Shown here: positions 1 through 64,000 of the stretch, one piece after another
Numbering within the stretch: position 1 is the first letter of the stretch
Layout: the number at the start of each line of letters is the position of its first letter
Source of the DNA: Lichina pygmaea
Lineage: Eukaryota; Ascomycota; Lichinomycetes; Lichinales; Lichinaceae
Direction: 5' to 3'
DNA length: 64,000 nt
NCBI GenBank assembly: GCA_963422465.1
Contig: OY730175.1
Coordinates: 806,001-870,000, forward strand
Position numbers and translations under genes: made by a program
Notes under the pieces: generated by a model
Database searches by the model: none
What the model was told of the DNA's origin: nothing
Seen by the model: only the letters and a program-made list of their open reading frames with translations

Positions 1-470
1 TTTCGGCTTTCCCCGCCAAGAACTTATGAGACTTCAATAAGTCCTGAGTATTTCCTGGGTCTGTGCGCTGTGCATCACCGATCGAGATCACGGCATTCTG
101 TTCCTGCTACTTTTGTCACTACCCGCTCTCCGGTTTTCTTCGGCATGCAGATCGCGGCAGGCCCGGCCCTTTCCTCAATCATTTTCTTTCCGGTCGTCTC
201 GATGCTCGACTTCCCTCGTCCACTTTCGATCTTTCCTTCCTTATCGACGCTCGTTTTTGCCTCCCCCGAAGGCTCATCGTCTCTTGATTCTTCCTTTGAT
301 CTCTTGTAATAGCACTCGTACTGTTCTACGAGCGTCCCTCATTCGTTTGGGCCTCAGCTGTCGTTGCATTCGATCTTTCAATCGCTTCTAGTTTCGTGTC
401 GGTCGTGACGGGTATTCCAGAGCCGACGGAGGACTCATTCGCAGTCGATCAAGACTGAGATCGGACCAAG
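1..470. other. 5' flank of the GH72 gene
   Basis: Pyrimidine-rich DNA without a convincing gene. The short overlapping open frames between 63 and 391 are in three phases of the same CT-rich stretch and look like promoter or 5' leader sequence of the gene starting at 471. Confidence 0.5.
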
Positions 471-1934
471 ATGAAGGTCCTCGATGGTCTTGCGTACTCG
501 GCGGCAGTGGCCCTCTCGGCCACGACGGCCTGGGCCGCCGCGGCGAAGCCGGTCAAGCGGGAGGTGACGGCCGTGACGGTCAAGGGAAACGGTGAGGCCC
601 TCCTCGACCATGGCGATCGATTGCCAGCTTGCTGATCTCGCGACGCAGCCTTCTGGACCGGTGACAAGCGCTTCTACATCCGCGGCGTCGCCTACCAACC
701 CGGTGGCGCCTCGGACATGGCAGACCCGCTCGCCGATCCCGACATCTGCAAGCGCGACATCGCAAAGTTCAAGGAGCTCGGTCTCAACACGATTCGCGTC
801 TACCACGTCGACAACTCGATGGACCACGACGAGTGCATGGACGCCTTGGCCGAAGCCGGCATCTACCTGCTCCTGGACGTCAACACGCCGCTCTACTCGC
901 TCAACCGCGACAAGCCAGCGCGGTCCTACAACGACGTGTACCTGCAGAATGTCTTCGCCACGATCGATATGTTCTCGAAGTACGACAACATCCTCGGCTA
1001 CTTCTCCGGGAACGAGGTCATCGACTTCCCGGAAACCGCCCCGGCCGCTCCCTACGTCAAGGCCGTGACGCGCGACATACGGCAGTACATCGGCACGCGA
1101 GGCTACCGGAAGATCCCCGTCGGGTACGCCGCCGTCGACGACGAGACCAACCGCGAGCAGATGGCCAAATACATGAACTGCGGCACCGAAGACGAGAGGA
1201 GCGACTTCTTCGCCTTCAACGACTACTCGTGGTGCGACCCGTCGTCCTTCACCCTGTCGGGCTGGGATCAGAAGGTGGAGAACTACAGCTCCTACAGCAT
1301 CCCGCTGTTGTACGTGACCTGATCCTCCGAGACTCGGCTGCCGCGACGTTGCCGTTGGCTGACGTGTCCTTGCAGCCTGTCCGAGTACGGATGCATCAAG
1401 AACGAGCGCAAGTTCGGAGAGGTGGCCTCGCTCTACTCGGAAGACATGAGCGCCGTCTTCTCGGGCGGTCTCGTGTACGAATACACCCTCGAAGAGAACG
1501 GCTACGGGCTCGTCAAGATCGAGGGAGACTCGGTCGAGGAGCTGGACGACTTCGATGCGCTGAAGGAAGCCTTCGCGAACCAGGAAGATCCGACCGGGGA
1601 CGCCGGCTACAAGGAAGACGGCGATCCGAGCGAGTGTCCGGCCATGATCGGCGACTGGGAGGTCGAGGACGAGACCCTGCCGGCGTTGCCTTCCAAGGCG
1701 AAAGCGATGTACGCCGAAGGCGCTGGCGAGGGAGTCGGCATGGAGGGGCTCGGTTCTCAGGAGGCCGGTACGCCCAGCGAGGGCGACGCCGAACCCGGCT
1801 CGGGCATCGTGACCACGACCGCCTCGCCGACCGGAGCGGCGGCCGCCATCCGGGCTCCGGACATGGCCGCCGCCTCGACGGTCTTCACCTTTGCCTTCAT
1901 CGCGTCGGCGCTGTTCGGGGCCGCTCTGCTGTGA
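471..1934 (+). CDS. GH72 1,3-beta-glucanosyltransferase, GPI-anchored (GAS/GEL family)
   Basis: Exons 471-591, 649-1309 and 1376-1934 join in frame to 446 residues; both introns have GT-AG ends. The enzyme family cuts beta-1,3-glucan and transfers the new end to another glucan chain at the outer face of the plasma membrane, elongating cell-wall glucan. Visible features: an N-terminal signal peptide (residues 1-22), the GH72 core with YHVDNSMDHD, the acid/base Glu in the YFSGNEV motif, and the nucleophile Glu in PLFLSEYGC, which is completed only when intron 2 is removed. The tail is Ser/Thr/Gly-rich and ends in a hydrophobic stretch (STVFTFAFIASALFGAALL) typical of a GPI signal. No Cys-rich CBM43/X8 box is seen before the tail, so this resembles the GEL1-type shorter subclass. 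Family assignment is firm; the exact paralogue is not resolved. Confidence 0.95.
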
Positions 1935-2538
1935 GGCGGCCTACACAGATCCCAGAGCGTCCTTCGCGATGGGCGGCTCAAGAGCCGGGGAACGAGTGCT
2001 GCGACTTTCCAGCCTCGACGACCGGACATGACCTGGTCCTGGCACAACCCTCTCGTCACGCCCTCTCCACCGGACTCGGCGCGTACACAACCCATTGGTC
2101 GCTCAGCACGTACAAATAGATCCGGACTCTAGTCTCACACCGCCATAGATACGATCGAGCGTTCATGGCGCCTCGAATGTCCCGTACGATGACAAACAGC
2201 TCGGCCTTTCGAGCACGATCTGTCTCCAGGCACGTCGAGGTCCTCAGGTAGAAGCACCGGTTGCTTACGTACTCTAGGCCCCAAACCACGTGGGGCACAT
2301 GCAAGTTCAGGTGTCGCCGAGTTCAGCGGTCTCCCGGAGCTGCGCGGCAGATCCACTGTGCGCAGCGTACGGAGCAACAGGGTACGAGGGTACCGGTACT
2401 TCGTACCCGTACAGTCATAGTCGCCACGTCAAAGGGGCTCAGCCTGCAACAGTTTTTTTCAAACCGACATCGTCCATGAGATCAGTCAACTGCTAATCAG
2501 TCGTACATCCGCCTACGTCTGCAGCAAAGACTCTTGAA
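1935..2538. other. intergenic, 600 bp
   Basis: Contains GTAC-rich palindromic stretches (about 2375-2412) and a short T run; no gene seen. It holds the 3' flank of the GH72 gene and the presumed promoter of the HNH gene. Confidence 0.4.
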
Positions 2539-2596
2539 ATGTCGCATCTCAAACCCAGCCTAGCACCTCCACCCGTCCTACCCATCCCAAAGACGA

Positions 2597-3580
2597 TTGT
2601 GGTCCTGCACCCGGACTTATCCTGACGGTAGAAACAACCTAACAGGACTGCCAGCCAACGATGACGGTGGTATCCACTACGACACGGTACTGGTGGCCTG
2701 CCAGATCCTGGCCAACAACCGGTGGGACGGTTTCTTTGCTCGCAAGACAGCAGCTCCAGCCGTGGCACCGGCATTCGAGCCTGTCGAGAGACCTGCCGAT
2801 AACATCCTCCGCGGGCAGGAACACTACTTTTGCCTGCCGGATCGTCCGGCCCCGAACCCAGATTCGCCATACCCCATCGTCGTCGCCTTCACCGACTGGC
2901 GATTGCCGCACTCAGGGATGCCGTCCATCTGGAGCGACGTGGATCTAAACCCAGGGCACTTGGGTGCCGGTGTGGAGGAGGGATTCATGCCAACGGAGGG
3001 GTGCTGCATCACGGCGTGCGGCGACGCAACCGAGAAGTCACACGTCGTGCACAAGAACCTAGGCGACTGGTTCAACGTCAACCACATGCGGCCCTACGCA
3101 CCTCGCAGCAGTATGACGACGCAGCAAATCAATAGCCCAGCCAACATCGTATACATGCGGAAAGACCTACACGCACTTTTTGACGGGGGTGTGTTCACCA
3201 TTGTGCCTAAGGAGGGCCACCTGGCCCTGCACATCTTTCTATCGACACCCTCGCAACAGCTTGAGGACACCTACCACAACCGTGTGCTATGGCCGCTCAC
3301 GCTGATCTCGCGTGAGTATCTGTCGGTGCGTTTTGCGTCGACAATACTTTCCTATGGGCTCACGGGGGAATTCCTCGAGGAAGGGCTGCCTGACCATAGA
3401 GTCATACTGCGTTGGGATCCGGAGGGAATGACGCATGCTGTCGAGGACATGGACCAGGACAAATGCAAGACAGTCCTTTACGCAAAGCGAGCCAAGAGTT
3501 CCAGCAGCAGCCCGTCCAAGAAACGGCGAGCGGAATGTGGCAGCACACAGGGTCGAGGCACAAGCGCCAATGCTGATGCT

Positions 3581-3633
<53 letters not shown>

Positions 3634-3928
3634 TGATGGGCCACTGACAGACGGGGAATGCTCGGCGGACAACTCCTTCGCAACCAAGGAGGAGGACAGC
3701 GACACCGAAGATTCACCACCACGGGGGCGGTCGCGAAAGCGGGCTGTCGACCGTGTCAACAGTGCGGAGGGGTACATGAACGTGCGGAGAGTATGTATGG
3801 TGCCTGTTCGAAAGAAGAAAGAAGGAGAAGAGGAGTACTTGTCCAGTAATTCCAAGAGTGAGACTCCAGACTCCGGTGAGACGGGTCTTTCGAAATCAAG
3901 AATGGATGAAGATTGTGGCAATGAATAA
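2597..3928 (+). CDS. HNH_2-type nuclease-domain protein, 5' end frameshifted
   Basis: The open frame encodes 443 residues. The central part has the look of the fungal HNH endonuclease domain family (PF13391): a Cys pair near GCCITACGD, SHVVHKNLGDWF, and then the block VYMRKDLHALFDGGVFTIVPK. These proteins are common and often multicopy in filamentous fungi, and their biological role is unknown. The C-terminal third is low complexity, with Asp-Thr dipeptides from a 6-bp repeat, then acidic and Lys/Arg-rich stretches. The annotated ATG gives a poor N-terminus; a better one starts at ATG 2539 in another frame (MSHLKPSLAPPPVLPIPKTI...HP) and would run straight into TYPDGRNNLTG if one G near 2614 were absent. 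The copy is therefore either a pseudogene, a sequencing error, or translated from the internal ATG. Confidence 0.75.
3581..3634 (+). repeat. GACACC hexanucleotide repeat inside the HNH gene
   Basis: About nine copies of GACACC in frame, coding Asp-Thr dipeptides in the C-terminal low-complexity region. Its length is a multiple of three, so copy-number changes keep the frame. Confidence 0.85.
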
Positions 3929-6090
3929 GCACCTTGTACTGCACCTGAGTGGGTTGAAAAGCTGAGACTTCTTGGTTGACAGTCAGTCAGACACGTCAAC
4001 GACCACCAAACCAACAACGACAGACCGAACATTGATCATGATGGAGGATCTGATCAGCTGACATACCTGTCTTAGAGCTCCCATCAATAGTCCCCCTTAA
4101 CCAATTGAATCCGGATAGAGTCTCCATTCTATAGTCCACCAACATGAAGTGTCTGCCGGTGTGACAGAGATGTCTGCCAGCCACAACACATCAAGAACCT
4201 AAGAGAGCTGCGTACTTACAGATGGATGATTGATGGCTCAGGCCATACTAGAAGATACTGTAGGTCGATTGATTGATTGAAGTCTTCCACCATTCTAAAA
4301 CTAGCTAACTAGATCATGCCAGGAGGAGCGATAATAATTTAAAAGGATAAAACTGTCTTCAGTGAGAGTAAAAACTCTTCCTTCTCCTCTATTCTGGGAT
4401 CTTTTACTGCGGATGTTGTGCTTGTGTGTACGTGTGTTGTAGATCTTGTAGTCACTGACGGATGTGGCTACTCTGCTTCTGTCTCCACCCTACCCCCTGC
4501 ATCCCTTCCACATGAAAATCTATAAGACAGCTGAGAGTGCCCCCCCCCCCTGACATGGGTAAGAGCTTGAGCAAAGAAGTCCTAGCCAGATATGGAATGT
4601 TTGTATAATCATCTCAATCCGCACACAAGTGGCAGGTGACAGAACGGGAGATGGATCAAGACGGTGAAGTGGCGAAGTGGTCGTCGTCCCGCGTGGCCAA
4701 GAGAGGAGCAAAGATTGGCCTGGGCCGGGCCATGCCGAAGCGGGACTGAACAGGGAAGAGTCACGGGAACAGAGAAACACAAGGTTCGATGCACGTGAAC
4801 TGCAGCTACAATTGTGTGGAAGAGGAGGAGGGGTTGTTGGCCTACAGCAGCATTTCGGATGTTGACAAGTGAGGATGAAGACAGACAAGGAAAAGCGAGA
4901 TCTGAGTACTCCGTACACCACTGTAGGACCCAGCATCTCATATAGCTTCTAGAAAGTTGCGACCGAAAGAAACTTGCCACGTGATTCCTTCAAGACTTGT
5001 GATGCCGATATGTGACAGCACTGCAAAGATGTACGTGCCGACCTAAGCGAGGGCGGCACCGAAGTAGGAGGGGGGCGGCGCCGGAGAAGCATGATGGGGG
5101 GGTATGGCAGTAACTGTCCGGAACGATTCCTACCCGTGCTACATACGTACCTACGTACGTATGACTTCAGAATGACGAGGCACTTCGAGGACAATAGAAT
5201 CTTGTATTCAATAGGATGTACTCTAGCATTCATCTACAGTACAAAGGGTTAGCGCCCTTCTGTAAGTCAGGTGGTATGACGTTGCAGATCGCTCAACTCC
5301 AACAGCAAAAACAACAGGACTTTTGCTAGGGCGGTAGGTCTACTGTTGATATCAGGTGTCTTGCAGCAGGAAGGTACGGTACCGCGTACGCTCCGTACAG
5401 AGAAGACGTTCTGTCGTTTCGGCCCCGCCGACGTCCTGTCGGTGAACCTTTCAACTTGCCCTTGCGCTGCTGTTCTCCACGTTTCTTCGTGTATCCGTTT
5501 TTACAGGAGCCTGTACGTACGTACGTACGTACGGTACGTACGTGTTCGTCGGCCCTGATGGCGATGACCGCGGTTCTCATGCTTGGACACCACCGTCACT
5601 TGCTGCTGCTTGATCCTTTGTTCTTCGATCCAAAAGTACATCGAGTCATGCGCCGCATCGCCCCGTCGCTCACCTGTGCCTGCCGCGGCCTAATACCGAC
5701 TTGTACTAGCGTCTCCGTCCCAGTCGGACTGCGAGGTGGCGGCGCCGCCAACCAATCCACCGTCCCTCTATGCCAGTCTCCGGTATGAGGATGGCCGCGG
5801 CACCACGTCGTCACCCGCCTACGCCGCATCGCTCGAGGCGCACCCTGGAAGTCTATGGTTGTAAGTCGCCGCTCGGAACATCGGAACGCCGAGGCCAAGG
5901 CCTTGCCGAGCATGCCCGATCGGCCCTGGCGTGCCTGAGTGGCCGCTTCTGGCCTGGCACGTGCCTGGCAGGCGTGGGAAAAGCCCGGAAAGCTCGGCTC
6001 TATATACGAGTGCTTGCGCTTGAGAGCTGCCGAGCTCTACGGCAGCTTTATGCCGGAGATCCAGCTCCATCTGAACCGTTGCCGCAGACA
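3929..6090. other. intergenic, 2.1 kb, with TACGTA runs
   Basis: No credible gene. There is a poly-C run near 4540-4551 and dense TACGTA palindromes at about 5138-5163 and 5513-5541. The frames at 4520-4980 and 5326-5913 overlap each other on both strands and resemble nothing. Confidence 0.45.
5999..6006 (+). promoter_or_regulatory. TATA box of the secreted-protein gene
   Basis: CTATATAC lies about 85 bp upstream of the ATG at 6091, a plausible core promoter position for a fungal gene with a short leader. Confidence 0.5.
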
Positions 6091-7146
6091 ATGTCCAGCT
6101 TCTCGTCGGTCCTTAAGCTCCTCGGCCTTGGCCTGTGGCTCGCCAGCGTCTTGGTGAACGGTCAGCATGGCCGAAGGCGCCCTCGGGACTGGGCCGCGCG
6201 CAACCGGGCCACGATCGAGCGCATCTACGACCTGACCGTGTATCCGAACCAGCTGCCGATCATCCAAGGCGGGGCCGCGGCCGTGCCGGAGCGCCTCTTC
6301 GCCGACGGAACCCGCGGTCGCATCACGCCTGTCGGCGAGTTTGAAGACCTCGAGGGCACGGTCGAGTACTTCTGGGGTCTGGCCCCCGTGCCCCAGGGTC
6401 CGAATGGCACTATCTTCAGTCGCTCCGAGGTCGTGTCGTTCCAGTCGCAATGCCCCGAGGTGGCCTCGTCCGTGGTCTACCTGTACACGTCTCGGTACGA
6501 TGCGGAGACGGGCGAGCCGGGCGAAGAGATCTCCATCCTAAAGCAGGTGAGGATGCGCCCCTCGGGCCCGGTAGGGCAAGCCTGGGATGGAGCATCCGCG
6601 GTGACTCGTTCGACAGATTGCGTTCTGGAGGTTCGACGACCAAGGCGCCGTTCTCTACTACGACGCATCGATCCCGACGCTCCAGCAGTGGTCCACCATC
6701 ACGACCGGAGCGGACCTGTCGCAGCCTGGGTTCGCCGACGCTACCGTCGCGCAGGTGTGCGGCCTGACGCAATTGCGCTGCACGGGCAACAACACGCAGT
6801 ACGTCAGCCTCGAGGACTGCATACAGACGCTCTCGCGGAAGCGCATTGGCGACTACAACGAGGCTTGGAGCGACACTGTCGCGTGCCGGACCATTCATCT
6901 CTTGCTGGTTCAGATCCGACCCGAGGTACGCGCTTTGCGCCGGTGGATTCGCTCGACGACGGCATTGCTGACCCTGGCCCTGTCGTCCTCTGCCAGATTC
7001 ACTGCCCCCACGTCGGGCCGACCGGTGGTGGCAAGTGCGTGGATAAGCCGTACCTGGACAAGTACTTTGACGACGAGCGTCTGTTCGGCCGACCGACGGG
7101 GACGACCTTTGTGTGCGATCCCGAGAAGAAGAGAGGCCACCGCTGA
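6091..7146 (+). CDS. secreted protein of unknown function with HCPHVG motif
   Basis: Exons 6091-6546, 6617-6925 and 6997-7146 join to 304 residues with phase-0 introns of 70 and 71 bp. A clear signal peptide (residues 1-23, ending near LVNG) is followed by a mature region with few Cys. After splicing, the block IAFWRFDDQG/VLYYDASIPTL appears across intron 1, then VCGLTQLRCTGNNTQY, and finally RPEIHCPHVGPTGGGKCVD across intron 2. I recognise this motif set as recurrent in fungal secreted proteins but know no tested function. The spliced C-terminus is conserved-looking and ends in a basic tail, so the gene appears intact. It stands alone between intergenic DNA and a LINE relic. Confidence 0.85.
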   Translation: MSSFSSVLKLLGLGLWLASVLVNGQHGRRRPRDWAARNRATIERIYDLTVYPNQLPIIQGGAAAVPERLFADGTRGRITPVGEFEDLEGTVEYFWGLAPVPQGPNGTIFSRSEVVSFQSQCPEVASSVVYLYTSRYDAETGEPGEEISILKQVRMRPSGPVGQAWDGASAVTRSTDCVLEVRRPRRRSLLRRIDPDAPAVVHHHDRSGPVAAWVRRRYRRAGVRPDAIALHGQQHAVRQPRGLHTDALAEAHWRLQRGLERHCRVPDHSSLAGSDPTRGTRFAPVDSLDDGIADPGPVVLCQIHCPHVGPTGGGKCVDKPYLDKYFDDERLFGRPTGTTFVCDPEKKRGHR

Positions 7147-7603
7147 GGGATCGTGTCTGGACCTTGTCCATCTCTGCCGGTCGTCCCCGATCGGCGCGCC
7201 CGAGGGCGGGGTCGAGGAACACCATCATGGTAGAATGACCATGGCGGGAAGCTGTCGAGAGAAGATCGTACCCCCTTGGATCGAACGGCAGGAGTTTGAA
7301 ATCATACGCACCAGTCTATACACATGAAGCCTGCCTGCTGGGGTCAACCCTAACCACCGTCCAACCACGCCAAAAGCGTCCTCCGTCTTCGCCCCGTTCG
7401 AACCGGAGCCACCAACATGCCCGGTCGGCTGTCCGATCGCGTCGAGACCCCATCGAGGCCGTCGTATCCGGAGACCACCCCGCCATGCTCACCCACCTAT
7501 CCTAAAAGATGCAACAACAGGACCACGGTACGTCGTAGGTACACCAATATATCAAGAGTAGCACCTTGTACCCGTAGTACGATAGCGACTCAGGCACCGT
7601 AAG
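7147..7603. other. intergenic between the secreted-protein gene and LINE relic
   Basis: No gene or clear repeat seen; probably 3' flank of the upstream gene and the edge of the retroelement insertion. Confidence 0.35.
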
Positions 7604-8450
7604 GTGGCGCTAGTCAAGATCAAGAACACGGTGGAAGCAGAACACCTACGCCGGGTGTCGTGTGGGGAGCCGAAGGAACGGATCAAGCGCCTCAGGAATA
7701 CTAGCGCCAGAGCGGTACTGGGCGTACGGCGACTACCCAGCGGCGACTACACGCTCCAGACCTCTACGGTCGCAGCAAAGAATGAGCTGGACCGGTCAAC
7801 AGAGTGGCTGGCCAGGACCGTATCGGGAAGTCGGCGGAGGTATCCCGACGAGTCTACTCCGTGCTGGTTCACCGAGTCGGGACCAAGTCCATCGACGCGG
7901 AGCAACAGCAACAGGCGATCAATGCCCTCACCCAAGCAGAATCACACCCTGCACCCGGGACTCGGGATTGTGAAAGCGGCATGGCCTCAGGCAGCACAAG
8001 GGAAGGACTACTCGTCGCCAGTGGTGGACACCTATGAGCCGGCAGCAGCAAACCGAATGCTCGACGAGGGTATTGTCAAAGGAGCAGATTGTCAAGACAT
8101 GCGAGAATCTACCACGGCAACGTACGATTGCGGCAATGTTACAAGTGCCAGCGATACGGCCATGTAGCAACAGCGTGCCGTGACCTGCAGTGCTGCGCCC
8201 ATTGCTCCGGCCAACATGACACCCAACATTGCAGAGTCTCGGAGGATCCAGCCTGGGCCCGCTGCGGTGCCTGCCATCAGCGAGAGCACAAGGCCTGGGA
8301 CAAAAGCTGTGCCACGCGCGTGACCGGGAGTTGAACCGGCTCACTGCTGCCGTACATAGCAGGAAATACACCGCTCTCCGGCGGCGTTCAGACCGCGAGT
8401 ACCCGTTCCCTGCCCATCTCTCGCAAGTTTCGGTCGTTGGCTTCAACAGC
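7604..8450 (+). pseudogene. decayed Tad-like LINE retrotransposon ORF1 (gag-like)
   Basis: Pieces of one protein are spread over shifting frames. Near 7660-7800 is KERIKRLRNTSARAVLGVRRL...GDYTLQT, the kind of block seen in fungal LINE ORF1; 7804-7915 continues in another frame; 7930-8100 returns to the first; and 8106-8334 carries zinc knuckles. The first knuckle, CYKCQRYGHVATAC, is C-X2-C-X4-H-X4-C; the second, CAHCSGQHDTQHC, is C-X2-C-X3-H-X4-C; a third Cys/His group, CGACHQREHKAWDKSC, follows. At least three frame changes show it is dead. No endonuclease or reverse transcriptase follows, so this is a fragment. It ends a few tens of bases from the 3' end of SNU13, which it faces convergently. 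Confidence 0.8.
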
Positions 8451-8489
8451 ACCGAGTCGAAACTTCCTCGACGTCGTGCTTCCGAGCTC

Positions 8490-9066
8490 TCAGATCAAGA
8501 GCCTTTCCACCTTGTCCTTCAATGTTCGGATCTGGCTCATGAGATCGCTGGCTTCGTTGGTGATGACGCTCGCGGCGATGACCGAGCGACTGACGCCGCA
8601 TGCGCGACCCAGCGCGATCTTGGACGGCACATACACGTACGGTACTGCTTTGTCTTCGCAGAGCAGCGGCAGGTGGAGGAGGATAGCCAGCGGCGTCGTG
8701 TCGGCGGCTAGGATGATGAGCTCGGCTTTGCCGCGGTTGAGCGTCTTTGTGGCTGTTCGTCGAAAGTCAGTCGCCGGAGAACGGGAGGACGCAGGGGCAG
8801 CAAAGACGGAAGATGATGTTGGGCTGTTGACGGATGATGAGAGGATGATCACCTTCGTTGGCGCCCTTCTTGAGCTGGCGGTAGTGACTCGCCTGCTGCA
8901 CGATGTCAAGGAGCTCTTGGGAGAGAGCTTGGTCTGCCAGAGGAAACGCTGTTGCAAGAGGCGGGAGAGTCAGCCCTATCACGGGCGAACAGCATTCGAA
9001 GGCGAACGTAGCCACGGGCCTCAGCAAGACCGTCGTGAACATACCAGCGGGGTTAGTCTCTGCCAT
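8490..9066 (-). CDS. SNU13: SNU13, 15.5K protein of U4/U6.U5 tri-snRNP and box C/D snoRNPs
   Basis: On the minus strand, exons 9045-9066, 8853-8948 and 8490-8752 give 126 residues, the usual length. Snu13 is an L7Ae-family kink-turn RNA binding protein that nucleates U4 snRNP and C/D snoRNP assembly in the nucleus and nucleolus. The product contains [40 protein letters not shown], then the signature [20 protein letters not shown] and [16 protein letters not shown], ending KVERLLI. The first exon is only 22 nt (seven codons plus one base), so the start depends on splicing; introns are 96 and 100 bp with GT-AG ends. It is divergent from the V-ATPase gene and convergent with the LINE relic. Confidence 0.96.
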
Positions 9067-9513
9067 CGCTTCTGATTGCTCCGCCGTCGAGTAGCGGCAG
9101 GAAGATGCTGTAAAATATCGAAGCTGAGAATGAAGACTGACGGTGAAAGGGTTCCTTGCCTTGGCTCGCCCTCTTACCGTACCGGTTGTTTGGTGCTTTG
9201 CTACTCGAGCGTAAAATGTGTGGCCGTCGCATACGAGGACTCGTACGGTACGGTAACGACGATTTTGCCGGGCGGTGTGCGAGCGGCATAGTCAGCAGGT
9301 CACGGGATCACACGTAAATTACAGTCCTTCCTCACCACGTGACTCGACGACGAAGCATGCATCACAAGTTCCAAGACTCGCACCTCGTGACTTTATATTG
9401 GAGCTAGCGTTTTCCATATGTATCGGTGCTAGCGCCAATGCCTGCGTACACGAGCCGAGCCTCATCCCTTGTTCTCGCCTTCAAGCCACCGTGACAATCT
9501 TCCTCAAGCACTG

Positions 9514-9547
<34 letters not shown>

Positions 9548-9713
9548 TCATCATCGTCAACCGGCCGACGGTCTCTACTCCACTTCTCAAACGTGCCCAG
9601 CCAAGGTCTGTCGAGCGACGATCACACTTTCTACGTCGACCGACTTCTTCGAGGAGACTTGTTCAAAGTCCGCCGAAGCAAAAGAAGACTGCTTTTGCCA
9701 AGTCGCCGGCATC
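9067..9713. other. divergent promoter region SNU13 / V-ATPase c, with TCG microsatellite
   Basis: About 650 bp separate the two start codons, so the region probably carries both promoters. It includes a GTC/TCG trinucleotide run at about 9514-9560. The 9275-9865 open frame is a by-product of that repeat. Confidence 0.5.
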
Positions 9714-10574
9714 ATGTCGGACCTCTGGTATGTGGGCTCTCCATGGCTCTCGTCGCGATCAATCCTGTCCCCACGAATCAGGGGAGGCTTTTCATCGTGA
9801 AGACCTGGCGGCTGTCGATAGACTCAGGTATACTGACTCGAGAACCAGTCCCGTATATGCTGTGAGTTGCCACGCAATACAGCCTGCCGACACTGTCCCC
9901 AGCCTTCCTGTTCGGCGTGTTCGCCCAACCTGGCCACTGACCCAAGACAGCCCTTCTTTGGTGCGATGGGCTGTGCATCGGCCATCATCTTCACCTGCTT
10001 CGGTGCCGCCTATGGCACGGCAAAGTCGGGAGTTGGCATCTCGGCCATGGGTGTACTCCGACCGGATCTGATCGTCAAGAGTAAGCCTGTCGACGGCCCA
10101 CGACCGTCGAGCTGTCTCTCATGCATTCAACACAGATGTTGTTCCCGTCATCATGGCGGGTATCATCGGTATCTACGGGCTCGTGGTGTCGGTCCTGATC
10201 TCAGATAACCTCACCCAAAAGCTGCCTTTATATACGGCCTTTATCCAGCTCGGTGCGGGTCTCAGCGTTGGCTTGGCGGGCTTGGCGGCAGGGTACGTGC
10301 TCGCTGCTGTGCCTGAACGGTCTCCCTGCTCCGGGCTCACGTGGTTCTAGCTTCGCGATCGGGATCGTTGGAGATGCTGGTGTCCGAGGCTCGGCCCAGC
10401 AACCAAGGCTGTTCGTCGGCATGATCCTCATCCTCATTTTCGCCGAAGTGCTCGGTGCGTACAACATCCCCGTCGTGGTGCGTCATCCACGCTAATCGTA
10501 GTGTTGCAGGGCTGTACGGTCTCATCGTTGCCCTGCTTATGAACTCCAAGTCCACCCTGGACGCAGTGTGCTAG
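9714..10574 (+). CDS. vma3: V-type ATPase proteolipid subunit c (VMA3)
   Basis: Six exons, 9714-9727, 9849-9861, 9951-10080, 10136-10292, 10351-10454 and 10510-10574, join to 160 residues, the family's usual length. Exon 2 is a 13-nt microexon. The protein forms the rotating c-ring of the Vo sector in vacuolar and other endomembranes, carrying protons through an essential Glu in the fourth helix. The translation starts [17 protein letters not shown] and contains [57 protein letters not shown], and the proton-binding Glu in [12 protein letters not shown]. All five introns have GT-AG ends and phases close. The C-terminal tail [11 protein letters not shown] is slightly longer than the yeast form. 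Confidence 0.97.
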
Positions 10575-12859
10575 GCCCGTTTCTTCCGGAGGCGATGACA
10601 GTTGTGGGATGCTGCCGATTCGGCCGATCCGGCTCCCCGCCGCGGAGCCCGCTCAGGGTCAAATGTCAGGAGCGTTTGAGGAAGGGAAGATGTGTGGGAT
10701 AAGTTGGAGGTGTCGTCGGCCCCTGCGGACCGCTCGCCGTGGTTTCGTTCTTGCACGTGTAATTTCACCGGCGGTAGATAGTATACTCTCTTACTCTCTC
10801 AGGTCTCGTGTACTATTAGCTGCGGGCTTGAAGGTACAGTACGGTGAAATAATCCAGCCTGTTTAAGCCACGGCAAGGCTGGCCGCCGACGGCGCCGTCA
10901 TCGCTTTCAGACGCCATCACCTCCGGCGAGGATGCGGCGCGTCGGGACCGTCATCGATGTCGCGATTCTGTTCGCTCGAGAGAGCACCACGAACATATCT
11001 ACCTACAGGACGGAGTACGTACGTACGAGCACCGGAAGATCAGTGCGATGGGGATGCGGAATACATGGCTCGATCTTGAGATGGCCGGCGGCTGTGGCGG
11101 CGTCAGCAAAACGCTTCCGTCTGGCGAGTCTGAGGCGCGCGCTTCGAGGAATATCGACCACATCGAGCACATCGACCGCGTCAACTTACCGCACAGGGCC
11201 GACGGCCGTTCGACAGCACTTCGTACTGCACCTCGTACATCACTGTGCTGTGCCCTTGCTGCAGTAGGTTTTCTGCGTGCGGCTGTAACCTTGCTCCAAC
11301 GCGCCGATGGAAGCGTCTCTCTCTCTTTCTCTTCATCTTTGACATTTCTTCCGTAAAAAGTGGTTCCCTCCAGCTGATCGAAAAACACGGCAGGGTCGTC
11401 CACTGCTCTTCGATTTCTCTGTCTCTTGGTTATTCTCATCTGGAGGGGGTTGCTCGATTTAGGTATCGTTGTTATATCCGTAGACCCTGGCGTGCCTGGG
11501 ACCAATCCGATGCTGACGGTACCGTAGCAGAGTGATATAGTTATCCACTTGGGAGTATTCTTGTATTCTAAAGAAAGAAACATCGCCAAAAGAGACCAAG
11601 ACCGAAGTGGACCTTCGCTCGCAACAGGGCTGGGATGATTGCGACGAATACGGACTACTGGCCGTACGAGTCGGGACTAGCGAATCTATACAAAGATGCA
11701 TTGTTTACGCACGTTGCGACACTAGGACTGATCCTGCCTAGTTGGTTGAGACTACCCATGCACATTCCTTCGCCCCCCCCCCCCCCCCCCCCGGAGGTCA
11801 AGGCCAGAGATGCACGGAGTACGTTACGTACGGCCGTACGTATTACGTACGTACATACGTACGGCATCGTGGACATGCAACTGCTCGCCAAGGCTCTACC
11901 GTGCGGTAATGGCGTGGCTCGCAAAGGGACTCGATCGTGGGTCAGGACCGACGACGGTGTTGGTTCCACATTGTCAGAAGAAGAGTACCCGCACCGTTCC
12001 ACGCCAGAGCGCGTTTCTGGCCGTCGTCGCCGAGGGGCGTCGTTGGGTGAGGTTGCCCCACCCCTGCATTAGCCGCCCAGATGCTGTCATCCAGACTTAG
12101 TTCCACCCACCGACTTCGCGGCGAAGGCTCGATGCCGGTGCCGACTGGCGCATCCTTGTTCCACCTCCGACGGGCACTTGCCGCCATTGTGTCGCCGTAG
12201 CGCCCTGCGCGCCGCGTTCGTCGCTTACCCAAGGGTCTCGTTGCCGCGGGCAACCCATCGGAGGACTACGGACTACCTTGACGACGAGCGCGAGGGAGAG
12301 GGGCACGCGAAGATGTCGTTCGTCCCCCCCTCCATGACGTACCTGGCGGGAGATTCCCGCGGTGACGCGCCGTATGAAAGGCGTCCATGCCCTGGTTCGT
12401 CTCTCTCGAGGTGCAGCACGACCGATCAGCGACACACATCCTTCCTTTTCTCTTCTCGTTCTTCTTTCCTTGCCTTCTTTTCCTTTCTCTTCGTCGGTAC
12501 GGGCACGTTTTTCGCCTCGCCTATACCCTGCAGCAGAAGACCGTTTCGAGTTCTTGTTCGTCTCCTTCACCATCGTGTTACTATTACGTAGCGAAGCAGG
12601 CAGCGCAACACCAGCCCAGCCGGCCCGGTGACCGGTTTCACCTCCTCTCCTCTCTTGTCTGAGCCCCGACCGGTCTGCATGTCTCCCCTACGGCGCTGGT
12701 AGCCTTACGGCGGCGCAGACATCTTTATGATGATGGTCACGGTACCGTCGTCCGTCTCGCCACCACGCCATCGCTCTCGGTGGTCGTAAGCGTGCGCGTG
12801 CGCGTGGACTCGCGCATTGGCATTGGCGTTGCGCGGGCTGGGCCGACGCCATCTCGACC
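10575..12859. other. intergenic, 2.3 kb
   Basis: No supported gene. Contains TACGTA-rich DNA (11818-11866), a poly-C run of about 17 at 11776-11792, and a CT-rich tract at 12420-12560 that looks like the promoter or leader region of the CFEM gene. Confidence 0.45.
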
Positions 12860-14225
12860 ATGCCGTCAGCGCCTTGGCTTGCCGGTCTTGGTGCGCTGCT
12901 CGGTCCGATCGCCTGCGCTCTACCTCAAGCGTCCGCGTCGAGCCTTCCCAGACGACTCGACGACGTGCTGCCCACCTGCGCCAAGGCTTGCGTGGCGGGC
13001 TTCGTCGGCCCCGGCTGGCCGTCGTCCGTCTGCGGATCCAACGACGATCTCGGCTGCCTGTGCCGGACGAGAAGCACGTCGGGATTCACCCTCAGCGAGG
13101 TCGGGCTGCAGTGCGTTGCTAGCTCGTGCTCGTCCCCGATGACGCAGCAGGACGGAGAGCGGATGCGTCGAGTCTGCCTGGGCCAAGATGGTGCGTTGCC
13201 AAACACGCATAGCGTGCTCACGGCTACGGCACCGCCATCGACAGCCACCGAGGCACGAACATCGATCGAGGCGAACGTCCCGGTCGTCGCAGACACGGCC
13301 GAGACGTCGTCCACGTCCAGCAGAAGCGCGACGAGCCGGTCCGCAAGCGTCACCTCAGCCTCGGCGACGGCGCCGGCGCCGGCGCAAGAGTCGAGCGGAC
13401 CACTAACGCGCGAACAGATCGCCGGCGTCTGCGTCGGCGTCGCCGCGGCCGTGGCCGTCGTTGCCGCCTCGATGGCCGCCGCCTGTCTGTACTTTGGATG
13501 GTGCGGGTGTCGTCGAAAGCGGCGACGAGACACGTCCGGCTTCAGCGCGCTGCCGTCGCCGCGGCCTGGCGACGACGAGGAGCGAGGCTGGTACGGCCGA
13601 CGCTCGGACCAAGCAGGGGTCGACGAGGGGCGCAGGTCCGTCCGGGACAACCGGCGTGCTCCGTCCAGGTCGACGGCGCGGTGGCCGTCCGTTCACCCGG
13701 CAGCGATCGGCGTGGCCCTCTCGCCGGAATCGAAGCAATCGCAGTTCACAGCCAAGGCGACCCCGACGGTGCGGTCTCGATCGGTCTCGACCTTGTTGCC
13801 GGACAAACCGGTCTACCGGCCCGTCTTCCCCGCCCCGCCGAGGACGAGACCGTTCAGCGAGACGACGGTGATCGAGGAGGAGGAGGAGGAGGCCGACGCC
13901 GCCGCTGCCGTCGCCGCTGCCGTCGCCGCTGCCGTCGCCGCTGCCGCTGCACGCGTCGACGACGGGTACGAGGGCAGCACGTCCAGCTGTCACACGTCGC
14001 TGGGCTGGCCGTCGGGCTATTACTCGCCGGACTTTGAGAGCGACAACCCGCATCTGCGGGGGTATCAGTACGCGCGACACTTGTCGAATCCGCCGCTCGT
14101 GCCTCCGATGCCCTCGGCGGCCGAGTCCGTCATGGCAGAGATCAAGCAGGGCAAGCTGGGAGCCGTCGCGACGGCATCGCTCACGCGGAGTCCTTCTTCG
14201 TTGGCCGATAGAGACCATCGCAAGA

Positions 14226-14271
<46 letters not shown>

Positions 14272-16081
14272 AGTCCAATCCAATCGCGGTTCCCGCGGGT
14301 CGAGGCTGCGGCTTTCGACGGCCTCCGCCACCTCGTTCGAGACTCAGGACGATCTGGAGCCAGGGACCAACCGGGGACTGACGCCGGTGCGTGAGCTGTA
14401 CGAGGCCGACGGGGACGAGGATCACACCGTCTCTCCCATCTCGCCCGAGCGGCTCAAGTATCCGGCCGTGCCACGCTCGCTGTCGAGTCCTTGCAGCGGG
14501 TCCCCTGCGAAGCGTCGTTCTCACCTCTCTCCGCTGGATGCGCTCTCTCTTTCTCCGTCTCCGTCGCCGTCGCGCCCTCGACCACAGCCTCCACAGCCTC
14601 CACAGCCTCTAAGAGTAGGAGCAGCAGCAGGACCGTCTCGTGCCGGTCTACAGCCGCCACCGCTCCTCCGCAACGACACGTACAACCGCAGCGAGGACCT
14701 CGTGATCGCGACGACCCAGGCCTTGACGCAGGCAACGGGGTCTCGGCAGTTCAGCAAGCAGAATCTGCTCGCCGAAGCGCCTACGCGCGAAGAGGATTTT
14801 AGACGACTGCATCTCGCCGACGAGGTCGAGCGCGCTCGTCAGGGCCTGGATCTCATGCGCCAACGAGCCGCGGCGGCGGCGGCCAACATCCGCGGGACCG
14901 GGGCCCACGCGCCCGACAAGCCTGCCGTCGAGGTTCTCTGTCCCAAGCACTGCCAGCAGCACCGGCAGCAGCAGCAGCAGCAGCATCATCGTCATCATCA
15001 TCATCATCGTCATCCACAGCAGCGCTCTCCCTCTTATCACGTCTTTCCGGTGCCATTGCATCAGCAGCACAAGACCGCTAGTGGTGCTGGTGCTAGTGCC
15101 AGCGTTCCAAAGCACTCGACGCCACCCCCGCCATCGGCCGAAACGAGCAACAACGACGCGGCACACACCCAGCCCGGTCCATCGTCCTCGGACCAACCAC
15201 GCAACCTGCAGAACGCACCGGCGTGGCTAACGCGACTGAAGCCGACAAAGAAGGACGGCGATCTATGTCTCGTGCTCGACCCGTCTTCGTCGTCTTCGTC
15301 GTCTCCTCCTCGGTCTTGGTCTAGTACTACTCTGTCGAGTACTGCTCTGTCGAGTACTGCTCTGTCGAGTACTGCTCTGTCGAGTACTGCTTTGTCGAGT
15401 ACACCTGCGCCGAGCACTGCTCCTCCTCCCTCGCACTCACACCAACACGCGCGCGCGTACAGACACATGCCGTCACAAGCACAACTGCAACCGTCTTCCT
15501 TGCGGCCGTACATGCACATGCCACCACAAACACATCTGCAGCTGTCCACCTCGCGCACGACACCTCCGTCCTCCTCTCCTGCATTCATCCATCGCACAGA
15601 GCCTGCAAGAGGATCCCCTGCAGCCACAGGATCCCCAGCAACCCCAAGAGCTCCAAGAGCACCAGCTACGTCAGCACGCGCACAAGCCGCAGGGACAGGA
15701 GCACGAACACGAGCAACAGGAGCAGCGGGTCGTCAGACGCTGCCACAAAGAACAAGTTCTTTGGCGGCGGTGCTGACAGCAGCAAAGGCGACGCGGAGAA
15801 AACCTGTTCCTGCTGCTGCGGCCGCTGCTACTTCTGCGGCTGCGGATGCTGCGGATGCTGCGGATGCTGCGGATGCTGCGGATACGGCGACAATGACTCT
15901 GAGAGGAGGGGCAGCAGGAGGGGGAGATGGTGGTGGTGGTGGTGGCCACACACAGGAGCAGCTGCTGCATCAGCAGCGATACAAGCGGCAGCATGAGCAG
16001 CAACAACAGCGGCAACTGCATCAGCATCAGCATCAGCATCAGCACGATCATCAGCACCACCAGCACCATCAGCGATATTAG
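12860..16081 (+). CDS. large CFEM-domain membrane protein with low-complexity cytoplasmic tail
   Basis: A single 1073-residue open frame. An N-terminal signal peptide (about residues 1-22) precedes a CFEM domain near residues 38-107, with eight Cys in the expected order: CAKAC, VCG, CLC, a spaced Cys, SSC and RRVC. CFEM domains are fungal extracellular modules; some bind haem, others act as surface receptors. A Ser/Thr-rich stalk is followed by one transmembrane helix (about 186-212, VCVGVAAAVAVVAASMAAAC) and a basic stop-transfer CRRKRRR, giving an outside-N topology. The cytoplasmic tail of more than 800 residues is almost all low complexity: poly-Gly, poly-Ala, Gln/His runs, STALS pentapeptides and Pro/Ser stretches. 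A cryptic donor near 13190 could mark an unspliced intron after the CFEM domain. The extreme C-terminus is repetitive and its reality is less certain. Confidence 0.8.
14227..14272 (+). repeat. GGC trinucleotide repeat (poly-Gly) in the CFEM gene
   Basis: About 15 uninterrupted GGC triplets coding glycine in the cytoplasmic tail. Confidence 0.9.
15323..15405 (+). repeat. 15-bp tandem repeat (STALS) in the CFEM gene
   Basis: About five near-identical copies of a 15-bp unit, core CTGTCGAGTACTGCT, each coding the pentapeptide LSSTA. In-frame expansion unit. Confidence 0.85.
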
Positions 16082-17674
16082 CATCAGCAGCGGTGTTTTT
16101 TTTTCCGACAGTGACAGCGAATGTCGAACATGATGTCACCGTCCCACCAACCTCCTCTTTCTCTCTCCCTTCTCTCTCTCTCTCTCCCACTCTTCATCTC
16201 TTCATTCTAAGCGCTAATCTATTCCCTCTTCCCAATCCGTGGACGGATCCGCCTACTAATCCCTCCACCAATCCCTCCCTCCCTTCCCATCCATAAATCT
16301 TTCCATCTGCATTCTCTGCCCACTTTCAATCTAAACGAAAGCACAACCGCCCCCCTTTGTCTCTCGACTTCTCTCATCAACACGGCGTCGTATGCTTTTT
16401 TTTTTTTTTCAATCTGTGCATTTGATCTTTTCCTGCCTCTAGCTCTCTCATCATCTTTCATGTCCGTCCCGTTTACTTGTCTCCATACTCACACAATCGT
16501 GTTTGTTCCTTCTACCGTGTGTACATCTACACATTGCATCCTCCCACATCTTTCCGTCACTACCTTCACCACACCCCCATCTCCCCGTCCATCCACTCCC
16601 ATCCTAACCGCCCACGAAATCTTTCCTCAAAAGCTCCGTCATCGTCTTCTTTCCTGCGGAACGCCCATGGCCGCATTGTCGGTGTCAGGAGTCTTCCACA
16701 TTGGCGTGAACGCTGCATCTTTCTGCTAGCCTCAAGAAGATTCCGCGCTGGGTCTGTCGATGGGAAAACATCTACTTTTTTTGTAATCTTGCATGGGTCG
16801 GTTTTTTTGGGGGGGGGGGGTTTTGGGAGTTGATTTTCTTTTTCGGGCGTTGGAGTGGTGATCTGAAAAAACTATACTCGTCGAAAAAAGACTCGGAATG
16901 GAAATTCGAAGAGTGCTTCTTTTGTTGCTACGGGAAGTAGCACACACGCATCGGCTTGGTCGCTACCTACGTAGTTTTCCCCCCCTTTTTTTTTTCCAGA
17001 AGTGTGCGATCGATTTTGGATCTGTGGTTGCGTACAGTTGCGTACAGTACGGGTTGGCATCGGTCTTTTTGGCAAGAATGTTTTGTACGGAGCGAGCCGT
17101 ACCTTGGCAGGGGGAGAAGATAGAGAAGGGAGGGGCAAGAAGGCGAGGAAGGGAGATGCAGGAAGGGATTGTCGAGTCAGCCATCACTTGTCTAGAGCAG
17201 AGCTACGGAGACACGTCAATCATGACTTTTCAACTGCAGATTGTAACGTGTTATCATGGCTTGTTGATACATAGAGAGTGAGATGTTCGTCTCTCTTGGG
17301 TGCCCACTGTCTTCCCGAGCAGTGACTACCGAGTATGACCATGTTTTGATCTGAGAATGGTTGTAATGATGATACTTGTTTGCCTTGTATCGTCTCCCTT
17401 GACGGCGGAGTAGGAGATACTCCCGACCCCCTTTTTTTGGCGTTGCAAAATGACCGGCCGGTCAACGAAAGAGCAGAAAGACGACAAGATGAAAATTAAT
17501 GGAGATGGAGGAATGACGAGAGACGCTTGAGAGAGGATGCATGATAAGAGAAGATGCACGATGAGACAAGGAGGATGATGCCCCCAAACCGAGGGCACTG
17601 CCACGACGCTCATGTAACGCGGCCAACCAACAGCAAACAAAAAAAGGAGTGTGCACATCATCAATTCATCAAAG

Positions 17675-17712
<38 letters not shown>

Positions 17713-17980
17713 CGCAGCATCGTCGACAGATCCAGAAAGGATCGCGAGAGGAGAAAGGCGTCTGGGAGGGCGATGATAGGTGCTGCCGATGGATGTACGA
17801 AGGTAGAAACCCGTCAAGGGTAAAGATGCTCGGTGGCGAAGATAGGACATTCCAGACTGCGGACAAGAAACCACGCTGACGCCGTACGAATGACGAGAGG
17901 AAGCGATTTCGAACACGAGGTGGCGGCTGCGTCGGCCTGTCGAGCACGATCCACGGCGGGGACGAGGACGGGAGGTCGGA
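16082..17980. other. intergenic between CFEM and mucin-like genes (convergent)
   Basis: Holds the two 3' ends. CT-rich low-complexity DNA runs from 16140 to 16460, there are A/T and G homopolymers near 16390 and 16811, and a GT microsatellite at 17677. No gene is supported. Confidence 0.45.
17677..17711 (+). repeat. (GT)n microsatellite
   Basis: About 17 uninterrupted GT dinucleotides. Confidence 0.95.
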
Positions 17981-19246
17981 TCATAAGACGGCCCAGCCGG
18001 CTGCGACTCCACCAAAAACCAGCGCGACCAGCGGCGCCAGAGGCGCACCTTGCAACGGAGCAGCGGCATCGTTCTGCAACCCTGGGCTGGACGCCGTCGA
18101 GCCGTCAGATTCGGCGCCGGCGCTGCCGCTCGGCGTCTGAGCCATCTCGTCGCCCGGCACGACAGTGATGGACGTGATCGTGCTCTGCTCGCCGTTTTCG
18201 GCCGTCACGGTGCTGAGGAAGGTCGACGTGACGGGCCGACGCGTCGTGGTCGGATCCGAGGCTTGTTCTGTCGGGGAGTCGGCCTCCGAGGTGGGTTCGA
18301 CCTCGGTGCTGAGCGTCGTCGGCGTGCTCGTGATCTCCGCCTCCGGCGTAGCGCTCGCCTCGTCCGTCGTGGTCGCAGCCTCTTCGGTGGGCTCCTCCGG
18401 AGACTCTTCGGTTGGCTCCTCGGTGGGCTCCTCCGTAGGCTCTTCAGTTGGCTCCTCGGTGGGCTCCTCCGTAGGCTCCTCGGTTGGCTCCTCGGTGGGC
18501 TCTGGGGTGGGCTCTGCGGTTGGCTCCTCGGTGGGCTCCTCCGTAGGCTCTTCGGTTGGCTCCTCGGTGGGCTCTGCAGTGGGCTCTGGGGTGGGCTCTG
18601 GGGTGGGCTCTGGGGTGGGCTCTGGGGTGGGCTCCGGGGTGGGCTCTTCGGTGGGCTCCGGGGTGGGCTCTTCGGTGGGCTCTTCGGTGGGCTCCTCTGT
18701 GGGCTCCTCGGTGGGCTCTACGGTAGGCTCTACCGTGGGCTCCTGCGTGGGCTGCTCAGTCGGTTGCTCCGTGGGTTGCTCGGTGGGCTCTTCGGTGGGC
18801 TCTTCGGTGGGCTCTTCGGTGGGCTCTTCGGTGGGCTCTTCGGTGGGCTCTGCGGTGGGCTCTTCGGTGACCGACGGCTCAGAGACGACGTCTGTAGGGT
18901 CCGAGGTCACAGCCTCAGAGGATGTCTCGGGGTTGACGCTGGGGCTTGTGGCGGTCGCGTTGCTGTCCGTCGCTTGGCGCTTGGCCAGTTCCACGAGGCT
19001 CGTCGCGGCGCTGGCGTCGCGACGGTGAACCATCTGCATCGCCTTGCGCTCCTTGTCGAAGACACCACGCTTGTACTTGTTAGGCCAGTACGAACTGAGC
19101 ACCGGTCGGAGTTGGTATTCCGGCACCTCATCGAGCAGCTTCTTGAAGGAGGCCTCGTCTGGCTGTCCATTGGCGTCTTCGCCGACGCCCGAGCCGACGG
19201 CGGCGGCAACGAGCGAGACGAGGAGCGCAAGGCGTCGCAGAGACAT
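17981..19246 (-). CDS. mucin-like GPI-anchored cell-surface protein with Pro-Thr-Glu-Glu repeats
   Basis: The ATG at 19246 gives 421 residues starting with a signal peptide (MSLRRLALLVSLVAAAVGSG); an ATG 14 codons upstream would spoil it. A short N-terminal domain (DEASFKKLLDEVPEYQLRP, WPNKYKRGVF) is followed by Ser/Thr-rich sequence, then from about residue 125 to 290 by tandem EEPT/PEPT tetrapeptides, probably a heavily O-glycosylated acidic stalk. The C-terminus is hydrophobic (APLVALVFGGVAAGWAVL) after a small-residue stretch, fitting a GPI-attachment signal. Likely a wall or membrane adhesin-like or spacer protein; no enzymatic domain is visible and the function is unknown. Repeat copy number is expected to vary between strains. 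Confidence 0.8.
   Translation of the reverse strand: MSLRRLALLVSLVAAAVGSGVGEDANGQPDEASFKKLLDEVPEYQLRPVLSSYWPNKYKRGVFDKERKAMQMVHRRDASAATSLVELAKRQATDSNATATSPSVNPETSSEAVTSDPTDVVSEPSVTEEPTAEPTEEPTEEPTEEPTEEPTEEPTEQPTEQPTEQPTQEPTVEPTVEPTEEPTEEPTEEPTEEPTPEPTEEPTPEPTPEPTPEPTPEPTPEPTAEPTEEPTEEPTEEPTEEPTAEPTPEPTEEPTEEPTEEPTEEPTEEPTEEPTEEPTEESPEEPTEEAATTTDEASATPEAEITSTPTTLSTEVEPTSEADSPTEQASDPTTTRRPVTSTFLSTVTAENGEQSTITSITVVPGDEMAQTPSGSAGAESDGSTASSPGLQNDAAAPLQGAPLAPLVALVFGGVAAGWAVL
18375..18870 (-). repeat. 12-bp tandem repeats coding EEPT/PEPT
   Basis: Dozens of 12-bp units (read on the plus strand as GTGGGCTCYTCG variants) make up this coding minisatellite. All are in frame with the GPI-protein gene. 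Confidence 0.9.
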
Positions 19247-21231
19247 GATGGTGTGTGACGAAGAATCTCGAGGTTGGGGGTGATCCAAAGACCGGTCTTA
19301 TGATCCTGGCCGTAGCGTACAATGCAGGGTCCTTCTGTCGGTCAGAATGAGAGTCGATACGATCGCGTCGAGAGACGGTGATGGCGATGATGTGAGTGTG
19401 TCGAGGTCGACGGCCAGAGGGGTTGATGTAACCCGACCAAAACGGGGCCGGCGGATCTGCAGGAGTCAATGCACGTACCTGGCGAGGGCGAAGAGCAAAC
19501 GTCGAACCAGCCCGACCAGAGTCGGTGGAGACGATGCAGGGCGCTTTCGCTGTTTCAAGCACGACCGACGACGACCGGTTGCTGGATGCAGGCTTCGTAT
19601 TCCTCGAAACAGGCCGAACACAAGCAGGATGTACGCATGTAGGTGAAATGCCAACGAGCGGCGCGAGATATCAGTCGAACCTCGGCGGGTGCAGATGTTG
19701 ATTCCGGCGTTTCAAAGGTGTTGAACGGCGTTTCAATGGTGTTGAACGGCGTTTCAATGGTGTTGAACGGCGTTTCAATGGTGTTGAGCGGCGTTTCAAT
19801 GGTGTTGAACGGCGTTTCAATGGTGTTGAACGAGCGTGGAGAGTTGAGGAGGTGTTCTCGGTCAGGCCCAAGCGTCAACTTGGCCGCCCTCAGATCTTCG
19901 GCGAGACGATTTTTGCAATCCCCGGCCGGCCGTCCAGGTGCGACACAACCGAGGCGATGACGTGTGACTCGGCGGTCTTCAGCCAGCCCCTTTTTTCGAA
20001 AAGAAAACAATGACGGGCCAGCTATGCTTGTCGAATTGCTTCAGCACTTTCGGTGGACTGGGCCAAGACAGACGGCTCGCTCTTGAAAGGCTTGGGCCCA
20101 AATATAGAAGGGCGGCCGACCAACAAATGCCGAATGCTTACGGAAGTACGGAGTACGGAGTACTCCGCACGCAAATACTCGTACGTATGTACTCTGTACG
20201 GAAGTACATGATAAACATTAGCGCGGCATAAGCCGGAAATATCGCTCCTCTTCCGACTGGAAGCGACTCGGTCGTGTGGGTCTAGGAATGGCTTAGTCAC
20301 AGCCTAATTCTTATGTACGTACGTATGCTCGCAGACCGCGTACGTTACGTCCGGAGTACTCGTACACAGGTCTATCCTCCAAAGGAGGGTGAGGACGTAT
20401 ACGAGGGTACATACAGTACATATCGTCATTCCACCTGGTGATCACAGCTCTCCCCACACTCCCCGACCTCAAAGTCAAGATCGACGCACTGACAGAAAAA
20501 AGACCCGCTGGGAAGTAATTACCGTATTTTCTTATTTTCTTATTTGCCTCCCGATTCAAACCGTCTGCGGGGTAATCACGCTCCCCCACCACCACCACAA
20601 CCGTAATACGTAGACAGTGGCGCTGATCAGGCTGTTCTCGCGGGAGAGCTCGTCGCCGCGCGGACATGATCAACGAACCGACGACGGATCTCGACAGGGT
20701 CGGCCAGCATATCTCGCCAATGGACGAAGTAACGGGCGACAGATTTATTGACGTGGGCCTTCGGTCGAAGACAAGGTTCGAGTTTCTGGCCGGTGATGGC
20801 CCAGCCCCTACATCAGACTCTTCTCTCTCGGCGAAAGCACGCCAGGTCGCCACCCCTGCGAGCGCCTCAGGCATCACCAAACCTCTATCTCGGTCTTCCT
20901 AAGGGTGGTGTGGTGCGGTGGGAAGCTGGTGAGAGTCTACCACTACGTGGCACCCCTAACCTGGAACTAGCAGTGTCAGGCCTGGAGAACCTAACTAAAC
21001 CGGTTGTCGGTTCAAATATGACCCACCCCACAAAACCCAAGATTCACAAGAATTGTCTAAGATGTACCCACAAGATGTATAAAATCCTTCAAGACATAGC
21101 TCACTCTATCTTATCACTGTTTCCTGTTTCCTCTACAGGGTTTGGAGTTTTCCCGCAGTACATACCGGTACACTACAAACTAAGGGTGTCGCAGTACATA
21201 CAGTATGTTATACCTTACTCGTGTTGGAATT
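19247..21231. other. intergenic, 2 kb, with 21-bp minisatellite
   Basis: No firm gene. It contains the minisatellite at 19706 and GTACGGAGTACTCC-type palindromes at about 20140-20215 and 20312-20365. The minus frame 19555-20010 is open across the minisatellite and discussed as a finding. Confidence 0.4.
19706..19831. repeat. 21-bp minisatellite, six copies
   Basis: Six contiguous units of GGCGTTTCAATGGTGTTGAA plus C at 19706, 19727, 19748, 19769, 19790 and 19811. The first differs by one base (AAAGG) and the fourth has GAGC for GAAC. Being a multiple of three it is open in several frames; on the minus strand it reads as a heptapeptide FNTIETP. Confidence 0.95.
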
Positions 21232-22170
21232 GGACGTTGTGGGTGTGGAGCCCTAAGCACCGTCATGTTTGCTCTTGGCCCATGTATTTTGGGCAGTCGC
21301 CGAAACCCTAGCTGGCTCTCTTCAACGACAACAAACATCATCGTCTTCTTCTGCTTTGCCCCCAGAATCGATCAGGTTATGAACCCAGCCCGCATCGCTA
21401 GACTTGCCTATCGCTAGGAAGCTAGCTCGGTTGATTGTTCCGCTGGCTAGTTGTTGAGAAACTAGCAACCCATCTCTCACCCACGTCTTCTTGAGAGTTC
21501 GCACGGTACGGGACTGTCAAAGACCCGGTACAGCAACACAGCCAACAAGATGACTTCCGAAGAGCGACTATATCGGATTGTCAAGCTGAGAGGCTCCGAG
21601 AACCATCACTCGTGGGCGTTGGACGTGAAGATGATCCTTATCCGAGGAGGACTGTGGAGGGTCACTGATGGTCGTCTCACTAGTCAAGAGACAGCCCTCA
21701 ATCGACTCAGTCAATCGTGAGCCTACAGCTCAGAGCCACATCCTCTGACCAGGAACATGGTCTCACAAGTCTCGGAGAGAGCAATATCTTGCATGCCGAG
21801 ATTGTCAGGTGGAGAGAGCAAGTTTTTGCGTGCCCCATACATTACTAACTACCAACCTACAGCTGGTATGACTTTCGGACAGGGCGGGCTGCCGTGGAGA
21901 TGCCTGTCGAGTCACGAAGCTACGGAAGCTACAGGACCTGCGAATGTCGAGCTACGGAGCAGGATCGTCGATCGACTTGACTAAAACATGGAGCTGCGAG
22001 CAAGGGCGGGTGTTGGAACTGGACGTTGTGGGTGTGGAGCTCTAAGCACTGTCATGTTTGCTCTTGCCCCATGTATTTTGGGCAAGTTCTCTTCAAAAAC
22101 AACAAACATCATCGTCTCCTTCTGCTGTGCCTCCAGAATCGATCAGCTTGAACATCACCCTTCTAGTACA
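21232..22170 (+). mobile_element. copia-like LTR retrotransposon relic, internally deleted
   Basis: Two direct copies of an LTR-like sequence beginning TGTTGGAA/C-TGGACGTTGTG start at 21232 and 22011. They share the blocks GGGTGTGGAG, CATGTTTGCTCTTG, CATGTATTTTGGGCA and AGAATCGATCAG. Between them, ATG 21550 opens a 56-codon frame (MTSEERLYRIVKLRGSENHH, then SWALDVKMILIRGGLW), the opening of a Ty1/copia gag (UBN2-type domain), which ends at a TGA (21718-21720). No protease, integrase or reverse transcriptase remains, so only about 0.3 kb of internal sequence survives. LTR ends are not sharply defined and I could not see a convincing target duplication. Confidence 0.7.
21550..21720 (+). pseudogene. 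truncated copia gag fragment
   Basis: 56 codons from the gag start of the relic above; typical gag proteins are several hundred residues, so this is a remnant. Confidence 0.65.
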
Positions 22171-22987
22171 TTATATAAGATCGAGCTGTCACAATCTTCA
22201 CGGCCGACTGAAATTCAAAGGCGACCAGACCTCACGACGTGTCTGCGGTACCGTACCCTTATTCCTCGATCCTTCTACCGCGGTGTGTGGTTCAAACTCC
22301 CACGGAGCCAAGGAAGCCAGCACCACTACGGCCGACAACACCAGAAGCAGAAGCAGAAGCCAACGGAGCTGAATACTCCACATTCGCCGATGGCGGGGGA
22401 GAAACCCTCAAGGGCTTCTACTGCGGCCCTTCCACGGCAGGCTACGGCAAAGACGAGTCGGCCTCGGGGGCAACTCCAGGGGCAGATCTCTTTGGATGCC
22501 ACGGTCTGTGGGAAGAGCTCGGGGGATGAGGGACCGGCAGGAGCAGGGTAGGCGCACCGGTGACCACGAGATCTACAACAAAGGTACGCGCAGGCACGAC
22601 ATCCACCACAAGAGATTCCCGAGCGGAGGAGAAGGAAGGGGTTTTGGCCCGAAGACGGTTTCATCCTTTCAAATCATCATTGCAATTCCCGGCACAATCT
22701 AGTCCGGCTAGCTTCAGAACGGCGAAAGAATTCAATCAATCGATCGATCTACCGCAGTGTCGACAGCGTCTTCGTCGTGGTCGGCATGGTGTTCTATCAC
22801 TCTACTCCTTCGCTCTAGACATGGCTAGGTCATAGACAGATGCGATGACTTGCCAAATGGGACTATAAGACGGAGATTTCGATAGATGCCATTATAGTGT
22901 ACGGTGGAGGACCCGCGGCGACACGGTCCCGTATCCTCTTGCGGCCGACGACACTGTGACCGAGCCAGCTCCCAGCTACACGCCACC
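22171..22987. other. intergenic between the copia relic and TIM9
   Basis: Several overlapping open frames on both strands (22239-22664) with no recognisable domain; nothing supportable. Confidence 0.35.
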
Positions 22988-23446
22988 TCATCGCCCGGGC
23001 AGCTGACCGGATTGCATCATGGCCGCGTTCTGCTCCTGCCACCGCTGCCCTAAGCGCTCCGTCCCCTTGAGGTACTTGTCGACGCACCGCAACACGCAGC
23101 CCTCTTCCCGAGTTTGCAACGACTTGCTGGTGAAGTCCTGGACGCAGTCGTCGAAGCACCGTTGCACGAGTTTGCCATACATCTGCCCGTAGACCCGCAC
23201 ATCAGCTGCGACTTCTCCGCAGACTCGGGCGAGCGGCTCGAGGTGAAGTAGAGGGCGGATGGCCATTTCGGGAGACGGCTCCCATGAAAGAGATCGACGT
23301 GTGACCGACCGTCATGAACTCCTTCATCTGCCGCTTCTCGACTCGACTCTGTAGCTCCCGCTGCTCGGCGGCGTTGAGACTATCGAGCCGTCAGCTTTCG
23401 AGCTCTGCCTGACCGGACGCGCCCCCTGATGAACCCACTTGTCCAT
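22988..23446 (-). CDS. tim9: mitochondrial intermembrane-space chaperone TIM9
   Basis: On the minus strand, exons 23439-23446 (8 nt), 23310-23379 and 22988-23182 give 90 residues. The first exon codes only MDN together with one base of exon 2, so the start is visible only after splicing. Tim9 pairs with Tim10 in a soluble hexamer that escorts hydrophobic carrier proteins to the TIM22 complex. The product reads [39 protein letters not shown], then [16 protein letters not shown] and the hallmark end [16 protein letters not shown]. The twin CX3C pairs (CFDDC and CVLRC) that form disulfides are intact. Intron 2 (127 bp) uses a weak GTCGGT donor. Confidence 0.95.
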
Positions 23447-24490
23447 GGCGAACCGGTCCGATCTGGGCGAGTCAGAGTTGGCTGGTTAGTAGTACAGGAC
23501 GTCAGACCGATAGGCGAGTAGCGAAAGCCCGACGTTGAAACCAGTGGCTGGATCCCGATGTGACGTAGTTCAAGCGCAGCTGCGCGATGCTGGACACCAG
23601 GGCTGTGCTGTACCTTACCTACAGCAGGAGTTGTAGACTGCGGTCGCAGCTTCCGCCGTGTCGGGCTGCCGGAGCTGGTCAGAGCTTTAATTTTTTCCGG
23701 CGAGTGGCAGATGCCGATGCTTACGTAACGCGATACCACACCGTACCGGTACCATGTAAATCACCAGCCAGATCCGAAACACGATAAAACAGGGCCGAGT
23801 TCGAACGTCGCAGCTCACAACGGCCGGAACCTCGTCTAAGGCGCCTCATTTTCGAATCGAGGGAGCCGATTCCAGACCCGGTTTGCATTGCGATTCGGAC
23901 GCTGTACTTGTTACAGTACGTACGAGTATGTACCTGATAGCGATACAATGTGTACGAAGGTACATACCTACCAGTATCAGCCCGCACAGGTTGGGCTGCT
24001 CTCGGTACTTCTTGCCCGCCCAAGGTCGCTCGTCCGTATAATAATAATTATAGTCGCCATTTGGCTCGAGCCGTTGCTGTCGATCAATCTCGGCACTTCC
24101 TTTCGGTTCTGGCCGAGGAACTCCACACCCCCCCCCCCCGGGCCACTCTCTCTACGAAGTACTCGTGCAGTACGTATTACAGTCCGGGCGACGTCAAACG
24201 CTCGTGGCATAACCGATCTATTCTTATCCGCACACGCGCCTCCGAGGACGACGACGACAATAATAACAACGACGACGACGACGACGACGACGACGAGAGG
24301 AAAGGCCATCGTCGTCCACGCATCGTACTGCATACAACAAACGACAGGACCAAACGCCGAGATCGTCAGCGACAGGGCGCCGAGTGTCCGTCACCTCGAT
24401 CGAAGCCGCTCAAAGTCGTGCGGAGCGGTCCGATCCACGGCGACGACTCCATCGTTGGCCCCTCGCCTCCGTCGGGGCCGCGCGCGCATC
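23447..24490. other. intergenic, TIM9 / RhoGAP divergent region
   Basis: Includes GTAC-rich DNA near 23918-23970, a poly-C run at 24127-24139 and a GAC repeat at 24246-24297. Probably carries both promoters. The frame upstream of 24491 is open but unlike a protein domain. Confidence 0.4.
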
Positions 24491-26898
24491 ATGACGCTGG
24501 CTTCGACCTCGTCGTCGGCGCATCAGACGGTCGACAGCAACAAAGATGCGCCCAACGCGACGCGACGAGACCTGACGTCGTGGTGGAAGAGATTCAACAT
24601 GCGAATGAGGAGGGAGGAAGAAAAGGGTAGGCGAGCGCCGATCTGGCTGTTTCCTTTCCGTCCGAACCGCGTCGACCTTTTCCTCTCGCCGTCGGAGAGC
24701 GGCGTCGAGCGCGTCTGCTGTCCGATGGGACCCTTGTCTTGGCGACGGCCGGGCTGTGCGGTCCACGTGGCACGTCAATATCGCCCACTTGAACGTATCA
24801 GGCAGTCAACGATATGCGATAGTGCGATGTGCGCTAGCTGCATTCCTTCCGCCCGTCGGAGCGGACGACGGGGACGACGGGGACGACGGGGCCCGACAGG
24901 GACGGTCGCGCTAGAGATCGGAGACCGTCTCGTCGTCTTTCGACTCCTGCCTGCGTCGGATTGCTGATCGCGATTCGCCCTAGGAGCAGCGGCGAAGCGG
25001 ACGGACGGGCAGGGTGACGGCGACGAGGATCCCCAGCCCCGGCGCATCTTCGGCATCCCGCTGCAGGATAGCATCAAGTACGCGAACGTGGCCATCTCTC
25101 TCACCGACGGCAACGGCCAGAGCTTCATCTACGGCTACGTGCCCATCGTCGTGGCGAAGTGCGGAGTGTACCTGAAGGAGAAAGGTTGGTCGATCGCGAC
25201 GAGTCCGCCAGACGCCCCCGATGCCGTTGCTGAGAGCGGGAACGCCGGCGTCCTGTAGCGACCGAGATCGAGGGCATCTTCAGACTCAGCGGATCGACGA
25301 AGCGCATCAAGGACCTCCAGATCATCTTCAACTCCCCGGACCGCTACGGCAAGGGCCTGGACTGGACCGGCTTCACCGTGCACGATGCGGCGAACATCCT
25401 GCGCCGGTACCTGAACCAGCTCCCGGAGCCGATCATACCGCTCGAGTTCTACCGACGCTTCCGGGACCCGCTGGTCATGCTCATGAACCAGAGTGCCGGA
25501 CTCGCGAACGGCCCGATCCCGGACGGCGACGTCATGGACGAGGCCAGGCTCATCTCGATATACCAGCAGGTCATCACGGAGCTCCCGCCCCTGAACCGGC
25601 AGCTGCTGCTCTACATCCTGGATCTGCTGGCCGTCTTCGCGAGCAAGTCCGACATCAACCGCATGACGTCCACCAACCTCGCCGCCATCTTCCAGCCCGG
25701 CATGCTGTCCCACCCGCAGCACGACATGCACCCGGACGAGTATCGGCTGAGCCAGGACGTGCTGGTCTTCCTGATCGAGAATCAAGACCACTTCCTCATC
25801 GGCATGCGGGGCACCGCCGCCGACGAGGAGACGGTGCGGGACGTCCAGGGCGGCGGATGTCCGCCCGCGGCCGCCGCCGCTCCGGCCGCGCCGCCCCCAT
25901 CGTCGCTCCAGCCTACGTCGAAGGGAGGAGTCCCCCGAACGCCGTCCAACGCGAGCGGCGGCGGCGGCGACGACAACAACAACAACAGCAACAACAACGA
26001 CAACAACGACAACAACAACGACAACGTCAAGCGGTTCGGCAGCGGCGTCCGTCGTAACCTGTCCGCGTCATCGAAACACTCGGCCAGCTCGCCGGGCCCG
26101 GTGCCGGGAAGCCCAGGCGCGACGTGGCCGGCGACGGGCAATGGCGTGCACCGGTCCAACACCGTGCCATCGAAGAAGTCGCCCGGCCTGAAACCGAATC
26201 GCTATTCTCGCCCGTCCGAGCCACCGACCCCTCCTTCGGCCGGGCTCCAGCCGCCGTCGGAAGGTGGAGGCCCGGACAGCAGTCCAGCCCGAGCGGTGCC
26301 TGGAGCCTTCGATGCAGATCACAGCGGCCGGTACCAGACGCAGGAAACACCTTCGACCCCCACCGCCTCGACAGCCGCGACAGGAGCCGGCGAGGAACCT
26401 CCCCAGATCGAGGTCGAGCGTCAGACGTCGGCCGACACGCAAGCTCCAGCGACGACGGCCGGCTTCCCGCAGATGGTCCCGCTCACCCCCACGCCGACGG
26501 CGGCGACGGCGGCAACGGCGGCAACGGCGGCAACGGCGTCCACAGCGGCAACAGCCGGCGGCGGCGGCAGCGGCAGCGGCGAGCTTAGCAGCCGGGAGAG
26601 TCTGCCGCTGGACGTGCCATTGCCGCATCTGTCGTCGATCGCACGAGCGTCGTCACCGGGAGCTGGAGCAGGAGCAGGAGCAGGAGCAGGCGCGATGGGC
26701 ACGGGGATGGGCATGTCTACGGCAACGACCCCGCCGGTCAGAGAGCGCAACTTCAGCAGCCTCTTCTCGCGATCGCCCACCAGCGACGGCGAACGACGAG
26801 CCGAGGGCAAGGGCCCGAACAAGCTCCGCAAGAAACGCATCTCCAGCATGAACAACGAGAGCGCTCATAGCTCGACTCAGTCTCTGCATGAGTCGTGA
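24491..26898 (+). CDS. RhoGAP-domain protein, SAC7/BAG7 type
   Basis: Exons 24491-24626, 24984-25184 and 25259-26898 give 658 residues; introns are 357 and 74 bp. The RhoGAP domain spans about residues 67-292 and stimulates GTP hydrolysis by Rho1-type GTPases that control wall synthesis and actin. Sequence support: SIKYANVAISLTDGNGQSF and YGYVPIVVAKCGVYLKEK before intron 2, then ATEIEGIFRLSG with the catalytic arginine finger (Arg 121), DRYGKGLDWTGFTVHDAANI, LRRYLNQLPEPIIPLEFYRR and the MTSTNLAAIFQPGML helix. The N-terminus has the short LTSWWKRFN motif common in this subfamily. The second half is low complexity (Asn, Pro/Ser, Ala/Thr, Gly-Ala) and ends in a Ser-rich tail. The first ATG is uncertain since the frame is open upstream, and the long first intron could hide an exon. 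Confidence 0.88.
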
Positions 26899-28864
26899 CC
26901 CAGTCATGTCGTGTCTCGTCATGGCGCCGGTCGTGGTGGTGGTTGGGGTGAGGGGACGGGGGGGGGGGGGGGGGGGGGGGGCGTTCTCCCTTCCATCTTC
27001 TAGTTCAAGAGCGCTTTTTGTCTTCCTCTTGTAATTACGTAGGGCTCCCGCAAATCTGAATGTGGTCGTGGTACCGAATCCACTGCCTTCGTACGTACGG
27101 TATAGTAAGACGACAAAAATCTACGCATCCGTCCTGGTCAGAGGTGCTTGGTCGGTCGGCTCAACAGCAGTAGTAGCTGGACCACCGGACAGCAGTCAGA
27201 CTTCTTCTACATCGCACTACAGTGGCGCAACACAAGTCTGAACAAGCCGGTTTCTGCCTACGTATGTACTGGCTAGATGGTCATACGTGGTGAGACAGGC
27301 TCTTGAAGTACAGTAGCAATCAAGTGATCGCTCACCTACAACTATTGCTCGTGAAGAGTTTCCCCCCCAAGTCAATCTTGTGTGGGAGCTTTCAGACTTG
27401 TGTCGTGACACTGTACACGTACTGTTGACGGGGAGCTCCCAGCAATACTCGTATGTGAGATCTCAAGTTAAGAGTCTACAAGAGAAAAGCCTCCTTGAGA
27501 AGTTCGGTACAGCTCAGCAGCCGAAGCAGTGTATGAATAAAATCAAAAATCACAACATTGACTTCTTTATAGAAGATACTTTTTGCTCGGTGTTGTCAAG
27601 TAAGAGCCTGCAAGAGTGTAGCTCATCCAGCTGTTGAAAGGCTTTTCCATTGAACTTGTGGCACAACTACTAAGGCATCGGCCTATTTGGAAGAGGAGAT
27701 ATGCCCGAACTAGCTAGCTGACTAAGGCCTGACTAAGTCTGGCCGGGCTGGGGTCCGGCCTATGGCCGCAACAACTTGTGGGAATATCGCTCGCCATCTG
27801 ATATCGACAGTCATGTGATCGGCTACGGTAATGGTTCCCGATAGCGAAGGAAGACATACGTAAGGCCCTAACTCGATTCGGTTCGGATTGTCGTGGGCCG
27901 GCAAGTTGAGGGTCGCCCGATCTGGCTTAGATGGACTCTAGAACAGGAAGGATCCCTTTGTCGGCGCTCGTGCTAGCAACATCCAGCGCGGCGGTCTGAA
28001 GCCGGCTAGGCCCGAATGAGCGTCTCCGGTCATCTCAGGCAAGAGACGCCAGACTCGATCGGGAGCGAGCCGGCGGGCCTGAGGTACTGTGGTGCACGTC
28101 GCAATATCCAGAGAAAGGGCCGGCGGGGCGGGCTGATATTGGCGTCAGAGATCTGCGAAAGGGATCACGCCCCCCTCCTCCTCAACCTGCTATCCGAGCT
28201 AGAGCGCTTCACCGAGAGCTCGTCCGTACGTACGATACTCGGAGTGAGGGTACTCGTACGGGGACGGCGGGATTCATAATCGATGGCGGGACTTGAAGCA
28301 GAAGCTGCTTGGACACAGGCACGGAAGAGGACCAGGTTTCGCTGCCCACCGCCTTGGCGCTGGCCGCCGGGACGGTTCGACGAGGACAAGGCAGAGGCGA
28401 GCGACAAGCGAAACCCGTCCGGCTTCAAGTTTGTTCGGTGCGTTCCGCTTCCGGCAACGCGAGCGTACGAGGTACCCACGCCCCGCAGCTTCATCCGACC
28501 TGAGGATACGCCACGCGCACACTACCAGCGGGAGTCGACCGCCCTCCGATGGGAGTACTTAATCATGAACCGTTGCCGATGCCGGTCCTGCCCTACGAGG
28601 TATCGTCGGCCTGGAGCGAAGAGACAACGCGGAGATGAACGCCACGGCGTAGCGAGAATAGGCTTCCCTTGCATACGCGATCACAACTGTCAGCGGCGTA
28701 TGTGGTGAGTTTGGCGAATGACCCAGCTGTCCTAGTCGTTCGCAGGCTGATGCCGCCTGGCTTCTCAGCGGTGCATCCGGACCTGTGGCCCCCCGACGTT
28801 TCTCTTGCTCCACGCCACATACGCACGTACTTCAAGGTCGAGCGCACACCTCCCAAGTCACGAG
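26899..28864. other. intergenic, 2 kb, AT-richer
   Basis: A poly-G run of about 24 lies at 26958-26981. From 27150 to 27950 the base composition drops towards AT and the frames are short, consistent with an old degenerate insertion I cannot identify. No gene seen. Confidence 0.4.
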
Positions 28865-30105
28865 ATGATGGCCCAGTCAGAAAAGGGCCCGTTGCTGGAG
28901 ATGGAGCCTCTGTTTCCCACAGGTAGCGTCGAGCATGGGAGAACTAGGGTCATCTGCTGGACCGCCTGCTGACGATATTCGCTGCAGCGCCGTTGCCTCG
29001 GCCGTGGCAGGACAAGCTCGGTCGACGGTTCCCGCAGGCGATTGCGCATCGGGGGTACCGCGCACGCTTTCCCGAGAATACGCCGAGCGCATTCGCCGGC
29101 GCGCTCGAAGCCGGAGCGCACGCTTTAGAGACGGACATACACCTATCGGGGGACGGCGTGGTCGTGCTCTCCCACGTTGGTCCCTCCCGCGCACGCGCGG
29201 TCGCACATGGCCAGAATGGCTCGGGCTGATTGACGGACAAGGACCCGACCCTTCAACGATGTTTTGGCCAGCCGGACCGTATCATCGACTGCGACTGGAG
29301 CTACCTCAGCACGCTGCGCACGCTCAAGGAACCGCACGAACCCTTGCCTCGCCTGGTGGACCTGCTGCGCTACCTCGCCCGCCCTGACCTCGAGGACGTC
29401 TGGCTGCTGCTCGACATCAAGGTGAGCGGCCGAATGACGGTGGCGCAACCGATCGCCGTTGCTCACGTTGCCACGCTTAGATCGACAACGACCTCGACGA
29501 CGTCATGAGATTGATGGCGCAGGCAATCCAGGCTGTGCTTCCATCCGCCAGACCGTGGAACGAACGGATCGTTCTAGGCTGCTGGGCCGTACGTCACGAG
29601 AACGCCTCTCGCACTGAGACCCTCGAGAGCGCTGAACGAATGATAGGCCACCTACCTCCCTTTCTGCTACCACTACCTGCCTGGCTTCCCCGTCGCCCAC
29701 ATCGGCTACAACATCTGCCACGCGCGTCAGTTCTTCAAGGTGCCCAACGTCTCATTCAACATGCTCCAGATGGTCCTGATGGGGCCGACTGGCTCGTCCT
29801 TCCTCAAGGATGCAAGAGTGGCGGGCCGACCGGTCTTTGCCTGGACCGTCAACGACGATGCCCTGATGCGATGGAGTATCCGAAAAGGGATCGACGGCGT
29901 CATCACGGACGATCCCAAGCGCTTTTTGGACGTCTGCTCGAGGTACGACGGCTACGAGCGGCCGGTGCGGCTATCGCTGCGACAGTACGTCTTTATCGCT
30001 TGGGTCAACCTCATGGCACTGCTCTTCAGCGTGCTCTTCAGGTGGAAGTACGGATTCCACGTAGATCATAGCAAGGTCACGAGGGTTGTTTCGAACGCGC
30101 GATGA
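28865..30105 (+). CDS. glycerophosphodiester phosphodiesterase family protein (PGC1-like)
   Basis: Exons 28865-28922, 28988-29175, 29242-29421, 29481-29588 and 29647-30105 join to 330 residues; introns are 58-66 bp. GDPD-fold enzymes hydrolyse glycerophosphodiesters; in fungi this subfamily resembles Pgc1, a phosphatidylglycerol-specific phospholipase C. Active-site motifs are intact: [15 protein letters not shown] (His and Glu), [19 protein letters not shown] (Glu/Asp and second His, the D contributed after intron 2), LLLDIK, then PGFPVAHIG and [19 protein letters not shown] with [11 protein letters not shown] near the end. A C-terminal hydrophobic helix ([17 protein letters not shown]) followed by basic residues suggests membrane anchoring, like yeast Pgc1. 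Substrate specificity is inferred, not shown. Confidence 0.93.
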
Positions 30106-30435
30106 CCGCGAGCCGGCCAGGGACCGGTGACCCTTTGTTTCTTGTCCGTAGCTTGAGCTTCTCTAGGTATTTGTATTCACAGTAGAGATGACGGATGTCA
30201 CGAATCGACGATAGGATGAATCGTCCGAGCGCCCGGGAGTCGTGCCGATAGATTCTCTGCCATACCCTTCACGACCCACTGGACCCACTGGGCCCTGAGA
30301 AGCTCGCGTCGAGCACTACTGCAATCGACGGTACCGTCCGGAGTATGGTCTGGGATGACGCGCTCGCGCGGGGGGCATCCCTCACCTCCCCACCATCACC
30401 GTCGACCTAAATTTGCGTCGCCACCGTCAGACATC
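30106..30435. other. short intergenic before gamma-tubulin
   Basis: About 330 bp; 3' end of the GDPD gene and promoter of the tubulin gene. No distinctive element seen. Confidence 0.4.
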
Positions 30436-32626
30436 ATGCCCAGGTAGGTGGCGAAAGGCAAGAAGTCGCGAGATGGACATGAGCTAAGCCGCCAACGCTA
30501 GGGAGATCATCACGATCCAAGCCGGCCAGTGCGGCAACAGCGGTATGGTTGAGCCCCCAGGGTCGTGCGAGAAGCGAACCCGACCCCGCGCTCGAGGAAC
30601 GTCATCGCGCTCACGACGCGTCTCCAAGTCGGAAGTCAATTCTGGCAGCATCTCTGTCAGGAACATGGAATCAGCCAGGACGGCAACCTCGAAGACTTCG
30701 CCACCGAGGGAGGGGATCGGAAGGACGTCTTCTTCTACCAGGTACACGCCCCTGCGTCGCTGAGGGACACCGATGCGACGTGTTCGTACGGTGCAAGAGA
30801 CTGACGAGTTCCGTGCTGGTTCCGCTAGTCCGACGACACTCGTTACATCCCTCGAGCAATCCTCCTCGATCTCGAGCCAAGGGTAGGTGAGGCTCACGTT
30901 CCACCGACTCGGCCCGTTGCTCTGACACATGCCGTATTCCTAGGTCATCAACAGCATCCAGACGGGCGCCTACAGGCACATCTACAACCCCGAGAACTTC
31001 TACGTCGGCAAGGATGGCATTGGCGCCGGGAACAACTGGGGCGCCGGGTACGCCACGGGCGAGTCGGTGCACGAAGAGGTCATGGAGATGATCGACCGGG
31101 AAGCGGACGGTAGCGATTCGCTCGAGGTGAGGCGGACCGCCACGACTCGACGGCATCAAAACACGTCTCCGTCTGACATGTCGACTCTAGGGTTTCATGA
31201 TGCTCCATTCGATTGCGGGCGGCACCGGCTCGGGCTTGGGGTCGTTTCTGCTCGAGCGGCTGAACGACAGGTTTCCAAAGAAGTTGATCCAGACGTACTC
31301 GGTATTCCCGGACACGCTCAGCGGCGGCGACGTCGTGGTGCATCCGTACAATAGCCTCCTGGCCCTACGGAGGCTGACGGAGAACGCGGACTCGGTGGTG
31401 AGGGCCCACGGCGACGTGTACTTACGCGCGTGCTGTATATTGTCGGTGTTGACCCCCGTCCAGGTCGTCCTCGACAACGGTGCTCTCTCGCGCATCGCTG
31501 CCGATCGCGTACACGAGCAGGAGCCCTCCTTTCAGCAGACGAACCAGCTGGTGAGGAGATTGTTGTCACCTCGCTTTCGCCGTTCCGCGGGAAAGTGGCT
31601 CATGGGGGGATGCAGGTCTCAACCGTCATGTCGGTCAGCACGACGCCGCTGCGGTACCCAGGCTACATGCACAACGATCTCGTCGGGATCATAGCGTCGC
31701 TGATACCGACGCCGCGCTGCCACTTCCTCATGACGTCCTACACGCCCTTCACGGGCGACAACGTCGAGCAGGCCAAGACGGTTCGGAAGACGACGGTGCT
31801 GGACGTCATGCGCCGACTGCTGCAGCCGAAGAACCGCATGGTGTCCACAAACCCGAGCAAGACGAGCTGCTACGTGTCGATTCTGAACATCATCCAAGGA
31901 GAGGCCGATCCGACCGATGTACGTGATGACCTTTTCTGTTACCTTCCTCGCGCGTTTCCTACGTTATAGTCTAGTCTGCGACGTCAGGGCCACTCGTCTC
32001 TTGGGTTTATTTAACGACCCTCTCTTCTTGGTCCTCCAAACAGGTGCACAAGTCTCTGTTGAGAATCCGGGAAAGACGGCTCGCGACTTTTATCCCCTGG
32101 GGCCCTGCCAGCATCCAGGTGGCCTTGACCAAGAAGTCTCCTTACATCCCGACGTCTCACCGCGTCAGCGGCTTGATGCTGGCCAATCACACGAGCATAT
32201 CAACCGTGAGTTCTCTCCGTCAATCCATCCTTCTTTTTTTCCTTCCCCACAAACGAAAGTCTTCCCCCACCTCAGCCCCCGGCCTCACCTTGCTTTGGGG
32301 GGGGGGGCGCCTCTCTTTCCCCCGAGGCGACACAATTAAATCTTTTCACACAGCTCTTCCGACGCATAACGCTACAATACGAACGCCTTCGCAAACGCAA
32401 CGCCTTCGTGGAGCAGTACAAGAAAGAAGCGCCCTTCTCCGACGGCCTCGGCGAGTTCGACCAGGCCCGCGCCGTCGTCGGCGACCTCATCGCCGAGTAC
32501 GAGGCCGCCGAACGGGACGACTACCTCAAACCGAACCCGACGTCGAATGCTCACTCGAGTTTCGAGACGGCGGGGGTCGGGGCCGGGACTGGGGTCGGAG
32601 CGGGGGCCGGGGCGGGGATGGGTTAA
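30436..32626 (+). CDS. gamma-tubulin
   Basis: Ten exons: 30436-30443, 30502-30542, 30629-30741, 30829-30882, 30944-31126, 31191-31397, 31464-31550, 31616-31918, 32044-32205 and 32354-32626, giving 476 residues. All nine introns are GT-AG and most lie in phase 0. Gamma-tubulin nucleates microtubules at the spindle pole body. Diagnostic sequence: [55 protein letters not shown], the GTP-binding tubulin signature [11 protein letters not shown] (about residues 142-152), [36 protein letters not shown] and [19 protein letters not shown]. The exon of eight bases that carries the start makes the N-terminus invisible without splicing. The C-terminal tail ends in a Gly/Ala/Val-rich low-complexity stretch, longer than usual. 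Confidence 0.97.
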
Positions 32627-34029
32627 GGGGCATGTGTCAAGGGCTGGGTTTGACAATTGGGGCAAGGGCTGGGGCGGGGGTCAGAGCGGGGGTTGGTTAA
32701 GGGGTGCGGCGGGAGTGTGAGCGGACCTGGGTAAAGGGCTGAGACAGGGTCGAGGTCGAGGATGATTAAGCGCACGACGGAGGGAGTCTGCCAAGGAACC
32801 ATGAGGGCCGGCTACGGAGTAGTGCTGGTCGCGATGGTGTTATTTGACATCAGCTGTTCGTCGGTGGATGAGAATGAGGATGATGACGATGATGGAAATG
32901 AGGTTGAGGATGAGGGCGAGGGTGAGGGTGAGAATGATAACAAGGCTGAGGCTGAGGCTGAGGCTGAGGATGAGGATGAGGATGAGGATGAGGATGAGGA
33001 TGAGGATGAGGACGAGTAGAAGGATGAGAATAGAAACGAGCAGGAGCATAGGCAGGAGCATGAGCAGAGTATCGCGCTATATCGTACTGAATCATACTGA
33101 AAGTCCAGCTTCTATCAGTCTCTTGTTGTTTCTTTCATCTCTCTTCTCTCTTCTCTTTCTCGTCACGCTCCCTACTTGATTCTTCACACCCTCTTACGAC
33201 CTCCTTTGTTATATACTTTTCATCTCGTCCTCCTTGCCTCATCTTCATCTTCCTCTTCCTCTTCCTCTTTCACTCGGTCACAAAGATGATCTATTGTGAT
33301 AGCCATTTCGACTTGCAGAAAGGCTTAGTCTTATTCCCCCCACAGACCATTGGTTGCACTGCAGTTGATAAGACTCTTTGATCATGTACGAAAAAAAAAA
33401 CCCCCCCCCCCCATGTATAGATTGGCGTTCCCCCCCCCCCCGGTCCCCTTCCCCGTGGGTCCCTTCTCCCCTAGAGGAAGTACGAGTGATCAACAACCAC
33501 GTCGACACTCAGATTCTCAACCTATGGCGAGATGAGGAGACTTTTCTCCCAAAGGAAAAGCCCTTTTTAAGGAGATGCAGTCTGGACCGAGCACTCGACG
33601 TCTGTAGCGATTGTGTTTAGAGTAGAAACTCGATGTGATTGGAAAAAAGAAGTAGAAGAGGTTGTCTGCCCGGTCCAGCCGGCAAAATACCAGGGTTCAT
33701 GCTGTGGTAGTCGGGTATGATGGAGGGTTGTCTTCTCTGAGAAAGCATGCCCTGTTACGGTGTTCGGCTCAGAAAAGAAGAGGAGAGAAGGAAGAGGCTT
33801 GTACCGTATGTTATATTGGTGCCGAAGCTAGAGAAAAAAGACCGAGCATCGCACGGGCCGAAAGCACGAGAGCTAGAACAACGTGCTTCACGTGCTACGT
33901 GCGCAGAGGATGGAGCAGTGACGAAGGGGTAGGACAGGCAAGTAGAATTCAAATACCTCTAGTGCTTGTTGAAGGTACCATGATCGTCGTTGGAATCATC
34001 GTTGCTATCGAAGAAAGCTCACTGAGCTG
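32627..34029. other. intergenic with GATGAG hexamer tract
   Basis: Purine-rich GAGGAT/GAGGCT repeats (32872-33016), poly-C runs near 33400-33440 and GA-rich DNA. The frames across the repeat (for example 32762-33019, acidic tail) are by-products. Confidence 0.45.
32872..33016 (+). repeat. hexanucleotide GATGAG/GCTGAG tract
   Basis: Imperfect purine-rich hexamer array that grows most regular at 32941-33010. Confidence 0.85.
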
Positions 34030-34218
34030 GTGGACACGATCGTGAAAGGTGATCGATTCTGGAGGCACAGCAGAAGAAGATGATGATGTTTGTTGTCGTC
34101 GTTCTCGTTGTTGTTGAAGAGAACTAGCTACGGTTTCGGTGACTGCTCTAGATGCATGGGGGGAGAGCAAACATGACGGTGCTTAGGGCTCCACACCCAC
34201 AACGTCCAACGTCTAACA
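34030..34218 (-). mobile_element. solo copia-like LTR fragment
   Basis: Read on the minus strand it starts TGTTAGACGTTGGACGTTGTG and shares GGTGTGGAGCCCTAAGCACC, GTCATGTTTGCTC and CCAGAATCGATCA with the LTR copies at 21232 and 22011. It is a third, diverged, inverted copy lying downstream of the kinase-like gene. Confidence 0.75.
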
Positions 34219-34267
34219 AAAGGAAGGGTATCGCGGCTGTGTTCAAGCTACGGAGGGAGGCGACGTG

Positions 34268-35779
34268 TTAGACCCCGTGGGCATGGTTAGCAGCAGGGGC
34301 AGCCCCGTTGGCGTTGCTGGATACATTCTTCTGGCTACTACCAGCAGTTGCTCCACTCGAGCCGGCCATCGCGGAAACACGGGCGCGGGGAGAAATGAGT
34401 GGTTGACCAGCCGGCCGGGGATACAGCCCCGGCTGCATTTGCCAGAAAGCTTGCACGTCCGAGATCCGTGGTCTTCTCATGGGACTCGGACACAGACAGA
34501 GATGGACCATCTCCGACCAATGGCCCGGGACGCCGCGTTGCTCAAGCGCGGCCAGGATGCGATCATCCTCGACCGGGCGTCTCCCCTCCTTCACCCCGAC
34601 CAAGACGAACGACATCGCCTTGGCCAGACTGTACACCTCGGCCGCCTCGACCGCGCGCGGGTAGCTCTGCATCCATCTCGAGAAGACGTTCCACCCTCGG
34701 CCCCCAAATCGACCGGTTCCATTGGGCGACGGCGGAGCCGGCCGGTAAGAGGGACAGTCGGGATGGGAGTCGGGCACAATGTCTGTGGAACCATCCACCT
34801 CGGGCGCCAGCGTACAAGACGATGCGCGACGTTGGCCCCAGTTCATCAGCTTGGCATTGCCCTCGTCGTCGAGGAGGAAGTTTCCCGGCCTGATGTCCAT
34901 GTGGTACAGCCTCGCGACCAGATGGATGTGGGCAACGGCGGCCGACATCTGCGCGCACCAGACGGCTAGAACGCCGAAACTCGTTGTGCTGTCGGCCTGG
35001 TTGTCGAGCGTGCAGCCGCTCAAGCAAGGTACCAGCATCCCACAGATACGTGTCGGCGTGGTACCAGGCTCGGTCAGAAACCCCCTGTCCGGAGTGAGGA
35101 TGTTGAAATGCCACGGAATGCGCTTCGCGACCCGAACCTCGTCTTCCCAGGCCCGATGCAACTGGCAAAACCTCTCGTCGCCGTGCAGGAAGTAGTCGGA
35201 GAAGTCGAACATCTTGCACAAGAACCTCTCCGAGGACCTGAGCCCGAGAGTCACGACGGCTTTCGTTCCACTCCCGTCAAGGTAACGTAGGAAAAAAAGC
35301 CGAGAGCGACATATAGCAGGGCCAAGCTGCCGAAACGAAAAGCTAGGGAAGGGAAGGTGGTTCAGGTAGTCGTAGTAGACTTGATCGCGATGAATCTGAT
35401 AGCTCATCACGCCCTCGATCTGCTCAACTTCAATCATGGCTTGGGGCATGTAAGCGTCCAGATGGTGCTCGCATGCATTCCATATAGCCTTGACAAGGTA
35501 GAGGAAGGAGTACGTCATCGTCTCCCGGTACTGCGCCATCTTGGCGAAGCCAGTTGGCCGTGGTTCGTAGTATCTGGTTATCACTTGGCTGCAAAGCGTA
35601 TCGGCGTATTTTCGACTGTGTTTTAAGCGGTAGAAGAACAAGGCTCCGCTCCGACAACCTCTCAGGTACACGGACATTTTGTCCGGATGGCTGTAGACCT
35701 TGAGACTGATGTTGTTGTTGAACAGGAAAAGAGGTGGTTGAAGGCCGGTCTGTTGGGCATGGCGTTGATTGTCGGCCAT
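34268..35779 (-). CDS. protein kinase-like (possible pseudokinase) protein
   Basis: A single-exon 503-residue frame. The C-terminal half has a recognisable kinase-fold layout: a Lys in FLCKMFDF (candidate beta3), a helix with EDEVRVAKRI, a hinge-like GMLVPCLSGCTL, then YHMDIRPGNFLLDDEGNAKL in place of the HRDxKxxN loop and MNWG where DFG should be. The metal-binding Asp of DFG is therefore Asn, and the family Lys of the catalytic loop is Arg (DIRPGN), so catalysis may be lost or altered. Later EVYSLAKAMSFVL fits the alpha-F region. The N-terminal 200 residues match nothing I know. A TATATAAT box lies near 35943-35950 on this strand, about 165 bp upstream. Function unknown; likely a lineage-specific gene in a transposon-scarred region. 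Confidence 0.75.
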   Translation of the reverse strand: MADNQRHAQQTGLQPPLFLFNNNISLKVYSHPDKMSVYLRGCRSGALFFYRLKHSRKYADTLCSQVITRYYEPRPTGFAKMAQYRETMTYSFLYLVKAIWNACEHHLDAYMPQAMIEVEQIEGVMSYQIHRDQVYYDYLNHLPFPSFSFRQLGPAICRSRLFFLRYLDGSGTKAVVTLGLRSSERFLCKMFDFSDYFLHGDERFCQLHRAWEDEVRVAKRIPWHFNILTPDRGFLTEPGTTPTRICGMLVPCLSGCTLDNQADSTTSFGVLAVWCAQMSAAVAHIHLVARLYHMDIRPGNFLLDDEGNAKLMNWGQRRASSCTLAPEVDGSTDIVPDSHPDCPSYRPAPPSPNGTGRFGGRGWNVFSRWMQSYPRAVEAAEVYSLAKAMSFVLVGVKEGRRPVEDDRILAALEQRGVPGHWSEMVHLCLCPSPMRRPRISDVQAFWQMQPGLYPRPAGQPLISPRARVSAMAGSSGATAGSSQKNVSSNANGAAPAANHAHGV

Positions 35780-38700
35780 GGTTGCAAGAAGGGTGAAGTG
35801 ATGTTGAATTTCTGTAAGTTCCTCGAGGGCTTGTTGCGAGACGATGTCCGGAACGGGTTGTAGAACTTGCTGTTCAGAGACTTTGAAAGAAGAAGGATAT
35901 TGGGGAATGATGCTGACACTCGATGGGATGCGAGAGCGTCTTCATTATATAGGTAGTTCCCATGCAACCAGCACCCCCTCGTCGAAAAGGAGTGTCAAAA
36001 AGGGGCAGGAGCTGCCCCCTGGTCGTGGGTGGGGAAAAAACTTGGAAAATAGTAGTCAGCTTATATAGCTTAAACTTCAGGGGGGGGGTCTCAGTACTTA
36101 ACAGTCACAGAGTAAATACACCTTAGATGTTTGGCGTATAGTCAAATCCTGGATCAGGAAGTGAACATCCCAGAGGGGACTGGACTTGCCTCTGGTCGTG
36201 GGCTGAGAAAGAAGATTCCGAGAATAGTGATTAGCCTTCACGAGGTTACAATTTGATTCCGGGGTTGAAACGTAGTCGAGAAATACGATCAAAGAAGAAT
36301 TATTATATAACATACACTCGGTCTGCTGTAGCTTGACTTGGCCTTGGAGCGTAGTTCTTTTCTTCAGAATAGACTTTGAGTACTCATTCTATTACTGAGA
36401 AGTTTTCTGCCAGCGACTCAAGACTGAATCATAGTCGAGTGCTGAGACTATGTGTATTTCACATAGTCAGCTCTACCTCCAGCCAGCTACTCAAGAGCAA
36501 GTAGTATTTGGGTATCGAGAGAGAGATCAGGTGCCTGAACACGCCCTTTGACACTTGAACATCCGAGGACAACGGAGACTGTGTGAATGTCTTCAGATCG
36601 TGACTGTTCATATAGCTCAGAGAGCTGCTGGACAGAGCATGCTCAAATAAAGAACACATATAAAGGTGTCTAAACCAAAGACTTGTGCGGAGATGCACGA
36701 GGCCAGTCTAAAAACAGCCTGGAGGTGCTCAGATGATGAGGAGAGACGATATTTGCTTTGGCCTCCCGAGCACGAAAACTTGTACATCTTGTCCATTGTG
36801 ACCCCTCCCCCGCCGGTGCCTTCTTCCGCATGGTCCTCACTGCCATCCGCCTATGACTGACACGATGCGCGTGACTTATCAAAGTTCGCGGCTTATATCT
36901 TCCGCTCTTGACATGGCCAAATACCGGGCGGTCCCCATTGAGTTGGATGGCCTTGAGCGGGATGAACTGACAGTCGTCTGCCGACTTTCTCCTCATCTAG
37001 GTCTCGACCAGGGATGTTCCAAAGTGGTATGTCCATGATGCTGTCCGTACTGACTGGCGATTATATAAATCATTAGATCCTGCGTGAAGTGGTTCTTCCT
37101 CCGCCGGATGGCTACTCCGTGGTTCTCTGCTGGGGATCGCTCGCAGCTGAACTGTCTCCGCGGTCCCCAAAGCCCTCATTTGACGTCCGCACGAATGGTA
37201 CCGTAAGCCAAGGGATGCTTGTACGTAAAACTCTGCTCCACATGTTGCCGTCCGTTGCTTGTGTATATCGGCACGGTGGCTGTTGGCGACTTGCTACTGT
37301 ACCGTGAACGCTCGTTGGATGCGACTGCAATCTGACAGCAGCTGCGGAGATCAGCAAAGTACTTCCACCGTATGCAAGTCATATACTATCCAGACTCGCG
37401 TTAGAGTACGTAGCTATCAGGATGATCGCCTACGTACGTACCCCGGGCTACTGGTACTCCAATCCTCGGAGCAATAACATAGCGCGGCGCGGTGAGGCCG
37501 GTAGGTGATTAGCGTTGTCGCAACTGTCAGTTGCATCCAGAGTGGCAAGCCAGATCCTACGGTATGACGCAGTCATATATAAGATGTGTTTGCTGTATGG
37601 TTTGTTTCAGAAAGCTTGCTGGCATCACTTTTCAGCAACTGTTGGCTTGAGAACATCTGGCCTACGATTTGGTCTCCGCAAGTGGGAGTTGCTGAATAAG
37701 GGCTTGGACCTACGAGGTACAGTACGAGTAAGCACCCGTGGCACCCTACATACGGAGTACGCTTGTATGTACTCCGTACATACGGAGTATGTACATACGC
37801 ACTTCCGTACCAGTATGTCGTCCCGTACTTTGCAGGTACTTTATACTTTTCATAACTACGTATCGTACTCGTAGAGACTTTCCAGCAAAAAATTCAGTTG
37901 TTGGCAGATGCTAGCAATGATTCCGTCATCTCTGCTCAACGACCTGATCTGGAGGCACGGAAGTACTCGTGGGGTACTGTATAATCAGCGGTGATAGTGT
38001 TAGCGCGTTACTACATGGTAGTGCTGAGTCAGCTTGTGCTTCATAGCTATTGAGTCTCTGTAGTTGGCTACGTGCAGGCATCTGATCTCGGGTTTTTTGA
38101 AGATGCGGCTCTGCGACATACTCGCGCTCGTACTGCGACGATGTTATTTCCGTCACACCCCTTGTATACGTTGCAGCCGGCGCTCCGCCTGGGCCGTAAC
38201 AGTACTAACGCTTGCCAGACGGGTGCAATATTCCACGATCTCGCTTTCCTTCTTCCCGGCTTGCTCGCATCGGGATTCTTTGTGCTTTTGCCGTCCAGGC
38301 CTCCCACGCCTCCCTCGTTCCTTGTCATGCGCAGTCACTCGTTCCTGGACCCGAGCTCCTCGTCGTCTTACTCGTTGTCGTCACCTTCAGCTTGCTTGTT
38401 TCCATTCTTCTCCCCCTTCTCCCTCGTCCTCTGCCGTTTCAGTCGTTGACACTCCCACCGTCGCCATCGTCGTCGTCGTTGTCGTCGCAAGCAGTATCGC
38501 CACCGCTACCGCCGATCCGAATCTCTGTCGAGCAGAAGCTCCTGCTTCGACTAGGCTTCCCTTGGTCGACGCTAAACTCTAATCTCCGCCACGCGAAGAG
38601 ACTTGGGCACGTTGGGTTGCTGCGTAATCAGCGGTATCGTTTGCCTTCGAGTTTTCGCCTTTGGACGGCGGAAGCTGATCTGTCTTCTCTATCATCGTTG

Positions 38701-38926
38701 CCGGTATCGCAGGTCTCACCGCTCAACACCGCTCCGGGTCCCAGCTCCAAGCCCAACTTGCGCGCTCTGAGTCCCGGTCGATCGCCCACCATCTACTTCC
38801 GCCAGCGGCCTTGCGCCCGGACGGTGTGTTGCGCCGAACGACGCCAGGCACTACCCCACGCTCCACAATCGCATTGCCTCGGTGCGGGCTGAATCATCTC
38901 CCTGGTCTTTGCCTCTGCACGGCGGG
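35780..38926. other. intergenic, 3.1 kb, AT-richer then CT-rich
   Basis: 35800-37900 is AT-richer with no conserved-looking frame. 37735-37815 is crowded with TACGGAGTA/TACTCCGTA palindromes. 38200-38900 is CT-rich and probably the promoter or leader of the AN1 zinc-finger gene. The open frames at 38064-38892 overlap in three phases of this CT-rich DNA. Confidence 0.45.
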
Positions 38927-39238
38927 ATGCCGACCAAGAAGCAGCGCTGCACCTTCAAGGAGTGCAAGGACCCGGCACAACGGATCGTTGGCGACTGCGG
39001 CTTCTGCAGCGGGCATTTTTGCGGGAAGCATAGGCTCTTGGAGGATCACAAATGCGCTGGGCTCGAGGATGTCTGTCGTCCCCAGTCCACCCCTCTCCAT
39101 CACCGATCGTTCATGGAAGAACAGAGCGTCGCTGACACTTAGCCCTTGTTGTCGGGACAACAGTGCAAGAAGGAAAGCCACGATGCCAACGCCAACAAGC
39201 TCAACTCGGAGCGAACCACCGTCATCAAGGGTGTATGA
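38927..39238 (+). CDS. small AN1-type zinc-finger protein
   Basis: Exons 38927-39070 and 39164-39238 give 72 residues, the usual length for these fungal proteins. The AN1 zinc-binding pattern is complete: CTFKEC, CGFC, HFCGKHRLLEDHKC, with the last conserved CKKESH supplied by exon 2. Eight Cys/His ligands bind two zinc ions; AN1 proteins are linked to ubiquitin and proteasome functions under stress, but a specific role here is not known. The C-terminus SERTTVIKGV is typical. The 93-bp intron has a GTCTGT donor. The frame is open upstream of 38927, but homologous proteins start at this Met. Confidence 0.92.
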
Positions 39239-40042
39239 AGCCGTCATCAGCATCTCGTAACCACGACAACACCAACACCAACACCATCCCCTCACCGTGC
39301 TAGACCAGCAAAGAAGATATCCCCTTCCCATCTCCAGATCCGACATGTCATAGACTTTGAACACCATCCTGTCTAGCCCTCTACGTGTTGCACGTTTCCG
39401 TTACTCTGTGTATGCAGCCTGCAGAAGTATCTTCGTTAACACCAAGTTACTATGCATTAGTGCGTCTCTGTATACATCTCTCTTCCTCCTCTTCTTCTCC
39501 TTCCTCTTCTTCTTCTTCTCGCTACTTGCTTCGCTGCGAACTATATCCATCGACTCGCTGTCCAGGTGATAGTACCGCCTCCATCGATACATCCATCTTT
39601 GACCACCTGTTCGTCTGTCCATCTGTGCTTTCGTCGACCTATGCATCTGTCCATCTCTCCATCTCTCCATCTGTCATCCATCATCTATCCATCCGTCAAG
39701 GCACCAACATACACATCCCCCCCCCCCCCCCCCCCCCAATATCCCTCTTCCTATCTTCCACAAAGGCTCAATATAGATCATACTCTACTTCTTGCTCTAC
39801 GCATGACAGTCTCAGCTCTTACGCGGTGTCTTACTAGCCTGTTAGCCTGTCAGCCTGTCTACCCCTCTCTCTTTTTCAAATCCCACCTTATCTTCTCCTG
39901 GTTTGTTCTGTTGTTTGTTCCGGTTCGAGTTCTGTAGCGCTGTTGCCGGTCTGTGTACATTTGTGCGTGGTATAGCGTGATATAATACTATACATCACCT
40001 GGACGACTGCAAGAAAACCCCTACATCACCCAAAGACCCAAG
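39239..40042. other. intergenic between convergent AN1 and endonuclease III genes
   Basis: CT-rich DNA with CCATCTCTCCATCTG-like repeats (39540-39700) and a poly-C run of about 19 at 39719-39737. No gene supported. Confidence 0.5.
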
Positions 40043-41877
40043 TTACCTAGCAGAGCCCACAAAGATATCCTCGAGATCAGGCACCGGCGGGCGAAGAGAT
40101 ACCCCTCTCCGTCCCTCTGCCTCGGGCTCGAGGAGGCCGCGGCCTAGATCCGTTGCGGAGAACACATCTCCGGTCTCTTCTTCTTCTTTCACCTGCTGGT
40201 CTGCAGGGTGGTCTCCATCTGCATTGTCCGTCTCGCTCTTGAACACGGCTGTGCTACCGAGGGTTGTCTCTTCGTCACCATCCTCGCTCTTGAGCGGAGC
40301 GGTGCTGGCACCACAAGTGACAGCAGCCCGAGGCCCGGCACGGCGCTTCTTCCTCAAAACGGTAGTGCTCTTGACGAGCTTTGGGCTGGCGCCACGCCCC
40401 TCGTCCTCATCTTCATCTTCGACCTTGACGACGCGAGCGGCACCTGTTACTCCGTTCGTCTTCCTCGGCGTCGTCGGCCCCACGGTCACAGTATCTTCAT
40501 TCTTCGGCTTTGGCTTTGGCTTCGGCTTCCTCTTCTCGACGACAACCATGCCAGGACAAAGACCCTTTGCTCCGACAGCACATTCCCCGCATTTCCTGCC
40601 GACGGGTAAACACACCGTCTGGCCTAGGCCCACGAGCATGTGATTGATCTCGTGCCAGAGCTCTTTCGGCAGCCATGACTCGAGGCTAAGCCGCGTCTGC
40701 TCGGGAGTCTTTGTGGACTTGAGCTTCGACAGCGGGGTCTTCTTGTCCGGGGGTTCATTGCCCGTACGACGATGAGTGTAGTCGTGCCAGCCCCACAAAT
40801 TCGTGATGCGGTGGACGTGCACGTCCACCCCGATTCCCTCCGTTCGACCCCACGCCGCCGACATGCATAGATACGCCATCTTCGGACCGACGCCCGGAAG
40901 ACTCATCAGCCCTTCGGCGTCGGACGGAATGTCTCCGTGAAACTTATCCCGGAGGATCTCAACCGTGGATTTGATAAACTTGGTCTTGTTGTTGTGGAAG
41001 CCTACCGGGTGGATCAGTTCGTTCAGTAGCGACGCTGACACGGCAAGAACGCCTTCGAGGCTAAAGCCCGGTGGTGGCAGAGACGTCTGTAGGTTCCTTA
41101 TCGCCACTGCCGTCGAGGTGTCCTTGGTTTGCGACGAGAGCATGAGCGAGATGAGAGTCTGAAATCGTTGATCCTGCCTGCGTTGTCAGCAGTGCAAGTC
41201 GATGGACGCGGCGACGCTGAAATACTAGTCCATACCCTTTCGGACACCTCCTCGTCGGCTAAACGTTCGCAGCCCATCGTGTCCACAGGCGCCACAATCT
41301 TCGATCGCATGGCCTTCATGGTATCGTACGTCTCACGCCATCGAGGCGGTGGTTCCACGCCGTCCTCCTCGTCGACCAATCGCTTGACCAGCTGATCCTT
41401 CTCTTCGGCCTTCTTATCTTCGACCTTCTTGGCATTTCGCGGTCGAGCAGTTCTAAAGGGACGAGCTGCTCCCGTGCTCGGTTTCTCACTGTCAGACTCT
41501 GTGCTTGCAAGCTTGCGCTTGCGGCCGGACTTCGCTGTCAAGTCGGCAGCCGACCCAAGAACTTCTCCTTTGCTGGACGCAGCAACATCATCGTAGTCGT
41601 CGTCACTGATGCCCGACACCGAGGGAGGGGAGGACAGCTCGGAGTCCGAGTCCGACTCAATCTCCAGTTGATCTCCGGCGCGACCGGCTCCCTCACCATT
41701 GGGTCGCGCAACCTCAGGCGGCTTCTCGTCGGCTCTAAAGCCATTGGTCGCATTGAAGGCTCGAAGGGATCGCGCAAAAGATCTCGTGTTGCGAGGGGAG
41801 AGCAATATGTTCGGTCTTCCTGCTGGCGAAGCGGCGATGAACTTGCGGGTCTCGTTGGCGCGGCCCGACGTTTGCAT
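40043..41877 (-). CDS. endonuclease III homologue (bifunctional DNA N-glycosylase/AP lyase)
   Basis: Minus-strand exons 41236-41877 and 40043-41173 join to 590 residues. The enzyme removes oxidised pyrimidines and nicks the abasic site in base excision repair, in nucleus and mitochondria. The helix-hairpin-helix [14 protein letters not shown] carries the catalytic Lys (about residue 312) and [17 protein letters not shown] the catalytic Asp (about 331). A Cys cluster [21 protein letters not shown] fits the 4Fe-4S loop. Splicing creates [20 protein letters not shown]. The N-terminal 210 residues are basic and acidic low complexity with possible nuclear signals; the tail beyond the cluster (about 190 residues, KPKPKPKPK and acidic runs) is far longer than in yeast. 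The start at 41877 is chosen because the next upstream Met adds an unlikely hydrophobic leader. Confidence 0.93.
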
Positions 41878-42815
41878 TGTGCAGGTGAAGATTGTCAAAG
41901 ATTGGAAACGTACATTCGTACGTAGGTAGGAAGGCGACAAAACGACGCCCCATCCAAATAGGCTAAAGCATGCAGACACTCATCTTCATGGCAAGCAGTC
42001 ACGGCTAGACGGCTCGTAGCGATGGTACGTACGTAGATAATCTACAATGAGATGATCAAAGTCCGTACTCCCGTATGGACTCTTATCGATTTTGATGGTG
42101 AAGATCCACCGATGATGTCATAAAGAACAACAATCATCACTCTTGGAGCTCCTGCCCTTGAATTTTAAAGGCATGTATACCAGTATATATACTTAGACGG
42201 ACGAAGCCTCTCACCCTCCTTCAATCGCCTTGTGCGCTTTTCACTAGCCCTGGATTGCGAATATGTCTTTCTTCCCAAAGAAGCAAACTGTAGTGCTTCG
42301 TACTTGCGCGGAGGTCGTCGGTGACGTGGGTTGAGACCTTTGGTAGGTCGTGGCCAGTCTCGGATGAGGCAGCCCGACCAACGTACCTCAATGTTCGAAG
42401 TGGTGGCGATGCCCGCAGGCTGAAATAGCCTCGAGGCCCCAGAAGTAGAAATTGCGATGCCAACCCCGACTAGGCGTCGGGAGTGGAGAGCGCGTCGGGT
42501 TTCTTAGCTCCCAGCGCTACACTCCCGGCCTAGCGGTGCGACGAGACACCGATAGCAACGTCGCCCGCGAATGAGTATCGCGGGTATAACGCAGATCGTC
42601 TCCTGGGCTGAGATGCCTGGTTGTAGAAGGTATCGGTGCCTGTTTTGCCCGGCTCAGCCGGCAAGATAGTCTCGATAGACAGCATCTGGTGGCTGGTGGA
42701 CTGTGTGGCCAGTTCGGCATCTGTTGATGGATGCTCCCTGCAATGTTACAAAGACACACCAGCCTGTGACACATTGCCGCCATGTTCCGCCACTACCAGC
42801 TGCATATTGGAAGGC
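41878..42815. other. intergenic, possible small ORF at 42221-42463 (-)
   Basis: TACGTA palindromes lie at 41917-41932 and 42022-42036. A minus-strand frame at 42221-42463 begins MASQFLLLGPRGYFSLRASP, which looks like a mitochondrial targeting peptide, and holds a strong GTACGT donor, but I could not close a convincing downstream exon. On the plus strand TATATATAC at 42183-42191 precedes an ATG at 42262 that opens only 23 codons. Confidence 0.3.
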
Positions 42816-43671
42816 TCAGTCGAAATCGATGACCTTGCCTCTGAGAACATATCTTCCTGCCAAACCACCGAGCAGATAGCCGCAATAAGCACCAGTCACG
42901 ATGGTGACCGGCCATTTCTGCCACTCGCGGTCCCTATCCAACAGTCAGCTATATATCCCACGAATCACATACCCAACACCCAGACTGACCAATCGAGAGG
43001 AATAGGTACGGCTCCAAGCCACGCGCCGATCAGGGTTCCCAGCGCCGCCCCGAAAGGTTCATCGATGGGCATGCTCGCGGAAAGGATATCCCTCCATTTT
43101 TCGCGGTCGCCTCCATGGACGTAAAGAAGCGGCATCACGGCCAGCAAAGAAAAATGGGCGGAGGCGAGTAGAGTATGCGGTAGATGGGTGGTCAATGGAG
43201 CACCTAGCAGGATCATCGCCACAAGAACGACTGGCGTCCCAACCGCCAAAGCCAGGAGCGTGGATAGTACAGCAGGCTATCAAAGTTGTCAGCCATGAGA
43301 CTTTCTGTGTAAGATTCTACGTATGTCTGGCTTACTACGAATTGACCAGCGAAGATTGAGCCTTTGTCGGCATTCCGTTTCCGCGGACGTTCAGCTTTGC
43401 CAGGAGTTGTAAGAGCACTTGTGCTGGCGCTGAGAGCTGACGGTAGACATGTGAAGCTGTGGCCGATCTGGAAAACAAGGAGAGGTGGAAGCGTCCAGGC
43501 CAGTGTCGAGGTTGGATCAAGCACAAGGGCTGGGAAGGAGAGGTAGAACATTGACAGGAGCGCGATTGGGTAGATGTAGCCGTGAGCTCCAGCTTGGCTC
43601 GTATCAGGAGGTCTTACGGTACTTGAAGCTGTGTTTGCTGTCGCCTTTGGAGGCTTTGTAGAAGACGGCAT
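42816..43671 (-). CDS. gpi11: GPI-anchor biosynthesis protein PIG-F (GPI11)
   Basis: Minus-strand exons 43336-43671, 42990-43276 and 42816-42933 give 246 residues. PIG-F/Gpi11 is a polytopic ER membrane protein that works with the GPI ethanolamine-phosphate transferases. Features: several hydrophobic helices ([40 protein letters not shown], and others), then the conserved block [20 protein letters not shown], a middle [34 protein letters not shown] and the [18 protein letters not shown] motif that is completed only by removing the 56-bp second intron. An alternative upstream Met at 43731 exists. GPI anchoring is relevant to at least two GPI-anchored proteins in this window, though not as a linked unit. 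Confidence 0.95.
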
Positions 43672-43955
43672 TGTCGTGGCGAGTGACGCTACCGATGGGA
43701 GCACGCTGAGCACGGTGTGCCCCTCGTTCATCTACGGCTCCGACTCGCTTAGAGTTGACCCTTGCCGGCAATTATTGCCTGCCCCGACTACCTTTGGCCA
43801 CACGGAGACGGCGGGGAGCTGATGTTGAACGTGGGGCATTCATCGTGACAGAGCACATCTAAATCGCCTTCCATTGATCCTGAAGTAGCGGATAAGCCAG
43901 AAAGCTATGGCCTGGACGCAATATACCGGTAGTCAAGACGAGAGCTTGTGTTGCA

Positions 43956-45172
43956 TCATGACTCAGCACGCGGGACCAAGTTACGCAGGGAAAGGTCATA
44001 GACCACGTCCTCGATCTTCTTGAGCTGTGGCGGTGGTCGTCTTCATCAGCGGAAAAATAGACACTTGACCGGATCTCGTGCTACCATACCTGGTACTTGA
44101 TGCTGTCGGTCCGCCTGCGAAGCGAGTCGTTCTTCAAGTTCAGGATCTGAAAGCCGGCATGGACGTCTTTGACGAATTTGCTGATGGCAATGGGCCGATG
44201 ATAGTCACCGAGGGTGACCGAGTTCACCGCAAGCCGAGCCTGGAAACGTCAGAGCAAGTATCACCATGTGATCGGCGAGCTACCCTCACCAGCTCCTCGA
44301 TCAGAGATATCAAGGATTGCAGATACTCTTCAATTGAAAGGTGGAAGGCGTCCTCCTGCTTAAGGTTGACCGGCACTGCAAAGATCGTCAGCAGTCTGAA
44401 ATAGCTAGACTCTAGACCGAAACATGACTACCGTTCATGATTTCGCCCACTTCTTCGATCGTGAGAAGCCGTCCTGATTGGGGCCCGGCATCCGCCCGAG
44501 CGTATCCGCCGAGCCACGTACAGAGCACGATTGCGAAGCACTGGTCCGTAGTCAGCATGTCGAGGCAACTGGTCGTGGGCGTAGCACGGCCCCAACGGGT
44601 TCGCATACAGTGTTCTGGACATCCCTGCTCCACATGCCGTTGTAGCTGCCGAGAGCGGATCAGCATCCAGAAGCTCTGCGAACATGAAGCACAAGACGGA
44701 ACTCAATACCGGTAGTAGGGATACTTGGAAGCGACGACGGCGAGCTGAGCTATCGACTGGAGTTGCCGTCCGATGGACTCTTCAGCGGGTTGTATGACGG
44801 TAGATACTGCGATGCTTAGCATCAATCACACTGACTGCCGTCGACCGCTGCAATGATGAGCACTTACGCTGCGCCGCCGGCGTCGAATGAGCTCGAGAGA
44901 GAATCGCATGGGTGGATCGGGCTGCGGTGGCATGTTAGATACGGCTACACGTCTATGGTCCAGCTCCAGCAGCTTGCATTGGCGGTCGAGGCATTGTAAG
45001 ATGCCTCGAATCTCCTAGACACGAGTCGATGTCAGTCAGTAAAACGTTGCGCGGACGGCCTACAGCAACCTGGTGAACAACATACTTCTCGCACTTGAAT
45101 ATCCTCATCGATCTTGGCCTGTAGATGTTCGAATATGGCTGGGTCTATCATTTCGGGGCCTGGTGCCGCCAT
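43956..45172 (-). CDS. translin (single-strand nucleic acid binding protein)
   Basis: Nine minus-strand exons: 45086-45172, 44978-45014, 44868-44921, 44710-44806, 44609-44645, 44432-44540, 44290-44375, 44090-44239 and 43956-44024; 241 residues. Translin forms, with TRAX, a ring-shaped RNA/DNA-binding nuclease complex (C3PO). The product reads MIDPAIFEHLQAKIDEDIQV, THAILSRAHSTPAAQ, SIAQLAVVASKYPYYRYNGM, WSRDVQNTCFAIVLCTWLGG, GRLLTIEEVGEIMNVPVNLK, LARLAVNSVTLGDYHRPIAI and KFVKDVHAGFQILNLKNDSL, ending in DVVYDLSLRNLV. Intron 2 (44922-44977) begins GC rather than GT: this restores DRQSRSTHAILSRAHSTP, whereas the only GT donor would leave a 29-bp intron. Other introns are 50-71 bp GT-AG. All phases close. 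Confidence 0.95.
44922..44977 (-). other. GC-AG intron in translin
   Basis: A 56-bp intron with donor GCAAGC, a CTAAC branch-point-like site 13 nt from the 3' end, and a CCGCAG acceptor. Position and phase are forced by the reading frames on both sides. Confidence 0.8.
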
Positions 45173-45539
45173 GATCAGTGATGGCAGATGTGGGTGCAAC
45201 GTAGTCTTGTCAATGACGAAGGACGGTTGTCTATGACATCGGACGGCGTTGGAAGGCCATCCACAAATATTCTCAAAACGTGCGAATGTGCGACCGTCTG
45301 AGATTCACATCAACAACAAGGGACCCCGCCTAGCCTCAACGGAATCCCACTACAAGTACAATTTTGCTACGTCCGGCGAATCTCCAACTCATCCATGCCG
45401 AGGCCCGAAATCTCCATTGCCAAGCCACCATCAACCCTTCTCCAGCACCTCGCATAAAGCGAGGATGGTGATGAAAAGCGAACAGAAGAGCCAGCAAGAT
45501 CAAGATGTCGCGTCGACTGGAGACAGTGCGATACCAGTG

Positions 45540-45694
45540 ACACGGTGGGAGCCGACATGCACAAGTGCAGAGGCCGACTCCCAGAATGTAAAAATTAGTA
45601 TAACCAAGAATTGCCATTATTTCAATGACATTTCAGCGGTTAAACTGAAAAGAACAGATACTACACTTGATCTAAGCCAAAAGGCAAAGAGAGC
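45540..45694 (-). ncRNA. U2 spliceosomal snRNA
   Basis: The minus strand reads CTCTTTGCCTTTTGGCTTAG, then ATCAAGTGTAGTATCTGTTC, the near-invariant 5' third of U2. It contains the branch-site recognition GTAGTA (45659-45664), the stem IIa/b region, a Sm-like site AATTTTTAC (45588-45596), and a 3' hairpin whose arms GGGAGTCGGCC and GTCGGCTCCC pair. The 5' end is placed at about 45694 and the 3' end near the base of that hairpin; both are approximate to a few bases. A TATATAAA box sits about 50 bp upstream. It lies about 370 bp upstream of translin on the same strand. Confidence 0.95.
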
Positions 45695-45740
45695 TGGAGA
45701 AGAAAGAAAGAAGAAGAGGAAGAGAAAGGGCGAGGGCGGG

Positions 45741-45749
45741 TTTATATAG
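45741..45749 (-). promoter_or_regulatory. TATA-like element of the U2 gene
   Basis: TCTATATAAA on the minus strand about 50 bp upstream of the predicted U2 5' end. Confidence 0.45.
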
Positions 45750-46879
45750 ACGAAGGAGGGCATGGGGGGGTATCACACCGCCATACGTAAGCGGCCAGAG
45801 TGAGTCATCAGTGTTGGGCCACGCACGTGACTTCGAAATGTAAAGTGGTTGAACATGCACTGATAGTCACATGACCATAGGCATTCGTCGAGCTTACTCA
45901 TAGAGCCCAGCGCATGAGGAACGCTAATTGGCATGCCTACGCCAACAAAACATCAACATCGTGCTCTCTACAAATTGTTATACTTCAAACAGTTGGGTCT
46001 CTGGGCGCACCGACCTTGTTGTTATCACATACGGTACCGGTACCGGTACCGTAGTAAGTCATGCACCGTACCATAGAGCGGTAGGGTTAGCCCGAATGAC
46101 ATGAGACCGTCGTACGACGACGAGCACACAGGTGCCATCGTCCAGAAATGGTTCTAGCTGTGAACGAATGAAGTGTCTCCAAGGCCATCAAGAGCGCATC
46201 GAATCTAGTTCTGCAGCTACCGTAGCTATCTTCGTATATCCGAATGCACCTTGAAACTCAAGTTCAGGGGTCCGCCAGGAACCTCAGAAGCGTCACATAC
46301 AGTACGCAGTACGTAACTTAGCATTATAAGTCGGCCACTATGAACCAGTGAGACCTCGTTGCTAGGTCCGCAGCAGATATTCGTCATCCAAGTAAGGATT
46401 GAGACTGGTCACAGGAGTTGCTCGTCATCCACCTTAAAATCTAGAGTACACCCCCAGAAACTTGGAGCACCCCTATGTGGAACAATGTTCGATGGTGGTC
46501 TGCAAAAATCAAAAGCCGCGCCGAAAGACACCTACAGCCTCTTCTGTACACTTGAGTCGTTCTACTAGCTCGCTGTATCGCACGCTCTGAAGGGCAGCGG
46601 CCACTCGTCGCAGGACAAGACCCGACTGATAGACCACGAATACCAAGCTCACGCTAGACAAGTGTACCGAGGGCCCAACAGCCTCGGGCCGGAGATCCAC
46701 TCATATCGTGTCCTTTCCCACCGTCTCGAAGTGCCGCTGAAAGTGTGAGAAAGGAGTTAGACGGCCGCCTGCAGCTATTACCGGTTAAAGAAGCCAATAC
46801 TCACCACTCTCTTCGAATGCTTGCCCCACTAGCGACGAGTAGCCCTGCTCGCTGTTCCCGCCGACGGGAATTCTTTCTC
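45750..46879. other. intergenic between U2 and the 46.9-kb gene
   Basis: Includes a short GGTACC tandem at 46031-46050. The frame 46509-46700 (-) may belong to the 3' part of the neighbouring gene if it is spliced, but I cannot show it. Nothing else seen. Confidence 0.35.
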
Positions 46880-47818
46880 TCATTCCGGTCTGGTCGGGTC
46901 TTCACGTGGTAGTATCACTGTCTTGCCGCCAGCGCGAGCCTCCCATGCCTGACGAAGCCGGCTGAAGCCGCTTGGGCCTGTTCCAGCGCGGGGAGACGGA
47001 CCTGGCAGGACTCTTTTCTCGTCCCGCTGACCTTCCTCCTGAGCTTTGACTTTGGGAGCCTCGACGGAAGCGGGTTTGCCGACAACGTTAGCCTTGGGGC
47101 GATCTTCGAGCCCTCCAGCCGTGAGTTCCATGTGCTCGTGATCCTCACAGGCACGAGCACCTACGGTTTCATCTGCACGACGACTAGGCATCACATGCAC
47201 CGGCTGTATGCGTTCAGAGCGTGCAGGGTTGTAGGGTGGCACCACGGGCGCCATGGTTTCAAGTACCAAATCCCCGCCCGCGGAGACGTATGACGGTGGG
47301 GAAAGATGTGCTGATCCCTGTGGTTGGCTATCGAGGAAGGATCCCGAGTTGCTGTCACTCTCCGCCGCGTTGGTTGTCTCCTGATGGTAGAGGGTTGTCT
47401 CACCTGCGCCGGCGGAGATGTATGACGGTAGGAAAAGATGTGTTGGTGCCCGTATCCGGGTGCCGAGGAAGGACCCCGAATTGCTGTCACTCTCCGCCGC
47501 GCTCACCGTCTCCTGATGCTTGAGGATTGACGCATTTGCTACTAAAGCAGCATGGTTCCAAACGGCCTGGACGATGTCATCCGGCGTGGTGTCGGCGAAC
47601 TCTGGCGACTCGTCACCGCAAGATCGAAACGACACGCCGGGAGAAAATTCCGGGCTCATCCCGAATGATGATCCTCTCGTTGGAGTCGGGGCTGGTCTGA
47701 TGAAGCTGTCGGTAATGTCCACCTCTTCAAGAGCTTGCTTGAGGCTTCCGCCGCGGAGGCCGCGCCGGTCTATCTGAGATAGACGTGAAGGATTACCTTG
47801 TGGATATGGCGAGCTCAT
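46880..47818 (-). CDS. hypothetical protein with internal duplication
   Basis: The start at 47818 (MSSPYPQGNPSRLSQIDRRG) gives 312 residues; an upstream Met at 47953 is possible but less natural. No known domain. The middle holds two copies of a unit of about 43 residues (core HQETxxAAESDSNSGSFL ... HLxxPSYxSAG), encoded by a 129-bp tandem duplication at roughly 47262-47520. The C-terminal part is charged (DEKRVLPGPSPRAG, WEARAGGKTVILPRED). It is predicted hydrophilic, disordered and probably intracellular. No transmembrane or signal sequence. Function unknown. Confidence 0.6.
   Translation of the reverse strand: MSSPYPQGNPSRLSQIDRRGLRGGSLKQALEEVDITDSFIRPAPTPTRGSSFGMSPEFSPGVSFRSCGDESPEFADTTPDDIVQAVWNHAALVANASILKHQETVSAAESDSNSGSFLGTRIRAPTHLFLPSYISAGAGETTLYHQETTNAAESDSNSGSFLDSQPQGSAHLSPPSYVSAGGDLVLETMAPVVPPYNPARSERIQPVHVMPSRRADETVGARACEDHEHMELTAGGLEDRPKANVVGKPASVEAPKVKAQEEGQRDEKRVLPGPSPRAGTGPSGFSRLRQAWEARAGGKTVILPREDPTRPE
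47262..47520 (-). repeat. 129-bp tandem duplication in the hypothetical gene
   Basis: Two diverged copies, visible on the plus strand from the repeated CTCTCCGCCGC and TCTCCTGATG blocks 129-130 bp apart; in frame. Confidence 0.7.
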
Positions 47819-49006
47819 CGTGGCCCAGATCGGGTCGAAAGAACTGCTAGGTGAAATTAGGACAGTCTTGAAAGGGGCAAAAGATGAGAGGCGAATAACA
47901 GACATGTCATCGTGGGACGAGGGGACAACAGCCGGATATCGCCTAGCGTGCAAAGCGCTCCTGTGCAGTCCGGAAGAAGCCAGCAGACACTATGTCCTCC
48001 TCCTCCTCAGCTTCATGACGCATCAAGAGTTTTCCCACGTCCTTCTCACGGTCGGAAGAGGGGCACGTGCGCCTGTGAAGTTCAAATCTGATTATGAAAC
48101 AGGAAACCTTGCTCGAGCTACGAGCAGGCAATCTGACAAGCAGCTACATGCAGCTTAAGCAGGCAGCACGCTGATCTGGGAGCTTATCGGAAGGTATAAA
48201 GTAATATGCGTCCGGAGCAGCGGGAGGGGAGCAAAGAAACTTGTGTGCCATTCTTCATAAAGCTATGAAAACAGTTTCATCTTTCTGTGGTCTGGAATCA
48301 TCTAGCAAGTTATATATACGTGACTGTGATCGAGCCAAAGCAGACATGTTACTGGTGAGTGGCACGGAGATCCCGCAACAACTGGCAGAGTCGATGGAAG
48401 GCGCAATAGAACGAGTCCAGAGAGGGTTGCAGTCCGAAATGATGCTAGCAGAGAAGCCAGGGCAAAGGATCCAGTCTTCTTCTACTGGACCCAACTGAAG
48501 AAATCTGCCAAGATAGACAAGCATAGACGGCTTTGTTTTCCAATCACCATACTGCACGAGTTCAACAAGCATAAAGTCGGACATTCTGGAAGCAATCCGA
48601 TGTTGAGGATGAGCAGCTGGGAGAGCTGCCATTGTCCGTCAACTCTTTGGCGCATCAAGGGTTCCATAGTCCTGACACCCTATCGCTCATAGGATTCAGA
48701 ATCGGCCAGATGAGCTGACGTTGACGCAATGCGAGGCAGTTGGAGTGAAACCTCCTCCCATGCATGGCCAAAGGCAACATCTATAACAAGGTGTGTATGA
48801 AGTAGGCAGCTCCTGTAAGCCTTTTCTCTTTACGTGTAGCCGCTTTGAAGTGTCAGAGAACGTCCAGCACGTTACTGCACGGTAGCATAATTCTGTACTC
48901 CCAAAGTCCCGTGACTCCGTACCTACGTACCGTACGAGGTACGGTACGTAATGTAGTGTGGGGTGCCGAAAATCTACTCACCCCATATCTGACCGCTTCG
49001 CTCCTA
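47819..49006. other. intergenic, 1.2 kb, upstream of the pogo-like element
   Basis: Frames at 47820-48158 (+) and 48255-48632 (-) are short and unlike known proteins. A TACGTACCGTACGAGGTACG palindromic patch lies at 48920-48945. Nothing supportable as a gene. Confidence 0.35.
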
Positions 49007-49145
49007 CCCGTGCCGAGGAGGTACTCTCGTACCACCCACTCTCTTCGCAAGCTTCAGTCGGGACACCTTTACTTTGTAAAGGTGTCTATCACCAGGACGC
49101 GACCACGGCGACGTATCACCGGGACGCGATGTTTTTGTCGTGATC
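49007..49145 (+). repeat. left terminal inverted repeat of the pogo-like element
   Basis: Pairs with 50050-50182. It includes the inner palindrome GACACCTTTACTTTGTAAAGGTGTC and a short extra segment of about 28 bp absent from the right arm. Confidence 0.8.
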
Positions 49146-49380
49146 AAGTCCACAATCTTCAAACCACCATAACTTCTCCACATCATAGCCAAATTATCCA
49201 CTGAGACTGGGACTTAAATCCAGAATACTATAGATAGCATCCTAACATGTGAGAAGTTCACAGTCTGAAAACTGGCTGAAGAATTCAACGTCTCCTGACA
49301 TCAACTCCAGAACCGCCTCGATGGCACCCCCTCTTGCCACGACATCATTCCTGTCAACAGGAAGCTCTCTGTCACTGAAA

Positions 49381-49805
49381 AGCTTGCTGTCTGTTGGTAC
49401 ATTGATAGACTCGACAAGCTAGGAATATGTGCAAGACCACCAATGCTTCACAACACTGCCAATGTGATCCTTTCTCAGGGCTATACTGGAGATACCCCCC
49501 CACCTACCATTGGTACTCTATGGGTCTATAGGTTTCTGGAACGTCACCCAGAATACTCTTTCTAGAAGCAGAAGGTAGCAAAGCAAGCTGCTATAGCTGT
49601 GGCAAAGGAAGAGCGTGCTCAGGCAAAGAAAGCAGAGCAGGTAGCCAAGCAGGCAGCCAAGCAGGCAGCAAAGGCTATGGTGGCAGAAGAGCGTGCTTGG
49701 GCAAAGGAAGCCAAAGTGGCGCGAGGCAAAGCCACGATGGCAGGTGTTGCAATTGCAACCACGATCCACCAACACCACAATGCTCCGAACAACATGACAA
49801 GCTAA
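49381..49805 (+). pseudogene. remnant pogo-type transposase (N-terminal HTH plus C-terminal tail)
   Basis: Open except for one TAG at 49563-49565. The N-terminal Tc5/CENP-B-like HTH block and the charged C-terminal tail are retained and the catalytic domain is lost. Confidence 0.7.
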
Positions 49806-50049
49806 TATCCGATAGATGAAGTGGTCTAGAATCAGATGGGCAAATAATAATTACTATTTGGTCATTGTTCTACAAAGTTATAGGTGTTTGAAGTGTTCGT
49901 TGTCGAGTGTCTGTTTTTGATCTAGCAGCTGTGGTAGTTTCTCAGCAACGTTATAAAAATCAGTAGACTTCTAAAATCTCAAGTATTATACTACAGAAGT
50001 AGGGGATTCAGATAAGCCGCTTACTTTTTGATTTAGTCGTGGTGTTGCG

Positions 50050-50182
50050 GAGTTATAGGACTGCGGACTCGATCGTGACAAAAACGTCGCGTCCCGGTGA
50101 TAGACACCTTTACGAAGTAAAGGTGTCCCGACCGAAGCTTGCGAAGAGACTGGGTGGTACGAGAGTACCTCCTCGGCACGGG
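50050..50182 (-). repeat. right terminal inverted repeat of the pogo-like element
   Basis: Inverted copy of 49007-49145, with few mismatches over the outer 90 bp. Confidence 0.8.
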
Positions 50183-50492
50183 TAGTGCGATGTACTTCCG
50201 TAGAACAAGTCTGACTGTGCGGAGTACTCTATATACGCGTACCGAGTACATACTGTATGTAGTCCAATGGCCAAGCTACGTACTATTGCTAGTCAACTGA
50301 GCGATCACGTACTTTAACCAGGGGGCTGCGTACTCGTACAGTAGACTTCACTATACCGTTACTGGAGTTTTGATCACGTGCTCTATACCAAGACATTCGC
50401 AGTACGGAGGTAGTTGCACCTTACCGGACCTCTCCGGAGCTGTTCACCGTCGAGTCTACCCAGATATGTGACGAAACAGACGTCACCTTACA
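50183..50492. other. promoter region of the FAM32A-like gene
   Basis: About 310 bp with GTACGGAGTACTC-type palindromes at 50200-50260; no gene. Confidence 0.35.
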
Positions 50493-50987
50493 ATGGGTGG
50501 GGACCTATATACGACTGCTGGAGGCAGTCTCAAGCTCAAGGGTGTTGCGGGATCTAAAGTAGAGAAGAGGAAGAGGAAGAAAAAGAAGGTAGAGAGCGAG
50601 GCTCCGGATGAAGGAAAGGCAGACGCCGCCAGCTCTCGTGAAGCACAAGACGATGCCAGCGCACTCAGTGCGGTGGAAGATGTCTCCCCAGGCTTGGACG
50701 CCGATTCGGGCAAGACGGAGGCGGAGCGGCGGCATGAAGACCTGAGACGACAGCGGGTATGCTCAGGTACCTAGAGATAGCACCGAATGCATGCTTACGG
50801 CTGAGTTGTACAGCTCCTTGAGCGTGTCAAGAAGGAGGGTGTGAAGACACACAAAGAACGGGTTGAGGAGCTAAATAAGTATCTGTCCACCCTGAGCGAG
50901 CATCACGATATGTAAGTATTTCTGGCCAAGTTCTTGTTGTTGCATCCTCAGCTGATCATGGACAGGCCACGTATTGGACCAGGCTAG
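50493..50987 (+). CDS. FAM32A-like protein (DUF1754)
   Basis: Exons 50493-50756, 50814-50911 and 50966-50987 give 127 residues. Family features: GGSLKLKGV near the N-terminus, a Lys-rich run (KRKRKKKK), TEAERRHEDLRRQRLLERVK, KTHKERVEELNKYLSTLSEH and the invariant end HDMPRIGPG. FAM32A-type proteins are nuclear and human FAM32A has been seen in late spliceosomes promoting exon ligation; a conserved role here is inferred. Introns are 57 and 54 bp. The last exon codes only six complete residues. The gene is tandem with the helicase 366 bp downstream. Confidence 0.93.
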
Positions 50988-51353
50988 CCTTTCAGCTCGA
51001 CACCGGCTCTTCGGTTACGGAATTGAGTTGCTTTGTAGCAGCATGGATTTTGGGAGTCTACCAGGCGATCAGCAAAGGGTATCGTTGCGTCGTCGTGTCC
51101 ATGTTTCGACAGCATCAAGGGCTTTTTACACCCATGCCAGTATCTTGAAGTTACAAACACAGCCCCTTAAACCTTCGCCATCCATGTTGCGTCTTTTAGT
51201 TGTCCTATCGGCGGTAGTAAGAGGCACTCAATGATTGTAGGTCCAGTAACAATGTTCAAGTCTGTCTGGAATCCGGACGCCTTGACCGCCTAATTTCTGC
51301 ATCGCAACTGCAAACGCCGTTAGTTGGGCCTGAACCTAACCATCTCGCAAAGC
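50988..51353. other. intergenic between FAM32A-like and helicase genes
   Basis: About 365 bp; 3' flank and helicase promoter, no notable element. Confidence 0.35.
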
Positions 51354-54221
51354 ATGGCCTACGACGACATTTCCAGTTTCGCAAAAGCTCAATTATTCCT
51401 TCTGAAGACGGAACTGGATGCGGAAGTTGCAGAAACATCTCTACTGACGTCCCGGTCATCGCCAGCGGCGCTCCAACGCGCTGGGCTGGCGATTACCAAC
51501 CTTTCAGTGACCTCTCAACGGACGGGCCTCGGAGGGAGGGCTGTTATCGAGCTCGAACCCGATGCCGCGATTGGGGAGGGGAAGGTCCAGGAGCATGGCA
51601 TCCGCACCGGAGACATCGTCACCGTACAAGAACAGACGCCAGGCACTACAAAGAAGAAAGGGAAGGCTGATGATAAGACGGTCACTGGAGTGGTCACCCG
51701 GTCCAAGGGCTCTCGTATCTCCGTTGCGCTGAACGAGGGCGAACAAGATGTCCCGTCCAAGAGACTATGGGTGTCAGTACGCAGTCGATGCTGGTAGAAG
51801 CAAGCACTAATGCCCCTGCAGAGTCAAGATGGCCAATGATGTCACGTTCAAGAGGTGCGCTACTCCATCGACAGCCGCTGAGGAGATCTCCTATTCACCA
51901 GGCTCATAGGATGAATCAGGTCATGACCAAGCTTGGAGACCTCTCCGCTCCCCAATATACATCGCTCATGCTCACCCTTTTCGGACATACTCCGCCGTCC
52001 TTAGGAAGCTCGGCTGAGGAGGCGAACAGCCCTCAGGGGCCATCTATAGAATTCTTGGACCCTACCTTGAATACATCGCAAAAGAATGCCATCAGGTTCG
52101 CTTTGGATTCCGCAGAAGTCGCCTTGATCCACGGTCCCCCCGGTGTGAGCCTGCTGTCATTGTCCTAGGGTACCTCGAGCCACCTAACGTCAATAGACTG
52201 GAAAGACTCATACGCTGATCGAGCTGGCCCGACAACTGCTCCTGCGAGATCAGCGGCTTCTAATCTGTGGCCCCTCCAACATCTCTGTGGACAACATTGT
52301 CGAGCGGCTTGCGACGCACAAGGTGTCGATGGTCCGGCTGGGTCATCCGGCGCGGCTCCTCCCTTCGGTGTTGGATCATTCTCTGGACGTCCTTCTGTAC
52401 AGCTCGGATGCGGCGGCCATCGTTCGAGACATACGGACGGAGATGGACAACAAGCAAGCCAGCATCCGAAAGACAAAGTCCGGGAAAGAGCGCCGTGTCA
52501 TCTACGACGAAATGAAAGAGCTACGGAAGGAGTATCGCGCGCGAGAGAAGAGATGTCTGACTACGTTGATCAGCAGCTGCAAGGTGGTCCTTGCCACACT
52601 CCATGGAGCGGGGGGCAGTCAGCTTAAAGATCAGCATTTCGATGTCGTCATCGTGGACGAAGCCAGCCAGGCCCTAGAAGCGCAATGCTGGGTGCCTTTG
52701 TTCTCGGCCAGCAAGGTCGTCTTGGCTGGAGATCACCTTCAGCTGCCGCCAACCATCAAGTCCCTGAACTCGAAGGCCAAGAAAGCGGATAAAAAGGAGG
52801 AGGGGGACAGTCTCACGAAGCTCACGCTAGAAACGACTCTCTTCGACCGGATACTAGCGCTCTACGGCGACAGGGTCAAACGGATGCTGACGACGCAGTA
52901 CCGCATGCACGAGAGGATCATGAGGCTTCCCTCGGACGAGCTGTACGAAGGCAAACTGATGGCGGCGGAGGGGGTCGAAGCACGGCTCCTGAGCGAGCTG
53001 CCCTACGGTGTCGAAGAGACGGACGACACAAAGGAGCCGCTCGTCTTCTGGGACACCCAAGGCGGCGACTTCCCCGAGACGACCGAGGACGAGAGCGGCG
53101 ACGGCCCGCCGACGAAGGGATCGATCCTGGGCGACAGCAAGAGCAACGCGATGGAGGCGGCCCTCGTGAGACTGCACCTGCGCAAGCTTGTCCAAGCCGG
53201 TGTGCGCGCCGAAGACATTGCCGTCATCACACCTTACAACGCTCAGGTATTTCTTTTTTCTTCTTCTTTCTCTCTTTCTTCCTTCATTCTTTCCCCCCCC
53301 TTTCTCGACCAACGTACGAAGTTCCATCGTCGTGACGAAAGGCTTCCCCTCTCGTCTTCTTCCTTACCCCCTTAAATCCCACCCCACTTATCCATATCAA
53401 ACACTAATATACTGACCGCAACCAAACTCTTCTTGCCTCGGTCTCGCCCTCCTCTCCCCATAGCTCGCGCTACTGGCACGCTCCCTCAAGGAAGCCTTTC
53501 CTACGCTGGAACTAGGCAGCGTCGACGGCTTCCAGGGCCGGGAGAAAGAAGCCATCATCTTGAGTCTCGTGCGGAGCAACGGCGACGGCGAAGTCGGCTT
53601 CTTGGGCGATAAACGACGCTTGAACGGTCAGTTTCCCCCTGTATACGTGCTCTCGGTTTATGTTCTCTCGGGTTGTTTTGACTGGGGTCATGTTCTATTG
53701 GGTCGTGCTTTCTCGGTTTCTGTCCTCTTAATTTGCCTATACCTTACGTTGCTTTGCCTCCCCTCGTCTTGGAGCGTTGGCTGCAAGGCGATTTTTTGAT
53801 GCCCTCCATCTAGTGGCCATGACCAGACCCAAACGCCACCTGTGCGTTATCGGCGACTCGGAGACTATTGTTGGCAGGTATGTTCCCGCTGTCCAATCTT
53901 CCCCCCACCCCCTTTATCCCCTCCCCGCAAACAGTTCTTAGTACCACTACGGGCCCACGGGCCTCGTTGAAAAGTGACCAGCGACCATCGCCATTTATCC
54001 ATCCCTCCATCCCTCCATCTGTCTATCAGTCCATCCATCCGCACAGACACACAGACACAAACTCTACGAGTATACGTTAGAGATTATTTCTGACACCACA
54101 GCCTCCGCGTATCTCCGCCTTTCTCAGCGGCAACGTTTTCCTGAAGCGATGGATGACCTTCTTGGAAGAGCATGCCGACCTGCGCTATCCCAACGTGGCC
54201 GAACTGTCGACGGTGGAGTGA
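51354..54221 (+). CDS. hcs1: SF1 DNA helicase, HCS1/IGHMBP2 type (UPF1-like)
   Basis: Seven exons: 51354-51772, 51822-51854, 51910-52144, 52197-53246, 53464-53626, 53814-53877 and 54128-54221; 685 residues, close to yeast Hcs1. Such 5'-3' helicases associate with DNA polymerase alpha in yeast. Motifs: N-terminal [19 protein letters not shown], Walker A HGPPGTGKT assembled across intron 3, Q-like [12 protein letters not shown], motif [13 protein letters not shown], motif [14 protein letters not shown], motif IV region QYRMHERIM, motif [21 protein letters not shown] and motif [18 protein letters not shown]. The C-terminal [20 protein letters not shown] is typical. No R3H or AN1 domain follows, unlike animal IGHMBP2. 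Introns 4-6 are long for this gene (187-250 bp) and pyrimidine-rich. Confidence 0.95.
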
Positions 54222-54539
54222 AATATGATGATCACGTAGGGACTCGAACCTTTGTCCTGTCTCCAAAGAGTTTTTGTTTTTCTCTCCTTGGACCGAGACG
54301 AGTGAGCTCTCTCTTGGATCGGGTCGAGTCGGGTTAGGTCAGGTCAGGTCGCGTCGGGGCGGGTTGATGGCGCTTCTCCAAGCGTCGAACAGCTCGTGGC
54401 CGCAAGTCTCCAAAATTCCATAGTTCTGGAGGTCCGATCCTCGTCTACGCCTTTTGCTAGGGGGGGAGAGAGTCCCTTGATGGGGTTTCCACCCTCCGGG
54501 ATAGGGATCAACCCTCCCTTTGCAACAAAAAATTTACGG
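54222..54539. other. intergenic between helicase and broken secreted gene (convergent)
   Basis: GGTCGGGTC-type short repeats at 54310-54360; a tRNA-like T-loop at 54246-54258 was examined and rejected. No gene. Confidence 0.4.
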
Positions 54540-54854
54540 TCAATGGCCCAAAAGAAGCGGACGTGGTGCTGCGTGTGGTACCTTGCCGCGCATTCCCAGC
54601 GGCGGGTGCTTCTTCGGATCAAAGTACTTCGTGAAAAGCCGCGTGACCGACATCTCATTGCGGCCCGAGTCCCCCTGCTCGCCTGGAGATTCGGATGGCC
54701 ACCACAGCTCCCGAAACTCTTTAGCAGTGGTTGGCCATCTGCTTTCCGCTCCAATGCCGAGGTCACGACAGCACTCATGGTAGAAGTAATCGGCCTTTTT
54801 CTCGAGGGGAGCGTTCGGGCCGTCTTCAAATGGGCGGGGAGGGTTCTCCTTCAG
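54540..54854 (-). pseudogene. downstream continuation of the interrupted secreted gene
   Basis: The same reading frame as the upstream exon after the TAG, open for 104 codons to a TGA at 54540-54542. It includes RNEMSVTRLFTKYFDPKKHP and a possible donor GTACCA at 54577-54581, so a further intron might exist. Confidence 0.5.
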
Positions 54855-55456
54855 CTACTCGTGTAGACATGGAGGGAACTTGGTCAGCCCGCGCCTAAGG
54901 TATTGTGCTGTGATGCACTGTATTCGGTGGGCAAGGGTGGCTAGGTCAGGACGGAAGACCTACCTTTCGTCTAATACAATTCTCCAGCTGGATGCCGTCC
55001 GGATCGTCATCCTTCAGGAGCAAGTGCCAACGTGCGGCTTTCTCGACCCAGTGTTGTCCCTCAATTGGAGGGCCATTACCCTCTATAACGCCAGCAATTG
55101 GCTTTCGCTTTTGCGGTTCCGGCCTTTCTCCAGATACCGCTTGAGCATCTTGATTTGATATCATCCCGACGTCCAAGTTAGAACGACGCAAGGAGAGGGA
55201 GAGAGGGGGGAGAGGGCAAGATCTTACCGCGGCGACGCCTATCTAAGTTGCGGCTCTCAGGGCGTGCGAAATGAATGGCAAGCTCCGTTGCGACCGCCGC
55301 AATACCAAGCGTCGTGACCCAGTTCTTCATCTCATCAGGGGCCTTTGACGGCCGTTTCGAGCTCTGCAGGTCCGGCGGGTCCGCCGAGTTTTGTGGCAGC
55401 GAAGCTACGATGCCTGTCATCGAAAGCAGTCCCGTCAACACCGCGAGGACGCGCAT
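54855..55456 (-). CDS. secreted hypothetical protein, truncated by an in-frame TAG
   Basis: Minus-strand exons 55228-55456, 54964-55148 and 54855-54917 give 158 residues ending at a TAG (54855-54857). A signal peptide (MRVLAVLTGLLSMTGIVA, cleaved near SLPQ) is followed by a hydrophilic secreted-looking protein: NWVTTLGIAAVATELAIHFA, HWVEKAARWHLLLKDDDPDG, IQLENCIRRKCITAQYLRRG, and TKFPPCLHE before the stop. The frame continues downstream to 54540 with strong coding character (LKENPPRPFEDGPNAPLEKK, ADYFYHECCRDLGIG), so a longer protein of about 260 residues seems to have been interrupted, either in nature or by a base-call error. Function unknown; no domain recognised. Confidence 0.65.
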
Positions 55457-55580
55457 CGCTGCCAATTCCGCTCGTCGTGGTCGTCCCTCCGTTGGTGGCC
55501 GTAGTCTTCTCCTTGTGATGTCGCCGACGACGATCGCGTCACGGCCAGCAAGGGAACCCCATCTCTTTTGAATAGTTAGC

Positions 55581-55970
55581 CTAGTAATACGTACTCAATA
55601 TGGCTCGCGCGGCTGCCTCAGATACGACATCAAAATCGACCGGAGCGTCCATCGACTCAGATTCATCCAGACCTCGAGCAATGCCAGACACAGCCAGTTC
55701 GGTAGAGTACTCGTACTCGTACTGCCCACAGCCGCCGAGGAGATCATCGATGACCTGGTGTACTCCCATACTTTCGTATTAGCACATACAGTACGTAAAG
55801 GATCCAACATCGTGAACCCGACATTGTGCCCACGCTGATCACCTAGGCACATGCTGGGCTTTGATACCTATGAGCATGCGAGGCGCACATACCTGCACCT
55901 CCCCATTCCGATGATCAGCGTCAAATAGGAAGTGGGTTCTCCCGTTGATCTGTTGGTACTCCAAGAACAT
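55581..55970 (-). CDS. predicted 83-residue hypothetical protein
   Basis: Minus-strand exons 55893-55970 and 55581-55754 join in phase 0 across a 138-bp GT-AG intron, giving MFLEYQQINGRTHFLFDADH, RNGEVQVIDDLLGGCGQYEY and DAPVDFDVVSEAAARAIL before the stop. Both exons have plausible coding composition, and the join is the only one that keeps the frame open. A TATA-like TATAGTATATC lies just upstream of the ATG. I know no family for it and the model rests on codon-frame logic alone. Not a secreted protein; no transmembrane segment. Confidence 0.4.
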
Positions 55971-58900
55971 TCTAGAGACGTCCATAAGGTATGATATACT
56001 ATACGGTAGCTACGGTACTGTCCTACCAGTACGGAAGCACAGCTTGGAAAGAAACACCTTTCACCCAGATGCGAAGGACCGACGAGATTTACCATGGGGC
56101 AACCCTGCCACGAGCACATTGTTGTGGAAAGACCAAGAGCCGTTGGCAGCGACTCTCCGCCGATAGCTACGCATGTACTGTACTGGCATCGACGTACTCC
56201 GTACACCTAGAATGCAGCCTGAACCCGAGAGCAAACGCCTCTGCAGGAGTCGTGGGGTGGTGCCACACACCAGCCAAATGGCATTGCTGAGTCAGCAACG
56301 CCATTGCGGCCCTGCAACACGAATAGCTGTTCGTTCCAAACCACGATGCCTGCTCTCTGGAGGGTTTGCCACCACCGTACGTACGTACGGCCGTTCAAGC
56401 TATGGCCATTGTGTTGCAGGACCAAAAGGGGCCACGGAGCCATTCTGCAGGCATGATGAGATGGAGTATCTCTGTTGCAGAATTTTCACTGTTGTGATTC
56501 TCCATGCTGTGTCGTATCATACAACCGAAGCACATGCTGTGTTCAGGTACTGCTCTTGAGCAGGCAGCAGAAAACTCCCCACGCCCGCATGGGCGTGTTT
56601 GGTTCAGACGGAAGATGACAACATTCAATCGGGATCGTTGGTGATCGTCAGTGCTCTACCCTACTCCTGTCCGTACGTACTTACGTACGACTTCTTTGTA
56701 GACGCCCCCCACTTCAGGGGAGACTTTCGCAGACCTTCTCATACCATGTTAGGTATGAGCCACAGCTTGCAGCATGTGCTCGCAGATGACGTGGCGTAGC
56801 CTGACAAAGAATCGTTAGTTAGGCAGGGGAGTCGACATCAACCCTTGCAAGGCTACTGAATTTTTGTCTGCCACCGTACGATACCAAGTGAACACTACAT
56901 ACGTACGAGGGCGTGTACGTACTGCAGGCTGCTCCGAGGATGATCGGGTGCGTCATCTTGACTCATGCGGACCTGGAAACGTCAATGCTGACGATAAGAA
57001 GGCGATAAGGTCTCCAGCCATACTGGTAGTGCGAAAGTACATTCCCCAGGGGTTGAAAGGCCGACGTGCCACTTGCGCGGCCGCGAATCCTGCCCTAACA
57101 TGACTAGTGTGGAACCTGGACCTTGCCCTTTGAGACGGTCTGGAGCAGCGCAACGGAAGGGAAGACCCTGTTGTACGAGTACTGTTCGCCTACGCCGGCA
57201 CGGCGAGGCATCACGCTGGAGACGACTCGTCGACAAGTTTCAGATGCCGCTTTGAGATCTCGCTCCGTCGAAGACGATGCGGACTTCGCCAATTCCTGCC
57301 ACACATCTTGTCCTGTGCCCTCCTACGGGAGTTCCATGAGGAGAGGACCCATGCTCGATCCCTGCCCGCAACTTGGCCGAGTACCGTACCCCAGGTCAGG
57401 GGCGGTCGGCTCATGATCCAGATAACAACTGCCTGGCCTGTGTCCTTGCGCAAAGAAGCTCAAGGAGGGACCCTGCTTATGCCCTGCACGGGGTGTAGCA
57501 CAGCACCCACGTCCACCTGCTTCGTTCAGGATGACGTACTACATCAATCCGTCCGTTCGACCAAAACAAAGGCCACACTTTAGAATCTTCAGCTTTGCTC
57601 GTCGTCTCTCGCCCGGAGAAGGTGTGTCCAGATAGCCATGGAGAAGTCTTGTCGACTGCAGCTTCCTGCGAATGGGCTAGTCCGACGATACCGTCGCATT
57701 GCAGAAGGGGAGAACACCAAAACGAACCACGTTACAGGGATTCAGCTGTGCGATTAGAGTGCCCGCCAAGGTTTCCGGCCTGCGTTCTAAGCTACAGTAA
57801 CTAGTCACGCCAAGGAAAAAGGAAGGTGTGGGGTGTGGATCGCATGCTCGCTGCCGCGACACTCGGGTCGTGGACCGGCGGATGACGCTCTTCCCGGGGG
57901 AGAGCATGCTACAGTACGTACGAGTGCTATACGTGCGTATGAAGGTACGTACTCGCCGTTCCACCGACTTCCAGAGGCAAGGGCAGTCACCACGACGAAG
58001 AAGTACTCCGTACGTATGAGGACACTTGGAGGCTTCAGCTGACGATCGTCCGCGTCGGGCTCCAGGTTGCCTGCCATCGCTAGCTTTCGGCGCGGGACCA
58101 TGTTGCAGCCTCGTGTCCGGATTCGCGTCGACCGACGGCCATTGCGAGGGAGGGTGGCCAGCAAACGGGTCCAGCTACCTGCAAAGTCGCTGGAACAGCA
58201 GCAAGCAAGCAAGCATCGCATCATGCGGCAAGGGCATCATCACCACCATCACCACCATCATCCGTACGAGTGCGTAAGGTACTCCGTACGCCGTCCGAGC
58301 TTCGGCTTGATCCGCCTTGTCACCGGCAAGCTTGTTTGGCAACGCGCCACGTCCCGCCTCCGTCGCTTAACCTTTGATGAATCAATCGGACAATCAGGGC
58401 CGGGCGAGCCGGGGCTCCGGGCGATTCGAGACCGGCGCATCGACCAGTGGCATCAGCCATTCGCAGCGACTGGAACGGAGTGGGGTCGGCCAAGCAAGGA
58501 GAGAGGAAGTCTAGATCGTCTCCAGGCCTTTGACGAGAAGTCCAAGCTCCAAACTCTGGAAAGGGGACTCGGACGGCCTATCTTGTGACGGGTGAGAACG
58601 CCGGACGAAGGGTGGAGTGTCGAGACGACGTGTTGATCGGCGACAATGGCACGGCATCGTCGCCGTACTCATACGGCAGAGCTACGATGTTCCAAGAAGG
58701 AAGTTCCTGCGTCTTCAACCCTCCTGATGGGCGGGGACGTCGATGTGACGGGACAGAAGACACAGATCAGGCAGCCATCACGGCCGCCAGCACGGCGGCG
58801 AACGGCGATCATCGTCTGGCGAGATAAAGACGATGTACAACCCCCAATAAGTCCACTGTTTACTGTATACAGCAGTCAGGGATGACGATCGGGTCCATCC

Positions 58901-60793
58901 CACCAATTGATCAATCAGCCCCCATGCTGACGGTGGCAGCACTCCTCCGAAGACACGACCAAGCGAGATGCAGAGCAGACCGGGAGCGCGACACTAGCTT
59001 TACATCCTACATCCTTTCCTGTGAGTCGAACTCATGACCCTCAGGCTGCTTTGTCATCTAGCTTCCTGTCCGTGCCTTTCTATACGACGGAGGTGCTGTA
59101 CCGGACGGCCGACGACACTCGATGATATCACCACCAAAACTACCACCGAATACCTACTCCAGAGCTACTACGACGTGGGTGACGTTACAGGAGTACAGGC
59201 GAAACTTGACTGCAGAGCCGCATTGTCAGAATTCTCGAGACATCTAGAGTTTCCAGGGTGAGTCGGTGGCTCAGTATTTTGGCATGGTCGCTAATTTCTC
59301 AGCTTACTAATAGTACCGCCGCAACATCGTATCCGTCACCCACCTCGTACATACGTATCTGTTCGTATGAGTTACGGTATGTACGCCGTGCGAGGGTACA
59401 TGCTCGTCTATACGGAAGTACTTCCGTACAGATCGTCGAGATACAAGGGTACACCTGCGCACGAGCCACGGATAACGGCTGGTCGAAAAAGGTTTCGGAC
59501 GCAGGCTCCTTACCACATCTGGCGGTGTTTGAAGGCCACATACTGTACGGAGTACCACCAGGACAGCGCAGCTGCTACGGGAGGCGCGGGATACGCCATT
59601 GATCGCGAGGTGCGGGAAGGGGGAGGTCGGAGCTTGCATCGATTGGCCTAAGCTGGACCAACTAGCTCTGCATACGGACAAACCTACGTGTTGCTGGAGC
59701 CTGCTCTGACGGGAGTCACGAGGCAACAAGCACGAGCAAGCAGCCTGCGGTGACACGTCAAGTCTGTACCGATACCCAATCCTCAAATTAGGACAATCTA
59801 CCGCGCCGGACTCGGATGTCAGTCGCTGACCTCAGCCCAGAATCCGAGACGACAGAGCGTCGAAGAAATGCTCCGTGATTACCTTCAATGCCTACGTACG
59901 TACTTCCGTACGTAGCAATGCTTGTACCCTGGTCTTCCACCCCAGACCGGTCGTCGGGCTAACCCCACGAAGTGCTATAAATATACAGGCCTCGCCAGCC
60001 ACTACCGTGATATGGGGAGATTACATCGCCGCCAACCGTGTTTGCCGGCGCCTTTTCCTTCTTCTCGCGTCTCTTCGCCATGAACGCGGCAGAGGAAGGA
60101 GTCATGGGCGAGGGGCAACCAAAAGGGCATCGGTTCCAGCCCGACCAAACGACCGCGGAAAAGAAGGAAAAGAAAAGGAGCGACCGGGTCAGATCATCTC
60201 CGATCAGTCTCACCCTCCTCCGCTCGGTGCGCACTATCGACAAGGAGACAGGGGCGGAGGCCGGCAGGGCCGGGCTCTCAAGAGGCTGGAAAGTCTCTCC
60301 GAGCTGGCACAGGCGGCCACAGACAGACAGCACCAAGCCGTCCGTCGATCATAGAGGGAGGGCAAGAACCCGACAACTAATCGGAGAAGGGGAACAACCT
60401 CCCATCCGCGGGAGCAGCGCGAGCAGCGCGAGCAGCGCACGCAGCGCACGCAGCGCAAGCAGCGATCATCAGTCAGGAGTGCTTGCGACGGTGCCAATTA
60501 CATGTTCGTACGTCCAGTGCGCATGTAGATGCAGTCTGCTCCTCATGATTAGTGCTACTGTACGTGCTCGGTGGCACCTGTCTTGCAATACATCATACAT
60601 ACGTACTTACTTACCGGGCCGGCCAGAGGGGTGTCCCTGGTCTCGGTGCTGCAACTTCACGGCTCGGCGTCAATCACACCGGCTACCGAGACGAGTAACC
60701 GGTACCGACATCGGTGTATCGTCTCGTGCCAGGCTGAGGAAGCTAGAGCTGGCGTTGCTGTTGCAATCGAGAACATCGCCAATCGCTGCTGCC

Positions 60794-60824
<31 letters not shown>

Positions 60825-61958
60825 CTGCTGCTGCTACTGCTGCTGCTACTGCTGCTGCTACTGCTGCTGCCAGCTGCGCTGTACGCCCCTCGCAATACTA
60901 CATGCTGTACGTGCCACGGAGCCTTACGGGACTTGGTGCAGACTGCTGCCACCGCTTCCAGATGAGCTGCGGTGCTGCCCCTCTTTGCCGGGCCAAGGGC
61001 GTCGCAGGCCATCTCTTCTGAAGACGCGACGCCCCGGCATCGTCAACATCGTCATGGTCAACATCGACAACGGTCGATCCCCTTCCGCGCTCGGGTATTC
61101 CGTCTTCCCGTGCCGGGGATCCCGTCGTCCGCGTGCCTGATCTTGTTCGTCGCTCGACCGAGCGAGGGCGGTGTCGTTTGAAGGTGTGTTTGGGCATTTC
61201 CCCTTTGTCCTGATTGGCCTTGTTGCAGTACGTAACGTACCGCCGCTAACTTCGTACAGCCGCTACGTACCTACAGATCAGTACCGAGTTACGGTGCTGT
61301 CATTTCCTCGTACTACGAACTATCTGTGCTCCTCGACCTACCAGCACCGCCCTTTCTCGTCTTTCACGAGCTGATCCCCTCCCTCGACATCTCCCGGCTC
61401 GGCCTCCACCGCCGAACGTGGACCGGTGAGGCTCCCGACGTCTCGTTGGAGCCTCTGGCGACCTCTGGCCTCTGCTCCTCCCTCGGCCTACTCCACCGCC
61501 TCCTTTCCGGACGGTCTCCCCGTCCCGCTTCCTCCACCCCCCTATCTTCTCTCCTCAGGCGGCGCCGGTTCTTCCCGGTCTTTGCTCGAGCTCGATCCCC
61601 TTTTCCTCCTTTGTCTGTTTGCCTCCTGATCGACCTGCCCGTGGAACGCCCAATCGAACGTTCCGCGCGCGCGCGGCGAACCATGGTGATGCCGCCCCAG
61701 CTCAAGCGACGATCATGACGGTACGAGCGGCGACGTCGACGACGGCAAGAAGACATCGTCGCATGGAGCGCGATCGTGGAGGGGAGCGGGACCTTGGACT
61801 GTTCTGTTCGCGACGATGCACGCTGGCCCCGTCAACGACCAGACGAGCTCGCGACGACCGTCTCCGGTGCGAACTCGCCTCTCACCTCCTCGATTCACCC
61901 ACCCTGCGGCGGCTTGATCGACTGACCGACCTGCTGACGTCTTCGACCGACGACGACG
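55971..61958. other. gene-poor intergenic region, 6 kb
   Basis: No supported gene. Open frames at 57200-58850 and 59875-61180 are overlapping, short or low complexity. Contains TACGTACGT patches (56375-56391, 56673-56690, 59893-59915), an ATCACC-rich His-coding run at 58225-58260, a GCGCAGCA tract at 60415-60465 and the 12-bp repeat at 60785. The longest frame, 60038-61021 (+), is basic, Ser/Ala-rich and domain-free. Confidence 0.5.
60785..60876 (+). repeat. 12-bp TGCTGCTGCTAC repeat
   Basis: CTG/CTAC units, about seven copies, with the period-12 unit TGCTGCTGCTAC most regular at 60812-60870. Confidence 0.9.
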
Positions 61959-62183
61959 ATGCAGAGAGCTCGCGATCCGTCGACCATCTCGGTCGCCCAT
62001 GCCATCCGTCGTGGCAGCATCAAGATCAGCTGGCCCATCCCGGCCGCCGGCGATGCAGACGTCGCGTCGCCTGTGGCGTCGCAGCAGACCGCCGCCGTGG
62101 CCACTTCCCCGCACGGCGCGAAGCCGCCGAGTCGGCCGGCGCGACCGGACAGTCCGGCCGTCGCGCCGACGCTGAACTCGGCG

Positions 62184-62223
<40 letters not shown>

Positions 62224-62427
62224 TCGGCCCGGCCACCGATGCGCGCCCGACGGCCGTGCACGATGCGCCCGACAAGGCCCCCGCACGTGCCTCGACCGCT
62301 CCGGACCCGGTGCAGCCGGCGCCCGTGTCTCCTCGGTCCCAGACCGCTCGCGCCGACAGGTCGACGCCGGCCACCGCGCCCGCGAGCCCGCCCTCGGATC
62401 CGCCGCAGAAGAAGCAGAAGAAGAGGA

Positions 62428-62458
<31 letters not shown>

Positions 62459-64000
62459 AGTGAAATCGATCATCCGGCGACTGCTGCGGCGCAGCACCGT
62501 CAAGGAGTCCAGAACGCCCTCGACGTCGGGCCCGGCGCGCCAGAGCGTCGTCGAAGCAGCGCGCTCGAGCCAGTTACGCAGCGTGAGTGTTCGAGTTGTG
62601 AAGTGCCCGGTGGCAAGATGGTCAGGCTGACGCGACGGTCCCAGGATCCGGGGACGCTGAACTCGGCGGGCCAGGCTGGAACGGCGGAGCGGCGCGTGCG
62701 ACGAGCGACCTCGCTCCCGATCAAGGAGCTGACCAAAGGTAGTCCCTACAGCTCTCGTTCGCACTCGACCACCGATCTACCAGACCCGACCGCGCAGCAG
62801 GTGCCGCCGGTAGAGGAAGAGGAGGAGGAGGAGGAGGAGGAGGAGGAGGAGGAGGAGGAGGAGGCGGAGCGCGACGGAGCGGGGCTTGAGCCGTCGTGGC
62901 AGCACGCGTCGCCCAGCCTGCGCGCCGACGACGAACCGATCCAGCCATGGCAGGCCAGATCGCCGGCGTCCAAGTGGACCTTCACGACCGAGAACGCGAC
63001 CGGCGCCGCCTGGACGGGCCTCGCGCCGCGGCCTGTCAGCCGCTCGGCGCGGCGGATCGGCAGCTACTCGGTACCGTTGGCGCCGGAGGACATTGGCGTG
63101 GCCCTGCCGCACGGTCCGAATCCGCGTCGACGATCGCGCAGCGCCGGAGAGCTGCAGGGCCAGGCCGCCGTCCGGCTCGCGCGCGCGGCGCCGGAACGAC
63201 GCATGAGCGAGGAGATCCGGTACTGGCGCGAGAGCGTGTCGGCACATCCGCTCTCACCGCTCTCGCCGGCCCTGAACGAGGCGGCCGAAGCGGTCGACGT
63301 GCCCCGCAGCAGACCGGCGTCCTACGCCGTGGCGTCGTCGTCGCCCAAGCTCATGCGGCTCTCGGCCGGGTCCGAGCCGTGGTCCAGCGCCGACGTCGGC
63401 CGACTCCGAGACCGCGTCGGCAAGCTCGAGGCGCACGTCTCGCACCTGCAGACGACCGTGGCCGAGCTCGTGCAGCGGCTGTCGGTCCGTCACGACGTGA
63501 CCGATCCGGCTTCTCGAGACGGCTTCCGGCCGCCGTTTTCCCGACACTCGGTCGGTTCGTCGTCGTCACGCGGGCTCGACAACGGTGGAGCGGATGCGCA
63601 CCGAGCGGGGGCGGCGATGGCGCCGGCACCGACAACACCAGCAACGGCGGCAGCGGCAGCAGCGGGCTACTCGACGCGGCATCAGACCGTCGTTCGCCGC
63701 GGGCAGGTTTACGATCCTCCGGACGTGGGATTGAGATCTGCATTCTCCTCCGACAAGGTGTCCGAGTCGACGCCGTCGGTGTCGCACAGGTCGGAGCAAG
63801 ACGATCCGGATCGTCGTCACGGCACCGCGACGGCTCTCGCCACGGGTGCCGGCGCCGGCCAACGGGCATCGTATCGACCGCCGACGGCAGTGATCGCTGA
63901 AGGAATGCCGCATCCGGGGGCAGCAGCGTCAACGCGTGAAGCTACGGACGACGCCGGCGATGTCGACGCAGTCGAGCGGGGTACGCTGACGACGGCGTCA
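61959..64000 (+). CDS. hypothetical protein with acidic, Ser/Arg-rich and coiled-coil regions (3' end beyond window)
   Basis: Exon 1 is 61959-62582 and exon 2 starts at 62645 and runs off the window, giving 660 residues so far. The intron (62 bp) is GT-AG with a GCTGACG branch-like site. N-terminus: short basic segment, then Pro/Ala/Ser-rich, a poly-Asp run from GAC repeats (62182-62220), poly-Gly (62424-62458) and a basic patch SIIRRLLRRS. Exon 2 has a poly-Glu run (62810-62870), then SKWTFTTENATGAAWTGLAP, RRRSRSAGEL, MSEEIRYWRESVSAHPLSPL, and a short coiled coil GRLRDRVGKLEAHVSHLQTT near the end. I know of no function. A regulatory or cytoskeletal role could be guessed from composition, but nothing shows it. 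Confidence 0.65.
62810..62871 (+). repeat. GAG-rich (poly-Glu) repeat in the partial gene
   Basis: About 18 GAG/GAA triplets coding Glu. Confidence 0.85.

Follow-up and report, generated by a model that had tools for sequence, protein, structure and literature searches.

A single-copy kinase-fold protein of Lichina pygmaea with altered catalytic motifs, a probable pseudokinase

Pseudokinases are already well known as a kind of protein, and are defined by loss of the VAIK Lys, the HRD Asp or the DFG Asp (PMC4718504). In PKA numbering, N171 and D184 have a metal-binding role (PMC4718504). Loss of a motif does not always end activity, as described for CASK and ILK1 (PMC4718504, PMC9403797). In Tribbles, both the beta3 strand (LRCK/LVCK) and the DFG motif (SLE) are altered (PMC7586955). 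Kinases that remain unclassified average 41 per Fusarium genome, and are relatively few in most other filamentous fungi (PMC6001611); the Fusarium number implies that at least some filamentous fungi commonly carry orphan kinase-fold genes.

Here we describe a 503-aa kinase-like protein encoded in a 64,000-nucleotide stretch of the L. pygmaea genome (hereafter, the window; C7:806001-870000 in our searches of the 32.5-Mb genome, which comprises 8 contigs). The features of the locus are listed in Table 1.

Table 1. Features of the kinase-like gene and the adjacent solo LTR (positions in the window).
Feature	Position	Strand	Basis
503-aa kinase-like protein, one open frame including stop codon	34268..35779	-	ORF list, codon analysis
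N-terminal region, residues 1-150, no detectable relatives	35330..35779	-	Pfam and own-genome searches
Kinase-like domain, residues about 165-446	34442..35287	-	Pfam, tblastn, kinase profile, AlphaFold model, structure matches
Gly-rich loop G169-S-G171-T-K-A174-V-V176, kept; third Gly is Ala	35252..35275	-	residue table
beta3 L187-C-K189, Lys kept; C-spine Ala to Leu	35213..35221	-	residue table
alphaC Glu214, kept	35138..35140	-	residue table
Catalytic loop H293-M-D295-I-R297-P-G-N300, with Asp and Asn unchanged; Met for Arg, Arg for Lys	34880..34903	-	alignments, residue table
N313-W314-G315 at DFG position	34835..34843	-	alignments, profile, residue table
A348-P-P350 at APE position (Glu to Pro)	34730..34738	-	residue table; low-confidence part of model
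Glu381 at alphaF Asp position (AEVYSL)	34637..34639	-	residue table
TATA-like TATATAA, ~170 nt upstream of ATG	35947..35953 (approximate)	-	sequence reading
Complete solo LTR, 169 bp, TG...CA, ends 49 bp past stop codon	34050..34218	.	genome comparison, sequence reading
Target-site duplication AAAGG (5 bp)	34045..34049	.	sequence
Target-site duplication AAAGG (5 bp)	34219..34223	.	sequence

The reading frame has no interruption. From stop to stop it spans 34268 to 35941 on the minus strand, and 557 open codons are expected by chance at about 6e-9 per position at the given composition. The start ATG lies in a context (GCAACCATGGCC) that is good by fungal standards. The codon choice was best in this frame among all six, and exceeded a composition-matched synonymous null by 5.6 SD. 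It was not fully like that of the kinases of the same genome, being poorer in the initial 170 and final 80 codons. Inspection of the frame revealed neither consensus fungal intron signals nor cryptic introns, and the gene thus appears to be intronless, as the earlier note had proposed. The same note had placed the gene in AT-richer DNA. This applied to the flanks only (~48% GC), while the gene itself was near the level of the window (~58.6% GC as the mean over the three codon positions). Upstream of the gene, two imperfect copies of a sequence (70%; 36001-36040 and 36174-36213) were found 173 bp apart, and a search with the 1.2 kb upstream region revealed no second copy of it in the genome.

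The resemblance of the protein to kinases is above chance, and all lines of evidence agree on it. Pkinase (PF00069) was its sole credible Pfam match (E 1.1e-6; 28.7 bits, under the curated cut-off of 31.7). By tblastn, residues 231-449 matched a Nostoc Ser/Thr kinase (E 1e-5), and S6-kinase and many other PDB kinases aligned with residues 273-319. Furthermore, a profile built from 36 other kinases, which were taken from viral contigs by a pattern scan, matched residues 252-319 and, weakly, 378-440 (E ~1e-9 in a one-sequence search). A full-length single-sequence AlphaFold model (pLDDT 34) was discarded. Modeling of residues 150-462 by AF2 with the 36 distant kinases as the alignment yielded a bilobal kinase structure (pLDDT 73, pTM 0.74) with a C-lobe core above 90, in which the activation segment (about residues 319-361) was not resolved. 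The top structure matches of this model were kinase domains, with Z ~19 over ~220-230 residues and mostly 13-17% identity. Since the alignment guides the fold, the model is a compatibility test and is supportive rather than independent. Together, the sequence matches and the model bear out the kinase fold proposed in the earlier note.

In the order and spacing of the Gly-rich loop, beta3 Lys, alphaC Glu, HxD motif, N171-type Asn, xxG, alphaF and subdomain XI Arg, the protein is like the PF00069 kinase domain. Conserved residues (PKA equivalents in parentheses) are G169 (G50), G171 (G52), V176 (V57), K189 (K72), E214 (E91), H293 (H164), D295 (D166), N300 (N171) and G315 (G186), and R436 in the last subdomain (XI) is also kept. 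It differs from PF00069 in having NWG for DFG, HMD for HRD, Arg for the loop Lys, APP for APE and Glu for the alphaF Asp, and in the ~40-residue activation segment that was not resolved in the model, besides its score below the Pfam cut-off. In terms of PKA residues, A174 stands for G55, L187 for A70, M294 for R165, R297 for K168, N313 for D184 and W314 for F185; P350 replaces the APE Glu and E381 the alphaF Asp. D295 and N313 lie 18 residues apart with no gap between them, just as D166 and D184 do in PKA. Because the spacing between HMD and NWG is exactly that between HRD and DFG, Asn313 corresponds to the DFG Asp and Arg297 to the loop Lys. In the alignments, the placement of Asn313 is secure; that of A348-P-P350 at the APE position is less so.

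All 36 comparison kinases had Asp at position 184, the APE Glu and the alphaF Asp, and 29 of them had Ala at position 70. Lys168 and Arg165 were likewise present in 36/36, but the scan pattern had selected for both. In kinases from the same genome, the DFG Asp and the loop Lys were found in 13/13. These results are in line with the earlier note, which had recognized the catalytic-loop Asp kept in HMDIRPGNF (D295) and the change of the DFG Asp to Asn and of the loop Lys to Arg. Four departures were absent from that note: Leu for the beta3 Ala, Met for the HRD Arg, Pro for the APE Glu and Glu for the alphaF Asp. With them, the pseudokinase-type motif loss is better supported than the note had recognized.

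With Asn313 at the DFG Asp position, the protein fits the usual sequence definition of a pseudokinase, although the VAIK Lys and HRD Asp are kept. The designation "probable pseudokinase" is well supported by the residue comparison, in which the DFG Asp, loop Lys and beta3 Ala, as well as the HRD Arg, the APE Glu and the Asp of alphaF, are all altered. Normal catalysis is unlikely, given that Lys168, the APE Glu and the alphaF Asp have been lost and that a Leu would face the adenine pocket. This single-copy kinase-fold protein, altered at several positions required for catalysis, probably has no catalytic activity or a very weak one. Against this reading, the remaining pseudokinases in the PMC7586955 table retain the alphaF Asp. 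On balance, we consider it likely that the product of this filamentous-fungal gene is a divergent protein of the eukaryotic-protein-kinase fold, present in single copy, in which efficient phosphotransfer has most likely been lost. Asn stands in for the DFG Asp, the normal ligand of the ATP metal ions, and Arg for the catalytic-loop Lys; the APE Glu and alphaF Asp, which hold the activation segment, are missing, and Leu replaces the beta3 Ala, which packs on adenine. Canonical binding of Mg2+-ATP may then be weak or absent, and the kinase fold and the novel 150-residue N terminus could serve as a binding platform or allosteric partner, by analogy to Tribbles- or STRAD-type pseudokinases.

With the Tribbles/STRAD type, the protein shares the kinase fold and the altered DFG motif and beta3 strand, and its FLCK resembles the LVCK/LRCK of TRIB beta3. 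However, no family-level sequence relation to them was seen, and the protein keeps the HxD Asp, loop Asn and alphaC Glu. Instead of SLE for DFG and a degenerate Gly-rich loop, as in Tribbles, it has NWG and GSGTKAVV.

The conserved HxD Asp, loop Asn, beta3 Lys, alphaC Glu and Gly-rich loop mean that residual or atypical activity is possible. The protein could be an active atypical kinase, in which catalysis proceeds via the HxD Asp, loop Asn and beta3 Lys, with Asn313 as a weaker metal ligand or with metal-independent activity. Every other direct catalytic residue is indeed present, and CASK and ILK1 provide precedents. However, a constrained active kinase would be expected to retain the beta3 Ala, the loop Lys, the APE Glu and the alphaF Asp, which are lost together here, and we regard this explanation as doubtful.

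The own-genome search detected one copy of the gene; other matches were ordinary kinases (one of them Aurora-like) or due to chance, and those at C2:506353 and C1:2975038 were read and rejected as chance. When the N- and C-terminal parts were used separately, no paralogue was found in the genome either, and searches of viral and bacterial genome collections revealed no relative of the protein. FunK1 kinases, like this protein, are fungal specific and divergent. Their Pfam model, which we take to be PF17667, was not among the matches up to E 10, where a very divergent member may still escape. Divergent, sparsely conserved kinase-fold genes outside the core kinome are also described as "Unclassified" in filamentous ascomycetes (PMC6001611); that set consists of Fusarium genes counted by Kinannote, and the likeness is by description only.

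Many ascomycetes encode kinase-like orphan proteins that carry a WNVF element as well as the motifs DIKPGN...DWEQ...LAPEADGT. In our protein, the stretches LAPEVDGS and WNVFSRW presumably resemble these motifs, which we treat as a lead only. If the lead is right, this ascomycete family keeps the Asp (DWE) and NWG would be a change within it. Scans for LAPEADGTWD-type patterns found nothing, as expected, because the scanned collections contain no fungi, and the literature search did not find such a motif in a protein context.

Next to the gene, the earlier note had seen an LTR fragment and had taken it as part of the support for a lineage-specific pseudokinase. The insertion is real; it is not a fragment but a solo LTR that is complete and has a target-site duplication, and is no evidence of pseudokinase status. 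The LTR has ~40 relatives in the genome, mostly with 75-88% identity, and perfect 5-bp duplications were present in 12 of 20 copies examined. The copies are short (mostly 145-195 bp) and dispersed over the contigs, most of those examined have intact or near-intact 5-bp target duplications, and two lie in the window (34050-34218 and about 21230-21374). Imperfect GAGGATGAG-type hexamer repeats are located at 32866-33064, ~1.2 kb downstream of the kinase-like gene. The surroundings are ordinary gene territory, and other frames in the window encode a tubulin C-terminal domain, a RhoGAP, an HhH-GPD glycosylase and an AAA helicase. Furthermore, the window contains a frame with an HNH_2 endonuclease domain (2564-3928, plus strand) and an open frame of 1115 codons with an N-terminal CFEM domain (12734-16081, plus strand).

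The nearby LTR, the failure to find a paralogue in the genome, the suboptimal codon usage at both ends and the Pkinase match under the Pfam cut-off would also suit a decaying or recently orphaned gene that once encoded a kinase and now drifts without function in a still unbroken frame. This is improbable in view of 503 codons without a lesion, the good start context with a TATA upstream, the codon bias well above the null and the intact motif spacing. It also seems quite improbable that the protein founds a fungal pseudokinase family not yet described, having a private N-terminal domain and a reshaped activation segment and acting as a nucleotide-free scaffold or a metal-independent kinase. 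Finally, a single base separates codon 313 (AAC) from GAC, but an assembly or strain-level error for the canonical Asp is highly improbable, since the remaining departures do not stem from the same base and neither strand shows the CpA context of RIP. RIP was rejected as the origin of this codon because the sequence context does not fit.

The general picture of kinases is unchanged by this protein. Should it be a conserved pseudokinase whose N-terminal domain is its own, noncatalytic kinase signaling in fungi could be tested on a small case with a single gene.
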